Part shown: positions 1-64,000 of the stretch, piece by piece
Layout of the letters: each line of letters starts with the position of its first letter
Numbering within the stretch: the stretch's first letter is position 1
Source of the DNA: Marinifilum sp. D737
GTDB taxonomy: Bacteria; Bacteroidota; Bacteroidia; Bacteroidales; Marinifilaceae
NCBI RefSeq assembly: GCF_026672275.1
Contig: NZ_JANQCD010000016.1
Location: forward strand, 1 to 64,000
DNA length: 64,000 nt
Reading direction: 5' to 3'
Position numbers and translations under genes: made by a program
Notes under the pieces: model-generated
What the model was told of the DNA's origin: nothing
Seen by the model: only the letters and a program-made list of their open reading frames with translations
The model's database searches: none

Positions 1-149
1 TGACACAAAAAAGTGCGGGGACGACACAGCGAGCTCCGTTTATGACACAAAAAGTTGCGGGGACGACACAGCGAGCTCCGTTTATGACACAAAAAAGTGC
101 GGGGACGACACAGCGAGCTCCGTTTATGACACAAAAAGTTGCGGGAATG
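1..149. repeat. 42-bp tandem repeat array with alternating variants
   Basis: Three full 42-bp units (1-42, 43-84, 85-126) and a partial fourth (from 127). All contain the core GCGGGGACGACACAGCGAGC. Units 1 and 3 are identical and read AAAAAAGTGC near their start. Units 2 and 4 read AAAAAGTTGC. The higher-order unit is therefore 84 bp. The array is cut by the left edge of the window. There are no unique spacers, so it is not a CRISPR array. Confidence 0.9.
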
Positions 150-382
150 ACATAAAAACACCGCTTGACGATACAGCCCCCACTATTAATACATGAAAAC
201 CAATAGGAATAAAACAGAAACTCAAGTACTCCTGCTTTAAACTATTGAATCTCTCTCAACTATCATTTGATAGCCTAGCGAATGCATTTATAAACGTCAA
301 AAATACCACTTGTAGATACCAATTATTTTTCATCTGACATGCTCCTGCCCGCGCAGTACTTGTCATTAATTCCAATCAAGCA

Positions 383-1291
383 ATGAAAAGAATATTTTTT
401 ACTTATCGCGAAATGAAAAGAAGACTTGATGACTTCTATAATGCAAACCAGGCAAAAATTGATGCCATTCCTGTTCTGAAGGAAATTTTTGATGCCTTAT
501 TTGTCAGCTTCAACAAGTTTGAATTGTCCTGGGAAATCCTCACACAGGATTATTCGGGTTCTACCCTTAGCAAAAAGAATGTGAAAAGTCAATTGGCCAA
601 GCATCTTTCCAATTGCAATATGTTGGTGTACAACTATTGTATTAAAAATGAGATCATATATGAATTGCCTAATTTTAGAGGTAGTGATGTTTATTTGAAA
701 CGACTATCAGACGAAAAGTTAATTAGTAGAACTGAATACAGCATTCAATACCTGGAAAAATTGGGTGAAACGATTGGCGAAACCGGCCTTTCAGCTCAGG
801 ATTTGGAAGATTTGAAAACCCTGTTTATCAGCTACGAAGGTCTGGCGCCAAGGCCAAAGGTTTTGATTGGCAAACAGAAAATTGCCCAACAGGACCTAAG
901 CGATGCTCATACAGAGGGTCTGCTCATCATTCAGGAAAGGTTGGACAAGGTGATGGAATCGATGTTTGAGGATGCGGAACCTGATTTCTATCATACCTAT
1001 GTGGAAGCCTCGGAAATTGAGAAAGCCTACTCCAGCCAATTGGCTTTGAAAGGTTCCATTTTGGATAAAAACACCAAATTGCCCGTTCCACAAGCTCACA
1101 TAATTATCGAATCCATCGGTTTGGATCATGAAGTGAAGGGAACAAAAGGAGGTTTTCGAATCAAAAACCTGGAACCTGGCACTTATACCGTAAAAGTGGA
1201 AGCAGTTACCTACAAAAGCATCAGCTTGGATCTGATTCATCGACTGGGAGAAACCAATGTGCTGGAGATTGAACTTGAGACAGTCGAATGA
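383..1291 (+). CDS. unrecognised protein with a C-terminal carboxypeptidase-regulatory-like beta domain
   Basis: 302 residues. I do not recognise the first ~215, which are largely helical and charged, with no signal peptide or membrane segment. Residues ~220-300 resemble the carboxypeptidase-D regulatory-like (transthyretin-like) fold: GSILDKNTKLPVPQAHIII, then KGGFRIKNLEPGTYTVKVEA. That fold is usually found in exported Bacteroidota proteins, so its presence on a protein without an export signal is odd. An internal Met at 413 is an alternative start. The last codons (...GTC GAA TGA) lie in the first unit of an octamer repeat array that continues downstream. No neighbour suggests a role. Confidence 0.75.
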   Translation: MKRIFFTYREMKRRLDDFYNANQAKIDAIPVLKEIFDALFVSFNKFELSWEILTQDYSGSTLSKKNVKSQLAKHLSNCNMLVYNYCIKNEIIYELPNFRGSDVYLKRLSDEKLISRTEYSIQYLEKLGETIGETGLSAQDLEDLKTLFISYEGLAPRPKVLIGKQKIAQQDLSDAHTEGLLIIQERLDKVMESMFEDAEPDFYHTYVEASEIEKAYSSQLALKGSILDKNTKLPVPQAHIIIESIGLDHEVKGTKGGFRIKNLEPGTYTVKVEAVTYKSISLDLIHRLGETNVLEIELETVE

Positions 1292-1373
1292 AAAGTCGAA
1301 TAGTCCAATAGTTTAACAGTCAAACAGTCGAATAGTCGAATAGTCGAATAGTCGAATAGTCGAATAGTCGAAA
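1282..1373. repeat. octamer tandem array (AGTCGAAT)
   Basis: Five perfect AGTCGAAT units at 1326-1365 and an AGTCGAAA unit at 1366-1373, preceded by degenerate units (AGTCCAAT, AGTTTAAC, AGTCAAAC) back to 1282. The upstream end overlaps the stop codon of the gene ending at 1291. Confidence 0.9.
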
Positions 1374-1581
1374 GGTAATTGAATTTGTCCTTCATTAAAA
1401 TTAGAATGAACAAGGAGGTGCGAACTCTCAATTAGTAATTAACAATGAATAATTAAACAAGAGGTGCGAACTCTCAATTAATAATGAACAATGAGTAATT
1501 AAACAAGAGGTGCAGAGGGCTGTGCCTCTTTTATTCTTACTGTTGAACAGTCGAATAGTCAAAATGTGTGAAAAGTTGAAA

Positions 1582-1643
1582 AGTCTGGAAGGGTCTGGAA
1601 AAGTAGAAAGGTAAAAAGGTGGAAAGGTAGAAAGGTAGAAAGG
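1582..1643. repeat. octamer tandem array (GTAGAAAG)
   Basis: Degenerate 8-bp units: GTCTGGAA, GTAGAAAG, GTAAAAAG, GTGGAAAG, GTAGAAAG, GTAGAAAG. It runs into a 24-bp sequence (1640-1663) that recurs exactly at 27682-27705, where it again follows an octamer array. Confidence 0.75.
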
Positions 1644-1853
1644 AAGGAGATTTACGAAGATCTCAAAGGACTAGACGTGGATGATGGATAGTATAAAATA
1701 GGTCTTCAGAAAAATTACGAATGACGAATTGCGAATTACGGTTAAACACAAAATGTCCGCCATAGCTTTAGCAAAGCTGGCAATAACAAATAGTACCACG
1801 AAGGAAAACAAAGGCTATTCACAAAGATCTCAAAGGATTAGACGCAGATGTTT

Positions 1854-1903
1854 ATGATGGATATGATTTTCGCGGATAAGTTTCGTCCACAGATGAACAC
1901 AAA
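1854..1903. repeat. dispersed ~50-bp repeat, copy 1
   Basis: Begins ATGATGGATATGATTTTCG and ends GTCCACAGATGAACACAAA. A shorter copy lies at 2079-2115 and a near-identical one at 27708-27757. All three are intergenic. Confidence 0.7.
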
Positions 1904-2220
1904 TAAACACAGATAAAAACAGCCAGCTTTCAGCAGGCAGTTCGAGCCAGTTGTCATCCCGAGGAAGCGAGGGATCTCTCTATCAATTGGTAATTAATAA
2001 TGAACAATGAGTAATGAAGAATTAGGGCTTCGACTACGCTCAGCCACCAAGAACTTGAAGAACTAGACGTAGATCTTAATGATGGATATGATTTTTGTCC
2101 ACATATGAACACAAATGAAACTGTTTCCTTAAAAACCTTATGGTTTCGAAACTGTAAATTCATATTACTAATTACACATTAGTAATAATTCATTATCTAA
2201 AAAGCCTATAAAATACAAAA

Positions 2221-2250
2221 CCCGAAGAATAAATTCTTCGGGTTTTTGTT
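2221..2250 (+). terminator. Rho-independent terminator-like hairpin
   Basis: A perfect 10-bp stem, CCCGAAGAAT / ATTCTTCGGG, with a 2-nt spacer and a following T-run. A-rich sequence on the other side would also let it act on the minus strand. Confidence 0.75.
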
Positions 2251-2393
2251 ATACATTCGGCTTTGTAAGTACACGATACTACTAAGGCGGTAAAACACAA
2301 AATATTAAATATACATCCTTTAATATTTCCTTTTATTTAAATCTTCTTTTTACCTTGCAACTAGCTGTAAATATTAATTAAATCGATAATGCG

Positions 2394-2777
2394 ATGAAAA
2401 CAATATTAGTAGATGCTATTAATACGTTTGTAATTTTGGACAAAGGAATTTTCCATGAGATGTATCAAATGCTTGAAAAATTTCCTAATAGAAAAATAAT
2501 CCTTACCGGTGCTGACGATATACAAATAAAGAAATTTGGCTTAAATAAAATGCCATACCAAGTTTTCACTTTGAAACATAACCCCGAAAAAACAAACCCT
2601 AATTATTACAGAAAAATGCTAGATCATTTTAATCTAACAATAAAGGATGTTATTTATTTTGAACATCATATTGATGCTGTAAAAAGCGCGGAATCAATTG
2701 GAATAAAAACATTTCATTATAACAAAGACAAAAAAGACTTAACTGTACTAAAAGCTTTTATCGATCAAAATATTTAG
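2394..2777 (+). CDS. small HAD-like protein with degenerate catalytic motifs
   Basis: 127 residues, soluble. Three HAD-superfamily landmarks can be placed. Motif I is ILVDAINT with the nucleophile-position Asp7, but the usual second Asp (position 9) is Ile. Motif II is IILTGAD with Thr38. Motif IV is YFEHHIDAVKSAESIGI, where the usual DD is Glu90-His91. There is room only for the core Rossmann fold, with no cap domain. The family includes phosphatases, phosphomutases and dehalogenases. Loss of the general acid/base Asp argues against ordinary phosphatase chemistry. It is monocistronic, with a terminator on each side, and converges on the polysaccharide operon. HAD membership is fairly secure; the activity is unknown. 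Confidence 0.7.
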   Translation: MKTILVDAINTFVILDKGIFHEMYQMLEKFPNRKIILTGADDIQIKKFGLNKMPYQVFTLKHNPEKTNPNYYRKMLDHFNLTIKDVIYFEHHIDAVKSAESIGIKTFHYNKDKKDLTVLKAFIDQNI

Positions 2778-2828
2778 AAAATCAATTCATACAATTCTAA
2801 TTGTATGATCAGTTACAGTAACGACACC

Positions 2829-2860
2829 AAAAAGCCCAAAGAAAATTCTTTGGGCTTTTG
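2829..2860. terminator. bidirectional terminator between convergent genes
   Basis: The stem AAAAGCCCAAAGA / TCTTTGGGCTTTT has A/T tracts on both sides. It lies between the HAD-like gene (plus) and the last gene of the polysaccharide operon (minus), so it can end both transcripts. Confidence 0.85.
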
Positions 2861-2920
2861 ATTTACAATCGGCCTCTTGAGTGCTAACCTACTATTGAGT
2901 TGGTACGCCGATGTTATTTC

Positions 2921-4054
2921 TTAATTAAATACGTTCAGAATTGCCATTTTGATTCTATCTCTTTCTTCATCCGTCATATTTGAACCAGAAGGAAGACATA
3001 ATCCATCTTCAAACAATTTTTCTGAAGTACCATCTCCATAAAATGGGCATTCAACGAAAACTGGTTGCATGTGCATTGGCTTCCATAGTGGACGGCACTC
3101 TATGTTCTCTTTTTCCAGCTCTAAACGAATGTCTTCACGAGTAATTCCATTTGTTTTTGCAGGATCAACCAAAATTGAAGTCAACCAGTAATTTGAGTAA
3201 TAATCCTCATTGGGCTCCTCCAGTAAAGTTACGCCATTGACATCTGCAAACAGTTCCTTGTAGAATTCAAAATTTGCACGGCGTTGTGCAACACGCTCAT
3301 CCAATACTTCCATTTGACCACGACCAATACCAGCCACAATATTACTCATTCGGTAGTTATAACCAACATGTGAGTGCTGATAATGAGGTGCATTATCTCT
3401 TGCTTGAGTTGCCAAAAATCTTGATTTCTCAATCAGTTCCTGATCATCAGAAATTAAGGCACCTCCACCTGATGTAGTAATGATTTTGTTTCCATTGAAA
3501 GAAAGAATACCAAATTTACCAAAGGTTCCCATGGACTGTCCTTTGTATTTGCTACCTAAAGCCTCAGCGGCATCTTCAATCAAAGGTATATCATACTTGT
3601 TGGCGACAGCCATCAACTCATCAACCTTACCTGGCATACCATACAGGTACACACAAAGAATTGCCTTTGGTTTCTTTCCTTTGGCAATACGATCCTGAAT
3701 GGCTTTTTCCAATTGAACAGGACACATGTTCCAAGTATCCTTCTCAGAATCCACCAAAATTGGAGTTGCACCTACATAGGTAATTGGATTTACCGTAGCT
3801 GAGAAAGTAAAAGAAGAAGCAATTACTTCATCTCCTGCTTTTACTCCCAACAAAACCAATGATAGGTGGATTGCAGCAGTTCCTGCACTCAAAGCTGAAG
3901 CATGAGCTGATCCTGTATAATTCTGCAAATCTTCTTCAAAGCCATTCACATTAGGGCCAAGTGGGGCTACCCAATTGGTATCATACGCTTCCTGAACGTA
4001 TTTCATTTCGTTTCCTCCCATGTGTGGAGAGGAGAGCCATATTTTTGGGTTCAT
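2921..4054 (-). CDS. DegT/DnrJ/EryC1-family PLP aminotransferase (PglE-like)
   Basis: 377 residues, full length for sugar aminotransferases. It should transfer an amino group to a UDP-4-keto-6-deoxy sugar. Family features seen: SAGTAAIHLSLVLLGV (~56-71), the cofactor-binding DAAEALGS (161-168), and the PLP lysine Lys190 in SFNGNKIITTSGGG. It is the last gene of the operon, after an initiating sugar transferase. Together with the FlaA1/PglF-type dehydratase at the other end of the locus this makes a PglF-PglE-PglC-like set, which would prime the polymer with a 4-amino-4,6-dideoxyhexose. No PglD-type N-acetyltransferase is present. The substrate is inferred. Confidence 0.9.
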   Translation of the reverse strand: MNPKIWLSSPHMGGNEMKYVQEAYDTNWVAPLGPNVNGFEEDLQNYTGSAHASALSAGTAAIHLSLVLLGVKAGDEVIASSFTFSATVNPITYVGATPILVDSEKDTWNMCPVQLEKAIQDRIAKGKKPKAILCVYLYGMPGKVDELMAVANKYDIPLIEDAAEALGSKYKGQSMGTFGKFGILSFNGNKIITTSGGGALISDDQELIEKSRFLATQARDNAPHYQHSHVGYNYRMSNIVAGIGRGQMEVLDERVAQRRANFEFYKELFADVNGVTLLEEPNEDYYSNYWLTSILVDPAKTNGITREDIRLELEKENIECRPLWKPMHMQPVFVECPFYGDGTSEKLFEDGLCLPSGSNMTDEERDRIKMAILNVFN

Positions 4055-4081
4055 ATGATAATAATTTTCTTAATAGTTGCC

Positions 4082-4153
4082 ATATGGAACTTACCATGAA
4101 AAAATAACTATTCATTAAAGTTTAATAGTTATTTCCTCATGGACGTTTCATAT
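4082..4153 (-). repeat. large imperfect inverted repeat between operon genes
   Basis: The arms are about 30 nt (4082-4112 and 4124-4153). Their inner 11 bp are a perfect match (AAATAACTATT / AATAGTTATTT) around an 11-nt loop, and they extend outward through CCATG/CATGG with a few mismatches. It fills most of the gap between the initiating transferase and the aminotransferase. There is no T-run after it in the direction of transcription, so it is not a classical terminator. Confidence 0.75.
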
Positions 4154-4158
4154 CTATA

Positions 4159-4743
4159 TTAATAGTTTGTTCTAAATACCGTATTCCAGATAATTTTGAT
4201 ATCACCCCATAAAGAATGATTATAGTAGTAATCCAAATTGATTTTAACCTTATCTGGAAAAATTACTTCATCATTGTATTTTTGAGGATCATCTACAGAG
4301 GCTAGAATCTCTTCTTCATTCGAATATTTTAAAGAAGCAGGTCCTGTTATACCTGGTCTTAACTTCAATACTTTTCTGTCTTCTCCTTGCAATTTATCTG
4401 CATAGCCAGGAACATCTGGACGAGGACCAACTAGGCTCATCTCTCCTTTCAGTACATTCCACAATTCAGGCAGTTCATCCAATTTGTATTTTCTTAAAAA
4501 AGATCCAATTGGTGTAATTCTCGCCTCTCCAGCAACTGAAACAGAACTTCCTGAATGAGATATAGTCATGGTTCTGAATTTTACCATTGTGAACAACTTC
4601 CCACCTCTACCAACTCTTTTTTGCTTGAAAAGTGCTGGACCATCTGGCATTTGAATTCTTATTAATATCCAAACGATAAGAAACACAGGTATAAAAAACA
4701 ACAAACCTATTAATGAAAGAGTTATATCAAAGATTTGTTTCAT
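4159..4743 (-). CDS. PglC-type polyprenyl-phosphate sugar-1-phosphate transferase (initiating enzyme)
   Basis: 194 residues, the size of the minimal monotopic phosphoglycosyl transferases such as PglC. It transfers a sugar-1-phosphate from a UDP-sugar to undecaprenyl phosphate at the inner face of the inner membrane. Visible features: a hydrophobic N-terminal segment (~5-30), the FKQKRVGRGGKLF...KFRTM block (39-59), the catalytic Asp-Glu pair 89-90 in KLDELPELWNVLKG, and SLVGPRPD (103-110). It has none of the extra N-terminal membrane helices of WcaJ/WbaP. Its start overlaps the end of the LicD gene by 4 bp, implying translational coupling. Confidence 0.92.
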   Translation of the reverse strand: MKQIFDITLSLIGLLFFIPVFLIVWILIRIQMPDGPALFKQKRVGRGGKLFTMVKFRTMTISHSGSSVSVAGEARITPIGSFLRKYKLDELPELWNVLKGEMSLVGPRPDVPGYADKLQGEDRKVLKLRPGITGPASLKYSNEEEILASVDDPQKYNDEVIFPDKVKINLDYYYNHSLWGDIKIIWNTVFRTNY

Positions 4744-5585
4744 GACAAATTTATTTCTTGGTTATCATATACTTTATAATCATTATCTATATCAATGAAA
4801 GCAGCATGGGCTGGATATAATTGCCTTGTTTTTTTATTGGGCATTTTCATAAAATCTGATCCATATCGCATTTCCAAATAACCTTCAACATTTTCCAATA
4901 CAGGTAAATTTAATTGCGAAAATGTCACATATCTAGCTTTCCCTAAATATTCAGTTGGAAAAGAGGTGTTTTTAAACTTAGCCCTACCAAAGAAATGTCC
5001 TACTTTCATTGATGAGGATTGATTTTTTGACCGTACTACACCAATTAAAAAACGCTTGATTGAACCTCTAATAAACATTTGTGAGAAATACATGCCAATC
5101 TTTTTAACCTTCGAGTCCGTATTATATCCTCGTTTCGAAATAGTCATTGCTGTCAATAATCGTGCACAAAAGAATTGAATATATCTTAAAATTTTATTGC
5201 TGTATGCATTATTAAGGCACATAATGTCAATATAGAATCCTTTATGCATATCTCTACTTTTTGTATCTTGCTCTATAAAGGTTGTTCCATTCATGCGCAA
5301 TTTTGTGAAAAACATAGGCCATTCTTCCGTGTCCTCCTTTTGCAAATAAAATCTGTCCTTATCAAGATATTTATCACAAGCACGATAAAACTTCACATAA
5401 TTATCATATGTCATGAACACATCAAAGTCATCATCCCATGGAATAAATCCTTTGTGCCTTATTGCACCTAGGGCAGATCCACCCATCAAATAATAAGTAA
5501 TTCCATGTTCCTTGCAGAAAGAATCCATATATTCAACAATCTCAAGAATTTTTTCTTGAATTTGAATCAATTCAACTTTTTCCAT
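4740..5585 (-). CDS. LicD-family phosphotransferase
   Basis: 281 residues from the ATG at 5585; a GTG two codons upstream (5591) is the alternative and abuts the preceding stop. The LicD signature GGSALGAIRHKGFIPWDDDFD lies at residues ~35-55, with the acidic DDD cluster. LicD proteins are nucleotidyltransferase-fold enzymes that move phosphocholine, or in other loci other phospho-alcohols such as glycerol phosphate, from a CDP donor to a glycan. The CDP-donor synthetase-like gene at 6423 lies two genes upstream, which supports a phospho-alcohol decoration. Which alcohol is used cannot be told from the sequence. Confidence 0.88.
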   Translation of the reverse strand: MEKVELIQIQEKILEIVEYMDSFCKEHGITYYLMGGSALGAIRHKGFIPWDDDFDVFMTYDNYVKFYRACDKYLDKDRFYLQKEDTEEWPMFFTKLRMNGTTFIEQDTKSRDMHKGFYIDIMCLNNAYSNKILRYIQFFCARLLTAMTISKRGYNTDSKVKKIGMYFSQMFIRGSIKRFLIGVVRSKNQSSSMKVGHFFGRAKFKNTSFPTEYLGKARYVTFSQLNLPVLENVEGYLEMRYGSDFMKMPNKKTRQLYPAHAAFIDIDNDYKVYDNQEINLS

Positions 5586-5590
5586 TTTCA

Positions 5591-6415
5591 CTAGAGTTTC
5601 TTTGCTAAAAAATAAAATTTACTTAATATTCTCTTCACCAACGGTATTCTTGATAATAAATTGACAGTTGATCTTATTACCTTAAACATATATATTCTTA
5701 GTAATAGTAAGAATCTAAATTTAACCCAACGGTGAGGGTGAGAACTTATTATTAACGACTGTTCCTTATTTAATAATTCAACCAAACCTTTAATTCCTTT
5801 TAAGGGAACATTTGGCGCTTCAGTATTATCATTGTTTGCAATATCTGTAATTAAATTCCATCTATAACCAGCATCCGAAACGTAGGCAATTTTATTCTTA
5901 GATAATGAAGGAAAATCCACAACAATATCTAAAATGTTAGAGTATTTCTCCTTGATAGATTTTTTCCTAAAAAAATCCTTATTAGAGCTCCACCCATTTC
6001 TATTCATCACGGGATTACCATGGGGACAAACAGTCATTACATCGAACCCTAAGTCTTTAAACTTTTTCAAAGTCTCGTCGAATTCTAGTTCTGCTGCAGT
6101 CCAATCACCATTATTAGAGTCTAGAACATCATAGTGATAAGTGACTTCATGTCCCATATCCTGGATTTCTCTAAAGATTTCAAGGTTAGATTCATCATTT
6201 AATAAATATGACTGAACGTAATAGGTCGATCTTATATTATAATTGCTTTCAATCTTTGCTATTCTCAACGCTTTTTTAGCATTGGTTTCGACATCATGCT
6301 TTATTAAAACAAAATTGTCTTCATTTAATTTTGATAGTTCATTAGCAATTAATAATTGCTTTTTGTTCTTGCTTAACTCTTTACAAAAAAAATTCCAATC
6401 CGAATATGCAAACAT
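5591..6415 (-). CDS. NodB-like polysaccharide deacetylase-family protein
   Basis: 274 residues, no signal peptide. Elements of the polysaccharide-deacetylase fold are seen: KHDVE (39-43, candidate catalytic and metal Asp), GHEVTYHYD (88-96), CPHGNP (130-135) and a late SHPHRW, probably the second His motif. The canonical His pair is spaced loosely, so this is a divergent member. A cytoplasmic location suggests it acts on a nucleotide sugar, a lipid-linked unit or a small N-acyl substrate, not on the finished polymer. It sits between the cytidylyltransferase and licD and may belong to the same decoration module. It could also lack deacetylase activity. Confidence 0.7.
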   Translation of the reverse strand: MFAYSDWNFFCKELSKNKKQLLIANELSKLNEDNFVLIKHDVETNAKKALRIAKIESNYNIRSTYYVQSYLLNDESNLEIFREIQDMGHEVTYHYDVLDSNNGDWTAAELEFDETLKKFKDLGFDVMTVCPHGNPVMNRNGWSSNKDFFRKKSIKEKYSNILDIVVDFPSLSKNKIAYVSDAGYRWNLITDIANNDNTEAPNVPLKGIKGLVELLNKEQSLIISSHPHRWVKFRFLLLLRIYMFKVIRSTVNLLSRIPLVKRILSKFYFLAKKL

Positions 6416-6422
6416 ATCACTC

Positions 6423-6851
6423 CTACTTATTATATATATTCTCTAAAACCGACCGTAAAAGAGTCGACGAAACATTATCCGTATATTTAAAATACTCAAC
6501 AGAAGAACCTCTCCTGTTTAACTCTGCTTCTACTTCAATAAATAACACATTTCCCTTCCAATCATCCCCAACAAACATTGCATCAAACTTGTATTTTTCA
6601 TAAGCCGCAATTTTATCTCTATGTTCCTGAGGAACTACCTCATCCACATATTTTATCGATTCTAGAATTTCCCTTCTCTCCTTATATGGTATTACCGGTG
6701 TTTTATTCTTATATTTTTGAACAAGCTCATCTGTAGAAACACCAACTATTAAATAGTCACACATCTCTTTTGCTTGCTTTAAAATATTAAGGTGTCCTAT
6801 GTGAAATAAATCAAAAACACCCGTAGTGTAACCAATTTTGTATTTTTTCAT
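6423..6851 (-). CDS. glycerol-3-phosphate cytidylyltransferase-like nucleotidyltransferase (TagD family)
   Basis: 142 residues, typical of TagD-type enzymes, which make CDP-alcohols from CTP and a phospho-alcohol. The nucleotide-binding HIGH motif is at 17-20 in GVFDLFHIGHLNIL. VGVSTDEL, the KERREILESIKYVDEVV block and FVGDDWKG follow. The C-terminal signature usual for glycerol-3-phosphate enzymes (RTxGISTT-like) is replaced by DNVSSTLLR, so the alcohol could be glycerol, ethanolamine, choline or another. Next to a NodB-like protein and LicD, it most likely supplies the CDP donor for LicD. Confidence 0.85.
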   Translation of the reverse strand: MKKYKIGYTTGVFDLFHIGHLNILKQAKEMCDYLIVGVSTDELVQKYKNKTPVIPYKERREILESIKYVDEVVPQEHRDKIAAYEKYKFDAMFVGDDWKGNVLFIEVEAELNRRGSSVEYFKYTDNVSSTLLRSVLENIYNK

Positions 6852-6856
6852 AATAT

Positions 6857-7675
6857 TTAACTTCTAAATAGTGTTTTAAAAATAAAGCCTCTTAAGTTAT
6901 TAGGCAGAGCAACCTGAATTATAAAACGAATAATGACATTATAGGAATACTTAAAAAGATTTATAACATTGTTTTTCATTAGAAATTTTTGTAATTCTTG
7001 TTCACTTTTAAAGTATTTCCAACCTCCTCGACGCTTATACATCTCATTTCCCACCCTAACATGAACTAGTACTTCATCCAAATTCATGAATATCTTATCT
7101 GCTAAACACATCCTAGCCCACAAGTAGTAATCTTCATTGTTATACCAATCTATATACCCCCCTACTTCAATTATATCAGACTTCTTAAACATGACAGTTA
7201 CCTGGTTCATAGGACATCTGGATTTTAAATATTTTTTTATATCCAGATCTGTTAATTCTACCAATCTACGACCAACAATATTATTAGTACTATCGATAAA
7301 CTCATCTATATAACCACCAACAATACTAACTTCAGGATGTCTTTTGAAACATTCTATTTGTTTTGCAAACCTATCTGGCAATGATATATCATCACTATCC
7401 ATCAAGGCTACCAAGTTATTTGTACAGTTTTCCAAGCCTATTCTCCTGGCATTACCATGCCCCATATTTTCATCAAGCCAAATTACCTTTAATATATCCA
7501 AGTTTTGATCATAGCCTTTAATAACGCTTTTCATGTTATCGTACACTGGACCATCTACAACCAAAATAATTTCATTTGGAATTAATGTTTGATGAATAAT
7601 ACTTTCAATGGCATCCTTAAAGAAAGTGATATTATCATTTTTATAAACAGAAATTGAGACTGAAAAATCGAACAT
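6857..7675 (-). CDS. family 2 glycosyltransferase
   Basis: 272 residues, GT-A fold. The N-terminal VSISVYKNDNITFFKDAIESI is typical of GT2, NEIILVVDGP follows, and the metal/UDP-binding DSDD lies at 93-96 in LVALMDSDDISLP. The conserved GGYIDEF and the later NEDYYLWARM (acceptor/catalytic ED) are also seen. It should add one sugar to the lipid-linked repeat unit on the cytoplasmic face. The C-terminal ~40 residues are hydrophobic and basic, suggesting membrane association. Donor unknown. Confidence 0.9.
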   Translation of the reverse strand: MFDFSVSISVYKNDNITFFKDAIESIIHQTLIPNEIILVVDGPVYDNMKSVIKGYDQNLDILKVIWLDENMGHGNARRIGLENCTNNLVALMDSDDISLPDRFAKQIECFKRHPEVSIVGGYIDEFIDSTNNIVGRRLVELTDLDIKKYLKSRCPMNQVTVMFKKSDIIEVGGYIDWYNNEDYYLWARMCLADKIFMNLDEVLVHVRVGNEMYKRRGGWKYFKSEQELQKFLMKNNVINLFKYSYNVIIRFIIQVALPNNLRGFIFKTLFRS

Positions 7676-7687
7676 ATATAATATCTT

Positions 7688-8704
7688 TTATAAAAATTTT
7701 GAATAGTTAATTATAGATTGTTTTCCTACTTTTTGGTAATCGAACATCATCGCGAATTGATATGCATTATGTGAAAGTCGAAGGTATTCCTCCAAACTTA
7801 CTTGTCCAATTTTCTTTATATAGTTTTCATCAAATTTGCACCCAAATTCAAACTTATACAATTCATCCAATAAGTTGGTTCCCTCTGACAAAATTTGAGG
7901 AACGCCATATTGACAACTCTCTAAAACGCTCATAGGAAATCCTTCAGATCTACTAGGTAAAATGGAAAAATAAGCACCTCTCAGAACTTTTTCTTTTTCC
8001 TCACCAAAAACAGGACCATTTAATATAACTATTTTGTCCAGTCCTGATTTTTTCGATATACCTTTAAGGTGATTTTTATACTCATTATCTGCCCCATAAA
8101 ACGTAAACTTAAGACCTGAACTCAATATAACTTCCTTATTTTCAACAATACTTTGAATAAGCAAATCCAGACCTTTTATTTTCTCAAGGTATCTACCAAG
8201 AAATACTATGTTCTTATTAGAATACCTTTGCGTTAATACACTATCATCAATTGAATCGTTTTGAACTTTTAGACAATTTCCTAAAACAAAGGATTCTTTT
8301 AAATTGTGAATACTTAATTTTTTTTCATTCTCTGTTAAATAATGCCCCACAACTTTAACTCGCAATAGCTTAACTGCTATAAAAAACAGATAATGATAAA
8401 TCTTCTTTTTTGTAGAGAAACCAAGCTCCCTGCTAAATGCACCCCTGGGAACAAGAACTATAGGTGTTTGCCTTTTTAAAAAGAACAGCAACAATATATA
8501 ATTAAACTTATAAAAGCTATGTAGACAAACCACATCGAACTTTCTTATCGCAGTAAAATCAATAAATAACTTTTTATATAAATTGAAAACAACAACATTA
8601 GATTCATTTTTCACCTGTCCCTCGATTAGATTGGGAACACTAAAACTCATCCCACTAACATTATTTTTTTTTAATGTAGTTAGATGTAATATATTCAAAT
8701 TCAT
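7688..8704 (-). CDS. family 4 glycosyltransferase
   Basis: 338 residues, GT-B fold. The N-terminal half (NILHLTTLKKNNVSGMSFSVPNLIEGQ...) is the acceptor domain. The C-terminal half has IVFLGRYLEKIKGLDLLIQSI and the GT4 PSRSEGFPMSVLESCQYGVPQI stretch with the EX7E pair. It is expected to add a hexose or N-acetylhexosamine in repeat-unit assembly. With the GT2 enzyme and the initiating transferase, only three sugar-adding enzymes are encoded here, so the repeat unit is probably a trisaccharide unless other loci contribute. Confidence 0.9.
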   Translation of the reverse strand: MNLNILHLTTLKKNNVSGMSFSVPNLIEGQVKNESNVVVFNLYKKLFIDFTAIRKFDVVCLHSFYKFNYILLLFFLKRQTPIVLVPRGAFSRELGFSTKKKIYHYLFFIAVKLLRVKVVGHYLTENEKKLSIHNLKESFVLGNCLKVQNDSIDDSVLTQRYSNKNIVFLGRYLEKIKGLDLLIQSIVENKEVILSSGLKFTFYGADNEYKNHLKGISKKSGLDKIVILNGPVFGEEKEKVLRGAYFSILPSRSEGFPMSVLESCQYGVPQILSEGTNLLDELYKFEFGCKFDENYIKKIGQVSLEEYLRLSHNAYQFAMMFDYQKVGKQSIINYSKFL

Positions 8705-8739
8705 TTAATATAAACTTTTCCAGATTACAATAAACAGTT

Positions 8740-9996
8740 TTAATTACTTAGTATGGGAAAATTATTTTTCTTCTCTCTTTCTACCAACCCAATAATCAAA
8801 CCAATAATAGACATTAATATTACACAATCCGCATCCAAATACACACCACTAAAAACAGATTTAATAACAAAAACTATCATGCAAGAAGTATAAGCGAGTA
8901 AATAATGTCGAAACTTTCTAAAAATTTGGACTAAGTAATGTAAAAGCGATAACAATATAAGTGCATAAATCGTTAACCCAATTAATCCAAAATCATATAT
9001 AAGTTCTAACCAATCAGAATGAGCGTATAATGCGATGCCAAATTTCTCTTTAGTTATAATAGTTGTAGAATAAAATCCGTGTCCAAATAAAATCTCTAAA
9101 ATTGATTCAGAATTATACCATCCCTTAAATACAGTCATATACAATAACGCTCTTCCTGAAGTTCCGTCTCCACTTTCAAACCTCCCAAGGATTATATCAT
9201 AGTAATTAAGCAATACATTATATAATCCAACAAGAACAGCCATAATTATCAGGATCTTTAATCCTTTCACCAATATATTTCTACTCTTCATTTTAAAAAA
9301 AGAGTACATTAATAAAATGAAAGGTAAGGACACAGCGATAATTGCCCCTCTTTTTCTTGAAAATAGAATTAAAAGAAATGCAATAATAATTATAGGAATA
9401 GACATTTTTTTACGAGCAAATAAAATAAATGCTGGAAATAAAATGGCTAACATATAACCTAAATTATCTCCTCCTAGACCCGCAACATCACCATACTCAC
9501 TTAAATCTCTCATAAAGGAAAAGACAAATTTTAGTGATGATATAATAAAAGTTAAAACGAAGAATAAATACAAGTCCTTTTCCTTTACTTGCTTTTTATA
9601 ACCTATATAATAGAAAAAGCAGAACGACAATAACACGTTCAAAGAGACCAAGACATTTTGAAAAAAGAAAGAAAAAATCGAATATAGTAAAAGCACATAA
9701 CAGAATAATACAATTAATGTATTAGGTAACGGTCCAACTCCCTTAATACACTGAACCTTTACACTGTAATAAACAAGTGCAACAAAAAGACTCAGCTTAA
9801 AGACTTGTTGCAACATTCTGTAAATTGGAACATCATTAACAGCACCTAATGTATTTATCATTAATAAAATAACAAACACAACCAATACTCCCAATTTTGT
9901 TTTATCAGCATAAATATAATGCATTCTTTCTTTAATCATCTTGCTCGGAGGTATTATAAGAAACAGCTGCACAAGTATATCTCGAAATACTTTCAA
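8740..9996 (-). CDS. wzy: O-antigen polymerase/ligase-like membrane protein (Wzy)
   Basis: 418 residues with about 11-12 hydrophobic segments and a large loop containing LGRFESGDGTSGRALLYMTVFKGW followed by FGHGFYSTTI, the pattern of the O-antigen polymerase/ligase (Wzy_C) family. It should polymerise undecaprenyl-linked repeat units in the periplasm. The ORF opens with TTG at 9996, immediately after an in-frame stop; the next Met codon is at 9939, so the start is uncertain. The position between glycosyltransferase and flippase genes supports polymerase over WaaL-type ligase. Confidence 0.85.
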   Translation of the reverse strand: MKVFRDILVQLFLIIPPSKMIKERMHYIYADKTKLGVLVVFVILLMINTLGAVNDVPIYRMLQQVFKLSLFVALVYYSVKVQCIKGVGPLPNTLIVLFCYVLLLYSIFSFFFQNVLVSLNVLLSFCFFYYIGYKKQVKEKDLYLFFVLTFIISSLKFVFSFMRDLSEYGDVAGLGGDNLGYMLAILFPAFILFARKKMSIPIIIIAFLLILFSRKRGAIIAVSLPFILLMYSFFKMKSRNILVKGLKILIIMAVLVGLYNVLLNYYDIILGRFESGDGTSGRALLYMTVFKGWYNSESILEILFGHGFYSTTIITKEKFGIALYAHSDWLELIYDFGLIGLTIYALILLSLLHYLVQIFRKFRHYLLAYTSCMIVFVIKSVFSGVYLDADCVILMSIIGLIIGLVEREKKNNFPILSN

Positions 9997-10020
9997 TCAT
10001 TAACGACATAAAAACATGTA

Positions 10021-11049
10021 CTAATTATTATTGTGATCTTTGAGAAATTGTTCTAGAATCAATTCCTCCAAAGTAAAGTCTTCATGAACCAGTTCTAATT
10101 CTCTATTCCAGTAAAATGAACCATCGCCACCATCAAAACCAAAGCAATATGAAATCTCAACAATATGTGGATTACCTTCCTTATCCAAAACAAAATCGAA
10201 CGACATAGATTGTGCTTTTAGTCTTTTTTGAATATCAAAGGCAACTTTCACTAAAAACTCTGGAATCAAAGTTGGATCTTCATAGGACATTCCCGCCCCT
10301 GACGCTCGAAAATCATTTTCACGAACTTTTCTCATGCTTCCCCATGCACGATCACCTACAACCACAATTCGGTAATCACAATCAGCACCAGCAATAAATT
10401 CTTGAAAATATACGTATCCCTTTTCTTTAGGAAACTGTTTTCTAGCGTGAGTCATATATTTCACAAAATTTGGCAATCGCTTTAATCGATTTAACACATC
10501 ACCTCTTTTTCTTGAAACCTTGAGTTTTGTCGACACGTCTGCTAGAATTTTGGGTGCTGGAGACAAGCCAGAACTAAACATTTTATTACAATATTTCTTA
10601 GCCTGTCTAAAATTTTTCAATAGAACGACATTATAAGAACCTGCACCTCTTCTTAGCTTAGCTACAATAGGATATTCGGCCTCATCCCTCAGCCACTTCA
10701 TAGCAGTATCCTTGTGATAAAACGGCCAAGATTTTACTACAGGAGCATCTATGGCTTCTAAAATGTATTTTTCAGCAACTTTATCATCAAAATACCAACC
10801 TGTATTAAAATCAGGATATACTTTAATATCACAACTGCCTAGCGAATACAATACATTTCTTGCCATTAAAATATCTTCCGGCAAATTATGATTAAAGTGC
10901 CATAAAAAATGTGTTACATTTTCATTCTTCAGATATTCAATTATATCAGCACTATAGGCATCGACTGTAATATAATTTAATCCATTAGCTTCACAGTATT
11001 TAATGCTCTTTTCATTTAATCCTGTGCCATTATGAATTGCTATTTTCAT
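10021..11049 (-). CDS. ATP-grasp ligase (RimK-like) of the polysaccharide locus
   Basis: 342 residues, soluble. ATP-grasp features seen: YPIVAKLRRGAGSYNVVLL (glycine-rich loop), YFQEFIAGADCDYRIVVVGDRAWG (typical QEFI...D-R-V-V-G block) and the metal-binding HIVEISYCFG near the C-terminus. Such enzymes join a carboxylate to an amine or thiol through an acyl phosphate. In a locus that makes a uronic acid sugar it may form an amide on the uronate or attach an amino acid, but that is inference. It overlaps the end of the flippase gene by 20 bp, so the two are co-translated. Confidence 0.85.
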   Translation of the reverse strand: MKIAIHNGTGLNEKSIKYCEANGLNYITVDAYSADIIEYLKNENVTHFLWHFNHNLPEDILMARNVLYSLGSCDIKVYPDFNTGWYFDDKVAEKYILEAIDAPVVKSWPFYHKDTAMKWLRDEAEYPIVAKLRRGAGSYNVVLLKNFRQAKKYCNKMFSSGLSPAPKILADVSTKLKVSRKRGDVLNRLKRLPNFVKYMTHARKQFPKEKGYVYFQEFIAGADCDYRIVVVGDRAWGSMRKVRENDFRASGAGMSYEDPTLIPEFLVKVAFDIQKRLKAQSMSFDFVLDKEGNPHIVEISYCFGFDGGDGSFYWNRELELVHEDFTLEELILEQFLKDHNNN

Positions 11050-12301
11050 CTTGTTTCATTTTTTTAAATTTATAGAATAGACCACCTCCCATTATAGCTC
11101 TTGATAAAGTCAAATTTAATGCAGCTCCAACTATGCCAAAATAATAGATCAATGGGAAAGCACTCACAAACCCGATTATTGAAGCCACAAAAGTATTTTT
11201 CATTACCAGTCGATCCATTCTCATAACAATAAAGTAGTTCAAACCGTAAATTTCATACAAAGTAATTACAAATATACTTATAGATAATATGGTTAAAACA
11301 CCAAAAGCATACTCATAATCTATCGCTAGATACCAAAAAATCAATTTATAAAAAATGATTGGCCCCAAAGTTAAAACCAAGCCACATAGCAACATACTCT
11401 TCTCAAACTTACTAAATGCCTCTTTTACGCGATTGAGATATGGAAAGAAAACTCTTGAAACGATTCCAATTAAGGTAACACCTAACTCAGCAATTTTTTT
11501 TATAGCATCATACGTACCGACACTACTATTACCAATTATAACTCCTAGCAAAAAAGTACTAGTATTATTGTACAGATTAGGCATAAATTGATTAATAAAT
11601 ATCGGATAATTATCAACCAAAGTCTTTCTCATTCGAGAAAAGCCAATCCAATAGATCTTTAATTTATACTTTGAAATTAAAACATATTGTCCTATAATAC
11701 CTGATATTAAAAAACCAAGACTCTGAAAAAGAGGATAAAGCCAATAATCTTCAGGTTTTTTAATGAATAGGAAAATACCAATGGCAAAAAAAACTTTAAT
11801 GCTAACATTAAAGATTGTAATGTATTTCATCTTCTCGATTCCCTGAAAAAACCATTCTGGAAAAAGTGCATACCCCACTATAATTGGTGCTGTTAAGAAA
11901 AACACATTACTTTCAGCAAAAAATGGTTTATAAAACCATACAATTAAAGAAATTATAATTAAAGACATGACACATAAGGCCATCTTAACTAGCATCACCC
12001 TACTATAAATAAGAGAAATAGATTTCAAATTTCCTCTATGAATTGAAACCTCTCTCGTAGCGGTAACCCTGAAACTATAATCGGTTATTGTAATAAAGTA
12101 ATTTATTAAAGAAAATGCTAATACAACTGTTCCGTAATTGAATGTCCCAAGAACTCTCAAAAGATAAGGTAAAGTAATTAGAGGCACTATAATACTTACA
12201 ACCTGTAGAGCTGAAAGAGAAATAAAGTTTTCAAGCAAAGTTCTTATATCTCTATTCGCTAACTTCTCTTTAAATATGTCAATTAATCCTGATAAAACCA
12301 T
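11030..12301 (-). CDS. wzx: Wzx-type lipid-linked oligosaccharide flippase
   Basis: 423 residues, about 12 hydrophobic segments, MATE/MVF-type polysaccharide biosynthesis family. The N-terminal block LENFISLSALQVVSIIVPLITLPYLLRVLGTFNYGTVVLA is characteristic. It should flip the undecaprenyl-diphosphate repeat unit to the periplasm for Wzy. It sits next to wzy and the ATP-grasp gene. Confidence 0.92.
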   Translation of the reverse strand: MVLSGLIDIFKEKLANRDIRTLLENFISLSALQVVSIIVPLITLPYLLRVLGTFNYGTVVLAFSLINYFITITDYSFRVTATREVSIHRGNLKSISLIYSRVMLVKMALCVMSLIIISLIVWFYKPFFAESNVFFLTAPIIVGYALFPEWFFQGIEKMKYITIFNVSIKVFFAIGIFLFIKKPEDYWLYPLFQSLGFLISGIIGQYVLISKYKLKIYWIGFSRMRKTLVDNYPIFINQFMPNLYNNTSTFLLGVIIGNSSVGTYDAIKKIAELGVTLIGIVSRVFFPYLNRVKEAFSKFEKSMLLCGLVLTLGPIIFYKLIFWYLAIDYEYAFGVLTILSISIFVITLYEIYGLNYFIVMRMDRLVMKNTFVASIIGFVSAFPLIYYFGIVGAALNLTLSRAIMGGGLFYKFKKMKQDENSNS

Positions 12302-12308
12302 GCGTAAA

Positions 12309-13331
12309 CTAACCTATCAAATATCGTCCAACTTTAGTCTTCAAAAAACTTATTACAATAAGAGATGTAACAGATAATGTTATAATCAGAATGTAAAATG
12401 GAAATACAAACGATGATACCTTTTCTGATAAGGATGTGAAATCAATCAACCAAACTAACACAAATTGATGCACAACATATATACCATAGGACCAATCATT
12501 TAAATATAAAAATACTTTACTAAGAGTATTTCTATTTACTAAATATTTATTGACAAATCCAAATAGTGATAGGATACCCAAAACAGACAAAGGTACCTTT
12601 AATGCAAAAAGAATAACTTTTAAAACCATAGTCGGCTCATAGCTATATTTTATGAAATAGAATAGGCCAAAAGAAATTAGAAATAACAATGTTATAATCA
12701 GCACATTTCTATATGAACTTAAAAATTGGGTTAACAGATTCTTATTAGCCACATATAAATACCCTAAATAGAAATATAGCAAGTATGACATCATGGAAGA
12801 AATTCCAAAAACATTCGGTACTAATGGTGAGACAAAAAGGAGTAAACCAGCAAGTAATATAATCCAAAATGGTTTCTTCATAAGAATATTAGTTGTATAA
12901 TACGCCACAATATAGCAAGCAAAAATCATTGGTAGAAACCATAAATGACCAACTCCATTAGATATTACAAGAAGTGAATCAATTAGACTATAATCTTTTT
13001 GCGCATATTCAAAAAGAAGATAATATAACAAACCAAAAAGAAGACAGGGCAAATAAATTCTTTTAAATTTCTTTGCTATAAATTTCTTTGGATCATCTTT
13101 CCTCCCTAATGTTATTGTTTGATATCCGAATAGGTAACCTGAAACAAACACAAAAGCTTGCAATTGAAAGCTAATAAAAAATGGATTTATCCATTGATAA
13201 AAAGTAACATCAAGAATATGTCCAGGCTTTTCCCAAACTCCTGAATAAATGGCAAATGAGTGTCCTATTACAATACTCAATATGCATAATGGACGAATAA
13301 TTGCAATATCTGTTAATACTTTTTTTTGCAT
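12309..13331 (-). CDS. acyltransferase-3 family membrane acyltransferase (OafA/WecH-like)
   Basis: 340 residues, about 10 membrane segments. The start IAIIRPLCILSIVIGHSFAIY carries the conserved R and H of the family, followed by FQLQAFVFVSGYLFGYQ. These enzymes O-acetylate (or otherwise acylate) surface sugars using cytoplasmic acyl-CoA. It is 8 bp from the flippase gene in the same operon, so it probably O-acylates the repeat unit. Confidence 0.9.
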   Translation of the reverse strand: MQKKVLTDIAIIRPLCILSIVIGHSFAIYSGVWEKPGHILDVTFYQWINPFFISFQLQAFVFVSGYLFGYQTITLGRKDDPKKFIAKKFKRIYLPCLLFGLLYYLLFEYAQKDYSLIDSLLVISNGVGHLWFLPMIFACYIVAYYTTNILMKKPFWIILLAGLLLFVSPLVPNVFGISSMMSYLLYFYLGYLYVANKNLLTQFLSSYRNVLIITLLFLISFGLFYFIKYSYEPTMVLKVILFALKVPLSVLGILSLFGFVNKYLVNRNTLSKVFLYLNDWSYGIYVVHQFVLVWLIDFTSLSEKVSSFVFPFYILIITLSVTSLIVISFLKTKVGRYLIG

Positions 13332-13382
13332 ATATGTTTTTTAAGGGATAATTGAAAAGTTATCAAAATCAATACAAGGAAA

Positions 13383-14393
13383 TTATTTTAAATTTTCCCA
13401 ATACCATTTGCATGCTTCACTTAAACCTAATCGAATATCATACTCAGGATCATATCCTAGAATGGATCTACCTTTATCAATATTTGCAAGAGAATGAGGA
13501 ATATCTCCTACTCTATTCTCTCCATGTATAACATCCACATTTAATATTTCTGAATCAAACTTTGATAAGTTTTCTTTAAGAATATTGAACAATTGATTTA
13601 AATCCGTACGATCTCCGTATGCAACATTAAAAACACTTTTACTACCAACTCCAACCTCTAGTATCTTATCATAAGAAACGATTGCAGCTAATTGATTTGC
13701 CTGAATAACATTTTCCACATAAGTGAAATCTCTTGAAAACTTACCATCTCCATTAATGACAGGACTTTCATGGGCCATTAGCTGCATTACAAATTTCGGA
13801 ATCACAGCAGCATATGCTCCATTGGGATCTTGTCTTCTTCCGAAAACATTAAAATATCTTAAACCTACAGTCTCAATTCCATATGTATCTGTAAAGTTTT
13901 GAGCATAAATTTCATTTGCATACTTGGTAATGGCATATGGAGACAAAGGATTTCCAATAATATGCTCCACTTTAGGCATGATAGTTGAATCTCCATAAGT
14001 AGAAGAGGATGCTGCATATACAAAGCGTTTCACTCCTTCTTCTTTTGCTGCAAATAACATTTTCACAAACCCACCAATATTTACATCGGTTGAAGTCATA
14101 GGGTCCTTTATTGATCGAGGAACAGACCCTAAAGCGGCCTGGTGAAGCACATAATCACACCCTTTAACTGCTTTTACACAGTCCTCAAAATTACGAATAT
14201 CCCCCTCAATCAAGGTAAAATCCTTATTCTGCAAGGCAAGCTCTAAATTTTCTCTTTTCCCAGTAGCAAAATTATCCAAACAAACTACTTGATTTCCTTG
14301 CTCTAAAAGTCTATCAACAAGATTGGAGCCAATAAAACCAGCTCCACCCGTTACTAATACTTTTGAGTTCTCAATGATTCTCTTATCAGTCAT
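13383..14393 (-). CDS. UDP-N-acetylglucosamine 4-epimerase (WbpP/TviC-like)
   Basis: 336 residues, extended SDR. NAD-binding TGGAGFIGS at 15-23, the SSSTYGD substrate loop (130-135) and the YxxxK pair Tyr153/Lys157 in SPYAITKYANE. HQAALGSVPRSIKDP and GLRYFNVFGRRQDPNGAYAAVIP closely match the WbpP/TviC group, which interconverts UDP-GlcNAc and UDP-GalNAc (or their uronic acids). It overlaps the dehydrogenase gene by 1 bp. Together they supply UDP-GalNAcA. Confidence 0.92.
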   Translation of the reverse strand: MTDKRIIENSKVLVTGGAGFIGSNLVDRLLEQGNQVVCLDNFATGKRENLELALQNKDFTLIEGDIRNFEDCVKAVKGCDYVLHQAALGSVPRSIKDPMTSTDVNIGGFVKMLFAAKEEGVKRFVYAASSSTYGDSTIMPKVEHIIGNPLSPYAITKYANEIYAQNFTDTYGIETVGLRYFNVFGRRQDPNGAYAAVIPKFVMQLMAHESPVINGDGKFSRDFTYVENVIQANQLAAIVSYDKILEVGVGSKSVFNVAYGDRTDLNQLFNILKENLSKFDSEILNVDVIHGENRVGDIPHSLANIDKGRSILGYDPEYDIRLGLSEACKWYWENLK

Positions 14394-15676
14394 TATAATC
14401 TACCGTCTATCAATTCCTTATTCCAAATTCCCTTAATGTCATAAATCACCGAATCATGACCATTACGTAGTTGCGTGAGGTCTAGGTCTCTAAATTCATT
14501 ATGTGCTACCGCAAGCGTTACAGCATCATACTTCACACCCGCATAAGAATCAACCAAATCTAGATTATATTCCTCTTTAACTTCTTCTTTGTTAGCCCAT
14601 GGATCATACACTTCTACCTTACATCCATATTCTTTCAACTCATTGATCACATCAATCGCCTTGGTATTTCGGATATCCGGACAGTTCTCCTTAAAAGTTA
14701 TTCCCAACACCAATACTTTGGCATTACGAACGGCATGCCCTTTAGCAATCATCTTCTTGACGATTTGAGATGCAACCCAAGCTCCCATTCCATCATTCAT
14801 ACGACGTCCAGCCAAGATAATCTCAGGGTTGTAACCTGTTTCCTGAGCTTTTTGCGCCAAATAGTAAGGATCAACACCAATACAGTGTCCACCAACCAAA
14901 CCAGGTGTAAATGGTAGGAAATTCCACTTTGTACTTGCTGCTTCTAAAACATCTTTCGTGTCGATACCAAGATTCGAGAAAATCTTTGCCAACTCATTTA
15001 CAAAAGCAATATTGATATCGCGTTGTGAGTTTTCAATCACTTTTGCCGCTTCTGCAACCTTAATGGTAGGAGCCAAATGAGTACCTGCAACAATTACTGA
15101 TTGGTACAATTCATCAACCTTTTTACCGATCTCAGGAGTTGAACCAGAGGTAACTTTCTTAATTTTAGTAACCGTATGTAGCTTATCTCCCGGATTGATT
15201 CGCTCAGGAGAGTATCCCACAAAGAAATCCTTATTAAATTTCATACCTGATACTTTCTCCAATACAGGCACACAGTCATCCTCAGTTGCTCCAGGATAAA
15301 CAGTGGACTCATAAATCACAACATCATCCTTTGATAATACTCGCCCAACAGTTTCTGAAGCTTTTACAAGAGGTGTTAGAACTGGACGGTTGTTCTTGTC
15401 TGTAGGCGTTGGAACTGTGATTATATAATAATTACAGTCCTTTAAACAATCATTAGTAGTAGTTAAGAACAGCCCATCGCCTAGTTCGTCTACCAATACT
15501 GATTTTAAATTTTCATTATCTACCTCCAAAGTTGAATCAACACCCGAGTTCAATTCATCGACACGCTCTTGGTTGATATCAAATCCTACAACCTGAAATT
15601 TCTTCGCAAACTCAACAGCTAAAGGTAGACCAACATACCCAAGACCAATAATTGCAACTTTTATATTTTTATCCAT
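14393..15676 (-). CDS. UDP-N-acetyl-D-galactosamine/glucosamine 6-dehydrogenase (WbpO/TviB-like)
   Basis: 427 residues, UDP-glucose/GDP-mannose dehydrogenase family. NAD-binding GLGYVGLPLA at 11-20, the YESTVYPGATEDDCVPVLE block (~122-140) and catalytic Cys265 in GLVGGHCIGVDPYY, then VLVLGITFKENCPDIRNTK. These match the TviB/WbpO branch, which oxidises C6 of UDP-HexNAc to the uronic acid in two NAD+-dependent steps. It is coupled to the epimerase gene downstream by a 1-bp overlap. Confidence 0.93.
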   Translation of the reverse strand: MDKNIKVAIIGLGYVGLPLAVEFAKKFQVVGFDINQERVDELNSGVDSTLEVDNENLKSVLVDELGDGLFLTTTNDCLKDCNYYIITVPTPTDKNNRPVLTPLVKASETVGRVLSKDDVVIYESTVYPGATEDDCVPVLEKVSGMKFNKDFFVGYSPERINPGDKLHTVTKIKKVTSGSTPEIGKKVDELYQSVIVAGTHLAPTIKVAEAAKVIENSQRDINIAFVNELAKIFSNLGIDTKDVLEAASTKWNFLPFTPGLVGGHCIGVDPYYLAQKAQETGYNPEIILAGRRMNDGMGAWVASQIVKKMIAKGHAVRNAKVLVLGITFKENCPDIRNTKAIDVINELKEYGCKVEVYDPWANKEEVKEEYNLDLVDSYAGVKYDAVTLAVAHNEFRDLDLTQLRNGHDSVIYDIKGIWNKELIDGRL

Positions 15677-15817
15677 GATTTTATTAATTGTTATGGGATT
15701 ATTTTTATTAATTATAATTAGACATATTCATAAGATTCAAATAGCTAACCAGAAAAGAATTGATCACAAACATCTTTTTCAAACAATCACTCTCTTATCG
15801 TTGTATTTATCAATCGC

Positions 15818-16963
15818 TTATTCAACTTTTTCTTCTAACCACACAATCTTAGCTTTAGCAATAAGTTGTTTTCCATATACCAAACTCACTCCAATAACAC
15901 CTCCAAAAAATGTCCATATTACCAAAATCATGGAACGTTTAGGCTTAGATTTATCATATGGAATTACAACAGGTTTTATAATAGTAAAAACCGGTGTATC
16001 TTCCTTAACCTGTATTTTCTGTTTTTCCAACTGTTTGGCCAACTCAGAATAAACTCCATAAACCAAATTATAATCAGCGGTTAACCTTTCCAGTTCTGTT
16101 TGTGCAGTAGCTTTACTAACATTTTTATTCCGATCTAAAAAGCTTGCTAAATTCTTTTGAGCCTTTATCGACTCCATTTTTTTCTCAGCGTACCTTTCTT
16201 CTACAAATGACAGTTGATCATTTGCTTTTTGAATTTTAAAATCTGTAATGGCATCTTGCAATAGTATTTGTGCCTTCTGTACCATTTGAGCAGCTGCCTT
16301 AGCTTCCGGCATCTGTGCGGAGAGATATATGTAGCCATCTTTATCATTTACTTCTAAAGATAATTGCGACAACAAGATCTTGATTAACTTTTTCTCAACA
16401 AATGATATTGACTGCAAACCCTCTTCTGAATTCAATTCAACATTTACATTAGCAGATGTATTTCCTTTGATAGCCCCAATAATTAAACCTGGCAATCCGA
16501 CAGTATAATTCTTTATATAACCAAACAACCCAGGCTTATAAATTTCATTGTAGTATGTTGCAAAGGTTACTTTGCCCTCTTGTCCTTTTATTGTCAAAGG
16601 TGTTTTCATCATTTCCTTTAAAAAGGGCACACTCTCCATTAACTTAGGGTAAAGTGTTGGAGGGATATCTGATCCACCTCCCATAGATCCAAGATTAATT
16701 CCAGCCATTGCAGCTAAACCACCTAAACTTCCTCCCAGCTTTGATCCACCTTCAGCAGATTGCGGCACCATGGTACAGGAAGCGGTGTATTCTTTTTCTG
16801 AGAAGATGGCTACGAATAGGCCCATAAACATGAAGATGACGGTTGTTTTGATGACGGTCTTTCTGCCTTCCCATAGGGTTTTGGCGAGTGCAATTAGGTC
16901 GATTTCGTCTTCGTGCTGAGAACGAATTGCATCGGTTTGGTTTGTGTCTTTTATATTGGTCAT
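15818..16963 (-). CDS. wzz: Wzz-family polysaccharide chain-length determinant (no kinase domain)
   Basis: 381 residues. It has the usual Wzz layout: a cytoplasmic N-terminus, a membrane helix (~36-56), a large periplasmic part including coiled coils (~225-320), a proline-containing KPVVIPYDKSKPKR segment and a second membrane helix (~343-363). The C-terminal tyrosine-kinase domain of Wzc is absent, and no kinase gene is in the locus. A glycine-rich stretch (GGSKLGGSLGGLAAMAGINLG) follows the first helix region. It sets chain length with Wzy and probably contacts the SLBB export protein. The heptamer-rich spacer begins just upstream of its start. Confidence 0.92.
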   Translation of the reverse strand: MTNIKDTNQTDAIRSQHEDEIDLIALAKTLWEGRKTVIKTTVIFMFMGLFVAIFSEKEYTASCTMVPQSAEGGSKLGGSLGGLAAMAGINLGSMGGGSDIPPTLYPKLMESVPFLKEMMKTPLTIKGQEGKVTFATYYNEIYKPGLFGYIKNYTVGLPGLIIGAIKGNTSANVNVELNSEEGLQSISFVEKKLIKILLSQLSLEVNDKDGYIYLSAQMPEAKAAAQMVQKAQILLQDAITDFKIQKANDQLSFVEERYAEKKMESIKAQKNLASFLDRNKNVSKATAQTELERLTADYNLVYGVYSELAKQLEKQKIQVKEDTPVFTIIKPVVIPYDKSKPKRSMILVIWTFFGGVIGVSLVYGKQLIAKAKIVWLEEKVE

Positions 16964-17069
16964 TATATCTTTTTATTTGGTCATTGGTTAACTGGTCACT
17001 TGTCATTGGTTGAATCGTCACTCGTCACTTGGACTATTGACTACTGACCATTGACCAGTGTACCATTGA
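16964..17069. repeat. heptamer-type repeat spacer (left of the four-helix gene)
   Basis: The whole gap is made of degenerate 7-bp units such as TTGGTCA, CTGGTCA and GACTATT. It contains the left copy (16993-17043) of a perfect 51-bp direct repeat whose other copy is at 17495-17545. Confidence 0.85.
16993..17043. repeat. 51-bp direct repeat, left copy
   Basis: Begins TGGTCACTTGTCATTGG and ends GGACTATTGACTA. Base for base identical to 17495-17545. The two copies bracket the 118-residue four-helix-bundle gene. Confidence 0.95.
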
Positions 17070-17426
17070 CTATCTTTTTCCAATTGATCGAATGTATGCA
17101 TTTAGCATTTTTGCTATCCGGATACTTTCTTCTTTCAAATCCTTATAAATGGCTTCATCAATTAAGTCTCTATCATTAGCTTTTCTCAACCAATTTTGAG
17201 TTTCATACAAAGATCCACGAGCGTAAAACAAAAAATTCTTATTTTCCTTATAATGGTATCGTCCGTATCCTTCACTAATATTAGCTGATATTGAATCGGC
17301 CGATCTTACCAATTGCTTTCCTATTGTCGACTTTTCGAAATACTGCCAGGCATCCACCAATTTCCAAATCTTCTCTTCAAAAGAATAGGCCAATTGATAA
17401 ACTTGTAAATCTTTTAAGTCTGACAT
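17070..17426 (-). CDS. four-helix-bundle protein (S23/TIGR02436-type)
   Basis: 118 residues, a complete single-domain four-helix-bundle family member. LKDLQVYQLAYSFEEKIW, QLVRSADSISANISEGYGR and FLFYARGSLYETQNWLRKA are the family's conserved positions. The family was first met as reading frames in 23S rRNA intervening sequences and is widespread in Bacteroidota. Its function is unknown. Here it interrupts the export/chain-length pair (SLBB protein and Wzz) and is bracketed by heptamer arrays with a 51-bp perfect direct repeat. That suggests it arrived, or can leave, as a cassette. It need not have a role in polysaccharide synthesis. Confidence 0.9.
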   Translation of the reverse strand: MSDLKDLQVYQLAYSFEEKIWKLVDAWQYFEKSTIGKQLVRSADSISANISEGYGRYHYKENKNFLFYARGSLYETQNWLRKANDRDLIDEAIYKDLKEESIRIAKMLNAYIRSIGKR

Positions 17427-17442
17427 AACTTTATTCGTTTAA

Positions 17443-17588
17443 TTCGTCACTGGTTGATTGGTCATTGGTCACTGGTCACTGGTTGATTGGTCATTGGTCA
17501 CTTGTCATTGGTTGAATCGTCACTCGTCACTTGGACTATTGACTATTGACTATTGACTACTGACTACTGACTACTGACTACTGACTAT
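17443..17588. repeat. heptamer-type repeat spacer (right of the four-helix gene)
   Basis: Runs of 7-bp units: TGGTCAC/TGGTTGA/TTGGTCA types to about 17515, then GACTATT x3 and GACTACT x4 up to the stop codon region of the export-protein gene. It contains the right copy (17495-17545) of the 51-bp direct repeat. Confidence 0.9.
17495..17545. repeat. 51-bp direct repeat, right copy
   Basis: Identical over all 51 positions to 16993-17043. The centres are 502 bp apart, and the interval contains exactly the four-helix-bundle gene. Confidence 0.95.
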
Positions 17589-17589
17589 T

Positions 17590-20022
17590 TTATCTCGTTG
17601 CCACCGCTATTGCCGTAATCAAACTCGCCAATGTTGATGTGAAGGCCAGCCACTTGCTTGCGTTTGCAGCTTTGTCCACTTCTGGTTTTTCCGGAACGAT
17701 GATTTCACAGCCTGGTTCGATTCTTGGGAAGCGTCTTCCGAATAATCCGCCTTTTGTAGCTGCTGTTGTTCCGTTAGCATAGAGCACATATACCTTTCCT
17801 TTCTTGGCTCTTTGGGCAAAACCACCTGAGCTCATGATGTAATCTTTTGCTTTTTTCTTGTCCGTAAAGGTATGTGCCACCGGATTCAATACCGATCCTG
17901 AAACCATTACCGTTTGCAGTTTGGAAGGTACCATCAACTGATCCCCATCCAAAACTTGCAGATCTTCCACACAACCCGAATTCTTCATAATCTTTGGCAA
18001 ATCAATACCCACAATTTGATACTGTACCTTTTCTACCTCTTCGGCATTCATGGTGGTATCCTGTATGGCAATGGCCAGCTTTGCCTGGTATTCTGCTTCG
18101 CTCAATTCTATTCTTCTGCGCAAAGAGGCTCCTTTCACATAGGCTTCAGGGGTCAAACCTCCTGCCCTGCGAATGACATCAGATATTTTTTCATCCTTGC
18201 GGGTGATTCCATACTCTCCGGCATACTTTACTTCCCCCTGCACACTGGCTGTTCCCTGAGGGCGATATCCCGGTGCACGGCGAATGTATACCTTATCGAA
18301 AGCATTCAGAATAAAAGCTTCCCCTTCTGCATCCAGCTTCAGGTTGCGATCCAATCCATATTGATAGGTATGCAATAATGATTTGGTCAATTCTTTGGTT
18401 TCGTTGTAATCCAATACACGGCTTACTTCTACAGAGCTAACCTCTGCATTTTCAAGAAATCCACCTGCCTGGAAAATCAGGTCGGCAATTTTCATGTTCT
18501 CTGCCCAGGCATAGCTTCCCGGGAATTGTACTTCCCCAACAATTTCAACCGTACGCGCTTCGCGCAGATCGAAAATGGAAGAGATCTGAATTCGATCTTC
18601 ACGCTGCAAGAACACATCTGTCTTACCATTCAAGACTTCACGTGGTGAAAATGAGATGGCCTCCAGGCTTAAATCCTTTTGCTTGCGGGTAATTACCCCA
18701 CGCTCCATAAAGGCTTCCTCTTTCAGACCTTCTGCTTTTGCAATCAATTCAGAAAGCTTCATTCCTTCCAACAACTGGTAATCACCAGGACGATAGACTG
18801 CCCCTTCTATGCTGATTCGATTTTCGAAACGCTCTGTAATGGCACCTGCCTGAATGGAATCTCCATTCATCAATGTAATTTCACTGTATTGATCTGCAGT
18901 TACATCTACAAAACTCAAGGTGCGAGAATTGTTGCGATACAAATCCAAAGCATGGGTATAAGCCTTATCGGTAAAACCACCTGCGTAACGCAAAATGTCG
19001 GCTACCAATTCGCCATCTTTGGCCTCAAACAAACCGGTACGCTTGAATTCGCCCGCTACCTTAATGCGATTCACATATGGACGAACCATGATCACATCCT
19101 GATCACGCAATTGCACATTGTTTTGCGTTTTGCCATCAATTAAATATTCATATACATCAACCGAATTGATCACCTTTCCATCACGAATCAAATCGATTAC
19201 ACGGAAAGATCCATTTTCATTTGGTCCTCCTGCCAAATACAGGGCATTGAAAACAGAAGCGGTTGCCGGTAAAGCGTAGGTTCCTGGCAGGTTCACCTCC
19301 CCAATCACATTTACCTTCACTCCTTTTAATGCCCCCAGGCTCACATCGGCAAATGTATTGGGCTGATTCCCTTTCATGCCATTGTAGATGGAAATTAACC
19401 TGGATTTGATTTTTGCACTGGCTTTCGCAAAGCTCATTCCATATACATTGACCGGACCCAAGTCAGGAATCATAATGGCTCCATTTTTCTGAACCACTAA
19501 CATATATGATTGTTGAGATGCACCATAGACTGCAATATTCACTTCATCTCCTATTCCTAAGGCATAAGAATCTGAAACTGGAACATCTACATTGGGTGCA
19601 AAGCTTAAATTCTCTGAATTGAAAAAATGAAAACCAAAAATCTCCTTGTTTTTTTCCGTCGCTTCGAACTCCTTCTTCTCAGACAGCTCCTCTCTTTGCT
19701 CATCTGCAAACATGCTGGTATCTCGCAATGCATTGTTTTGATTGCCACCAAACTGATTCTTCATCTTGTACTCCCGAATGCGCTGAGTCATCTGATCGAT
19801 TTGCATTTGAGAAGCTCCCCGAGCACGAGCCAAAGCCATGGCTTCTTCCAGGCTCATCCCATTCTTCTCCATTTCGGAGATGATTCTTTCAATTTGCTTG
19901 TCGCTTAATGCATTTACATTTACCGTAGCCGGGTTGATATTCGTATTTTGTGCCTCTGCTCCCAGAGCAGCAAAAGCGAAGATCAATCCGAGGAAAAGAG
20001 TTTTTCGAAATAATCGAATCAT
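17590..20022 (-). CDS. Wza-like polysaccharide export protein with six SLBB-type repeats
   Basis: 810 residues, large compared with Wza (~380) but usual for Bacteroidota. A signal peptide ends at about residue 25 (FAALGAEAQ). A helical Gln/Met-rich region follows, then a Poly_export domain (~150-235; SDSYALGIGDEVNIAVYG). Six SLBB-like units can be recognised by their G-x-V...G-x-Y...AGG pattern, starting near VNVIGEVNLPG, IKVAGEFKRTG, ISIEGAVYRPG, VEIVGEVQFPG, ASVQGEVKYAG and VMVSGSVLNPV. A hydrophobic C-terminal helix (KWLAFTSTLASLITAIAVA) would form the outer-membrane part. It exports the polymer across the periplasm and outer membrane. It is the second gene of the locus. Confidence 0.92.
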   Translation of the reverse strand: MIRLFRKTLFLGLIFAFAALGAEAQNTNINPATVNVNALSDKQIERIISEMEKNGMSLEEAMALARARGASQMQIDQMTQRIREYKMKNQFGGNQNNALRDTSMFADEQREELSEKKEFEATEKNKEIFGFHFFNSENLSFAPNVDVPVSDSYALGIGDEVNIAVYGASQQSYMLVVQKNGAIMIPDLGPVNVYGMSFAKASAKIKSRLISIYNGMKGNQPNTFADVSLGALKGVKVNVIGEVNLPGTYALPATASVFNALYLAGGPNENGSFRVIDLIRDGKVINSVDVYEYLIDGKTQNNVQLRDQDVIMVRPYVNRIKVAGEFKRTGLFEAKDGELVADILRYAGGFTDKAYTHALDLYRNNSRTLSFVDVTADQYSEITLMNGDSIQAGAITERFENRISIEGAVYRPGDYQLLEGMKLSELIAKAEGLKEEAFMERGVITRKQKDLSLEAISFSPREVLNGKTDVFLQREDRIQISSIFDLREARTVEIVGEVQFPGSYAWAENMKIADLIFQAGGFLENAEVSSVEVSRVLDYNETKELTKSLLHTYQYGLDRNLKLDAEGEAFILNAFDKVYIRRAPGYRPQGTASVQGEVKYAGEYGITRKDEKISDVIRRAGGLTPEAYVKGASLRRRIELSEAEYQAKLAIAIQDTTMNAEEVEKVQYQIVGIDLPKIMKNSGCVEDLQVLDGDQLMVPSKLQTVMVSGSVLNPVAHTFTDKKKAKDYIMSSGGFAQRAKKGKVYVLYANGTTAATKGGLFGRRFPRIEPGCEIIVPEKPEVDKAANASKWLAFTSTLASLITAIAVATR

Positions 20023-20130
20023 AATTGTATTTTATTAAAATGCTTATGGTTTACACCTATTTATTCAATCTAGACCGTTTTGCTTTGATCAAACCCCACT
20101 TTTGTCTGATCAAAGATTTTTACAGTTGCG

Positions 20131-20138
20131 CAAAAATA
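20131..20138 (-). promoter_or_regulatory. candidate -7 element for the export-protein gene
   Basis: On the minus strand this reads TATTTTTG, a match to the Bacteroidota TAnnTTTG consensus, about 110 bp upstream of the start at 20022. I see no good -33 TTTG at the usual spacing, so this is tentative. Confidence 0.35.
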
Positions 20139-20281
20139 AAAAACTGTCGTCCAATTCCCTAATTTTTGAACCTGTATTATCTTATTTTTTTCTAACATAT
20201 TTTTCACACAAGAGTAAAATCCCAAAACTCAATCCTGAAAGCTTTCGGGACCAAAACCCAAGTTTAATGACCTAAACGCTG

Positions 20282-20320
20282 TGTTCAGTGAACAGTGATC
20301 AGTAAGCAGTAATTAGTATC
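20282..20320. repeat. degenerate heptamer run
   Basis: Consecutive 7-bp units CAGTGAA, CAGTGAT, CAGTAAG, CAGTAAT in non-coding DNA. Confidence 0.7.
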
Positions 20321-20552
20321 CCCTACATTCCGATAATTCGGAAGAGCATAAGGTCTGTTTCTTTTTTCTATTCCTCTTTTTACCCCTAAATCCCCTGAAG
20401 GGGACTTTCTTTCTGCATTAAACAAGCCACTTTAAAGTACAAAACGAAGCGTCTCATGACTAAAAGGAATAATTAAAGGGTAAACGTAGGACGAAATCCA
20501 ATCCAGTAAGCTTTCGGAATATAAAGTAGCTATGCGTTCCAAACCCTGCATA

Positions 20553-20610
20553 CCCATTCCACTTTTCCACCTTTCTACTTTTCTACTATTCTACCTTTTT
20601 ACTTTTTGAA
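20553..20610. repeat. octamer tandem array (CTTTTCTA type)
   Basis: Successive units CCATTCCA, CTTTTCCA, CCTTTCTA, CTTTTCTA, CTATTCTA. This is the reverse complement of the AGTAGAAN family seen at 1582 and 27580. Confidence 0.75.
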
Positions 20611-21010
20611 TTTTCTTCCGTTGCATGTAAACGATCTTCATTAATCAAGGGCATGTATTTGCGACGACATTTGCCTAAAACACATAGCTTGGGCTACATT
20701 CGCTTTGCTCATTTGCCCAAGGCTATAAAGATTACGCCCCCCTGGGGCTTTATTTACAATGACCATTCCCCTGTGAATCATTAACCATTCATAATTGAGA
20801 GAAATCCTTCTCCCTATTCTGAATGGTAGAGAGATGACTACAAAATTGGAATGCTAACTATTTACTTACTTCCTGAACTTTTCCATCATTCTACCTTTTC
20901 ACTTTTCTACTTTAATTTTAGCGTGTAATAGTAATAAGAATATCTCAATAAAAAAGCTGTCAAAAGTGTCAAGTTCGATTGCCTTCCAGATCCTTAACAT
21001 TTGAATAAAA

Positions 21011-21047
21011 CAAAAGCTGTTTTACACATGATGCAAAACAGCTTTTG
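21011..21047 (-). terminator. Rho-independent terminator of the dehydratase gene
   Basis: The stem CAAAAGCTGTTTT / AAAACAGCTTTTG has an 11-nt loop, just downstream of the stop at 21066, with a U-rich 3' side when read on the minus strand. It suggests the dehydratase gene can be transcribed separately from the rest of the locus. Confidence 0.85.
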
Positions 21048-21065
21048 ACTTATCTTTTTAGATGT

Positions 21066-23021
21066 TTAACTCAACATCTCTTTGATTTCTTCAGACAGGC
21101 TTTGCTTCCCAACCAACTTGGTTTTTGACACGAAACGTTTATCCAATTGCTCATAGATTGAGTTCATCGATTTAAACTCCGGCACTATGGCTTTCATGTG
21201 AGCTACAATCTTGAAATTATCGTTACTTTCCAACAATTCATAAAACTGCTCAATCAGCAACTGCACCTCTGCCAATTCATACTCTCTCACCTTAGCGACC
21301 ATAATGCGAGGATGCTTGGTTGGAATGGTATTTTCTTTTACATTCAGCAACTCCTCGTATAATTTCTCACCAGGCCTTAAACCTGTAAATTGAACCTGAA
21401 TATCTTCTCCCAATTTCAATCCACTTAATTTGATCATCTTATAGGCCAAATCTGCAATCTTAACAGATCTCCCCATATCAAAAATAAAAATCTTCCCTCC
21501 GGAACCAATTGCTCCAGCCTGCATCACCAACTGACAAGCCTCCGGAATGGTCATAAAATACCTGGTAATTTCAGGGTGAGTAACCGTAATTGGCCCTCCT
21601 TTATCGATTTGAGCTTTAAATCTTGGAATCACCGATCCGTTCGATCCCAAAACATTACCAAAACGCGTGGTAATAAAATGCGTAGGACATCCCGGATAAT
21701 TCAATGATTGTGTATATATCTCCGCGATTCTTTTCGATGCTCCCATCACATTGGTAGGATTCACCGCTTTATCCGTGGAAACCATCACAAACCTCTCCAC
21801 TCCAAATTCAAGAGAAAGATCGGCAATATTTTTTGTTCCCAACACATTTGTTTTAATCGCTTCGGAAGGATTGTTTTCCATCATGGGAACATGCTTGTAT
21901 GCCGCTGCATGATACACCAAATTGGGCTTATACACATCAAACATCCTTTGGGTTCTCTCCTTGTCGCGCACATCTCCAATTACAATTTCAGCATTGTAAA
22001 AATTCAACTCTTCTTTCAAAGACAGTTCAATATCATACAATGGAGATTCCGCCTGGTCGAACAAGACAATACATTTTGGAGAGAAACGTGCAACCTGACG
22101 AACCATCTCGGAACCGATAGATCCAGCAGCCCCTGTAACCAAAACAGTTTTTCCATTCACCTGCTCGTTGATCTGATCCCAATCGAGATTAATTGGATCG
22201 CGCTCCAATAAGTCCTCAATTTTAATGGCCCTAATTTGCTTCACACTCAATTCACCATTCACCCAACTTTCAAATTTAGGCACCTCCCAAACTTTTAAAT
22301 TGAATTCAAGACATTTCTCAACCACCTCGCTCTTTTGAGTATGCGTTAAATCTTTTTTGGCAATAATGACCTTATCTACCTCCTTGCGCTCAATCAGATC
22401 CTGCAAATCGGAAGTACTATAGATCTTCACATCCTCCAGTTTACTTCCCACCTTTTTATTATTGTGGTCGATAAATGCAACGATAGAACTATTTACTTCG
22501 CTACCACTATCCAAAGCATGCTTTGCCATGATCCCAAATTCATCACTTCCGTAAATCAATATGTTTTCACGAATCTTAGAGCGAGTTAAATACCTATAGT
22601 AAATAGCCTTGAATATGATACGACTACTGGTCATTAAAAAGACAACCGCAATGTATTCGATAATCAAAATTGAAAAAGGTACAATAAAGACACCATCCCT
22701 CGCCACATAACTTAACAAATTGAATAAGGTAAAGACTGCAGATCCTATGGAAACTACCACAAATATCCGTTCTGCATCTTTTGAACTTGTATACCTAACA
22801 ATTCCCGCATAAGTCCCTCCATATAAAAAAGTCAAAGCCCTTAACAATACAAACATGGGAATAATTACCTTTGCAGCATTCAAATGAATCTCTTCCAGAT
22901 TAAAATTAAAACGCAGAAGATAAGCAGCTGTAATCGAAACTAAACTAATGGCTAAATCGATCACAAAAACAATCCAACGTGGAGTTGTCTTATCAAAAAT
23001 GTTAATTTTAGGTAAAGTCAT
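21066..23021 (-). CDS. FlaA1/CapD/PglF-family membrane UDP-HexNAc 4,6-dehydratase
   Basis: 651 residues from the ATG at 23021; a TTG three codons upstream would give 654. Four N-terminal membrane helices (~17-140) are followed by a nucleotide-binding Rossmann domain (~153-250) and the catalytic SDR domain from ~290. That domain has GAAGSIGS (297-304), STDKA (415-419) and the MxxxK pair Met426/Lys430 in NPTNVMGASKR, where Met replaces the usual Tyr, as in PglF/WbpM. These enzymes turn UDP-GlcNAc into UDP-4-keto-6-deoxy-GlcNAc. The product would feed the DegT aminotransferase at 2921. First gene of the locus; it has its own terminator. Confidence 0.92.
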   Translation of the reverse strand: MTLPKINIFDKTTPRWIVFVIDLAISLVSITAAYLLRFNFNLEEIHLNAAKVIIPMFVLLRALTFLYGGTYAGIVRYTSSKDAERIFVVVSIGSAVFTLFNLLSYVARDGVFIVPFSILIIEYIAVVFLMTSSRIIFKAIYYRYLTRSKIRENILIYGSDEFGIMAKHALDSGSEVNSSIVAFIDHNNKKVGSKLEDVKIYSTSDLQDLIERKEVDKVIIAKKDLTHTQKSEVVEKCLEFNLKVWEVPKFESWVNGELSVKQIRAIKIEDLLERDPINLDWDQINEQVNGKTVLVTGAAGSIGSEMVRQVARFSPKCIVLFDQAESPLYDIELSLKEELNFYNAEIVIGDVRDKERTQRMFDVYKPNLVYHAAAYKHVPMMENNPSEAIKTNVLGTKNIADLSLEFGVERFVMVSTDKAVNPTNVMGASKRIAEIYTQSLNYPGCPTHFITTRFGNVLGSNGSVIPRFKAQIDKGGPITVTHPEITRYFMTIPEACQLVMQAGAIGSGGKIFIFDMGRSVKIADLAYKMIKLSGLKLGEDIQVQFTGLRPGEKLYEELLNVKENTIPTKHPRIMVAKVREYELAEVQLLIEQFYELLESNDNFKIVAHMKAIVPEFKSMNSIYEQLDKRFVSKTKLVGKQSLSEEIKEMLS

Positions 23022-23076
23022 AATAAACAATTTATAGTAGTATAAGTAGCATTATTAACTCGTATGGTCAACTTGA

Positions 23077-23107
23077 CAAAAGTACAGCCTTAATTTATCA
23101 AAAGCAA
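23077..23107 (-). promoter_or_regulatory. candidate sigma-70-type (Bacteroidota) promoter of the dehydratase gene
   Basis: On the minus strand: TTG (23107-23105), 20-nt spacer, then TACTTTTG (23084-23077), matching TTTG-N19/20-TAnnTTTG. The start codon lies ~55 bp downstream. Confidence 0.55.
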
Positions 23108-23108
23108 G

Positions 23109-23607
23109 TGTCAAACTTGTCATTATTTTTTTTTAATCAAAACTAAAAATCCCTTTACATTGATTTAGCATCCATTCATCATAGCCTAAGCCATTACTTT
23201 TCAGATGATAAATTACACAAACGGTTGCGTATTCATTTTACTTTTTTTTCAATTATTATACCGTATTATTCAAGCATTACCCTACACAGCTTTAAATAAT
23301 TATTTTAACAAACTATATTTGAAGTCTTTAGAAAAGTAGAATGGTAAAATAGTAGAAAAGTGTAATGAGTAATGAGTAATGAGTAATGAGTAATGAGTAA
23401 TGAGTAATGAGTAATGAGTAATGAGTAATGAGTAATGAGTAATGAGTAATGAGTAATGAGTATGCAAAGTTCGGAAATTGAATTTACAAAACGTAATTCG
23501 TAATTGACAATTCGTAATTTTATATCTCGAAGAGTCGGAACCAGCAAGCTGGCTTTATATCCCAGTAGCTTTAGAGTTTGCTTTGGGGATTTGAGATGAG
23601 CAGATAC
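23109..23607. other. non-coding region with a long heptamer array
   Basis: No gene seen between the dehydratase promoter and the rnpB terminator. It holds a short octamer run (~23331-23362, GTAGAA type), the TAATGAG array and short inverted TTCGTAATT/AATTACGAA-type segments around 23490-23520. Confidence 0.7.
23363..23460. repeat. perfect heptamer tandem array (TAATGAG x14)
   Basis: 98 bp made of exactly fourteen TAATGAG units without a mismatch. The lack of decay suggests recent expansion or continuing slippage. Confidence 0.97.
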
Positions 23608-23637
23608 AAAAAAACCACCTCAAAAGCTTGAGATGGT
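23608..23637 (-). terminator. Rho-independent terminator downstream of rnpB
   Basis: On the minus strand: ACCATCTCAA-GC-TTTTGAGGTGGT followed by a run of T. The stem has one G-U pair. It lies about 50 nt after the end of RNase P RNA. Confidence 0.8.
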
Positions 23638-23650
23638 ATTATTCATTGAT

Positions 23651-23668
23651 TCCCGATAGCTATCGGGA
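23651..23668. repeat. 18-bp perfect palindrome TCCCGATAGCTATCGGGA
   Basis: A variant of the TCCCGAAAGCTTTCGGGA palindrome found at 27419 and 27511, here between rnpB and its terminator. Confidence 0.8.
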
Positions 23669-23683
23669 TATTCATTGAAAATA

Positions 23684-24042
23684 AAGTGGCAAACCTATAA
23701 GCCGGGTCCTGTCCTCTTCAAAAGAGTTTCTATCATTTATCTTGAACATTTGTTGCCAAATGTCTCTAGCAATCTACCCCCCGACATCGGCCGAGTAAGC
23801 CTACAGCTGACGGTATACTTGATCTTGCAACACATAAGGTACACGGCTACCCATGTCACCACAGGTACCGGTGAGCTCTTACCTCACCTTTTCACCCTTA
23901 CACCAATAAATTGGAGCGGTTATTTTCTGCTCTACTACTAAAGCCTTTCGACTTTCTTCCAGTTAAGAAGTATGTTACTCTGCGTTGCCCGGACTTTCCT
24001 CTCTTTCTTGCGAAACAGCGATAGAACGGTTTGCCTGACGAC
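23684..24042 (-). ncRNA. rnpB: RNase P RNA (bacterial type A)
   Basis: About 359 nt on the minus strand. The 5' conserved core GAGGAAAGTCCGGGC is the complement of 23987-24001. The 3' conserved ACCCGGCTTATAGG is the complement of 23694-23707. The P1 helix is visible as GGCAAACC near the 5' end (24035-24028) pairing with GGTTTGCC near the 3' end (23695-23688). It encodes the catalytic subunit of RNase P, which matures tRNA 5' ends. The exact ends are approximate. An open frame across it is spurious. Confidence 0.95.
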
Positions 24043-24155
24043 AAAATTAATAATTAACAATGAGTAATTAATAATAGTATTAAAATATTTTTCGCACTCC
24101 AATGAATTAATAATTATTATTCATTATTAATTACTAATTATTAATTGTTTATAGT

Positions 24156-25298
24156 TTACAGTTTTACAATGAACGCATCCCTAAAGCCTTTCTTGCGCAC
24201 TTCGCGCAATTCGCGGCGGCAAACCCAGTAGTTGTCGTAGTTGCCTACAAAATAGCGATACAGTTTATCGTGCTGGTCATAGGATTGGCTTACATCTTCC
24301 AGCTTAAAGCGAGAGCTTTTTATCTTGTTCTTTCCGGCAAAAATTTGAATGGTATAATGAGCATCAGCTAAAGCATCAGGCTGATTTACAACTCTCTTGT
24401 TTTTACTTGGATCCTTCACGCCTGCTTTGGTAAACCCCAAATCGTGAAGTTTTTGAACTGCATTATCGGCTTCCTTTTTGTCGGCATATGGACCAATTTC
24501 GATATAGTAAATTGGGGATTTGGAGATCTTCAGACTTGACGACTCGTAGTAGTAGTCGACATATTCCTTGCCACGCATTTTGCGCCCCATATTGTATGAT
24601 CCTTCATGGGTCTTTTGGGCTTTTGTTGCCTTTTTGGCCTTGGAAACATTCACCAATTGCCCCTTGTTCATTACAAGCAATTCTGCATTGGCATACTTGC
24701 TCTTCACCTTATCATTTAGGTATTTTTCTGCATTGCCAACATCCTCAAACTTCCCTAACAAATAGTAGTACAAACCTTTCTGTTTGTGTACCTTCGGTTT
24801 TAAAGCTTTAAATTGATCTGCCGCTAAAATCTCTTTTGATTCTTTTAATTTAATGGTGTAGAAATAGGCATTTTCTACATCGGTCAATTTTGATATTGCG
24901 ATTTCAGCAGATTTCTTTTTTTGAACATTCTTATCTTGAGTGGTCGGTTCGATGATCCCCTCCAACTCTTCTTCCGAAAATTCTTCCAACAAATCAACAA
25001 CCCTTGCCTCGGCATATCCTATTTCTTTTATCTTATCGCTCAAGTCTTTTGCTTCATCCAAAGACTTGGTAATCCCTGAAATGTAATGAAAATCACCTTC
25101 CTCGCTACTCAACTCAATTACCCCCTCCAGGTTTTCAAAATAATCGGTGTAAACAGGATATTTGTATTTCGCAATTTCAACAGCATAAGAAGTACTGCCA
25201 GATGATGCTACATTAAAATTGAAATTTAAAACCGGTGAAAAGTAGCCGATGGTCCCAACCGATAAAACAAAACAGATGATAAAATAGATGTTTCTCAT
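24156..25298 (-). CDS. SPOR-domain-like protein, membrane-anchored or exported
   Basis: 380 residues from the ATG at 25298; an in-frame GTG 13 codons upstream gives 393. A hydrophobic N-terminal segment (RNIYFIICFVLSVGTIGYF) is a signal peptide or anchor. At least two segments have the SPOR pattern: PIYYIEIGPYADKKEADNAVQKLHDLGF and the C-terminal YTIQIFAGKNKI...YRYFVGNYDNYWVCRRELREVRKKGFRDAFIV. Similar repeats occur earlier (YFYTIKLKESKE, YYYLLGKFEDVGNAEKYL), so it may hold four. SPOR domains bind denuded peptidoglycan glycan strands. It lies next to the PorE-like gene, both being periplasmic cell-wall-binding proteins. Confidence 0.85.
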   Translation of the reverse strand: MRNIYFIICFVLSVGTIGYFSPVLNFNFNVASSGSTSYAVEIAKYKYPVYTDYFENLEGVIELSSEEGDFHYISGITKSLDEAKDLSDKIKEIGYAEARVVDLLEEFSEEELEGIIEPTTQDKNVQKKKSAEIAISKLTDVENAYFYTIKLKESKEILAADQFKALKPKVHKQKGLYYYLLGKFEDVGNAEKYLNDKVKSKYANAELLVMNKGQLVNVSKAKKATKAQKTHEGSYNMGRKMRGKEYVDYYYESSSLKISKSPIYYIEIGPYADKKEADNAVQKLHDLGFTKAGVKDPSKNKRVVNQPDALADAHYTIQIFAGKNKIKSSRFKLEDVSQSYDQHDKLYRYFVGNYDNYWVCRRELREVRKKGFRDAFIVKL

Positions 25299-25440
25299 AG
25301 TGCAAGATAGAATAGGGTACAGAGATAAATTGGACACAATATTCGTAGTAAATATAATAATTTTCGGATGATTCGCAATTAAGATTTTATATTAATACTG
25401 ATAAAAACCAAAACCCAAATTCCAAAAACCAAAACTCAAA

Positions 25441-25463
25441 CTCCCTGATAACTGATAACTGAC
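25441..25463. repeat. short heptamer run (CTGATAA)
   Basis: CTGATAA, CTGATAA, CTGACAA in the gap between the SPOR and PorE-like genes. Only three units, but the period again is 7. Confidence 0.6.
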
Positions 25464-25467
25464 AAAG

Positions 25468-27351
25468 CTATTTGATTACAAACAACAACTCCAATCTTCG
25501 GTTCTGTCGATGCTGTTCTTCCGAACACTCACTACCATCGACACATCCATTTACAACAAAACGTTCTCCATAGGCATTACAGATGATTCTATTGGAATCA
25601 ACACCCTTGGCAATCATGAATTCCCTGGCCATTTTTGCTCTCTTCATGGATAAAGTCTTATTGGACTGAGCAGCTCCTTTCGAATCGGTATGAGAGTTGA
25701 TCACAATGTCCAAGTCGGGATACATCTTCCAGAAACCCACCATTTTCGATAAAGTTAATTTTGCTTCTGAATTTAAACTCTCTTGCCCCGCATCAAAATG
25801 AATTTTACGGAACATCATTCTCTTGTCAGGATAATGAATCGGGCTCAACTCTTTGGCAAAACCTTTCTCCATATCTTTCTCTAGCTTCCTAAGTAGTATG
25901 TCAACACTCAAATTTGATTCCATGGGGTAATACTTCAAATGTGTGCTTTCATAGCCTTGTTTCTCTGCAGTTATCTCGTAAAGAATGCCCTCTCCCAATT
26001 CATACCAGGAGACATCAAACTGAAACCTATCTGCAGCGATTTGCTGGGGCACAATCATTTGATTACTCAACACCTTTTCCACTTCAATCTTCGCATTCGA
26101 AACGGATTCCCTGCTGATCACCTCTTTCACAAAAAGTTCTACCTGCATTTTTCGATCTGCACCAAATGAATAAATTCGATCTCGAATCCCCTTATTGTTT
26201 CTGTCCGAAACCATTAAAAGCTGTCCTTTTTCAGGACTATCCTGAATGCTAAAATCGTTCTGCGATGAATTTAAAGCAGGCCCTGCATTCTTCACCTCTC
26301 CCCACTCGCCTTCTTTGGTTTTCGATGCATAAAACAGATCCAAACGACCATAGCCCACTTGCCCGTCGGAAGCAAACCACAACTTTCCATCCTTTAAAAT
26401 GGAAGGGTAAATTTCATGATGTTTGGTATTGATTTCTTCTCCCAAATTAATTGGTCTTCCCCAGGACTTCCCTCTCCTATGGCATACATAGATATCCATG
26501 CCGCCGTATCCGCCTGGCATATCCGAAGAAAAATACAAACTCTTGCCATCTTTGCTAATACAGGGATAAGCACATGAATACTTTCGTCCATTAAATGGCA
26601 GAACAAAACTTGCCTTCCACCGGTTATTTTTGAACTCAGCTTCAACAATCTCCATATATTGCCTGCCTTTCCTGGTGTACCAACTTGTGTAATACATGCT
26701 TTTCCCATCTCCGGAAACAGCAATAGCGCCCAAATCAACAGCATTGTTCAATTGATCGGCCCAAGGCTTCAATTCTGAATATTCCTGATCGGCAAACTCA
26801 CTGTAAAACAGTTGATAGTTCTTAAGTCCACGAGCATTCTTTTTACCCAGATTAGAATATATGATTTTATTCCCCACCACACTTACACCCAAACTTTTCG
26901 ATTTGGGCTGCTGATGAATGGCGCGTAAAATCATTCCTGAAGCGTCAGTAGCTTTCTCTAATTCCTGTATGGCTTTGATTCTCTTGTCTACATGAACCTG
27001 ATTCGCACCTTTTTCTGCAGCTCTTTCACAAGACAATATTGCCTCTTTATACTTTCCCGCATTTAAATGGATATGAGACAAGGCCAACAAATCGTCAGCA
27101 GATTTCTCACTATCATATATTTTTTGATAATAGTTTTCAGCCTCCTGGTAATCGCCCAAGAAGTAATAGGACTCTGCAATCTTGCGGTTGATTTCAGGGT
27201 TCTTGTTTTTTACATTTTTAAAATTTGCAATTGCCTCTGCAAAATGAGTCTTCACAAAGGCCTTCTCTCCTCTTCTCAAAAATCGACTTTGAGCAGACAG
27301 CAGAAAAGCAAAGCAAACAAACAATAAAGTCAGTTGAAATTTGGCAGCCAT
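25468..27351 (-). CDS. PorE-like OmpA-family protein (TPR, beta-propeller, regulatory-like domain, OmpA)
   Basis: 627 residues from the ATG at 27351; the longer frame adds 20 unlikely residues before a clear signal peptide (MAAKFQLTLLFVCFAFLLSAQ). Domain order: TPR-like repeats (~25-135), PD40/WD40-type propeller blades (~180-400; SAVSGDGKSMYYTSW-like, KDGKSLYFSSDMPGGYGGMDIY, ILKDGKLWFASDGQVGYGRLDLFYA), a carboxypeptidase-regulatory-like domain (~420-500) and a C-terminal OmpA domain with INSHTDSKGAAQSN and NRRLELLF. This order matches PorE of the type IX secretion system, which anchors the machinery to peptidoglycan. Paralogues with the same architecture exist in Bacteroidota, so a direct secretion role is not certain. 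Confidence 0.85.
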   Translation of the reverse strand: MAAKFQLTLLFVCFAFLLSAQSRFLRRGEKAFVKTHFAEAIANFKNVKNKNPEINRKIAESYYFLGDYQEAENYYQKIYDSEKSADDLLALSHIHLNAGKYKEAILSCERAAEKGANQVHVDKRIKAIQELEKATDASGMILRAIHQQPKSKSLGVSVVGNKIIYSNLGKKNARGLKNYQLFYSEFADQEYSELKPWADQLNNAVDLGAIAVSGDGKSMYYTSWYTRKGRQYMEIVEAEFKNNRWKASFVLPFNGRKYSCAYPCISKDGKSLYFSSDMPGGYGGMDIYVCHRRGKSWGRPINLGEEINTKHHEIYPSILKDGKLWFASDGQVGYGRLDLFYASKTKEGEWGEVKNAGPALNSSQNDFSIQDSPEKGQLLMVSDRNNKGIRDRIYSFGADRKMQVELFVKEVISRESVSNAKIEVEKVLSNQMIVPQQIAADRFQFDVSWYELGEGILYEITAEKQGYESTHLKYYPMESNLSVDILLRKLEKDMEKGFAKELSPIHYPDKRMMFRKIHFDAGQESLNSEAKLTLSKMVGFWKMYPDLDIVINSHTDSKGAAQSNKTLSMKRAKMAREFMIAKGVDSNRIICNAYGERFVVNGCVDGSECSEEQHRQNRRLELLFVIK

Positions 27352-27418
27352 ACTTTTACAATGTTTGGGATGAACATAAATAAAAATAGGGATTTTTGGA
27401 ATAAATCCCAAAATTCAA

Positions 27419-27436
27419 TCCCGAAAGCTTTCGGGA
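27419..27436. repeat. 18-bp perfect palindrome TCCCGAAAGCTTTCGGGA
   Basis: Embedded in the context CAA-palindrome-CCAAA. The same palindrome recurs at 27511-27528, and a near copy with the same flanks lies at 20233-20250. Confidence 0.9.
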
Positions 27437-27446
27437 CCAAACCTCA

Positions 27447-27510
27447 GATCCCAAATCCCAAATCACAAATCCCAAATCCCAAATCACAAATCCCAAATCA
27501 CAAATCACAA
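27447..27510. repeat. heptamer tandem array (CCCAAAT / CACAAAT)
   Basis: About nine 7-bp units that mix two versions differing at one position. It lies directly between the two 18-bp palindromes. Confidence 0.9.
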
Positions 27511-27528
27511 TCCCGAAAGCTTTCGGGA
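27511..27528. repeat. 18-bp perfect palindrome, second copy
   Basis: Identical to 27419-27436, followed again by CCAAA. Confidence 0.9.
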
Positions 27529-27579
27529 CCAAATCTCAAATCACAAATCACAAATACCAGGCAACAAGGAGAAAGGAGA

Positions 27580-27684
27580 AAGTAAAATGGTAGAAAAGTA
27601 GAATAGTAGAATAGTAGAATAGTAGAAAAGTAAAATGGTAGAATGGTAGAATAGTAGAATGGTGAAAAAGGTGAAAGGTAAAAG
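27580..27684. repeat. octamer tandem array (AGTAGAAT)
   Basis: 8-bp units AGTAGAAT, AGTAGAAA, AGTAAAAT, GGTAGAAT, GGTGAAAA repeated over about 100 bp. Confidence 0.88.
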
Positions 27685-27707
27685 GAAGGAGATTTACGAA
27701 GATCTTG

Positions 27708-27757
27708 ATGATGGATATGATTTTCGTTGATAAGCTTTGTCCACAGATGAACACAAA
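27708..27757. repeat. dispersed ~50-bp repeat, copy 3
   Basis: Near-identical to 1854-1903 (ATGATGGATATGATTTTCG ... GTCCACAGATGAACACAAA). Confidence 0.7.
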
Positions 27758-27956
27758 CGAAGCTATTCGCAAAGATCAGCATGATTAAAAAAACAATTTC
27801 AAAGCTGTAATTTTATATTGTTAATTACTCATTATTAATTGTTCATTATTCACACATGTGACGGAAGAAAATACAAAAAGTAAAATAGTAGAATGGTGAA
27901 AAAGGAGAAAGTGTCCCATTCTACCATTCTACTTTTCTACTTTCCAGACCTTTGGA

Positions 27957-29204
27957 CTAAGCAAGTCTCTCTCTTTTCATTAAGAGTGAACTGTCACCAT
28001 AGCTCAGGAAACGAAATTCGTTATCCAAGGCATGCTGGTAGATTTCTCTCCAATCTTCACCCACCAATGCTGATATTAGCAACAACAAAGTACTCTGTGG
28101 TTGATGAAAATTGGTAACCAATCCTTTGATCACCTTAAAATCGTAACCTGGAGCAATAATAATTTGCGTAGCCGCATTAAACAGGCTGATTTCATTCTCT
28201 TCCATATAAGCACAAATGGCCTGAAATGATTCTTCTACCGTATAATTCTTAGGCAATTGATAGGCTTCCCATTGCTTCAATAATTTAGGATCCTCTGCCT
28301 TTGTCAGAATTTTAACTCCCATCCAATACAAACTTTCCAATGTACGAACCGATGTTGTTCCTACTGCAATGACTCCATTTTTTGTAGCCGCAATACTTCT
28401 TAAACTTTCTGCAGTTACCTGGATATGCTCGGTATGCATTTCATGATCCCCAATCTGATCAGATTTCACAGGCTTGAACGTACCTGCACCCACATGCAAA
28501 GTCAATTCTTCACGTTCAATTCCTTTGGCATCCATTTCTGCAAAAACCTTATCGGTAAAGTGTAAACCTGCAGTAGGTGCTGCCACAGATCCTTCAAATT
28601 TGGAGTAAACCGTTTGGTATCGAAGTAAATCACCTTCTTCAGTATCTCGATTCAAGTAAGGAGGAATTGGAATTTTACCTGTTTGCTCCAATACTTCGCT
28701 AAAACTGAGCTCCTCATGATTCCAGCTAAACTGAATTTCCTGGGCTCCATCCAACAATTGAATTCTCTCTGCCTGCAATTGATACTCCTTCTCATCCACG
28801 AAGAAAGACATGCTTAACACTCCGGATTTCCATTTTTTTGAATTCCCCACAATACACTTCCATGTAGACTTCTGAGTTGCCTGAAAAGCCAGGTTGTAAT
28901 CAGCAGGATTCAAGGGTTCCAAACAGAAAATCTCAACACGTGCTCCTGTTTCTTTATGGAAAATTAATCTTGCCTGGATTACCTTGGTGTTGTTGTACAC
29001 CATCTTCGTTCCCGACTCTATTTCTTCCGGAAGTTGATTGAATACAGATTCATTGATCTCACCATTGCGATAAATTAACAATTTAGATAAATCTCTATTT
29101 TCCAAAGGGTGTTTTGCAATTCTATGATCGGGCAAATCGTAAGTAAAATTTGCAATTTCAATCTGTTGTGTCTCTAATGTTTTGTTTTCTGTATTAATCT
29201 CCAT
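27957..29204 (-). CDS. queA: S-adenosylmethionine:tRNA ribosyltransferase-isomerase
   Basis: 415 residues, slightly longer than the ~350 typical of E. coli QueA but normal for Bacteroidota. It transfers and isomerises the ribosyl part of SAM to preQ1-tRNA, making epoxyqueuosine in queuosine synthesis. Seen: YDLPDHRIAKHPLENRDLSKLL at the N-terminus, MVYNNTKVIQARL, SVAAPTAGLHFT, the LTLHVGAGTFKPV block with MHTEHIQVT, VGTTSVRTLESL, and VTNFHQPQSTLLLLISALVG near the C-terminus. Monocistronic, divergent from the DUF2027-Smr gene. Confidence 0.96.
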   Translation of the reverse strand: MEINTENKTLETQQIEIANFTYDLPDHRIAKHPLENRDLSKLLIYRNGEINESVFNQLPEEIESGTKMVYNNTKVIQARLIFHKETGARVEIFCLEPLNPADYNLAFQATQKSTWKCIVGNSKKWKSGVLSMSFFVDEKEYQLQAERIQLLDGAQEIQFSWNHEELSFSEVLEQTGKIPIPPYLNRDTEEGDLLRYQTVYSKFEGSVAAPTAGLHFTDKVFAEMDAKGIEREELTLHVGAGTFKPVKSDQIGDHEMHTEHIQVTAESLRSIAATKNGVIAVGTTSVRTLESLYWMGVKILTKAEDPKLLKQWEAYQLPKNYTVEESFQAICAYMEENEISLFNAATQIIIAPGYDFKVIKGLVTNFHQPQSTLLLLISALVGEDWREIYQHALDNEFRFLSYGDSSLLMKRERLA

Positions 29205-29266
29205 CTTCCTTCATCTGTGCGCCACACATTATCATGCGGCAATTCATTTTGATCGGCAAAAATAGC

Positions 29267-29274
29267 TAACTTTG
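29267..29274 (+). promoter_or_regulatory. candidate -7 element (TAACTTTG)
   Basis: Matches TAnnTTTG, 26 bp upstream of the start at 29300. A TTTG at 29248-29251 is closer than the normal -33 spacing, so the upstream half is uncertain. Confidence 0.45.
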
Positions 29275-29299
29275 TTGGGAATTAAAAAAATCAGATCAA

Positions 29300-30328
29300 A
29301 TGCAAATCAATATAGGCGATAAAGTCCGTTTTTTAAATGATATAGGCGGAGGAACCGTAACCAAAATTATCGATGCAAATACCGTTATGGTGTTGAACGA
29401 TGAAGATGAATTTGAGATTCCAAGCATAAAAAAAAATCTTGTAGTAGTTGAAGCAGCAGGTGGCGAGCAAGCAAATCAGCAGCAAACCACACATATTACA
29501 TCAGAAAGCTCCACTGTTAAAGCAAGTGCACAAAACTTATTTGTAGAGAAAGAAGAAGTATATGTAGCATTTGCTCCGCGTGAAGGCTATAATCCAACGG
29601 AGAGTCCTCAGGAACTTTACCTGATTAATGATACCAATCATATTCTTCTGTATGGATTCTATGATAAAAAAGGCAACAAGATGGAAGGACAAACAGCGGG
29701 TAACCTCGATCCAAAATCAAAAATCCTGCTGAACGAATATGACCTTAAGGAGTTAAATGAATTATCGAGCTGCTTCTTTCAGATTTTATTCTACAAACCA
29801 GGTGAGTCTGACATCAAGAAGCCTCTTGAACGAAACATCAAGATTCAACCGGTAAAGTTCTACAAGTCTACAAGCTACAAAGACACTCCCTATTTTCAGC
29901 AAAATGTAATTCTTCACAAACTAACTGGTGAAGATTTAGAACACAAATTGGAGGAACTGAGCCAAAAAGAGTTTAAAAAAGTGATTCGTGAAAAAGAGTC
30001 TGCCAATAAATCATCAAAACCACAAATCAATGTGAAAGGCAAAGAGGAGATCATTGAAGTTGACCTTCACATCAACTCTTTGATTGATTCGGTAACTGGT
30101 CTTTCAAATGCGGACATTCTGGAATTTCAATTGAACAAGTTTCATGAAATCATGCGTCAATACCAAAATTCGAAAGGAAAAAGAATTGTGTTCATCCATG
30201 GAATTGGAAATGGAACTTTGAAAAAGAAAGTACACGACGAATTACGACGCAAATACAAAAAGCACTACCAGCAAGATGCTTCGTTTAAAGAATATGGCTG
30301 GGGAGCTACAATGGTAACGATACGATAA
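29300..30328 (+). CDS. DUF2027 and Smr-domain protein
   Basis: 342 residues. The N-terminal KOW-like segment (IGDKVRFLNDIGGGTVTKIIDANTVMVLNDEDEFEIP) and a beta-rich middle region (~90-215) match the DUF2027 family. Residues ~245-342 are an Smr domain: DLHINSLIDS, the conserved KRIVFIHGIGNGTLKKKVHDEL and a final YGWGATMVTIR. Smr domains are nucleic-acid nicking or binding modules, also found at the C-terminus of MutS2. The role of this combination is unknown. Monocistronic, with its own terminator. Confidence 0.88.
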   Translation: MQINIGDKVRFLNDIGGGTVTKIIDANTVMVLNDEDEFEIPSIKKNLVVVEAAGGEQANQQQTTHITSESSTVKASAQNLFVEKEEVYVAFAPREGYNPTESPQELYLINDTNHILLYGFYDKKGNKMEGQTAGNLDPKSKILLNEYDLKELNELSSCFFQILFYKPGESDIKKPLERNIKIQPVKFYKSTSYKDTPYFQQNVILHKLTGEDLEHKLEELSQKEFKKVIREKESANKSSKPQINVKGKEEIIEVDLHINSLIDSVTGLSNADILEFQLNKFHEIMRQYQNSKGKRIVFIHGIGNGTLKKKVHDELRRKYKKHYQQDASFKEYGWGATMVTIR

Positions 30329-30353
30329 TTCCGAATTATAAAGAATGAGTGAA

Positions 30354-30383
30354 GGAGTGCAAGAAATTGTGCTCCTTTTTTTT
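30354..30383 (+). terminator. Rho-independent terminator after the DUF2027-Smr gene
   Basis: GGAGTGCAA-GAAA-TTGTGCTCC (9-bp stem with two G-U pairs and a GAAA tetraloop) followed by eight T. Confidence 0.9.
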
Positions 30384-30502
30384 GAACAGTCCAACAGTCC
30401 AACAGTCCAACAGTCCAACAGTCCAACAGTCCAACAGTCCAACAGTCCAACAGTCGAAAAGTCAAAGAGTCGAAAAGTCAAAGAGTCGAAACGTGGAATA
30501 GT
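30384..30502. repeat. octamer tandem array (CAGTCCAA x8, then AGTCGAAA)
   Basis: Eight perfect CAGTCCAA units at 30387-30450, followed by degenerate AGTCGAAA / AGTCAAAG units to about 30502. It begins right at the T-run of the preceding terminator. Confidence 0.95.
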
Positions 30503-30633
30503 TTTAATTAGCTGAACTCACGATGCAATGAAGCGTCATACTTCAGCAAATGATATTTTTCAGCTATTAAGCTGAGTTCCCTGAAAAACAGATGCCCCAG
30601 AAAGTCAGATTTACTCAAGATCTGTTTTGAAAA

Positions 30634-31284
30634 TTAAGAATTCAAGAATGATTTGATCGGCTCAAAGCAGGAAAGAAAAACCAAGAATCCCAAAATGGCA
30701 ATGATTAATCCGGATATTTTGTTGATCCAAAACATCTGTTTTAGTCGAAACTTTTTTCTAAACAAGTCCACAATGGTTGATAAGGCATACCACCACAATG
30801 CTCCACCCAACAATACACCTAGCAATAAATAAAGACCTGTTAATGCAGAATGAGCATCTCCAAACACTGAAGCACCGGCAAACATGGCTCCAAAAAACAG
30901 AACCGCAATAGGATTAGAGAGGGTTAGAAAAAAGATCGCCAAAAAATCACCAAACATTCCTCTTTTTCCTGGCGACTGCGACTTTTTAAACTGCTTCACC
31001 GTATTGGCCAGAAAAATCCTTAATCCAACCAAAATCAGGAAAATAGAGCCAATTAATCTGAAGTAAAATTCCTGGGCTTGAATAAAATTAATCACAAATC
31101 CCAAGCCCAAAACTGCAATGGATGCAAATAAAGTATCAGCAACAGCTGCTCCTGATCCTGAAATAAAACCAGCCAGCCTTCCCTTCTGCAGCGTTTTTTG
31201 AATGATCAGAACACCAATGGGTCCTAACGGTATTGAAGCCATTAAGCCCACAACTATCCCTTTAAATATATATTGAAATTCCAA
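30634..31284 (-). CDS. LysE-family amino-acid/solute exporter
   Basis: 216 residues with six hydrophobic segments. The family signature is visible at the N-terminus (VVGLMASIPLGPIGVLIIQKTLQKG), with FLTLSNPIAVLFFGAMFAG in the middle. LysE-type proteins export amino acids and similar small molecules from the cytoplasm. The start codon is TTG at 31284, right after an in-frame stop. The first Met would delete the start of the first helix, so TTG is preferred. Substrate unknown. Confidence 0.88.
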   Translation of the reverse strand: MEFQYIFKGIVVGLMASIPLGPIGVLIIQKTLQKGRLAGFISGSGAAVADTLFASIAVLGLGFVINFIQAQEFYFRLIGSIFLILVGLRIFLANTVKQFKKSQSPGKRGMFGDFLAIFFLTLSNPIAVLFFGAMFAGASVFGDAHSALTGLYLLLGVLLGGALWWYALSTIVDLFRKKFRLKQMFWINKISGLIIAILGFLVFLSCFEPIKSFLNS

Positions 31285-31338
31285 CTAATCGTCTTTTTCA
31301 GTTAACAAAATTGAATCGCAAAGTTCGGAATAAATCTC

Positions 31339-33144
31339 TTAAAATTCCATATCATCCGACGAAAATCTTTGAAGAATTGTATCATCGTTTATTTCCTTCG
31401 ATAAGGATTCAATCACTTTCATGGGAACATCAAACAAATCCAACACAAGCAATCCATCTAAACAATCATTAAAATTCGGATCAATATTAAACCCTACAAT
31501 TTTAGCATTTAATGAAATGTACTTTTTCAATAAAACCGGCAACTTGTCATTGGTAATTTCAAAATCACCAATTAGCTTATCTAATTTATTGATATCATTC
31601 TTAGCTGTTTCCAGTAAAATATCAACATCCAAGTCCTTAATTTTAACCTTAAACTGCTTTCTCGATTTGATATGCTGTCCCATTTCATAATTGAAATAGT
31701 TGGCCATTATAAATTTAATGATCAAATCTTTCGATAAATTCGAGTATTTATTGCTAATACTAACCGGCCCAATCAAATAACGAGATTCAGGATTCTTAAG
31801 CAGGAAATACAATATCCCTTTCCAAAGCAGGAACAAAGGCATTGGCTTTCTTTGGTATTCCTTCACAATAAAAGAACGCCCAAGCTCCAAAGACTGACTT
31901 AAAATAGGCTGAAATTTCTTGCTCATTCGGAACAAACTTTGCAAATAAAAGCCTTTTAATCCATAACCCGACAAGATTTCATGTCCTTTACCAACACGAT
32001 AAGCTCCTACAATCTTATGATTTTCTTCGTCCCAAATAAAAAGCTGATGGTAATACAGATCAAACTCATCGATATCAATACTCTGATTTGTCCCCTCACC
32101 TACTTCACGGAAAGTGATCTCACGCAAACGACCAATTTCATTTAGTATGTTTGGCAGTTTTGATGAAGGCGCACAATACACGCAATACGACCTGCTTTTA
32201 AACAACAAATAATCCTCTTTCAAGCTGTCTACCTCATTTCGAATCACATTCTCATCGATAGGAGGTATAATATCCTCTACTTTCACCACTTTGGCCTTGC
32301 GCTTAAAGCGATAAAATTTCTTTACCTCGATTGGTGTTCCCAACATGTAGGTTTTTGCGCGCAAAAATCTTCCATATTGATTGATATCCGTAAAGCCTTT
32401 CTGATCTTTTTGAGAAATCGGATTACCAATTCTAATGCGTACAACCTTGTTCTTCTTATTTAAGAGTTCAGAAGGAAGTTTCACAGTTCTCAAACTTGGG
32501 TGAATCATCCCCAACAAATGAAAAATTAAACTGTTATTCCCCTGAAAATAAATTGGAACTACCGGTACATCGGCCTTCTTAATAAATTTAAGAATGGAAG
32601 GCATCCATTGCTTATCCGAAATATTATGAGTAGCCGATTGATAGGTTGAAACCTCTCCTGCCGGAAAAATTCCCAATGGCTTTCCATCACTTAAATGTCT
32701 TAATGCTTCTTTTAAGCCTCCTGTACTGGATGCAGCACCTTTTCTATCTTCAAACGGATTCACTCCCAGGAAATAATCCTGGATTGGCTCTACTTTTTTC
32801 AACAGAAAGTTCGCCATTGCCTTAAAATCCGGTCGAACAAGACTTAATAGTTTTATCAAAATAATCCCATCAATTCCTCCAAATGGATGGTTCGAAATGG
32901 TAATAAAAGCACCTTCGGTAGGAATTCGCTTTAATTCTTCTTCATCAAATTCAAATTTGATTCCCAGCTCTTCAATCAAAGCGTCTATAAACTCAATCCC
33001 GTCTTTACAACAATTATCAGAGTATAGCTTGTTCAGCTTGTCTAACTTTAAAATGTACATTAGAAATTTGGCAAAGCTTTCACCGCCAAACCAATTTAAA
33101 CTTTCGCTGGCTTTTAGCAAATCTTTCGGATCGACTAATTTCAT
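31339..33144 (-). CDS. two-domain lysophospholipid acyltransferase / GNAT N-acyltransferase (OlsF/GlsF-like)
   Basis: 601 residues. The N-terminal half is a PlsC-type acyltransferase: ITISNHPFGGIDG with His86 and Asp92, GIFPAGEVST (~160) and VPVVPIYFQGNN. The C-terminal half (~320-580) resembles the hemolysin/OlsB GNAT group: DEFDLYYHQLFIWDEENHKIVGAYRVGKGHEI and LELGRSFIVKEYQRKPMPLFLLWKGI. Fused O- and N-acyltransferases of this form (OlsF) make ornithine lipids in other bacteria. In Bacteroidota the separate homologues GlsA/GlsB make glycine lipids. It therefore probably makes an N-acyl-amino-acid membrane lipid; the head group is not determined. Confidence 0.85.
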   Translation of the reverse strand: MKLVDPKDLLKASESLNWFGGESFAKFLMYILKLDKLNKLYSDNCCKDGIEFIDALIEELGIKFEFDEEELKRIPTEGAFITISNHPFGGIDGIILIKLLSLVRPDFKAMANFLLKKVEPIQDYFLGVNPFEDRKGAASSTGGLKEALRHLSDGKPLGIFPAGEVSTYQSATHNISDKQWMPSILKFIKKADVPVVPIYFQGNNSLIFHLLGMIHPSLRTVKLPSELLNKKNKVVRIRIGNPISQKDQKGFTDINQYGRFLRAKTYMLGTPIEVKKFYRFKRKAKVVKVEDIIPPIDENVIRNEVDSLKEDYLLFKSRSYCVYCAPSSKLPNILNEIGRLREITFREVGEGTNQSIDIDEFDLYYHQLFIWDEENHKIVGAYRVGKGHEILSGYGLKGFYLQSLFRMSKKFQPILSQSLELGRSFIVKEYQRKPMPLFLLWKGILYFLLKNPESRYLIGPVSISNKYSNLSKDLIIKFIMANYFNYEMGQHIKSRKQFKVKIKDLDVDILLETAKNDINKLDKLIGDFEITNDKLPVLLKKYISLNAKIVGFNIDPNFNDCLDGLLVLDLFDVPMKVIESLSKEINDDTILQRFSSDDMEF

Positions 33145-33351
33145 ATATTAATATTTTCCTGAAAGTCCCTTCTCCTTAAGGTAAAATCTTACTTAAACAA
33201 CAAGATTGACTTCCTTTCTTAGTTTTTGTTTTAGTTGTCCTTTGGGTAGCATTCGTTTCAATCGAACACTTCGTCTTAATTAGGCAAAAATAGTATTATT
33301 TCTTATATGTGAGCTTCAATATTTGGTTAAATTACTACTCTATTCTTTTAT

Positions 33352-34191
33352 TTAAATACTTTCTTTAATCCAAATTCCCTTATGAAAAACACTAACTTGC
33401 TTAAAACCTATCTGTTTCAGTTTTTTTCCAGTTTCATCAAAATGGCTTAATAATTCAGCAGGTTGATGTGCATCGGTACCAATTGTTACAGGAATATTTC
33501 TCTTACAGCATTCTATTAAAAAATAATCATCAGGAAACAGCTTGTCAGATTTCCCTTTGTAAATGCCACGGGTGTTCACTTCCACAATACAGTCTGATTT
33601 TTCGATTACATCCAAGGTTTTATTCAGTAAGTTGAGATACCATTCTTCCGATTCCTCAAAAAATCGCCCCTTATTATTCATCTTCACCTTATCGATATGA
33701 CCCAGCACATCCGGTTTCTGGCTTTCGATCATTTCTATCACCTGATGGAAATAAGCAGATACAGCTTTCTCAACATCACCACGAAACAGTTTCTGAATTC
33801 CTTCCGAATAGTTGGTATCAGGACCATCTAAAAACCAAAATTCATCATTTGAATCCCCTTTCACCAAATGTACCGATCCAATTGTATAATCCAATCCTGC
33901 GGAATTTTTCCAGGTTTTAAAGGGTTTTGTTATTCCTGGAATATAATCCAGCTCCAGCGACAGGTATACTTCAATCTCACTTTTATATTCCTCCTTTAAG
34001 CGACTGATCTCTTCCTGATAAGCTTTAACATTCGAAGTTTTCATTGCCCAGTGAATACTTTCATTTAAAGGGGCATGAGATGAGAAACCAATTGCTCTCA
34101 TTCCTAAATCAACTGCTTCTTTTATGTATTCTTCCGGTTCTCCTTTGCCATCGCAATAAGTGGAGTGTGTATGATATGAAAAATATTTCAT
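33352..34191 (-). CDS. PHP-domain histidinol-phosphatase
   Basis: 279 residues. The first metal motif is HTHSTYCDG (His7, His9). FSSHAPL, SLELDYIPG, GSVHLVKG, DVLGHIDKVK and VTIGTDAHQPAEL supply the other conserved His/Asp/Glu metal ligands of the HisK/HisJ family. It removes phosphate from L-histidinol phosphate in histidine synthesis. Other his genes are not nearby, so another phosphoester substrate is possible. It is divergent from the YgiQ gene; the intergenic region is 125 bp. Confidence 0.88.
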   Translation of the reverse strand: MKYFSYHTHSTYCDGKGEPEEYIKEAVDLGMRAIGFSSHAPLNESIHWAMKTSNVKAYQEEISRLKEEYKSEIEVYLSLELDYIPGITKPFKTWKNSAGLDYTIGSVHLVKGDSNDEFWFLDGPDTNYSEGIQKLFRGDVEKAVSAYFHQVIEMIESQKPDVLGHIDKVKMNNKGRFFEESEEWYLNLLNKTLDVIEKSDCIVEVNTRGIYKGKSDKLFPDDYFLIECCKRNIPVTIGTDAHQPAELLSHFDETGKKLKQIGFKQVSVFHKGIWIKESI

Positions 34192-34210
34192 TAGCTCGTT
34201 TTATGTTGTG

Positions 34211-34218
34211 CAAATATA
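34211..34218 (-). promoter_or_regulatory. candidate -7 element of the PHP phosphatase gene
   Basis: On the minus strand TATATTTG, a TAnnTTTG match about 20 bp upstream of the start at 34191. No clear -33 partner was found. Confidence 0.4.
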
Positions 34219-34291
34219 ATGCAATATCGAGAACTTTCGAGATGAGCTTAGGAATAAGGGCTCGCTTCTTTAAAATATTTTTAAATAATCC

Positions 34292-34299
34292 TATCTTTG
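34292..34299 (+). promoter_or_regulatory. -7 element (TATCTTTG) of the YgiQ gene
   Basis: Perfect TAnnTTTG match 17 bp upstream of the ATG at 34317. It lies inside the longer open frame, which argues that translation starts at 34317 and not at the earlier in-frame ATG at 34044. Confidence 0.6.
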
Positions 34300-34316
34300 C
34301 AGTAATTTCAAGACTT

Positions 34317-36152
34317 ATGGCGAATAAAGAAACAACTAGATATAATCAATGGCTACCTACATCGGCCAAGGAGGTTAAAGAAAGAGGATGGGATGAATTG
34401 GATGTAATTCTTTTTAGCGGAGACGCATATGTGGATCATCCATCATTTGGTGCTTCGGTAATTGGACGAATTATTGAACACGAAGGTTTAAAGGTTGCAA
34501 TTGTTCCGCAACCCAACTGGCGTGATGATTTAAGAGATTTTAAAAAGCTTGGACAGCCAAGATTGTTTTTTGGAGTTACCGCTGGTAATATGGATTCAAT
34601 GGTGAACCATTACACTGCAAACCGAAGACTTCGTCATGATGATGCTTATACTCCCGGAGGAAAGCATGGATTCCGTCCAGACAAACCTACAGTTGTTTAT
34701 ACTCAAATCTTAAAAAAACTATATCCTGAAACACCAATATTGGTAGGTGGAATTGAGGCTTCTTTAAGAAGGTTAACTCATTACGATTATTGGGAAGACC
34801 AATTGAAACCAAGCATACTAATGGATAGTGGTGCTGATATGCTGGTATATGGAATGGGAGAAAAACCATTAAAGGAAATTATCCGCTTGATGAAAAGAGG
34901 TGTACCTTTTTATTCGCTTACCAACATTCCTCAAACCTCATTCATCGTAAATCAGGATGAAAAATATGCCACAAAAAAGCAATGGCAAAGCCAGGAGCTT
35001 TTTTCGCATGAGGACTGTTTGGCTGACAAAAAGAAATTTGCAAGCAATTTTAGATACATCGAGATGGAATCGAATGCCATGATGGCCAAGAAACTAACTC
35101 AAAACTACGGTGATCAGCAAATTGTTGTAAATCCGCCCTATCCGGTGATGAATGAAAAAGAGATGGATGAGATTTACGATTTGCCATACACAAGGCTCCC
35201 ACATCCGCGTTACAAAGGCAAACACATTCCTTCCTTCGAAATGATTAAATTTTCGGTTAATATGCACAGGGGATGTTTTGGTGGTTGCTCCTTCTGTACC
35301 ATTTCTGCTCATCAAGGAAAATTTATTGCCAACCGATCGGAAAAATCAATCTTAAAAGAAGTTGAGCACATTACAAAAATGCCTGACTTTAAAGGCTATC
35401 TGTCTGATTTAGGCGGTCCATCTGCAAATATGTACCAGATGAAAGGGATTTTTGAATCGATTTGTAAAACTTGCCGTCGCCCTTCTTGCATTCACCCTGA
35501 TGTTTGTCCTAACTTAAACACAAATCATCAGCCAATGCTGGATATCTACAAAAAAGTAGATAAGATTCCTGGAGTTAAGAAATCATTCATCGGTAGTGGT
35601 GTTCGCTACGATTTAATGATGCATGAATCAAAAGATGAAAGCACCAATAAATCCAATAAGGAATATGCGGTTGAATTGATTAAAAATCATGTTTCCGGCC
35701 GACTTAAGGTAGCACCAGAACATACTTCGGATGAAGTTCTGGAAATCATGCGAAAACCTTCATTCAAATTGTTTTACAAACTAAAAACCCTGTTTGATGA
35801 AATCAACAAGAAAGAAGGCATGAACCAACAGCTTATCCCATACTTTATCTCTAGTCACCCTGGAAGTCATGGAACCGACATGGCCGATTTGGCAATAAAA
35901 ACCAAAGAGTTGGATTTTAAGCTGGAACAAGTGCAGGATTTTACGCCTACACCAATGACAGTTGCAACCGTGATTTATTATTCAGGTTATCATCCTTATA
36001 CTTTAAAAAAGGTGTACACTGCCAAAACTAAAAAAGAGAAATTGTCGCAAAGAAAATTCCTATTCTGGTATAAAAAAGAATATCGTGATGCCATTAAACA
36101 AGAGTTAATCAAAATGGGCAAAAAAGATTTACTCACCAAGTTATTTAGATAG
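34317..36152 (+). CDS. YgiQ-family radical SAM protein
   Basis: 611 residues from the ATG at 34317. Earlier in-frame starts reach back over the divergent phosphatase gene and lack family similarity. The N-terminal WLPTSAKEVKERGWDELDVILFSGDAYVDHPSFG is the usual YgiQ opening. The radical-SAM cluster motif is C320-x3-C324-x2-C327 in RGCFGGCSFCTISAHQG. VAPEHTSDEVLEIMRKPS and FTPTPMTVATVIYYSG follow in the C-terminal part. It is a 4Fe-4S/SAM enzyme whose reaction is not known. Monocistronic. Confidence 0.93.
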   Translation: MANKETTRYNQWLPTSAKEVKERGWDELDVILFSGDAYVDHPSFGASVIGRIIEHEGLKVAIVPQPNWRDDLRDFKKLGQPRLFFGVTAGNMDSMVNHYTANRRLRHDDAYTPGGKHGFRPDKPTVVYTQILKKLYPETPILVGGIEASLRRLTHYDYWEDQLKPSILMDSGADMLVYGMGEKPLKEIIRLMKRGVPFYSLTNIPQTSFIVNQDEKYATKKQWQSQELFSHEDCLADKKKFASNFRYIEMESNAMMAKKLTQNYGDQQIVVNPPYPVMNEKEMDEIYDLPYTRLPHPRYKGKHIPSFEMIKFSVNMHRGCFGGCSFCTISAHQGKFIANRSEKSILKEVEHITKMPDFKGYLSDLGGPSANMYQMKGIFESICKTCRRPSCIHPDVCPNLNTNHQPMLDIYKKVDKIPGVKKSFIGSGVRYDLMMHESKDESTNKSNKEYAVELIKNHVSGRLKVAPEHTSDEVLEIMRKPSFKLFYKLKTLFDEINKKEGMNQQLIPYFISSHPGSHGTDMADLAIKTKELDFKLEQVQDFTPTPMTVATVIYYSGYHPYTLKKVYTAKTKKEKLSQRKFLFWYKKEYRDAIKQELIKMGKKDLLTKLFR

Positions 36153-36264
36153 TTTAACAAGCAATAAACACTGTTAATAATATTTTTAATGACATTAAAC
36201 AGGTAATACTTTATTATTATTCTATATAGTTGTACATTAGGTGTTCAAACTCTAAGCTTAATTT

Positions 36265-36990
36265 ATGAAACCATTTTACCAAACGACTTTTAAATATTTG
36301 TTGTTGTTCGGATTCATCTTTTTGTTTACAAATTGTGAAAAATCAAAACAAGACAGACAAAATGAGAAAGGGATTGAATTGCTGGCAAACAAAAAGTTTG
36401 TAGAAGCTGTAAAGCACTTTACCTCTATAATAAAAGAAGATAAAAACTACTTGCCTGCCTATTTTAATCGTGCCATTGCTTATTCATATCTTAACAATAA
36501 CCGGGTTGCCATAAAAGATTTAAATGTTGTAATTGGCAAACAGAAATTTGAGGAAGAAGCCTATTTAAATCGTGCAATTCTTTATGAGAATCAGAAAAAT
36601 TACAAGCAGGCCATAAAAGATTATTCACATGTTTTAAATATTAATCCTCGAAACATTAAAGCATATCACTATCGCGGCATATGCAAATATTATATCGAAG
36701 ATTACAAAGGAGCCATAGAAGATTACAACCATTCCATAAAAATTGGCTTAAATTCCTCTGGCGTTTATTACAACAAAGCCGTTTCGCTCGATTGTACTGG
36801 CGATTTTAATGATGCCATCAAACATTACAACAAAGCCATTAAAATAGACAAGAAACTTGATAGAGCATATTATGCACGTGGAATTGCCAAGCTAAAAAAT
36901 GGTGACAAAAATGGCGCCGTAAAAGACATCAAAGCGTCGGTTAAAATGGGATACAAAAAAGGCGCCGATGTTCTGAAGCAAATTCAGTAA
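36265..36990 (+). CDS. TPR-repeat putative lipoprotein
   Basis: 241 residues. A hydrophobic N-terminus ends in FLFTNC (Cys24), a plausible but loose lipobox. Five to six TPR units cover the rest (NEKGIELLANKKFVEAVKHFTSII, PAYFNRAIAYSYLNNNRVAIKDL, AYLNRAILYENQKNYKQAIKDYSHV, AYHYRGICKYYIEDYKGAIEDYNHS, VYYNKAVSLDCTGDFNDAIKHYNKA, AYYARGIAKLKNGDKNGAVKDI). It probably acts as a protein-binding scaffold on the periplasmic side. No partner is evident. Confidence 0.85.
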   Translation: MKPFYQTTFKYLLLFGFIFLFTNCEKSKQDRQNEKGIELLANKKFVEAVKHFTSIIKEDKNYLPAYFNRAIAYSYLNNNRVAIKDLNVVIGKQKFEEEAYLNRAILYENQKNYKQAIKDYSHVLNINPRNIKAYHYRGICKYYIEDYKGAIEDYNHSIKIGLNSSGVYYNKAVSLDCTGDFNDAIKHYNKAIKIDKKLDRAYYARGIAKLKNGDKNGAVKDIKASVKMGYKKGADVLKQIQ

Positions 36991-37032
36991 CTACATTCAC
37001 TGTTCCGAAATTTAATTGATTCAAAACAAGAT

Positions 37033-37058
37033 CCTGACAGGCTTGAAACACTGTCAGG
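37033..37058. terminator. terminator-like hairpin between convergent genes
   Basis: CCTGACAG / CTGTCAGG stem with a 10-nt loop, followed by a U-rich (not pure U) stretch, between the TPR gene (plus) and the radical SAM gene (minus). Confidence 0.6.
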
Positions 37059-37068
37059 TCTTTATATT

Positions 37069-38016
37069 TTACTTCTCGAACAACTTGCCCTGCCAGGTAT
37101 TTCTCTCCTTTAAAAGATTATTCAGTTTGTTCACGAACTGATAATTTTTAATGCCCCATTTGGGAGCTATTAACCACCCCGGAGGAGCCTGATTGGTAAA
37201 GCGTTCCAACATCACATCAGGATTTATTCTCTCAATTACATTCACAATAAAATCCAAATACTCATCGAGTTCGAACATGTAAAAACGCTCAGGGGCTTGC
37301 TCATATTCCTTAGCCATTTGAGTGTTTCTAAGAATTTGAAGCTGATGCAATTTTAAAGTTTCAATAGGCAATTTCGATAATTCAACTGCATGATTCAACA
37401 TGTCTTCTTTGCTATCATGCGGCAGGCCATTTACCAGGTGCACACCTATATGAATGCCTCGATTGGCTGTTCTTTGAATGGTTCTTTCTGCTTCAAGGTA
37501 TGTATGACCACGATTAATAGCCAGCAAAGCATCATCATTTGCCGATTCAACTCCATACTCTATGGCAATGTAATTGCTCTTGGCAAGCTCTTCCAAATAA
37601 TCCAATACCTCATCACCAACACAATCGGGTCTTGTTCCAATAACCAAGCCTACTACCTTCTCGTGAGCCAAAGCCTCTTCATACAGTTCTTTTATCTTAT
37701 CGATATGACCATAGGTATTCGAGTATGCCTGAAAATAAGCCAAATATTTCTGCGTTTTGTATTTGGCCTTAAAAAAATCAATCCCTTCCTCAATTTGGGT
37801 TGTAATTGTTTTGCGCGGACTGCAATAAGCTGGATTAAAACTATTGTTGTTACAATAAGTACAACCCCCAACACCCTTACTCCCATCACGGTTAGGACAG
37901 GTAAAGCCAGCATCTATCGATACTTTTTGGATTCTTTCAGCAAATCGGTTTTTAAAATAAGAAGGAAAATCGTTGTATCGTCCCTCATGTCCCCATGGGT
38001 AAGTAATGTCAGTCAT
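37069..38016 (-). CDS. TIGR01212/YhcC-family radical SAM protein
   Basis: 315 residues. The cluster-binding motif is C40-x11-C52-x2-C55 (FTCPNRDGSKGVGGCTYC), the unusual spacing that marks the YhcC group. YFQAYSNTYG, GTRPDCVGDEVLDYL, EYGVESANDDALLAINRGH and VHLVNGLPHDSKEDML are also typical. It is a SAM-dependent enzyme of unassigned reaction. The start MTDITYPWGHEGRYNDFPSYFK fits the family. Confidence 0.92.
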   Translation of the reverse strand: MTDITYPWGHEGRYNDFPSYFKNRFAERIQKVSIDAGFTCPNRDGSKGVGGCTYCNNNSFNPAYCSPRKTITTQIEEGIDFFKAKYKTQKYLAYFQAYSNTYGHIDKIKELYEEALAHEKVVGLVIGTRPDCVGDEVLDYLEELAKSNYIAIEYGVESANDDALLAINRGHTYLEAERTIQRTANRGIHIGVHLVNGLPHDSKEDMLNHAVELSKLPIETLKLHQLQILRNTQMAKEYEQAPERFYMFELDEYLDFIVNVIERINPDVMLERFTNQAPPGWLIAPKWGIKNYQFVNKLNNLLKERNTWQGKLFEK

Positions 38017-38256
38017 TTATCATTTATTTTGCGGCAAAAATACAAATAGAATTTTAATTCAAAACCCGGCAATCCCATTTTGATTCCTCCCTACTAGTAA
38101 TGTATGTAGGATACAAACATACACTTTCCCTATTTCTTTGGTATTTAAACAAATTCACTGTATTGCATAATTTTTTTCATTATTAAAGCCATAGGACTTT
38201 TCTTTTTATGAAAGTATTCTTTATCTTGCTTCGGACACTTTAATAAAACTTTAAGC

Positions 38257-39813
38257 ATGTTTTCAGAACAAGATCTATCTCAATTTCAATCTAAAGGAAT
38301 TTCTGTAGAAAAAATCGAAGCACAGATTGGCAATTTTAAAAATGGCTTTCCGAAGATGAAACTGAAAAAACCGGCTACAATTGAAGACGGTATTACCAAA
38401 ATTCAAGATGAAGAACTTGAGATTTACGAAGAAGTGTATAGCACACATTCTAAAAATCTAGAACTTTTAAAGTTTGTTCCTGCCTCTGGTGCAGCATCAA
38501 GAATGTTTAAAATCCTTTATGATTTTCTAAACACTTATCAGGACACTGAAGATGAATATCTGAAATTCCTGTGCAATAAAGGACCTGAAACCATGTTCAA
38601 TTTCTTTGACCGTTTGGAAGATTTTGCCTTTTACGGCGATCTTAAAAATGCAATGACGGAAGAAGGTTTGGATTTGGATAAAATGGCAGACAAAAATAAA
38701 TTCAAGGAAATTTTAGCCATGCTTTTGAATAGTAAGGGTCTTAATTACGGGAACCTACCAAAAGGATTGTTGAAATTCCACAGATACAAGCATTATTCCA
38801 GAACAGCTTTCGAAGAACATTTGGTTGAAGCACTGAACTATGCCAAAGATGAAGCTGGCAATGCGAACATCCACTTGACTGTATCTGAAGATCACAAAAA
38901 ATTATTCCAGGATCGTTACCATAAAACCAGAGATACCTTTGAAGAAAAATATCAGGGTCATTTGAGTGTATCCTATTCTGTTCAAAAATCTTCTACAGAT
39001 ACAATTGCAGTTGATATTAATGATGAACCTTTCCGCAACGAAGATGGATCAATTCTATTCCGTCCGGGTGGGCATGGTGCATTAATTGAAAATCTGAACG
39101 AACTTACAGCAGATATTATTTTCGTTAAAAATATCGACAATGTGGTTCCTGACAGGCTAAAAGAAACTACCTACAAGTTTAAGAAAGTTTTAGCAGGTCT
39201 ATTATTGGAAAATCAATCCATCATTTTCGATTATTTAAAATTGCTGGAAGAAGACAAAGAAATTTCTGAAGATACTCTAAAGGAAATGTTGACTTTCCTT
39301 GAAGAAAAACTTTGCACCACTCCTCCTGCCAGCCTAAAAAAGGATAATCCTGATAAGCTTAAAAAATACTTATTCGATAAATTCAACAGACCAATTCGTG
39401 TTTGCGGAATGGTGAAAAATGAAGGCGAACCTGGTGGTGGTCCTTTCTGGGCAAGAAATACAGATGGTTCTGTTTCATTACAGATTATTGAAGGTTCTCA
39501 AATTGACAAATCGGATGTTAGACAGAAAAACATTTTTGAAAGAGCCACACACTTCAACCCAGTTGATTTGATTTGTGGAACCAAGGATTACCAGGGAAAC
39601 AAGTTTGACTTAAGCAAATTTATCGATCCTCAAACTGGTTTTATTTCTGAAAAATCAAACAATGGAAGAGATTTAAAAGCCATGGAGTTGCCAGGCCTTT
39701 GGAATGGTGCAATGTCTGACTGGAACACCATATTTGTAGAAGTTCCTATCATTACCTTTAATCCGGTAAAAACAGTTTTCGACTTATTACGAATCGAACA
39801 CAGAAACTTATAA
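38257..39813 (+). CDS. DUF4301-family protein
   Basis: 518 residues, soluble, covering the full length of the DUF4301 family as I recognise it from LLKFVPASGAASRMFKILYDFL, FRPGGHGALIENLNEL, IFVKNIDNVVPDRLKET, RVCGMVKNEGEPGGGPFWA and TDWNTIFVEVP-like endings. These motifs recall nucleotidyltransferase or sugar-phosphate uridylyltransferase loops (PASGAASRM for the nucleotide loop), so a nucleotide-sugar-related activity is conceivable, but no function is established to my knowledge. Monocistronic, with a strong terminator. Confidence 0.85.
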   Translation: MFSEQDLSQFQSKGISVEKIEAQIGNFKNGFPKMKLKKPATIEDGITKIQDEELEIYEEVYSTHSKNLELLKFVPASGAASRMFKILYDFLNTYQDTEDEYLKFLCNKGPETMFNFFDRLEDFAFYGDLKNAMTEEGLDLDKMADKNKFKEILAMLLNSKGLNYGNLPKGLLKFHRYKHYSRTAFEEHLVEALNYAKDEAGNANIHLTVSEDHKKLFQDRYHKTRDTFEEKYQGHLSVSYSVQKSSTDTIAVDINDEPFRNEDGSILFRPGGHGALIENLNELTADIIFVKNIDNVVPDRLKETTYKFKKVLAGLLLENQSIIFDYLKLLEEDKEISEDTLKEMLTFLEEKLCTTPPASLKKDNPDKLKKYLFDKFNRPIRVCGMVKNEGEPGGGPFWARNTDGSVSLQIIEGSQIDKSDVRQKNIFERATHFNPVDLICGTKDYQGNKFDLSKFIDPQTGFISEKSNNGRDLKAMELPGLWNGAMSDWNTIFVEVPIITFNPVKTVFDLLRIEHRNL

Positions 39814-39848
39814 TACCATTCATACCACAAGATTATTGATATAATCAA

Positions 39849-39880
39849 CAAAGGTCTTGCAATGCAAGACCTTTTATTTT
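39849..39880 (+). terminator. Rho-independent terminator after the DUF4301 gene
   Basis: AAAGGTCTTGCA / TGCAAGACCTTT near-perfect palindromic stem followed by a T-rich tract. Confidence 0.85.
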
Positions 39881-39937
39881 TAGGCTAATACCAATTTTTT
39901 AGTGATAAAAACACCCACTTTGTTAATATCTTACAAC

Positions 39938-39967
39938 TTGGTATTTTTAAAATTAATCCTACTTTTG
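39938..39967 (+). promoter_or_regulatory. Bacteroidota-type promoter upstream of the TPR gene
   Basis: TTG (39938-39940), 19-nt spacer, TACTTTTG (39960-39967), matching TTTG-N19-TAnnTTTG. The start codon at 39996 is 28 bp downstream. Confidence 0.65.
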
Positions 39968-39995
39968 CAATGCAGTAATCATTTTAATTTGATAA

Positions 39996-41402
39996 ATGAT
40001 AGATAATACAGAAAACTATCTTGATGGTGATGTACTTACAATTGTAAGTAGATATGAGGAAATGATTAAAGCGAATGAGCTTTATTACTTTGATGTTCAC
40101 GAATTTGAAAACATCATAGATCATTATATCGAAAAAAATAAATATAGCGATGCGGTGAAAGTTACCACCATTGCCAGTAAGCAGCATCCCTCTGCCATTT
40201 CAATTCAAATTAAAAAAGCCCAGGTATTAATCAATCGTGGGCAACATCTCGAAGCACTGGCAATCCTAAATAAAGTTCAGGGAATCGAATCATCCAACAA
40301 GGAGATATGGCTTTTAAAAGGCAATATCTACAACCTGATGGGAAAACACAAAAGTGCTAAAAAACAATTCGACGAAGCTTTAACGAAAGATCACGAAAAC
40401 AGAGAAGACCTTCTTTTTAGAATTGCAATGGCTTTTGAACAACTCAACCAATTCGATTTGGCAATTGGTTATTTAGAGGAAGCATTAAGATTGAACGAGG
40501 AAGACTCCGAAGTACTTTTTGAACTGGGATATTGCTACGAGAAACTTGGTTTGGATGAGCAAAGTATCGATACTTACATTAAATTTCTGGATCTAAATCC
40601 TTTTTCGGATAATGCCTGGTACAACATCGGTATTGTTTACAATCGCATGGCGACCTTTCAAAAAGCAATAGAAGCTTACGAGTTTGCTTTGGCAGTAAAT
40701 CCACAGCACAGCAAGGCTTACTTTAACCTTGCCAATGCCCTGGCGAATTCCGGCAAATTTGAGGAGGCCATTAAGCATTATATCGAATATTTGGAATTTG
40801 AAGATGATCATGCTTCAACCTATTCTTATATTGGCGAATGTTTCGAAAAGTTGAACGAGTACGATCAAGCGCTGAACTATTACGAAACTGCCATAAAAAC
40901 AAATGAAGAGCTTCCTGATCCATGGTTTGGAATGGGATTGATTTTGATGTATCAGGACAAAATTGATGAGAGCTTGGTTTATCTTGAAAAGGCTAATAAA
41001 CTAGATAGTGACAATCCTGATTATTGGTTTGCTTTGGCATCGGCTTATTCAAGATCAGAAACTCCACAAAAAGCAGTTCGCGCCTTTCGCGAAGCCATTG
41101 ATTTAGATCCTTACGATCCAACTTTCTCGATCACTCTGGCAGAATTCTACCATAGAAATGAAAAGGTCGAAACTGCCATCGATGTTCTTTTAGAGAGTTG
41201 TGGATACAATCCGGAATCGCCGGAACTTTTCAACAATTTGGCTGCTTATTACATGCTTTCGGGTGATTTAAATGCAACAGAGCATTATATCAAGAAATCA
41301 ACGGATATTGATGCCGAAAATCTAAACGAAATCTTCCTTCAGTTTCCTGAATTGGAAGAAAACCCACAATTCAAGAAGATTATAGCGGCTTATTCCGCAT
41401 AG
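39996..41402 (+). CDS. large TPR-repeat protein
   Basis: 468 residues, no signal peptide. About eleven to twelve TPR units fill the protein; recognisable ones include KEIWLLKGNIYNLMGKHKSAKKQF, DLLFRIAMAFEQLNQFDLAIGYL, SEVLFELGYCYEKLGLDEQSIDTYIK, NAWYNIGIVYNRMATFQKAIEAYEF and KAYFNLANALANSGKFEEAIKHY. It is a cytoplasmic scaffold of unknown partners. The spacing to the DUF368 and aroE genes downstream (38 and 29 bp) suggests one operon. Confidence 0.88.
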   Translation: MIDNTENYLDGDVLTIVSRYEEMIKANELYYFDVHEFENIIDHYIEKNKYSDAVKVTTIASKQHPSAISIQIKKAQVLINRGQHLEALAILNKVQGIESSNKEIWLLKGNIYNLMGKHKSAKKQFDEALTKDHENREDLLFRIAMAFEQLNQFDLAIGYLEEALRLNEEDSEVLFELGYCYEKLGLDEQSIDTYIKFLDLNPFSDNAWYNIGIVYNRMATFQKAIEAYEFALAVNPQHSKAYFNLANALANSGKFEEAIKHYIEYLEFEDDHASTYSYIGECFEKLNEYDQALNYYETAIKTNEELPDPWFGMGLILMYQDKIDESLVYLEKANKLDSDNPDYWFALASAYSRSETPQKAVRAFREAIDLDPYDPTFSITLAEFYHRNEKVETAIDVLLESCGYNPESPELFNNLAAYYMLSGDLNATEHYIKKSTDIDAENLNEIFLQFPELEENPQFKKIIAAYSA

Positions 41403-41440
41403 AAAATATATTGCTACTTAATTTCACGCACAAAACAATT

Positions 41441-42376
41441 ATGCCTAGAAAAATTAAAGATTATGTTCTTATTGCCCTAAAAGGTATGGGTATGGGAGCT
41501 GCTGATGTTGTACCTGGAGTTTCGGGTGGAACCATTGCTTTTATTACTGGAATTTACGAAGAATTAATCAACACCATTAAATCGGTAAACCTAAGTGCCA
41601 TAAAGCTTCTTTTGCAGTTTAAGTTGAAAGATTTTTGGAAAGCCGTTAATGGGAATTTCCTTTTGGCCTTACTATCAGGTATTGGATTTAGTTTCTATAC
41701 ATTGGCTAAGATTGTGAAGAACTTGCTGGAAACTCAACCCATTTTAATTTGGTCTTTCTTTTTTGGTCTAATTGTAGCATCGGCAATTGTGGTTGCCCGA
41801 AAAATAACCGAATGGAAAGCCAGAACCATAATTGCCATGATTATCGGTACTGTTATAGCTTATATGGTTGTTGAATTAACACCAGCCGAGGCTCCAACCA
41901 GCTACTGGTTTTTATTTCTATCTGGCGCTTTGGCAATTTGTGCCATGATTCTTCCGGGAATCTCAGGAGCATTCATCCTGGTCTTGTTAGGATCATACAA
42001 TCATATCCTAAGCGCTTTGAGTAGCTTTAAAGTTGATGTGATTGCAACCGTGGCCGCAGGTGCAGGCGTGGGTATCCTAAGCTTCTCTCACCTATTAAGC
42101 TGGTTGCTTAAAAAATATCACAACATGACCATTGGTTTGCTTTCAGGATTCATGATTGGATCATTAAACAAAGTTTGGCCTTGGAAAGAAACCATTACCA
42201 CAAGAATTGACAGACATGGAGAGGTTATTCCCGTACTTCAAAAGAACATTCTACCTGGAACCTTTGAGTCGATTCAAGCGCAAGATTCCCAACTGTACTT
42301 TGCTTTAATTTTGGCTCTGGCTGGATTCTTGCTAATTTGGATCATGGAAAAATATTCTCCTGAAGAATCAAAATAA
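41441..42376 (+). CDS. DUF368 membrane protein (PopT-like undecaprenyl-phosphate translocase candidate)
   Basis: 311 residues from the ATG at 41441; an in-frame TTG ten codons upstream exists. The family start KDYVLIALKGMGMGAADVVPGVSGGTIAFITGIYEELI and the repeated LPGISGAFILVLLGSYNHIL are diagnostic, with 8-9 hydrophobic segments. DUF368 (PopT) proteins have been reported to recycle the C55 carrier lipid across the inner membrane. This organism uses that lipid for peptidoglycan and for the polysaccharide locus in this window. Confidence 0.88.
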   Translation: MPRKIKDYVLIALKGMGMGAADVVPGVSGGTIAFITGIYEELINTIKSVNLSAIKLLLQFKLKDFWKAVNGNFLLALLSGIGFSFYTLAKIVKNLLETQPILIWSFFFGLIVASAIVVARKITEWKARTIIAMIIGTVIAYMVVELTPAEAPTSYWFLFLSGALAICAMILPGISGAFILVLLGSYNHILSALSSFKVDVIATVAAGAGVGILSFSHLLSWLLKKYHNMTIGLLSGFMIGSLNKVWPWKETITTRIDRHGEVIPVLQKNILPGTFESIQAQDSQLYFALILALAGFLLIWIMEKYSPEESK

Positions 42377-42405
42377 ACATCAACTATTAATTTGAATTAA
42401 GCACA

Positions 42406-43155
42406 ATGAATACCTACGGCATTCTTGGATATCCTTTGGGACATTCCTTCTCGAAAAAGTACTTCGAAGAGAAATTTACTGACTTAAATATCGAAGCTGA
42501 ATTTTTGAACTTTGAGCTTCCTTCCATTCAGGAGTTGCCTAAAATTTTGGATGAAAACAATCGCCTCAAAGGCTTTTGTGTAACCATTCCATACAAAGAA
42601 GAAGTAATTCCATTTTTGGATAAAATCGATCCTTTAGCAGCTAAATTGGGTGCTGTAAACTCTGTTCAGATTATTAAAAATGGTGATGAAATAAAACTGA
42701 AAGGGTTCAATACTGATATTTACGGTTTTCAGGAATCACTAAAGGAATTTATTGGAGAAAAACGACCAAAAGCCTTGATTCTTGGAACAGGAGGAGCATC
42801 GAAAGCAGTAGCCGGAGGTTTGGAAGATTTGGGTATCGAATATCGATTTGTAAGTCGATCAGCCAAAGAAAACCAATTCACCTACGAGGAATTGACACAG
42901 GAAATCATAGAGGATTATAAATTAATCGTAAACTGCTCTCCCCTGGGTACATTTCCAAAAGATGATACTTGCCCAAACATTCCATACCTACATTTAAGTG
43001 AGGAACACTTTCTTTACGATTTGGTGTACAACCCGGCCGAAACACTATTCATGAAAAAAGGTGCAGAACAAGGAGCCAAAACACACAATGGTTTAAAAAT
43101 GCTTCACCTGCAAGCTGAGAAGAATTGGGAAATCTGGAACGAAAATAATTATTAA
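42406..43155 (+). CDS. aroE: shikimate dehydrogenase
   Basis: 249 residues, the normal length in Bacteroidota. It reduces 3-dehydroshikimate with NADPH in the shikimate pathway. Substrate-binding GHSFSKKYF near the N-terminus, VTIPYKEEVIPFLD with the catalytic Lys, GAVNSVQI, FNTDIYGFQESL with the catalytic Asp, the nucleotide loop LILGTGGASKAV and NCSPLGTFP are all present. The NADP-discriminating basic loop appears as VSRSAKEN. Confidence 0.95.
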   Translation: MNTYGILGYPLGHSFSKKYFEEKFTDLNIEAEFLNFELPSIQELPKILDENNRLKGFCVTIPYKEEVIPFLDKIDPLAAKLGAVNSVQIIKNGDEIKLKGFNTDIYGFQESLKEFIGEKRPKALILGTGGASKAVAGGLEDLGIEYRFVSRSAKENQFTYEELTQEIIEDYKLIVNCSPLGTFPKDDTCPNIPYLHLSEEHFLYDLVYNPAETLFMKKGAEQGAKTHNGLKMLHLQAEKNWEIWNENNY

Positions 43156-43197
43156 TTATAAATGATGAATTATTAATTAAATGAACTTAAATCTGAA

Positions 43198-43233
43198 ACA
43201 GCCGGTGAAATTATTCGCCGGCTGTTTTATTTA
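43198..43233 (+). terminator. Rho-independent terminator after aroE
   Basis: 12-bp stem ACAGCCGGTGAA / TTCGCCGGCTGT with one G-U pair, an ATTA tetraloop and a T-rich tail. It lies between convergent genes. Confidence 0.92.
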
Positions 43234-43255
43234 TAATTAAAAATTCGTAATTGAT

Positions 43256-45949
43256 TTAAATGTCATATTTCACTGTAAACAGGAAATACCTTGGCTGCAC
43301 AAAGTAAGTTGACGAAGTAAAGGAAAAATCATTCTCACTATTCCTATCCAAAGAATCCGTATCCAATAGGTTCTTTCCTTTGATCCCAAATTCCCATTTA
43401 CTATCCTGTTTTCTGTAGGTCAAATCAGCTTCTAAAAAACTATACTCATTCTCTATGGTCTTGTCCTTATCGGTATAAGAATAAAAATCGTAGTCTGCCG
43501 TAAGCATAAAGTTCTTCAGGAAAGCCATATCTAATCTTGCAAATGGACGCTTGGTGTAATAAGTACTTGTAGTCGCTCCTCTATCATATTTATTGATGCT
43601 ATACTTATAGCCAAATTCAATATTTGGAGCATTCTTAAAGTTCGTACCAATAGATCCTGTAAAGTTCTGATTAAATGACTCCGACTTTGTTGGCTGAGAA
43701 TTCACCAAATTGTTGTTCTCGCTCCAGGAAACATTAGCTTTAGCCGATACTTTTATATTCTTAAAGGTTCTTTGATATCTTGCATTGACACTTAACGACT
43801 CATCCGACAAATCAGAATTAATGGTTGAACTGATCTGGTTAATACCCATAGGAATCACATTGTTCTTGAATCCTTCAATACTTTTGGTATAGCTGATATT
43901 CGCAAACATGTGTGTAAAGTTGAACATGTTAAAACTAAAGAAGTTCAAAGATACATTGTGTTTTAAAGCGCTTTCCAATTCAGGATTTCCACCGTAAACC
44001 GAATTGTAATTGTTCAGCACAAAGGCCTCAGCATATTTCGAAACATCGGTAAAGGTTCTGGTAATTCTGTAGTTGAATCGCAAATTTTCCGATTTCTTCA
44101 ACTGCATATTGATATAGATATCCGGCAATACAGAAGTCAAATCATCCTTAATTTTTTTACCATGCTGTGTACTCTTGGTTTCGTATTGATGAATGGTAAA
44201 GCCAGGATTAAAAGTGAACATCCCCGCCTTCAATTTGTAGTGAAATCCGAAAAACAGATCAGAAACATTAAATTTCACATCGTTCTTGAATTCATCGCCT
44301 GCCATTTCCAAATCAAATTCATCATCCAACTTTTGGAATATCTCCGTATCGTAATTCTGATGATTCTGCGTAGTTCCCAAGCTAAACTGCAAGTTGCTCT
44401 TGTCTCCGGTTACCAAATAGTAATCCAGCTTTGCATCTACTTTATTGGTAACAATTCTCTTCTCCTGATTCATATTGTACAAACTCACCGAATGATCTAT
44501 CGGAAATAAGTCAGTAAATGCAAACTCATCACGAACTGAATTGTAAAACGGATCCTCGTTTTGATACATATACTGACCTTCGAAAGCAAATATGTTCTTA
44601 TCATTTGCCGTGTAATAGATTTTAGCGGATTGTTGCAAAGTAATCGGCTCCTGTTGTTTCAACTGGTAAATTCTATCCAATTCATCATCAACCGTCGACT
44701 CCACTTCTTCTTCCTCGTCATCGTCCGATTGCTTCACAAATATGTCGTAATCAAACTGGAAGTTTGCATTTGGCTTGTACACCGAATTGAATTTGAACAA
44801 ACCCAACTCTACATCCTGATCGTTCCTGCTTATGCTTTTCTCCACCTGCGATTGATTATCCTCTAACTCGTAGGTAGTTATTTTTTGAGTTTCCATTAAG
44901 GTTCCGGTGTAGGAATAGATTCCAAATCCTCCAATATCCCAGTTATCTTTCAATTCGTAACTAAAATTCAAAGCTGCAAACCTGGTTTCAATATCCTTGG
45001 CACGATTGTTTTGAGCTGTAGAAATCCCCAGAGAATTTCCTCCCACACTAATGGAACTTCCTCCTCCTGGATTAAAACCTCTAAAACCACCCGTAAAATT
45101 CATGAAATCTCTTCGGGTAAAAGGAACTTCACCAATATTATTGGCATCGGTAATCAGGTTTAAACTGAATTTTGGGCTGTAATAAAACAGTTTAGGATGC
45201 GCCAAATACTTCTCATCAGGACCTGCACCAAGAGTGAACTCACCAAACCAAAATTTATCCTTCCCTTTCTTCAGTCGAATATTCAAAGCAATATTATCCT
45301 CGTCGTTTGTAAGGCCTCTCATTTGTCCAATTTCATTGTAGTTTCTCAGCACTTCCACCTTACTTACTGCATCGGCAGGAATGTTATCGGCAGCAATTTT
45401 AGAATCGCCATCGAAGAAATCCTTTCCTTCCACCATCACTTTTTGCACCTGCTTCCCCTCTACTTCAATCTGTCCATCGTCGTTCATTTCCACTCCTGGC
45501 AGAGTAACCAGAACATCTTTCAGTTTGCGCTCGGTTCCCACGGTAAACGAATCAGTATCGTAAACAATGGTATCGCCTTTCACCATTACAGGCATGGTGT
45601 AAGTCACATCAACCTCGTTCAACATGCTGTTCTCCTCCGACATGCTCACATCATGACTTCCATCTTCTGTAGTAGCTTCGTATCGGAACTCTTTAGCTTC
45701 ATAGCCAATAAAGCTCACCTTAATATTGTACACCGAACCCGACTTCAACTTCACCTTATACAAACCACTATGATTGGTAACACAATAGGATTCCAACAAG
45801 TTCGTCTCCGTATTTATTGCAATTACATTGGCCATTTCAATGGCCTTACCAGAATCATCCGTAACGATTCCTTTAAGATTGACATTCTCCTGCGCAAAAG
45901 TGATAAGACTTGCACACAACAATATCAATATGAAAAAATACTTTTTCAT
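43256..45949 (-). CDS. outer-membrane beta-barrel protein with carboxypeptidase-like N-terminal domain
   Basis: 897 residues. Signal peptide (LILLCASLITFAQ, ~20 residues), then a carboxypeptidase-D-regulatory-like domain (~24-105; NLKGIVTDDSGKAIEMANVIAI). A plug-like region follows with GTERKLKDVLVTLPGVEMNDDGQIEVEGKQVQKVMVEGKDFFDGD, which is typical of the Bacteroidota outer-membrane beta-barrel (TonB-receptor-like, OMP_b-brl_3) family, and then alternating beta strands to a C-terminal aromatic residue region (YFLFTVKYDI). Substrate unknown. The GLPGLI gene lies directly upstream on the same strand, a common pairing. Confidence 0.9.
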   Translation of the reverse strand: MKKYFFILILLCASLITFAQENVNLKGIVTDDSGKAIEMANVIAINTETNLLESYCVTNHSGLYKVKLKSGSVYNIKVSFIGYEAKEFRYEATTEDGSHDVSMSEENSMLNEVDVTYTMPVMVKGDTIVYDTDSFTVGTERKLKDVLVTLPGVEMNDDGQIEVEGKQVQKVMVEGKDFFDGDSKIAADNIPADAVSKVEVLRNYNEIGQMRGLTNDEDNIALNIRLKKGKDKFWFGEFTLGAGPDEKYLAHPKLFYYSPKFSLNLITDANNIGEVPFTRRDFMNFTGGFRGFNPGGGSSISVGGNSLGISTAQNNRAKDIETRFAALNFSYELKDNWDIGGFGIYSYTGTLMETQKITTYELEDNQSQVEKSISRNDQDVELGLFKFNSVYKPNANFQFDYDIFVKQSDDDEEEEVESTVDDELDRIYQLKQQEPITLQQSAKIYYTANDKNIFAFEGQYMYQNEDPFYNSVRDEFAFTDLFPIDHSVSLYNMNQEKRIVTNKVDAKLDYYLVTGDKSNLQFSLGTTQNHQNYDTEIFQKLDDEFDLEMAGDEFKNDVKFNVSDLFFGFHYKLKAGMFTFNPGFTIHQYETKSTQHGKKIKDDLTSVLPDIYINMQLKKSENLRFNYRITRTFTDVSKYAEAFVLNNYNSVYGGNPELESALKHNVSLNFFSFNMFNFTHMFANISYTKSIEGFKNNVIPMGINQISSTINSDLSDESLSVNARYQRTFKNIKVSAKANVSWSENNNLVNSQPTKSESFNQNFTGSIGTNFKNAPNIEFGYKYSINKYDRGATTSTYYTKRPFARLDMAFLKNFMLTADYDFYSYTDKDKTIENEYSFLEADLTYRKQDSKWEFGIKGKNLLDTDSLDRNSENDFSFTSSTYFVQPRYFLFTVKYDI

Positions 45950-46161
45950 GATTTTCCTTTCAATTTAAATGAAGTAGTGGGATATTTGATTTATTTCAAG
46001 CTTGAGTTACTCAATTTGTTTATCCAATAAATTGCTTCTCACTTTCCTTATTGATCTAGCGATTAGCTTTTTGCAAAAAAATAACTTGAAAAAAGAGATG
46101 CCAAATCAGCCTTCTTTATTGAATTCAAATTCATTCTGAATTCATAACTCATAATTTATAA

Positions 46162-47004
46162 TTACCTTCTTCTTCCTCCAGGTCTCATACTTCTGAAGTT
46201 CTCACGCATCTCTTTCATTTTCTTACGCGATATCTCATTATACTCAGCCTGATTTACCTCTTTGCCTTTCTTAGGCTCTTTGATATCGATCTTCTCTTTT
46301 GGATTGATTACGATTTTTGAGCATAGAATACTGGTTTTGCCATCATTCAATTCCATGATTAAACCTGGCAATCCCCAATATTCGCCCGGACCTTGATTCA
46401 CAGGAATCTCAGGACAATACCAAGCTACAATTTCAATCTCCTTTTCAATCACCTCAGGCTCTTTGTTATCTGCTTGCTGATCTCTACCTCTTCGCTGAAA
46501 AACCGCCCTCATATTTGGCTCACTCACATGTTTCACTGCGGTAGCCTTATAAGCTGTATAATTGCCAATCTTTTTGGTTTCGGCCTGCATTTGCCATTGT
46601 AGTTTTGGCAAACTATCGTTCACTAAAAATATCTTTCCAAACAAATCTTTCGATACCGCATATTTTCCCGACTTCACATTCTTGTAGTAATCTTCACCAC
46701 CAACACCCATCATCATGCCCATTCGCATGCCGCCTCGGCCCTGTCCCATTCCTGGCTGTTCCAACTTTTCTTCCTGTTTGTATACCGATTCTGTTCTGTT
46801 AAAACTTAAGATGTAAGTTCTCTCACTCATCTGTTTCATACGTTCCAGAATCATCTTTTTTCGATCTTCAGGAATTTGTCTTCCTCCAAAATCGAAATCA
46901 ACAGTCGTTTTACTTTCATAGTAAACTTTGCCCTGAAAGTCTTGAGCAAATAAGCTGCTTCCCAAAACAAGGAAACAAGCAAAGGCCAATAGAAATTTCT
47001 TCAT
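46162..47004 (-). CDS. GLPGLI-family exported protein
   Basis: 280 residues from the ATG at 47004; a TTG three codons upstream is also in frame. Signal peptide ending near SSLFAQ. The defining motif is present as EYWGLPGLIMELNDG (~215-230). A Met/Gly/Arg-rich insertion (RGGMRMGMMMGVGG) follows the QEEKLEQPGMGQ stretch, and Arg-rich RPGGRRR closes the protein. The function of this family is unknown; genes of the family often stand next to beta-barrel receptor genes, as here. Confidence 0.92.
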   Translation of the reverse strand: MKKFLLAFACFLVLGSSLFAQDFQGKVYYESKTTVDFDFGGRQIPEDRKKMILERMKQMSERTYILSFNRTESVYKQEEKLEQPGMGQGRGGMRMGMMMGVGGEDYYKNVKSGKYAVSKDLFGKIFLVNDSLPKLQWQMQAETKKIGNYTAYKATAVKHVSEPNMRAVFQRRGRDQQADNKEPEVIEKEIEIVAWYCPEIPVNQGPGEYWGLPGLIMELNDGKTSILCSKIVINPKEKIDIKEPKKGKEVNQAEYNEISRKKMKEMRENFRSMRPGGRRR

Positions 47005-47106
47005 GATGTACAATGTATGTTTGTTATGCTGCTATGACTTCCAATTTTACAAATGGTTTAAAACCAGAATCTAAAAAATCACAATTGAACTTTACTTGAG
47101 TAGATT

Positions 47107-47137
47107 TTTGTTAGTTAAGGTGGTTTTAATAATTTCG
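47107..47137 (+). promoter_or_regulatory. Bacteroidota-type promoter upstream of the methyltransferase gene
   Basis: TTTG (47107-47110), 19-nt spacer, TAATTTCG (47130-47137); one mismatch to TAnnTTTG. The start codon at 47172 is 34 bp downstream. Confidence 0.6.
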
Positions 47138-47171
47138 GGCATTCTTAGGAATTTAAACCTTCAGAAAACAA

Positions 47172-48128
47172 ATGCAAGCAAGCAAATACATATACACCTA
47201 CATCTACGACAATCACGAAAGTGATCTTTGTAAGCTCGAATCAAAATATCTTTTCAACCAGGAAGAAAAGAGCAAGCTATTGATTTCTAATATCAAGATC
47301 GAACCTAAGTGCAGCGCTTTCATCCGAAAAAGAATTGATGTTCAGCTCCAATCTGAGGACTATTTGGAACTGATCGAGAAAATCAAAAGTGAAAAGATCT
47401 CGGTAGATGATTTCAAGGTGGAATATGTGGTTTTAAATGGCGACAAAACCAAGTACAAGGATCGTCTGGACAAACTAAGAGATGTTGGCTACAATATTAA
47501 TGGCATGCCCGAATATTACAAGCCGAAAATCACTTATGCCATTTGTTATCACGAAGGAACCTGGTATTTTGGAACCTTGCTTAAAAATGATTTTGCCTGG
47601 GAGAAACACAATAAAAAACCTTTTTCCTACAGCAATTCAATCAATATTAACATTGCCAAAGCACTGGTAATCCTGGCTGCCAAAACCAACAAGGAAACAA
47701 AACTCTTGGATGCTTGCTGTGGTGTTGGAACCATTATGCTCGAAGCTTGTTTTGCCGGATACCATATTGAAGGTAATGATATCAACTGGAAGGTATGCCG
47801 ACAAGCACGCCAAAACCTTGCTCATTTCAACTACGATACAGTTGTGTATCGCTCGGATATTAAAGATATCGAGAACAGGTACGATGCTGCCATTATCGAC
47901 TTGCCATACAATTTGTTTAGCTATGCTGATGAGAATACCATCTCTCACATCATCGAGTCGTCAGCCAAAGTAACCAACCGTTTGGTGATTGTTTCTACCA
48001 CAGACATTTCTGAAATTGTAAACAATGCAGGCATGAGCATAACCGATCATTGTAGCGTTCGCAAAAAAGAGAAAGCCAATTTCGCCAGAAGAATTTGGGT
48101 TTGCGAGAAAATTAATAATCGACAATAA
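47172..48128 (+). CDS. Trm11-like (THUMP/UPF0020) RNA guanine-N2 methyltransferase family protein
   Basis: 318 residues. The C-terminal Rossmann methyltransferase part has the SAM-binding LLDACCGVGTIMLEA (~180) and GNDINWKVCRQARQNL. Its catalytic DLPYN begins at residue 243, a variant of the D/N-P-P-Y motif of N2-guanine or N6-adenine methyltransferases. The N-terminal ~150 residues are short for a THUMP domain but in the right place. A tRNA substrate is likely by family. Monocistronic. Confidence 0.82.
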   Translation: MQASKYIYTYIYDNHESDLCKLESKYLFNQEEKSKLLISNIKIEPKCSAFIRKRIDVQLQSEDYLELIEKIKSEKISVDDFKVEYVVLNGDKTKYKDRLDKLRDVGYNINGMPEYYKPKITYAICYHEGTWYFGTLLKNDFAWEKHNKKPFSYSNSININIAKALVILAAKTNKETKLLDACCGVGTIMLEACFAGYHIEGNDINWKVCRQARQNLAHFNYDTVVYRSDIKDIENRYDAAIIDLPYNLFSYADENTISHIIESSAKVTNRLVIVSTTDISEIVNNAGMSITDHCSVRKKEKANFARRIWVCEKINNRQ

Positions 48129-48226
48129 AATCTCAAAAGCCAGATTAGATTGTCATGAAATCCATATACAAACAATTGGAAACCTGAACTCCAGTCAGAA
48201 TCCCAAAAATATTAAAATGTAAATTC

Positions 48227-48263
48227 CTCCTCTCTGTTTGCTCTGATTTTAAGAGGAGTTTTT
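48227..48263 (+). terminator. terminator-like hairpin after the methyltransferase gene
   Basis: CTCCTCT / AGAGGAG stem with an 18-nt loop and a following run of five T. The long loop makes it weaker than a standard terminator. Confidence 0.6.
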
Positions 48264-48347
48264 CAAACAGCAGAAAGTAACAAGAGAACTAGTCAAAGTT
48301 AAAATTCGTGATGGTTTCATGGTCATGGTTCTCAGCCAAAAACACCA

Positions 48348-48382
48348 TCCACATCTTTACAATCCAAGGATTGTAATGTGGC
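48348..48382. promoter_or_regulatory. palindromic element upstream of the two-component operon
   Basis: Core TTACAATCC-AA-GGATTGTAA (48357-48376), a perfect 9-bp inverted repeat. It is flanked by CCACA and TGTGG, which extend the symmetry after a 3-nt interruption on one side. The size and position suit a dimeric regulator. Confidence 0.6.
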
Positions 48383-48464
48383 ATAAGAAGAATTTTATTT
48401 TCCAATTGAAATTATACGTTTATTCACGTAAGTCTTTCATAAATAATATCCCTAATATTGTAAC

Positions 48465-49406
48465 ATGATTTTGCATGTGGCACTTATAATATCAGTACTA
48501 TTACAATTTGGGGCATTTTATATCACAATAAAATTAATCCCTAAAACAAAGTTCAACAGCTCCTGGATACTCATATCCACTGGTTTTTTGTTAATGGCGA
48601 CCAGACGATGTATCGAACTGGTTCACCTGTGGACCGCTCCTCCAAATACCGATATTTTTACGCTCGCCAACTGGATTGCTGTTTTTATTTCACTTTTAAT
48701 GTTCATTGGAGCTTTCTACATCCGAAGAATTTTTCAGCTTCAGGATCAAATTAATAAACTTCGAAAAGATAGTGAAGCCAAAATATTAAATGCTGTGATT
48801 AAAACAGAGGAGAACGAACGTCAGATTTTTGCAAAAGAGCTGCACGATGGTTTAGGTCCAATTTTATCGAGCATTAAGATGACTGTTTCTGCCATAAACA
48901 ATAGCATTGATCATCCCAAAAACACAGAACTAATGCAAAAGGTCGATCATGCTACCGATGAAGCCATTCTTTCGATTAAAGAGCTATCGAACAAATTAAG
49001 CCCCCATATTCTTGAGCGATTCGGATTGGAAAAGGCCATTAAAACATTCATTGAAGGCATACATCTACCCGAACAAATTCAGATAACTCTGAATCTAAAA
49101 TTGAACAATACAAGGGGTGATTACAATATAGAACTTGTGATTTACAGGGTTATTGGAGAGTTAATTACCAACACAACAAAACATGCCAATGCCTCTAAAA
49201 TTGACATATCTCTTTTACAATACCAACACAAATTGCAGTTAATTTATACTGATAATGGGAAAGCTTATTCTCCTTTACAGGATAACACGGAAGGAATGGG
49301 TATCTCTAATATCAAATCGAGGGTACGATCTTTAAATGGCACTGTTCAGATGAATAATAAACAACACAGAGGTTGTTATGTGAAAATTGAAATTCCTGAA
49401 AAATGA
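48465..49406 (+). CDS. NarX/DegS-type sensor histidine kinase (HisKA_3)
   Basis: 313 residues. Three membrane helices (~3-23, 33-50, 68-88) are followed by a short coiled coil, then the HisKA_3 dimerisation/phosphorylation site EENERQIFAKELHDGLGPILSS with His127 phosphorylatable. The HATPase domain has the N-box ELITNTTKHANASKIDI and the G-box EGMGISNIKSRV. No periplasmic sensor domain is large enough to be named, so it probably senses within the membrane. The stop overlaps the start of the response regulator (ATGA), so the two are co-translated. Confidence 0.92.
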   Translation: MILHVALIISVLLQFGAFYITIKLIPKTKFNSSWILISTGFLLMATRRCIELVHLWTAPPNTDIFTLANWIAVFISLLMFIGAFYIRRIFQLQDQINKLRKDSEAKILNAVIKTEENERQIFAKELHDGLGPILSSIKMTVSAINNSIDHPKNTELMQKVDHATDEAILSIKELSNKLSPHILERFGLEKAIKTFIEGIHLPEQIQITLNLKLNNTRGDYNIELVIYRVIGELITNTTKHANASKIDISLLQYQHKLQLIYTDNGKAYSPLQDNTEGMGISNIKSRVRSLNGTVQMNNKQHRGCYVKIEIPEK

Positions 49407-50041
49407 AATCAGTACTAAAGATTGCTGTAGTAGACGATCATGAACTATTCAGAGAAGGATTGAAATTTCTTCTTGAACAGCAAATGGAAAATTGTGAAAT
49501 TAAAGAAGCTGGCAATGGAAAGGATTTAATGACACTTTTATCAGGTTGGTATGCTGATATTGTTTTAATGGATATCGAAATGCCTGTAATGAATGGAATT
49601 GAATCAAGCAAAGAGGTATGCAAAAAATACCCCAATACAAAAATCATTGCCCTTTCCATGCACGCCAATGAGAACTATTATTCGGAAATGATTAACGCGG
49701 GGGCAAAGGCTTTTCTGCTCAAAAATTCCAAATTCGAAGAAGTTCAACAAGCCATTGAAGCGGTAATCAACGACAATAGCTTTTTTTCAACTGAAATTCT
49801 TGAAAGCATCTTTAAAAACCTGAGTCATAAATACGACAACAAATCCGATCTTACCCAAAGAGAAACAGAGATTCTTTATAATATCTGTAAAGGGCTATCA
49901 AACCATGAAATTGCAAACCAATTATGCATTAGCAAACGCACCGTTGACAAACATCGCGAAAACTTACTCTTAAAAACTCAATCAAAAAACACCGCATCTC
50001 TTGTTGTTTACGCCATCAAACATCACATTTTCGAAGTTTAA
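49403..50041 (+). CDS. NarL/FixJ-type response regulator
   Basis: 212 residues. A receiver domain (1-~120) with acidic pocket Asp11/Asp12, phosphoacceptor Asp57 in DIVLMDIEMPVMNG, Ser/Thr switch in IALSMHA and Lys107. A LuxR-type helix-turn-helix domain follows (~148-205; LTQRETEILYNICKGLSNHEIANQLCISKRTVDKHRENLLLKT). It should be phosphorylated by the adjacent kinase and bind DNA as a dimer. The inverted repeat at 48348 and the permease gene 110 bp downstream are candidate targets. Confidence 0.94.
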   Translation: MKSVLKIAVVDDHELFREGLKFLLEQQMENCEIKEAGNGKDLMTLLSGWYADIVLMDIEMPVMNGIESSKEVCKKYPNTKIIALSMHANENYYSEMINAGAKAFLLKNSKFEEVQQAIEAVINDNSFFSTEILESIFKNLSHKYDNKSDLTQRETEILYNICKGLSNHEIANQLCISKRTVDKHRENLLLKTQSKNTASLVVYAIKHHIFEV

Positions 50042-50115
50042 TTAATAAGTTAAAATACGCACAAACACCTACAACATTACGCTTTAGAACTGTTCCTATC
50101 AGAATTAGCGGATGA

Positions 50116-50123
50116 TATTTTTG
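50116..50123 (+). promoter_or_regulatory. candidate -7 element (TATTTTTG) of the permease gene
   Basis: TAnnTTTG match 28 bp upstream of the start at 50152. The upstream TTC near 50093 is a poor -33 element, so the promoter may need an activator. Confidence 0.45.
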
Positions 50124-50151
50124 TTTTCTATAAAATCAAAATATTCAATCT

Positions 50152-51180
50152 ATGTTAATTCCATTTTTAATACCATTTGTCATTGCAATTTTTTTATCCA
50201 TTACCATGGGAGGAAGTGGTACTGCTCCAGCATTTTCAGCTGCCTACGGTGCTAATGTCATCAAAAAGAATTTAATTCCCGGTTTATTTGGCTTAATGGT
50301 ATTTCTTGGTGCAATTACAGGAGGCAAAGAAACGGCTAAAACCATTGGAAAAGGCTTGCTTAGTCCTGAACTGATGAGCTTTTCAATTGTATCCATTATT
50401 TTGCTCTCTGTAGCTTTTTCATTGCTTATAGCAAATCTATTTGGAATCCCACAATCTACCAGTCAGGCAACCGTTATGGCGGTTACTGCACCTGCTTTGT
50501 ATTTCGATTCCTTAAATTCAGACAAACTATTGTATGAAATTATTCCAACATGGTTTGTTATGCCATTCCTCTCTTTTGTACTGGCATACATGGCCGGGAA
50601 ATACATCTACAAGCCCATTCGAAAACGGGGTTATACCATCTCCAAAAAAATAAACAACAGCTATATTTTAAAAGGTTTGATACTTGCAATGTCAATGTAT
50701 GTCGCCTTTTCCATAGGAACAAATAATGTGGCAAATGCAGCAGGTCCCCTTTCATCCATGGCGTGTATCGAGCTTAATGTTGCAAAAAATCAATATTTAC
50801 AGGTGTTAATACTTGCTACACTAATTGTAGCACCAAGCTTTAGTATTGGCAGTTCCATATTTGGAGATAAAATTGTTCAAAATACAGGAAAGCAAATTGT
50901 TCTTTTTGGCAAAATAGAAGCTGTAATTATTGCATTCATTTCGGCCAGCCTTCTTCTGGGTGCATCCTTAATAAAAGGAATACCCACCTCGTTGGTTCAG
51001 CTTAACGTGGGAGCAATAATCGGCATTGGAGTTGCCAAACTAGGCTTTCGTAACATATTCAAAAAAACTGAAGTCGATCGTTTTTTTATCATGTGGGTTA
51101 TCGCTCCAATTATTGCATTCTTACTATCTCTGTTTTTCACCTATTTGATCGATCAGTCAGGATTACTTTACATTCAATAA
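50152..51180 (+). CDS. PiT-family anion permease, closest to the CysP sulfate-permease type
   Basis: 342 residues, ten or so membrane segments, two inverted half repeats. The second half keeps SIGTNNVANAAGPL, the PiT-family signature. In the first half the signature is MGGSGTAPAFSAAYGANVIKK followed by GAITGGKETAKTIGKGL, which lacks GANDVANA and resembles the CysP sulfate permeases of the PiT superfamily, as I recall them. It therefore transports inorganic phosphate or sulfate, with sulfate a real option. Its nearness to a two-component operon suggests regulated expression. Confidence 0.8.
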   Translation: MLIPFLIPFVIAIFLSITMGGSGTAPAFSAAYGANVIKKNLIPGLFGLMVFLGAITGGKETAKTIGKGLLSPELMSFSIVSIILLSVAFSLLIANLFGIPQSTSQATVMAVTAPALYFDSLNSDKLLYEIIPTWFVMPFLSFVLAYMAGKYIYKPIRKRGYTISKKINNSYILKGLILAMSMYVAFSIGTNNVANAAGPLSSMACIELNVAKNQYLQVLILATLIVAPSFSIGSSIFGDKIVQNTGKQIVLFGKIEAVIIAFISASLLLGASLIKGIPTSLVQLNVGAIIGIGVAKLGFRNIFKKTEVDRFFIMWVIAPIIAFLLSLFFTYLIDQSGLLYIQ

Positions 51181-51243
51181 AATGTACCTGACAATTAAGC
51201 TCTCTTCATTTGAGGAGAATGATCTGCAAGTTTTATTTTGCAA

Positions 51244-52002
51244 CTACAAATCTCTAACGGATTCAGGATAATCTATTGCAGCCAAAAACAAGCCATGACC
51301 AGGAACCGATGAACCTGCATTCGATCTGTTCTTGCTTTCGATTACCTGGCGGAAATCTTCCAGATTCATTTTTCCTCGACCCACCTCAACTAAAGTTCCC
51401 ACAATGGCACGAACCATATTGCGAAGGAAACGATCGGCCTTAACGGTAAACACCAACTCATCGCCATTATCCTTCCATTCTGCCTGGTAGATTTTGCAGT
51501 TGTTGGTTTTCACATCGGTGTGCAGCTTGCTAAAGCTGGTAAAATCTTCGAATTCGAACAGAATTTTAGCCGCCTCGTTCATTTTTTGCACATCCAATTT
51601 GTAAGCGACCTTCCAATGCGATTCCAATCTGAAAGGGTTTTTCTCCTTGGTGATAAAGTAATGATAGGTTCTGGCCGTAGCATCAAAGCGTGTGTGCGCC
51701 TCTTCCCTCACCTGGAAAGTTTGCTTAATGGCAATATCATGAGGTAAAAAACGATTCAAACGAAAAGTCAGCTTGTCACAATCAAAAGTCACTTGCTCAT
51801 CCACATCGAAATGTGCATAAAAATCGCTGGCATGAACCCCTGTATCGGTTCTACCGCAGCCCACCACATTGATTTCGCAATTTAAGATGGTAGATAATGC
51901 CTTATTTAAAACCTCCTGCACTGTAATTGCATTGGGTTGTATCTGCCATCCATGATAATTTGTGCCTTTATAGCTTAATCTGATAAAATATCGTTTGTTC
52001 AA
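51244..52002 (-). CDS. truA: tRNA pseudouridine38-40 synthase
   Basis: 252 residues from a TTG at 52002 (LNKRYFIRLSYKGTNYHGWQIQ). It makes pseudouridine at positions 38-40 of tRNA anticodon arms. The catalytic Asp53 is in GCGRTDTGVHA. DFTSFSKL, FLRNMVRAIVGTLVEVGRG and SVPGHGLFL are conserved. The frame stays open to 52098, but those extra residues are encoded by an octamer repeat (CAGTCCAA type) and begin with TTG, so they are unlikely to be translated. No ATG start is available near the conserved N-terminus. Confidence 0.92.
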   Translation of the reverse strand: MNKRYFIRLSYKGTNYHGWQIQPNAITVQEVLNKALSTILNCEINVVGCGRTDTGVHASDFYAHFDVDEQVTFDCDKLTFRLNRFLPHDIAIKQTFQVREEAHTRFDATARTYHYFITKEKNPFRLESHWKVAYKLDVQKMNEAAKILFEFEDFTSFSKLHTDVKTNNCKIYQAEWKDNGDELVFTVKADRFLRNMVRAIVGTLVEVGRGKMNLEDFRQVIESKNRSNAGSSVPGHGLFLAAIDYPESVRDL

Positions 52003-52046
52003 ATCGTATAGTTTTTCTTTAATCTGGGACAAAAATAGTAAAAAGA

Positions 52047-52085
52047 ACAAAAGTTCAACAGTCCAACAGTCCAACAGTCGAAGAG
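52047..52085. repeat. octamer run (CAGTCCAA) upstream of truA
   Basis: Units AGTTCAAC, AGTCCAAC, AGTCCAAC, AGTCGAAG, the same unit family as at 30387, overlapping the 5' extension of the truA frame. Confidence 0.8.
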
Positions 52086-52099
52086 TCTTGAAGAGCAAA

Positions 52100-52134
52100 A
52101 AGCAATCAGCGCTCAGCGGTCAGCGGTCAGCTCC
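52100..52134. repeat. heptamer run (CAGCGGT)
   Basis: AAGCAAT, CAGCGCT, CAGCGGT, CAGCGGT, CAGCTCC in the truA-moxR intergenic region. It is adjacent to an octamer run. Confidence 0.75.
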
Positions 52135-52225
52135 TTTCTCCTTTATCCTTGCGTTTTGCGATTTGTAATTTGGGATTTAGGTCTTGAAGCATTCCAAACG
52201 TTAACACTTTTTAACGGCATTAAAC

Positions 52226-52255
52226 TTTTATAAAATCATCAAAAATTTATCTTTG
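52226..52255 (+). promoter_or_regulatory. promoter of the moxR-bat operon
   Basis: TTTT (52226-52229), 18-nt spacer, TATCTTTG (52248-52255), a perfect TAnnTTTG element. The start codon is at 52320, giving a leader of about 60 nt. Confidence 0.6.
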
Positions 52256-52319
52256 TAGAGGTTTTTCGGGAATCCGGAACATTTTATGTCAAAATTTAAG
52301 TAAACAAATAAATATTTCT

Positions 52320-53315
52320 ATGATCCAAACAGTTGATATCAAAGAGCTAAATGAGCGTATCCAAAGAGAAAGTTCTTTTGTGGATATGATTTCTATGGAG
52401 ATGAACAAAGTTATTGTTGGACAGAAACACCTTGTTGAAAGCCTTTTAATTGGTATGCTTTCCAATGGTCATATCCTATTGGAAGGGGTTCCAGGTTTGG
52501 CAAAAACGCTTGCCATTAATACACTTTCAACTACTATTGATGCGGACTTTAGCCGTATTCAGTTTACTCCAGACCTTTTGCCTGCCGATTTATTGGGTAC
52601 AATGATCTACAGCCAGAAGAAAGAGGAATTCGTGGTGAAAAAAGGACCTATCTTTGCCAACTTCATACTTGCCGATGAGATCAACCGTGCTCCTGCAAAA
52701 GTACAGGCTGCTTTACTGGAGGCTATGCAGGAACGTCAAATTACCATTGGCGACACTACTTATAAACTGGAAGAACCATTCTTGGTAATGGCAACTCAGA
52801 ACCCGATTGAGCAAGAAGGTACCTACCCGCTTCCTGAAGCACAGGTTGACCGTTTCATGCTTAAGGTGGTGATTAACTATCCTAAAAAAGAGGAAGAGCA
52901 ATTAATCATGCGTCAGAATCTTTTGAAAGCATTTCCTAAAGCATCACAAATCTTAAAACCAGAAGATATCATTAAAGCACGCGATGTGGTTAAGGATGTT
53001 TACATGGATGAAAAGATTGAAAAATACATTGTTGATATCATTTTCGCGACCCGTTTCCCTGCTGATTACGGATTGGAAAAATACAAAGAAATGATTGCAT
53101 TTGGTGGATCGCCTCGTGCAAGTATCTCTTTGGCATCTGCAGCAAAAGCCTATGCATTCATCAAGCGTAGAGGATATGTAATTCCTGAAGATATTCGTGC
53201 AGTGGCTCACGATGTATTGCGTCACAGAATTGGCTTGACTTACGAAGCAGAAGCGAATAATATTACCAGCGAAAATATCATTAGCGAAATTCTAAATACT
53301 GTTGAAGTACCGTAA
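52320..53315 (+). CDS. MoxR-family AAA+ ATPase
   Basis: 331 residues. Walker A GVPGLAKT (56-63), Walker B LADEINRAPAKVQAALLEAM, sensor-1 region MATQNPIEQEGTYPLPEAQVDRFMLKV and the C-terminal lid with GGSPRASISL. MoxR ATPases work as chaperones together with VWA-domain proteins; the genes for several such proteins follow directly. First gene of the operon. Confidence 0.95.
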   Translation: MIQTVDIKELNERIQRESSFVDMISMEMNKVIVGQKHLVESLLIGMLSNGHILLEGVPGLAKTLAINTLSTTIDADFSRIQFTPDLLPADLLGTMIYSQKKEEFVVKKGPIFANFILADEINRAPAKVQAALLEAMQERQITIGDTTYKLEEPFLVMATQNPIEQEGTYPLPEAQVDRFMLKVVINYPKKEEEQLIMRQNLLKAFPKASQILKPEDIIKARDVVKDVYMDEKIEKYIVDIIFATRFPADYGLEKYKEMIAFGGSPRASISLASAAKAYAFIKRRGYVIPEDIRAVAHDVLRHRIGLTYEAEANNITSENIISEILNTVEVP

Positions 53316-53421
53316 ACAATTATGAATTAATAGTTATGAATTATGAATTGAATATCATGAAGTAATTCATCACTGTTACGACTTAATTATTAATTGATAA
53401 TTATTCATTCTTAATTATTTT

Positions 53422-54294
53422 ATGGAGACTAGTGAATTATTAAAACGCGTAAGGCAAATCGAAATTAAAACCAGGGGTCTTTCCCGCAATATTTTTGCGG
53501 GTGAGTATCATTCTGCGTTTAAAGGTCGAGGAATGACTTTCGCCGAAGTTCGCGAATACCAGTATGGTGATGATATCCGAAACATCGACTGGAATGTTAC
53601 GGCGCGCTACAACAATCCATACGTTAAGCTGTTCGAAGAGGAACGTGAGCTTACCGTAATGTTGATGATTGATGTGAGTGGTAGCCGTGAGTTTGGTACC
53701 ATGTCGAAGCTGAAGAAAAATCAGATTACCGAAATTGCAGCTGTTTTGGCATTCTCTGCAATCCAAAACAACGATAAAATTGGGGTGATTTTCTTTTCGA
53801 ATACCATCGAGAAATTTATCCCTCCTAAAAAGGGGAAAACTCATATTCTGAGAATTATTCGTGAGTTAATCGATTTTAAACCTGAACACCGAAGTACCGA
53901 TATCAGCAATGCATTGCGATACCTTACCAATGCCATTAAAAAGCGTTGTACCACTTTCGTGATTTCAGATTTTATCGATGATAAGGATTATGAAAATGCT
54001 TTGACCATTGCGAACAAAAAACACGATGTGGTGGCACTTAAAATTTACGATCAACGCGAAACGGAACTTCCTTCCATTGGCTTGGTTAAAATTAAAGATG
54101 CCGAATCAGGTGAATATTCCTGGGTAGATACATCGAACAAAAAAGTTCGTGAAAAATATGCCGGGTGGTGGCGAAAGCAAGAAGAAAATACCACCGAAGT
54201 TTTTAAGCGTTCGGGAGTTGATGTGGCGAACATCAGAACCGATCAGGATTACGTTAGATCACTGATCAACCTATTCCAACGTAGAGGACATTAA
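53422..54294 (+). CDS. DUF58/VWA-like protein of the bat operon
   Basis: 290 residues, no membrane segment. KTRGLSRNIFAGEYHSAFKGRGMTFAEVREYQYGDDIRNIDWNVTARYNNPYVKLFEEERELTVMLMIDVSGS is the standard DUF58 opening, with the von Willebrand-like DVSGS motif. DUF58 proteins are the usual partners of MoxR ATPases. Gap to moxR 106 bp, gap to the next gene 17 bp. Confidence 0.94.
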   Translation: METSELLKRVRQIEIKTRGLSRNIFAGEYHSAFKGRGMTFAEVREYQYGDDIRNIDWNVTARYNNPYVKLFEEERELTVMLMIDVSGSREFGTMSKLKKNQITEIAAVLAFSAIQNNDKIGVIFFSNTIEKFIPPKKGKTHILRIIRELIDFKPEHRSTDISNALRYLTNAIKKRCTTFVISDFIDDKDYENALTIANKKHDVVALKIYDQRETELPSIGLVKIKDAESGEYSWVDTSNKKVREKYAGWWRKQEENTTEVFKRSGVDVANIRTDQDYVRSLINLFQRRGH

Positions 54295-54311
54295 TCAGGA
54301 AACTGAGAACT

Positions 54312-55334
54312 ATGGCAAATCAAATAAAAAAACATATTAACTTCCTGACAAAGGCTTTTGCTATTACCTTGGCATTTGCTTTGGTATTATTCTCTCACAA
54401 TTCGTTTGCTCAAAACGATGGAGGCATTAATTACCGAGTAAAACTAGATACCAATGTAATTGTAATTGGAGATCAGATTAATTTGCAATTATCGGTAGAG
54501 CAACCAAAGGAGCTTAAAATTGGTTTCCCTGTTTTTTCCGATAGCATTGTAAATGGAGTTGAAATTATAAAGCAAACTCCTCAGGATACAACTGCACTTG
54601 AAAATGGCGTAATTAAGGTGGATAAGAATTACACCATTACCTCATTCGATGGCGGTGTATACAAGTTAAAACCTTTCGAATTTCAGGTTTATGGCAGCGT
54701 AAATCAGATTTTACGTACCGATACTTTGTTATTGGGTGTTAAAACCATGCAAATTGATACCACAAAAGGAAATTTCGACATCGTAATGCCGATTCAAACG
54801 CCAGTATCTTTTGCTGAAATTGCTCCATGGCTATTGGGAGGATTACTTGTACTTGCACTAATTGTATTCCTAATCTGGTATTTCAGATTCCGTCAGAAAG
54901 ATGAGCCTTTATTTGCGGTATCGAAACCAATTGAACCTGCTCATGTTATTGCACTGAAGAAATTGGATGAGATCAAACAGCAGAAATTATGGCAAGGAGG
55001 AAAAGTAAAACAGTTCCACTCAGATTTAACGGATACCATTAGAACTTATCTTGATGAAAGGTATAACATGTCTACTCAAGAGTCTACTACCGATGAAATT
55101 CTTGAGGCAGTAAACTCGGTTGAAGTAAACAACAAATGGCATGTGAATCTTAGAGAGGTTCTTGAGCGCGCCGATTTGGCCAAATTCGCGAAATTCCAAC
55201 CTCTTCCTAACGAAAACGAACAAAGTTTGAAATATGCCTACCAAATTATTGAATCAACCATTTTGGTAGAAAAGGAAGAAGAGAAAAAAGAGGACGAATC
55301 GGAAGCTGATGAAAAATCTGAGTATAAAAAGTAA
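54312..55334 (+). CDS. bat-operon membrane protein, BatD-like N-terminal part
   Basis: 340 residues. Signal peptide (~1-35, ending near NSFAQ), a beta-rich exported region (~40-165), one membrane helix (~180-200, LLGGLLVLALIVFLIWYFRFR) and a cytoplasmic tail (~200-340) whose last 20 residues are almost all charged (KEEEKKEDESEADEKSEYKK). The tail part (HVIALKKLDEIKQQKLWQGGKVKQFHSDLTDTIRTYLDERY) matches a protein type common between DUF58 and batA in Bacteroidota. Probably an envelope scaffold of the complex; its function is not established. Confidence 0.85.
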   Translation: MANQIKKHINFLTKAFAITLAFALVLFSHNSFAQNDGGINYRVKLDTNVIVIGDQINLQLSVEQPKELKIGFPVFSDSIVNGVEIIKQTPQDTTALENGVIKVDKNYTITSFDGGVYKLKPFEFQVYGSVNQILRTDTLLLGVKTMQIDTTKGNFDIVMPIQTPVSFAEIAPWLLGGLLVLALIVFLIWYFRFRQKDEPLFAVSKPIEPAHVIALKKLDEIKQQKLWQGGKVKQFHSDLTDTIRTYLDERYNMSTQESTTDEILEAVNSVEVNNKWHVNLREVLERADLAKFAKFQPLPNENEQSLKYAYQIIESTILVEKEEEKKEDESEADEKSEYKK

Positions 55335-55352
55335 ACATTGAAACAATAGACT

Positions 55353-56345
55353 ATGAGTTCTATAGAATTTGCAAATCCGGAATATTTCTACCTTTTGTTG
55401 CTTCTGGTACCAATTATCCTTTGGTACATTCTGAAGGACAAAAATGCACATGCAAGTATTCAGGTTTCAACTGTAAAAAGTTTTAATGCTGCGCCAAAAA
55501 CTTACAAATACTATCTGCGTCATGCGCTGATTGTATTTCGTGTTTTGGCAATAGCATTTATCGTTATAGCACTGGCTCGTCCGCAGTCAAGCAACAAATT
55601 TCAGGATACCATTACCGAAGGGATCGACATTGTAATGTCTTTGGATATTTCGAGTAGTATGTTGGCTCGCGATTTTGAGCCAGACCGTTTGGAAGCTGCC
55701 AAAGATGTAGCAACACAATTTATTACAGGTCGCCCTGAGGACAAAATTGGTTTGGTAATATTTAGTGGGGAAAGTTTTACGCAATGTCCGCTAACTACCG
55801 ACCATGCTGTATTGATTAATCTGTTCAAGGATATCCACAGTGGTATGATTGAAGATGGTACCGCCATTGGTTTGGGTTTGGCAAACGCAGTGAACCGATT
55901 GAAAGACAGTGAAGCGAAATCGAGGGTGGTAATTCTACTTACCGATGGTGATAACAACCGTGGTGAAATTGCACCTTTAACCGCTGCAGAGCTGGCCAAA
56001 TCGTTTGGCATTCGCGTGTACACAATCGGGATAGGAACCAGAGGAACGGCTCCCTACCCTGTGCAAACTGCTTTTGGTATCAGCATGAGAAACATGCCGG
56101 TTAAGTTTGATGAATCTGTACTGAAAGAAATTGCTGAAATGACTGGTGGCCAATATTTCCGTGCAACTGACAACAACAAGCTAAAGGCGATTTATGCTGA
56201 AATTGATAAGCTTGAGAAAAGTAAAATTGAAGTAAAACAATACAGCACCAAAAGTGAAGAGTTCTTAATTTTTGCAATGCTTGCCGCATTGTTTTTGCTA
56301 TTGGAGATTGCATTACGCAATTCAATTTTAAGGAACATTCCTTAA
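55353..56345 (+). CDS. batA: BatA-type VWA-domain membrane protein
   Basis: 330 residues. Two N-terminal membrane helices (~11-27 and ~57-76), a VWA domain from ~90 with the MIDAS motif DISSSM (98-103), then TDGDNNRGEIAPL, and a C-terminal membrane helix (~306-325). This helix-helix-VWA-helix plan is that of BatA/BatB of Bacteroides, where the bat genes were linked to aerotolerance. 18 bp from the preceding gene. Confidence 0.93.
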   Translation: MSSIEFANPEYFYLLLLLVPIILWYILKDKNAHASIQVSTVKSFNAAPKTYKYYLRHALIVFRVLAIAFIVIALARPQSSNKFQDTITEGIDIVMSLDISSSMLARDFEPDRLEAAKDVATQFITGRPEDKIGLVIFSGESFTQCPLTTDHAVLINLFKDIHSGMIEDGTAIGLGLANAVNRLKDSEAKSRVVILLTDGDNNRGEIAPLTAAELAKSFGIRVYTIGIGTRGTAPYPVQTAFGISMRNMPVKFDESVLKEIAEMTGGQYFRATDNNKLKAIYAEIDKLEKSKIEVKQYSTKSEEFLIFAMLAALFLLLEIALRNSILRNIP

Positions 56346-56380
56346 TTGTAATTTTTTGATAAACCGAAAATCATTGACAA

Positions 56381-57418
56381 ATGGATCAGTTTCGTTTCGA
56401 TCATCCTGAATTTCTATACTTATTCGTACTCATACCAATATTGGTGGTGTTGTACTGGGTAAGCCATGTAATTAAGAAAAAAGCTTTGCAAAAATTTGGT
56501 GAGATGAACATCATCTCTCACTTGATGCCTTATGCTTCATTCACCAGACCTGTATATAAATTTTCAATTTTGATATTGGCTTTAAGCTTTATCATTATTG
56601 GTGTAGCAGGTCCACAATTTGGATCAAAGCTTCAGAAGATAAAAAGAAAAGGTGTTGAGGTAATCATTGCATTGGATGTTTCCAACTCGATGATGGCACA
56701 AGACATTCAGCCAAACCGTTTGGAACGTGCCAAACGTGCCATTTCGAAAATGGTTGACAAGCTAAACAACGATAAAGTTGGACTGATTGTTTTTGCAGGC
56801 GAAGCCTATACTCAATTGCCAATTACAACGGATTATGCTTCGGCAAAACTGTTCTTGTCTTCCATTAGTACCGATATTGTTCCTATACAGGGAACCGCCA
56901 TTGGTTCTGCCATCGAATTGGCAACAAGAAGTTTTACACCAGATAGCGAAGCCAGCAAAGCCATTATTGTAATTACCGATGGTGAAAACCACGAAGATGA
57001 TGCAGTACAGGCAGCTAATATGGCTAAGGAAATGGGAATTGCAGTTCATACCATTGCCATGGGATCGCCCGAAGGGGCACCTATTCCTGTAAGAGCTGGT
57101 TCCAGTGATTTTAGACGTGACGACGAAGGCAACATTGTGATTTCGAAACTGGATCAGCAAATGGTGGAGGAAATTGCAACCGCCGGAGGTGGAAAAGCAG
57201 TAATTGCCAATAACACAACCACGGGTTTAAACGTTCTATTTAAAGAAATCAATAAAATGGATAAAACAGAATTGGAAGCCAGAGTATATACTGCCTACGA
57301 CGAAAAGTTTCAGATATTCCTGGCAATCGGTTTGTTACTTTTGTTCATTGAATTCCTTGTTTTGGAACGTAAGAACCGTCATTTAAAAGACATTAATTTA
57401 TTTAATCCATCAAAGTAG
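56381..57418 (+). CDS. batB: BatB-type VWA-domain membrane protein
   Basis: 345 residues, a paralogue of the upstream BatA with the same layout: two N-terminal helices, the MIDAS motif DVSNSM (99-104), ITDGENHEDDA in the middle and a C-terminal helix (~317-335). BatA and BatB are expected to work as a pair and to bind a metal ion through the MIDAS site. Confidence 0.93.
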   Translation: MDQFRFDHPEFLYLFVLIPILVVLYWVSHVIKKKALQKFGEMNIISHLMPYASFTRPVYKFSILILALSFIIIGVAGPQFGSKLQKIKRKGVEVIIALDVSNSMMAQDIQPNRLERAKRAISKMVDKLNNDKVGLIVFAGEAYTQLPITTDYASAKLFLSSISTDIVPIQGTAIGSAIELATRSFTPDSEASKAIIVITDGENHEDDAVQAANMAKEMGIAVHTIAMGSPEGAPIPVRAGSSDFRRDDEGNIVISKLDQQMVEEIATAGGGKAVIANNTTTGLNVLFKEINKMDKTELEARVYTAYDEKFQIFLAIGLLLLFIEFLVLERKNRHLKDINLFNPSK

Positions 57419-57438
57419 AACGATACAAATCCTCACTT

Positions 57439-58233
57439 ATGAAAAAAGTATTATTGATATTCATTAGCTTGATTTGTCTTCTAAGTATGGAGGCAGTAGC
57501 CCAAAAGGAAAGAAAGTTTATTCGCTCGGGGAATGAACTTTTTGAGGGAGAGAAATTTGAGAATTCGGAAGTGGAATACCGTAAAGCTTTGGGTAAGAAA
57601 ATCAATTCTTACGAGGCCGGATTCAACCTGGGTGATGCATTGTACAAGCAAAAAAAATACGAAGAAGCTTTAAAACAATTCCAAACTTTGGCTGTTAACG
57701 AAAAGAATCCTGAGAAGCTTGGTCACTTGTTTCACAATATGGGAAACACACTTTTGGAAAGTAAAAAGATTGATGAAAGTATAGAAGCTTATAAGCAATC
57801 CTTGCGTTACAATCCAAATTCCCAGGAAACCAAATACAACCTGGAATATGCTCGCCAAATGAAAAAGAAACAGGAAGAAGAGCAGAAAAAACAAGATCAG
57901 AACAAAGATCAAAATAAAGATCAGAAGGATCAGGATAAAAAAGACCAGGACAAGAAGGATCAAGATAAAAAGGACCAGGATAAGAAAGATCAAGACAAAA
58001 AAGATCAGGATAAAAAGGATCAGGACAAGAATAAAGATCAACAAAATAAGGACAAGCAAGACAAAGGAGATAAGGATAAGCAACAGCAGCAACAACCTAA
58101 AATCTCGAAAGAAGATGCTAAACGACTGCTAGAGGCTTTGGAGAACGACGAGAAGAAAGTTCAGGAGAAAGTTCAAAAAGCCAAGGCCAAAGCCATGAAA
58201 GCGAAAAAGACAAAAATTAAAAAGGATTGGTAG
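57439..58233 (+). CDS. batC: BatC-type TPR protein with a KDQDK repeat tail
   Basis: 264 residues. Signal peptide (~1-21), TPR units (~25-140; YEAGFNLGDALYKQKKYEEALKQFQ, LFHNMGNTLLESKKIDESIEAYKQSL), then a highly charged region. Residues 163-197 are seven exact KDQDK pentapeptides, extended by further K/D/Q/N sequence to ~217. The C-terminal 40 residues are Lys/Ala helical. The repeat is encoded by 15-bp units and could vary in number. 20 bp from batB. Confidence 0.93.
   Translation: MKKVLLIFISLICLLSMEAVAQKERKFIRSGNELFEGEKFENSEVEYRKALGKKINSYEAGFNLGDALYKQKKYEEALKQFQTLAVNEKNPEKLGHLFHNMGNTLLESKKIDESIEAYKQSLRYNPNSQETKYNLEYARQMKKKQEEEQKKQDQNKDQNKDQKDQDKKDQDKKDQDKKDQDKKDQDKKDQDKKDQDKNKDQQNKDKQDKGDKDKQQQQQPKISKEDAKRLLEALENDEKKVQEKVQKAKAKAMKAKKTKIKKDW
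57925..58029 (+). repeat. coding 15-bp repeat (KDQDK x7) in batC
   Basis: Seven 15-bp units encode KDQDK. Synonymous third-base changes between units show the array is not freshly expanded, although the protein repeat is exact. Confidence 0.95.
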
Positions 58234-58424
58234 TTTGCAGTACTTAAAATACTTATGAGTGACTTAAGTACTTAAGGTCAAAAGTTGTACCTCCCGTCTT
58301 GATACTTGTTACTTTATTTAAACTTGATCAAACTAAAAATACTGATGATTATTAAGTACATTTGTACGAGATTTTTTATCAGGAAAAAACAAAAAGAACA
58401 CATCTGAAAAACAGAACATTACGG

Positions 58425-60230
58425 ATGAAGAAAATATTTTTCTTACTATTAGCAACATTATTCATTACTTCTGCCTCGTTTGCAGAAGAAGTTAAATTTA
58501 CAGCTGCAGGACCTCGTGTGGTAGAAGTGGGCGAACAATTTCGATTGGTTTATACGGTAAACGAAAAAGCCAAGGACATTCAGTTGCCTTCTTTATCAGG
58601 TTTTAGAGTATTGATGGGACCTTCTACTTCCCGCAATTCCAGCTCTCAGTACATCAATGGAAAATGGAGTTCGTCAACTACCTATACCTACACATATGTA
58701 TTATTGGCTGAAAAAGAAGGTAAATTCACAGTAAATCCAGCTAAAATTAAGGTAAAAGGCTATGAGTTCAACTCCAATTCGGTGAGCATAGAAGTAGTTA
58801 AAGCCAACGAAAAACCACAAAAAAATCAAGGTAATCAAGCTGTACAGGCATCAGCCAATAAAATCACTCAAGCCAATTTGTTTGTAAAGGTTGATGTTGA
58901 TCGAAAAAGTGTGTACATGGGCGAGCATGTTGTGGCTACCATTAAAGTTTACACTCGTTTAAACATTGCAGGATTTGGTGATTCAAAATTTCCTTCGTTC
59001 AACGGATTTTTGAGTCAGGAAATTCCAACTCCGGGACAAATTTCTCTGCAAAGAGAAAATGTGAATGGTACCATTTACAATACCGGTGTAATCCGTAAAT
59101 TGATTCTGTTCCCTCAGCATACCGGGAAAATTACCATTGATCCGTTTGAATTGGAATGTATCATTCGTCAACGCAGATCAAGTGGTAACAGAGGATTCTT
59201 TGATGATTTCTTCGATAACTATCAAGACATTCGTGTTCCAAGAAAAAGTAAACCTGTTACCATTCGTGTGAAAGAGTTTCCTGCTAGCAAACCAGCAAGT
59301 TTTGATGGTGCAGTTGGTAGCTTTAGAATGTCAGCAAATGTTGATAAAGATTCTCTTAAAGCAAATGAAGCGATTACTTTAAAAGTAAAAATTTCGGGAA
59401 ATGGGAACCTAAAACTAATTAACCCACCAGAATTTGACTTCCCAGCAGACTTTGAGGTTTATGATCCTAAAACCAACCAGGATTTAAAAAGCACTGCAAA
59501 AGGAATGACAGGTTCAACTACCTTTGAATATTTGATCATACCTCGTCATGCCGGTGATTATGAAATTCCACCGGTTGACTTTAGTTTCTTTGATCCAAAA
59601 GCTGGTATTTACCGTACCCGATCAACTCCTAAATTCAATATAAAAGTTGGAAAAGGTAGTGGCGATGCAAGCAGTGCTGTTATCAGCTCGTTCTCGAAAG
59701 AAGATGTGAAGTTTATTGGCAAAGACATTCGTTTTATCAAAACCAACGAGTTTACACCAAGATTGAAAGGTCAGGTATTCTTTGGTACCACCAATTTCTA
59801 TCTTGCCTACTTGATACCATTTTTGGTATTCATTCTTGCTTTTGTTTTCAACAGAAAACGAATTAAAGAGAATGCAGACCTTACTCGTGTTAAAAACAAA
59901 CGTGCCAACCGCGTTGCCATGAAGCGATTAAAAGCAGCTTCGGCAAGTTTAAAAGCGCAGAAGAAAGAAGAATTCTACGATGAAATATTAAAAGCTCTTT
60001 GGGGTTATACTTCCGATAAGTTAAACCTACCCCTGGCTGATTTGAACAAGGAAAACATTACTGACATTCTACAAGGAAAAAATGTAGAAGAAGAACTGAT
60101 TCAAGACTTCCTGAATATTTTGGATACTTGTGAGTTTGCACGCTACGCTCCTTCTTCAGGATCATCAGAGATGGATGAATTGTACAAGAAAACAATGGAG
60201 ACAATTACCAAATTAGAAAAGAGCATCTAG
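58425..60230 (+). CDS. batD: BatD-type membrane protein
   Basis: 601 residues from the ATG at 58425; an in-frame TTG 21 codons upstream is less likely because a normal signal peptide begins at 58425 (KKIFFLLLATLFITSASFA). A large exported beta-rich region (~25-440) follows, then one membrane helix (~465-485, FYLAYLIPFLVFILAFVFN) and a cytoplasmic C-terminal helical part. This is the BatD plan. The 191-bp gap after batC is the largest in the second half of the operon and could hold a minor promoter. Confidence 0.92.
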   Translation: MKKIFFLLLATLFITSASFAEEVKFTAAGPRVVEVGEQFRLVYTVNEKAKDIQLPSLSGFRVLMGPSTSRNSSSQYINGKWSSSTTYTYTYVLLAEKEGKFTVNPAKIKVKGYEFNSNSVSIEVVKANEKPQKNQGNQAVQASANKITQANLFVKVDVDRKSVYMGEHVVATIKVYTRLNIAGFGDSKFPSFNGFLSQEIPTPGQISLQRENVNGTIYNTGVIRKLILFPQHTGKITIDPFELECIIRQRRSSGNRGFFDDFFDNYQDIRVPRKSKPVTIRVKEFPASKPASFDGAVGSFRMSANVDKDSLKANEAITLKVKISGNGNLKLINPPEFDFPADFEVYDPKTNQDLKSTAKGMTGSTTFEYLIIPRHAGDYEIPPVDFSFFDPKAGIYRTRSTPKFNIKVGKGSGDASSAVISSFSKEDVKFIGKDIRFIKTNEFTPRLKGQVFFGTTNFYLAYLIPFLVFILAFVFNRKRIKENADLTRVKNKRANRVAMKRLKAASASLKAQKKEEFYDEILKALWGYTSDKLNLPLADLNKENITDILQGKNVEEELIQDFLNILDTCEFARYAPSSGSSEMDELYKKTMETITKLEKSI

Positions 60231-60245
60231 TAAAATCGAATAGAA

Positions 60246-60995
60246 ATGAAGAAATTATTATATATCCTTATTGCACTACTTTTTGTGTCTGCTGCTCAGG
60301 CACAGGATACTCCTATTCGTGAAGCAAACGATTTTTACCAAAAAGGAGAATACGAAAAGGCAATTAAATCATACGAGTTTGTATTGGAAACCCATATAGA
60401 AGCTGCTGAGATTTACTTTAATCTTGCCAATTCATATTACAAGACAGGACAAATCGCTCCAGCAATTTTAAACTACGAAAGAGCCAAACTTCTTGCTCCT
60501 CAAGACAAAGATGTGGAGTACAATTTAAAAATGGCTCAGGCTCATGTTCTAGACAAGCTGGAAGTATTACCAGAATTATTCATTAAACGATGGTTTTCAG
60601 GAATCAGAAATGCCTTCTCCGCAGATTTATGGTCGTACCTGTCCATCGGATTGTTCTTTTTGTGTTTGCTGTTTGCATGTTTCTACTTGTACAGCAACAA
60701 GGTTGGTTTAAAAAAGTTAGGTTTCTTTTTCGCAGGAATCAGTTTAGTACTAAGCATTGTTAGTTACTCTTTTGCATCGACCCGAACCGATGAAATTACC
60801 AATCGTGAGTATGCAATTGTTTTTAGCCCTAGCGTTACCATTAAAGGTTCGCCAGATGCGAGTGGTACCGAGCTGTTTCTTTTACACGAAGGAACCAAAG
60901 TAAAAGTGATTGATCAATTGGGAGATTGGAGAAACATTCAGTTGAGCGATGGAAACGAAGGCTGGCTAAAAAAAGAAAACATTGAAATGATTTAA
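60246..60995 (+). CDS. batE: BatE-type TPR and SH3-like protein
   Basis: 249 residues. Signal peptide (~1-19), TPR units (~25-100; REANDFYQKGEYEKAIKSYEFVL, AEIYFNLANSYYKTGQIAPAILNYERA), two membrane helices (~133-153 and ~160-178), and a bacterial SH3-like domain (~190-249; SVTIKGSPDASGTELFLLHEGTKVKVIDQLGDWRNIQLSDGNEGWL). The SH3 part may touch peptidoglycan. Last gene of the operon; a strong terminator follows. Confidence 0.92.
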   Translation: MKKLLYILIALLFVSAAQAQDTPIREANDFYQKGEYEKAIKSYEFVLETHIEAAEIYFNLANSYYKTGQIAPAILNYERAKLLAPQDKDVEYNLKMAQAHVLDKLEVLPELFIKRWFSGIRNAFSADLWSYLSIGLFFLCLLFACFYLYSNKVGLKKLGFFFAGISLVLSIVSYSFASTRTDEITNREYAIVFSPSVTIKGSPDASGTELFLLHEGTKVKVIDQLGDWRNIQLSDGNEGWLKKENIEMI

Positions 60996-61019
60996 AATTT
61001 CTTTCAATTTATAAGATAT

Positions 61020-61048
61020 GCTGCTAGTTTTACTAGCAGCTTTTTTTA
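61020..61048 (+). terminator. Rho-independent terminator of the bat operon
   Basis: GCTGCTAGT-TTT-ACTAGCAGC, a perfect 9-bp stem followed by seven T. It stops 20 bp before the next gene, so that gene needs its own promoter or readthrough. Confidence 0.92.
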
Positions 61049-61067
61049 TGCATCAATAAAGAAGAAA

Positions 61068-61946
61068 ATGAGATATACAATACAAAATGATCAACTAAAA
61101 GTAAGCGTTCTTGAAAAAGGTGCTGAACTGTGCAGTATACAATCCATTGAAAATGAAACTGAATATATTTGGCAGGCAAACCCTGATATTTGGGGAAGCC
61201 ACGCTCCCAACCTATTTCCTATTATCGGATGCCTTAAAGAAAATGCATTTATTCATGAAGGAAAAGAATATGCCATGCCCAAACATGGTTTTATTCGCAA
61301 CAATACAGATGTAAAACTATTTGAAAAAAGCGAAGACCGCCTGACTTTCATTCTATCTTCGAATGAGAATACACGCAAAGTTTATCCTTTCGAATTTGAG
61401 TTCAAGATTCACTTCATTCTTGAATCAAACCAATTGAATGTCGTTCATGAGATTACCAATACCGGAAACAATGAAATGTTGTTCAACCTGGGAGGCCATC
61501 CAGCCTTTAATTGTCAATTAAAAGATGGTGAAGAGTACAGCGATTATTATTTGGAGTTTGAGCAAAATGAGACTTTAAACACCTGGAATTTGGCCGAAGG
61601 TGGTTTAATTGGATCAGAAGGGAAACAAATCTTAAACAATTCAAACGCTATCGATCTTCATCCGGAGATTTTTGCCAAGGATGCCTTAATATTGAAAAAC
61701 CTAAAATCTTCAGCAGTAAGCTTAAAGTGCAAGAAATCTAATTTTGAATTGAAAGTTCGCTTTGATGATTTTCCATATTTGGGACTTTGGGCAAAGCCAC
61801 ATGCTCCATATGTGTGTATAGAGCCTTGGATAGGAATTGCTGACAGTGCCAATACCAACAGAGATTTTTCAAGTAAGGAGTTGTTACAGCAATTAGAACC
61901 GGAAAAGAAATTCACAGCAGAATATTCTATCGAGATAAATGAGTAA
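61068..61946 (+). CDS. aldose 1-epimerase-family protein (LacX/YihR-like)
   Basis: 292 residues, galactose-mutarotase-like fold. QANPDIWGSHAPNLFPIIGCLKE, YAMPKHGFIRN, FNLGGHPAFNCQL and WAKPHAPYVCIEPWIGIADS carry the conserved active-site His and Glu residues of the family. It probably interconverts anomers of a sugar or sugar phosphate; the true substrate is unknown. Confidence 0.9.
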   Translation: MRYTIQNDQLKVSVLEKGAELCSIQSIENETEYIWQANPDIWGSHAPNLFPIIGCLKENAFIHEGKEYAMPKHGFIRNNTDVKLFEKSEDRLTFILSSNENTRKVYPFEFEFKIHFILESNQLNVVHEITNTGNNEMLFNLGGHPAFNCQLKDGEEYSDYYLEFEQNETLNTWNLAEGGLIGSEGKQILNNSNAIDLHPEIFAKDALILKNLKSSAVSLKCKKSNFELKVRFDDFPYLGLWAKPHAPYVCIEPWIGIADSANTNRDFSSKELLQQLEPEKKFTAEYSIEINE

Positions 61947-62033
61947 TACCGATTATTAATTCGTATAAGCCATTAATGCGCTTCACTTCTAATGCCTAAC
62001 AAATTATATATCGGCATTATACCTAAACTACTG

Positions 62034-62060
62034 GAGAGCTTAAAATAGCTCTCTATTTTT
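62034..62060 (+). terminator. terminator after the aldose-epimerase-like gene
   Basis: GAGAGCT-TAAAAT-AGCTCTC stem followed by TATTTTTTAT. Confidence 0.8.
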
Positions 62061-62079
62061 TATAAATGGTATAAAATAA

Positions 62080-62114
62080 AACGGCAGTTCACAATTGAAC
62101 TGCCGTTATTTTTA
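62080..62114. terminator. second strong hairpin
   Basis: Perfect 12-bp stem AACGGCAGTTCA / TGAACTGCCGTT with a CAAT loop and a T-rich tail. The A-rich 5' flank lets it function in both directions. Confidence 0.8.
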
Positions 62115-62458
62115 TTGCCTCTGTAAGATGTGGTGTGGGTATTTCAATAGTACCTACCTTTACTTTGTTGCATTAACCAAAGTGGGCATTGGAAGGTCAA
62201 GCTGATTAGACGTAGAAAAATTTTTAGTAAGACGGGGAAGCTGAGAACTTGTTCGAAGATCACCTCGCCGCACTTAAATTTTTCAAGTATAAATAGTTTG
62301 AGCTTACACGCCCTAGATTTTTTGCATCCTTTTTCATCAATGGAAAAAGGATGAGCCATGCGGCTCGAGCAAAAGAAAGTTAAACTAAATAATCTTAGGA
62401 CAATTTTTTTAAATAATGATCGATTTAGTTACCCACTATATGTCCATATAGAACCTTT

Positions 62459-63541
62459 TTATTTCATACTTGGATAATCAGTATACCCCACTTCATTTCC
62501 GCCATAAAAAGTATCCTGATTTGGAAAGTTTAATTCTGCATCCAATTCAAATCTCTTTTCCAGATCTGGATTTGCCAAATATTGAACTCCAAAAGAAACC
62601 AATTCAGCAATATTCCTCTCGATGGCCTTATTGCCGCTGTCTTTTGTAAATCCACCATTTACCATTCTAACGCCATGATACAATTTGCCAAATTCAGAAG
62701 CTACATCCTGAACCAAATTTGGATGTTCATCAATTGGCATCAACGGCTCAATCAGGTGCAAATATGCCAGCTTGTAAGCATTCAATTTCTCAATTACGTA
62801 TGCAAACAAGCCAATCGGATCAGAATCACCCATGTCATTAAATAAACCACTTGGCGATAGCCTAACTCCTACTCGATTACCTGGCCAAACCTCACAAACA
62901 GCATCCATTACTTCAAATAAAAAGCGAGCGCGATTTTCTATACTTCCTCCATACTCATCCTCCCTATGGTTGGTTTTATCAGTCAGAAACTGATCAATTA
63001 AATAGCCATTGGCGGCATGAATTTCAATTCCATCAAAACCAGCCTCTTTGGCGTTATTTGCTGCAAGTTTATAATCTGTAACAATCGATTTGATCTCCTC
63101 CAGTTCAAGAGCTCTTGGTGTTTCAAAATCTTTTAACCCTTCATAGGTAAAAGCTTGCCCAGCTGCTTTTATGGCCGATGGAGCTACTGGCAATTGTCCC
63201 TTGTGAAAATCCGAATGAGAAATCCTCCCCACATGCCACAACTGAATAAATACTTTTCCCTCTTTTCCGTGAATAGCATTGGTAACCAATTTCCACCCCT
63301 CCACTTGTTCTTTTGAATGTATTCCAGGTGTTGCCGGATATCCTATTCCCTGAGGTGAAATCTGACTTGCTTCGGTAATGATTAAGCCTGCTCCAGATCG
63401 TTGTCGGTAATATTCAGCCATCAATTCTGTTGGAACATTACCTTCTCCGGCTCTATTTCTGGTCATTGGAGCCATAACCATTCTATTTTTTAGCTGTAAA
63501 TCTCCTATAGAGAAATTGCTTAGCAATGTATTTTTAGTCAT
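62459..63541 (-). CDS. Old Yellow Enzyme-family alkene reductase (NemA-like)
   Basis: 360 residues, FMN-dependent TIM barrel. NRMVMAPMTRNRA at the N-terminus, IQLWHVGRISHSDF, the active-site EIHAANGYLIDQFLTD with the conserved His/Asn pair, TDKTNHREDEYGGSIENRARFLFEV, VGVRLSPSG and VNGGFTKD. It reduces activated C=C bonds of enones, or nitro/nitrate esters, with NAD(P)H. The true substrate is not evident. Monocistronic. Confidence 0.95.
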   Translation of the reverse strand: MTKNTLLSNFSIGDLQLKNRMVMAPMTRNRAGEGNVPTELMAEYYRQRSGAGLIITEASQISPQGIGYPATPGIHSKEQVEGWKLVTNAIHGKEGKVFIQLWHVGRISHSDFHKGQLPVAPSAIKAAGQAFTYEGLKDFETPRALELEEIKSIVTDYKLAANNAKEAGFDGIEIHAANGYLIDQFLTDKTNHREDEYGGSIENRARFLFEVMDAVCEVWPGNRVGVRLSPSGLFNDMGDSDPIGLFAYVIEKLNAYKLAYLHLIEPLMPIDEHPNLVQDVASEFGKLYHGVRMVNGGFTKDSGNKAIERNIAELVSFGVQYLANPDLEKRFELDAELNFPNQDTFYGGNEVGYTDYPSMK

Positions 63542-63698
63542 ATTCTTTTACTATTTTTATTTATACAAGATATAAATAAGAACAAGAACCAAAAAATTAG
63601 CTTTATTAAAAAATCTTAAAATGAATTGATAATAAAGATTTTTTTTAAGCAAATTAAAATATGATTGAAGATTGCTAAGCGCTTTCAACATTGCTTGG

Positions 63699-63706
63699 TA
63701 TCTTTG
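63699..63706 (+). promoter_or_regulatory. -7 element (TATCTTTG) of the U32 gene
   Basis: Perfect TAnnTTTG match 20 bp upstream of the ATG at 63726. The -33 element is not obvious. Confidence 0.5.
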
Positions 63707-63725
63707 TTTGAAATTAGCGATAAGC

Positions 63726-64000
63726 ATGAAGAAAATAGAACTACTGGCTCCTGCTAAAAATCTGGAAACAGGAATAGCAGCCATAAATTATGGAGCCGAT
63801 GCCGTATATATTGGAGCACCCAGGTTTGGAGCACGCTCTGCTGCAGGTAATACTTTGGAAGACATTGGTAAACTAATACAATATGCTCATAAATACTGGG
63901 CTAAAGTATTTATTACCATGAATACCATATTATACGATCATGAATTAAACGAAGCTGAAAAGCTAATTCATAAATTGTATGAAATGGGTGCTGATGCTTT
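63726..64000 (+). CDS. U32-family peptidase (5' part, runs off the window)
   Basis: The first 91 codons are in the window: MKKIELLAPAKNLETGIAAI, then NYGADAVYIGAPRFGARSAAGNT, and later WAKVFITMNTILYDHEL. These match the start of the U32 peptidase family (YegQ/RlhA/TrhP type), several of whose members act in tRNA or rRNA hydroxylation and not as proteases. The 3' end is outside the window, so domain content and length are unknown. Confidence 0.9.
   Translation, partial: MKKIELLAPAKNLETGIAAINYGADAVYIGAPRFGARSAAGNTLEDIGKLIQYAHKYWAKVFITMNTILYDHELNEAEKLIHKLYEMGADA

Follow-up and report, generated by a model that had tools for sequence, protein, structure and literature searches.

A probable miniature cassette at a wza-wzz junction of Marinifilum: an IVP gene between cognate short tandem arrays

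The wza-wzz junction of Marinifilum sp. D737 probably harbours one copy of a miniature cassette, in which a PF05635 (IVP) gene lies between short tandem arrays that serve as its cognate arms. The best reading of this locus, analysed within a 64,000-nt stretch of contig NZ_JANQCD010000016.1 (the window), is that of a relative of the 23S rRNA intervening sequence (IVS) which stands on its own and is organised like a RAYT/REPIN system.

The initial annotation described a pair of identical 51-bp direct repeats around exactly one gene, situated between an export-protein gene and a Wzz gene, and all three points were confirmed (Table 1): the copies are exact and maximal, no extension of the match being possible, and the sole gene between them encodes an IVP. 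Read in the sense of this gene (minus strand), both flanks consist of TAGTCAR-like units (A) followed by GTGACCA-like units (A'), the latter being approximately the reverse complement of the former. The 51-bp copies are the common segments of two such heptamer-array blocks (A.A'), one on each side of the gene; the bracketing of one gene is thus one copy of a higher-order array unit per side. Matches to a triple-unit pattern lie at 17461-17478 and 17540-17585 in the upstream block and at 17038-17055 in the downstream block. Among the exact direct repeats of at least 25 bp in the 64-kb window, the longer ones are self-overlaps of simple tandem arrays and a tandem array at the window start. A whole-genome search with 101 bp around the first 51-bp copy returned two long matches, both at the focal locus, and four weaker partial matches on two other contigs. 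The A.A' junction motif occurs twice in the wza-wzz intergenic region of the window and 12 times in that of G009, a genome of another genus, which indicates that the A.A' unit multiplies; the 51-bp repeat is interpreted here as a higher-order unit within an array that is expanding.

Table 1. Coordinates of the features at and near the focal locus (positions in the window)
Feature	Position	Strand	Basis and remarks
Wzz/GNVR chain-length gene, conserved downstream neighbour	15818-16963	minus	Domain match; after wza in 12/12 regions compared
Downstream array block A.A'	16978-17070		A ~17032-17070, A' ~16978-17031, gene sense
51-bp direct repeat, copy downstream of IVP gene	16993-17043		Exact, maximal
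IVP / four-helix-bundle gene, 118 aa	17070-17426	minus	PF05635, TIGR02436, AF2 model
IVP gene leader common to G009	17427-17445	minus	GAATTAAACGAAT.AAGTT, sequence comparison
Upstream array block A.A'	17446-17587		A ~17532-17587 (TAGTCAR units), A' ~17446-17531 (GTGACCA units), gene sense
51-bp direct repeat, copy upstream of IVP gene in the gene's own sense	17495-17545		Exact, maximal
Wza-type export gene (SLBB/Poly_export), conserved upstream neighbour	17590-20022	minus	Domain match; relatives in 19/21 genomes searched
RNase P RNA gene	23682-24037	minus	Rfam RF00010

In the same genome (G000), triple-unit arrays of the focal type occur at the focal locus and on contigs C42 and C46, and gene-less arrays of the focal unit type are also found elsewhere. 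G009 has many such triple-unit arrays and G020 has some, both genomes carrying the gene; the arrays occur once in the congener G003 and are absent from the congeners G001 and G002 and from G011. A reversed-letter control of the pattern yields 36 matches in G000, 20 in G001, 6 in G002, 5 in G003 and none in G009, G020 or G011, and exceeds the pattern itself in G000-G003.

Other arrays were noticed in the window. A compact gene-less hairpin at 27880-27943 is built of AGTAGAAT-type units, the unit class of IVP loci L003 and L004, and longer arrays of this unit lie beside it at 27577-27668. A gene-less inverted array of AATTA-type units (24045-24146) directly adjoins the RNase P RNA gene, and GTAATGA is repeated in 14.4 perfect copies at 23362-23462, an expansion that is probably recent. 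Two distant arrays of one octamer (AACAGTCC / CAACAGTC), at 30385-30487 and 52048-52087, have a 27-bp exact match in common. Finally, approx. 900 bp without an evident gene (1290-2200) are rich in several types of 7-8-nt arrays.

The focal protein matches PF05635 (E 1.7e-32, 112.3 bits against a cut-off of 33.8) and TIGR02436 (109 bits, cut-off 24), and the hint in the initial annotation at an insert of 23S rRNA genes was right in kind. PF05635 is the sole domain found at E 0.001, with no nuclease or transposase domain. The AF2 model (pLDDT 89.6) comprises four helices, at residues 2-25, 29-57, 64-85 and 91-114. Its best PDB matches by Foldseek are 2gsc (TM 0.84) and 2rld, followed by Avd (4dwl) and a DGR RNP (8ub7), with TM to the query up to 0.80, a best E of 0.017 and 8-11% identity. 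The crystals of the homologues 2gsc and 2rld hold five chains each, and a reference title cited in PMC10053308 describes 2gsc as five four-helix bundles. The modelled fold and the five-chain homologues are compatible with nucleic-acid binding by an IVP ring, which they support rather than demonstrate.

The arrays before and after all 11 IVP genes of the genome look reverse complementary, which prompted a test of the 200 nt upstream of a gene against the reverse complement of the 200 nt downstream, with dinucleotide shuffles as background and a call at z>3. For the subfamily of the focal gene, the best 80 of 548 relatives were collected in a scan by coding patterns only; they include many congeners (Mucilaginibacter, Dyadobacter, Pedobacter), and four loci near contig ends were dropped. 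Inverted arms were called at 59 of the 76 testable loci, as well as at 8/11 loci of the own genome, 20/29 relatives, 17/29 loci of a second subfamily and 22/28 of a third; for the latter two, 30 loci each were drawn from longer match lists and the own copy was left out, giving 29 each, of which L268 was dropped from the third. By comparison, only 2/47 window genes and 1/18 GNAT genes were called (Fisher p between 1.3e-6 and 2.5e-20 for the IVP sets against controls). Direct repeats pass the same threshold far less often: at 1/11 own loci, 9/29 relatives, and 11/76, 9/29 and 3/28 loci of the three subfamilies, respectively. The best IVP gene per locus was used, which in the 80-locus set differs from the search match only at L136; rows dropped from other sets were GNAT L129 (same gene as L126) and the short L117, and the short PDDEXK_3 loci L099 and L105. 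Moreover, an arm matches its own partner better than the arms of other loci; in four sets with 2000 permutations each, no permutation reached the observed value. Inverted arms could be demonstrated, at the level of sequence, for most of the IVP loci tested.

This rule has its exceptions. Inverted arms fell short of z>3 at 17 of the 76 subfamily loci, and three loci of the own genome, L002, L010 and L011, do not pass the strict test, by eye because their arms overlap the ORF ends. Inverted bracketing is also not unique to IVP, since PDDEXK_3 genes (L080-L109) have inverted flanks at 21 of 28 testable loci and direct ones at 9/28. The focal locus belongs to the inverted-arm class, with the same subfamily and the same unit, but is atypical: both of its flanks are full A.A' blocks, with the inner upstream arm in reverse orientation, and the resulting direct repeats (z 52) outweigh the inverted signal (z 7.1).

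Predicted RNA folds point in the same direction as the arms, but weigh less, because the loci that exceeded every one of their six shuffles were in the minority (17/40 in the focal subfamily, 13/28 in another subfamily, 3/11 in the own genome and 4/18 for GNAT). Predicted arm-to-arm pairs in real and shuffled sequences number 24.9 and 12.2 in the focal subfamily (40 of the 76 testable loci), 27.6 and 11.0 in the other subfamily (28 loci), 29.3 and 19.0 in the own genome, and 9.8 and 10.4 for GNAT genes, the long ones being shortened to 360 nt; real sequences are thus predicted to pair roughly twice as much as shuffled ones in the two subfamilies, and 1.5 times as much in the own genome. The upstream neighbour is codirectional at 11/11 own loci, 26/28 relatives, 67/75, 18/26 and 24/28 loci of the focal, second and third subfamilies and 24/26 PDDEXK_3 loci, compared with 12/18 GNAT and 35/45 window genes; this tendency at IVP loci is suggestive only.

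Of the 21 genomes searched, 19 have a relative of Wza, the own genome among them, and the junction was compared in 12 of the 18 others; the six left out, with 36-38% Wza identity, are the most distant. The junction exists in relatives both with and without the gene. An IVP gene is present in the window, G009 and G020, i.e., at 3 of the 13 junctions compared, and also in Labilibaculum filiforme (L134), whereas the congeners G001-G003 have another small gene or none and, by eye, no trace of the focal array. Other occupants are GIY-YIG genes in G001, G011 and G012, similar genes in G002 and G025 (by eye), PDDEXK_3 genes in G015 and G030, and nucleotidyltransferase-type genes, which G009 and G025 hold as well (the G009 partner falls below the Pfam cut-off for NTase_sub_bind). 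G014 has a gene without any match over cut-off, and no guest gene is evident in G003 and G023. In L. filiforme, similar arrays surround two further, non-IVP guest genes (by eye). The wza-wzz junction is a hotspot for small guest genes.

Two observations concern these regions. Palindromic repeats of the GTCATCCTGA...CAGGATCT type surround the GIY-YIG guests at the junctions of G001, G002 and G011 (L068, L069, L072), which may point to a further pairing of gene and repeat. In the wza region of G003 (L070), wza is split into two frames by a frameshift or an assembly error.

The IVP proteins of the window and of G009 are 94% identical, with dS 0.40, dN 0.03 and dN/dS approx. 0.07, while for the neighbouring genes of the same pair dS is 2.17 (wza) and saturated (wzz). 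The 51-bp unit aligns to the G009 gap with a score of 56, as against at most 36 in 200 shuffles, and the leader of the gene is also common to both. Because dS of the IVP gene is so low next to near-saturated wza and wzz at the same junction in another genus, gene and arrays have probably moved horizontally between the window and G009 lineages, under purifying selection. The apparent youth of the IVP gene relative to its neighbours holds for the G009 pair only; the copies of L. filiforme (dS 1.61) and G020 (saturated) are relatives of greater age, and at such values the comparisons with them are silent on transfer. Together, these data support the view of the focal gene as a patchy, transferable passenger.

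Gain and loss among congeners were followed with a joined-flank search in 11 genomes and 20 sequence stretches, the results being those among the matches listed. Within these matches, G001-G003 have no room for an IVP gene at L001, L002, L006, L007 and L009. At L010, the gene is present in G001 only (a gap of 693 nt with a PF05635 relative), the gap in G002 and G003 being a few bases; at L011, it is present in G002 only, as judged from gap length. By the same measure, L004 is filled in G001-G003, L003 in G002 and L008 in G001, and in G003 an IVP gene adjoins L008 at its right flank only. In the congeners, the two genes that flank L002 directly adjoin each other, and arrays and IVP gene together are an additional unit in the window genome; likewise, arrays and gene are extra together at L010. 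Gene-less hairpins of the cognate unit type were seen by eye at L007 in G001-G003 and at L011 in G001, and may be either remnants or landing sites, while the empty sites of L001, L006 and L009 hold other palindromes or hairpins. No clear target-site duplication was found: L002 offers a 7-bp AT-rich candidate (by eye), and none is obvious at L010. As judged from these comparisons, congeners differ in the presence of both whole array-IVP units and gene-less A.A' hairpins.

The genomic settings of the own copies vary. By eye, L010 (contig C49) lies between mraY and murD, L011 (C42) between thyA and folA, and another copy between serA and DUF1015, with others elsewhere; at L003 (C39), a second wza-like/wzz-like pair encloses an IVP gene that belongs to another subfamily.

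Several alternatives to the cassette with cognate arms have to be weighed. The arrays might be autoregulatory cis-elements only, i.e., operators rather than element ends, to which a vertically inherited IVP binds in its own mRNA as a TRAP-like ring. The arms lie close to the ORF (median 42 nt before the start and 12 nt after the stop, 71 loci each), the comparison with G009 shows strong purifying selection, and the crystal homologues with five chains would suit such a ring. However, vertical inheritance accords poorly with the patchy presence between congeners, the low dS against another genus and the gene-less hairpins at other sites, and this explanation appears rather unlikely on the whole. 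Its binding step, from IVP to array, is one that we infer for the cassette as well.

In the initial annotation, the gene was proposed to be an excisable or insertable cassette defined by its direct repeats, recombination between the 51-bp copies inserting or removing it. The passenger part of this proposal has held up, given the 3/13 junctions and the dS of 0.40 against G009, but its definition by direct repeats has not, and as a mechanism such recombination is improbable. The repeats are perfect and 502 bp apart, the junction motif has reached 12 copies in G009, and gene-less hairpins of the cognate type occupy two other IVP sites in congeners (by eye). Nevertheless, inverted flanks prevail over direct ones (59/76 against 11/76 subfamily loci), and the predicted 502-bp deletion product was seen by eye at none of the junctions of 12 relatives; by eye, the junction of G001-G003 shows no trace of the focal array. 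Arrays and gene are extra together at L002 and L010, and the junction motif was not found in G020 or L. filiforme despite their IVP genes. The initial annotation had also envisaged that the repeat might be a common array segment flanking unrelated genes, and this is partly so, as arrays bracket two other guests in L. filiforme (by eye) and stand without a gene elsewhere in the genome.

In the 80 loci of the focal subfamily, GTCATT occurs in sense upstream of 59, in antisense downstream of 63 and in both positions at 52, with net orientation favouring this arrangement at 68 loci against 2; the opposite orientation is found at 3/80 upstream and 9/80 downstream, the background being 5.8% per 200 nt per orientation. 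Among the 19 loci not labelled Bacteroidota, all of them from metagenome bins that could be mis-binned, the motif is present upstream of 16 and downstream of 19, against 0 and 2 in opposite orientation; labels include Desulfobacterota/Deltaproteobacteria, Ignavibacteria, Chlorobiota, Planctomycetota/Scalindua, Calditrichaceae and Neomarinimicrobiota, and one is unplaced. Over 171 loci, the more alike two proteins are, the more similar are their flanks in the same orientation; the control in opposite orientation shows little change up to 85% identity. For pairs at 45-55% protein identity (n=2072), flank similarity exceeds +8 in 47% and is below -8 in 2.7%. Cross-phylum pairs of the focal subfamily (n=1157) reach 54% against 3% in opposite orientation, pairs of the third subfamily 45% against 4%, and those of the second (n=450), whose unit is loose, 21% against 2%, whereas pairs between the focal and other subfamilies (n=7220) reach 8% against 4%. 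By these comparisons, the unit varies with the IVP subfamily in sequence and orientation, and the records with labels of other phyla are no exception.

Units mostly recur every 7 or 8 nt and next most often every 10 or 11 nt, and a mini-hairpin lies between units at L147, L182 and L201 (by eye). Unit types of other subfamilies are AGTAGAAT and AATTARGA. The idea of one unit per subunit of a five-fold ring was set aside, as arms hold 0-14 units with a mode of 3 and no peak at five, and a search for one k-mer common to all PDDEXK_3 or all GNAT flanks brought none to the fore.

It might still be argued that the arrays are symmetrical products of local slippage, cruciform- or terminator-like, into which any small guest drifts, with no special relation to IVP. 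Arrays do occur throughout the window, other genomes have GIY-YIG, PDDEXK_3 or nucleotidyltransferase genes at the wza-wzz junction, and PDDEXK_3 genes also have inverted flanks. Drift of this kind is hard to reconcile with units that track the IVP subfamily in sequence and orientation, even in other-phylum records, or with bracketing that is mostly missing at GNAT (1/18) and window genes (2/47), and it has little likelihood. An ordinary capsule-operon regulator specific to wza-wzz is highly improbable: IVP genes occupy this junction in four genomes, and a second one in the own genome lies, on the basis of sequence, between another wza/wzz-like pair, but just two of the 80 subfamily loci, L134 and L135, are adjoined by relatives of both the wza and the wzz of the focal operon (L196 has a weak wza-like match), and the genomic context of other own copies, at thyA-folA, mraY-murD, serA-DUF1015 and elsewhere, contradicts it.

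For the miniature cassette, the following course is proposed. Most copies carry inverted arms, with (RGTCATT)n ahead of the gene and (AATGACY)n behind it in the focal subfamily, which in the transcript could form a stem with the gene in the loop. In the window, each side has grown into a full A.A' hairpin unit, the copied unit being the 51-bp direct repeat. The IVP may bind its own repeat unit, most likely as RNA or a single-stranded hairpin, and arms and gene would travel together, perhaps through recombination or a trans-acting enzyme. By analogy with the role of RNase III in the 23S rRNA insert, the stem may isolate the guest message from the host operon, so that insertion between operon genes would be tolerated. 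The RNA step is the least certain part of this mechanism, because fewer than half of the loci outdid each of their six fold shuffles.

A wider generalisation is put forward tentatively. IVP may be the trans-acting partner of intergenic short-tandem-repeat hairpins in Bacteroidota and other phyla, each subfamily recognising its own 7-8-nt unit, with its gene in a hairpin loop and gene-less hairpins as non-autonomous dependants. It would then be a nuclease-free analogue of RAYT/REPIN, and rRNA intervening sequences would be the particular instance in which such an element inserted into a ribosomal RNA helix. The cognate repeat is a directly testable ligand for IVP/S23, as each subfamily predicts a short sequence that its protein should bind, and subfamily swaps provide built-in controls. 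If true, the proposal would offer a source for many 7-8-nt intergenic arrays of the Bacteroidota group, and the cassette view suggests why IVP genes occur between unrelated operon genes. In the literature searched, mostly without subscription journals, no description of IVP genes between cognate inverted arrays was found among the papers listed.

Among known systems, the DGRs contain in Avd a protein with the same fold as IVP by Foldseek, and the resemblance of PF05635 to Avd has been noted (PMC10053308). However, a DGR has a reverse transcriptase, and the identity to Avd is low; the own genome has 0 RVT_1 matches, on which grounds spread driven by reverse transcriptase was also rejected there. 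The TAACTGA arrays of Beggiatoaceae, Cyanobacteria and five Bacteroidetes are short intergenic 7-mers like the IVP arms, with a suspected RNA-level role and horizontal spread as proposed here, but they are mainly direct repeats before start codons, unlike inverted arms (PMC4679880); the terms '23S', 'S23' and 'four helix' are absent from the main text of that paper, and no link to IVP was noticed there. Earlier work has placed IVP genes in cas loci, one CRISPR locus having such a gene between cmr3 and cmr2 (PMC3936711), and in the rRNA inserts of CPR bacteria, in some cases at sites that are mostly occupied by other families (PMC11270868). Both settings fit a passenger element.

The 23S rRNA IVS with an S23/IVP ORF resembles the focal class in its protein family, in an ORF between stem-forming terminal inverted repeats and in a patchy distribution that has been put down to horizontal transfer, as is proposed for the IVP cassettes; the functionality and origin of rRNA inserts remain unclear according to the same work on Coxiella (PMC4990558). 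An ORF between inverted repeats was likewise found at most IVP loci, although direct repeats are the stronger signal at the focal one. The IVS sits in an rRNA gene, whereas the focal IVP gene lies between wza and wzz, and Rfam at gathering scores detects RNase P but no rRNA in the window. Moreover, the cassette arms are arrays of 7-8-nt units that track the protein subfamily, unlike the ends of the IVS. In RAYT/REPIN systems, as in IVP loci, a gene stands beside its own repeat type, gene-less inverted pairs form intergenic hairpins, and protein and repeat seem to co-evolve (PMC3116915), as unit and IVP subfamily seem to do; a repeat class of its own and gene-less inverted pairs elsewhere (by eye) were both found for IVP. 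RAYT is a Y1 (HUH) tyrosine transposase whose partners are palindromic REPs, whereas no catalytic domain is recognised in the four-helix bundle of IVP, and the IVP arms are tandem heptamers. The focal element is therefore not a 23S IVS, by its site, not a DGR, as it has no reverse transcriptase, and not a RAYT/REPIN system, as it has no Y1 transposase; it combines the anatomy of the 23S IVS with the gene-to-repeat relation of RAYT/REPIN.
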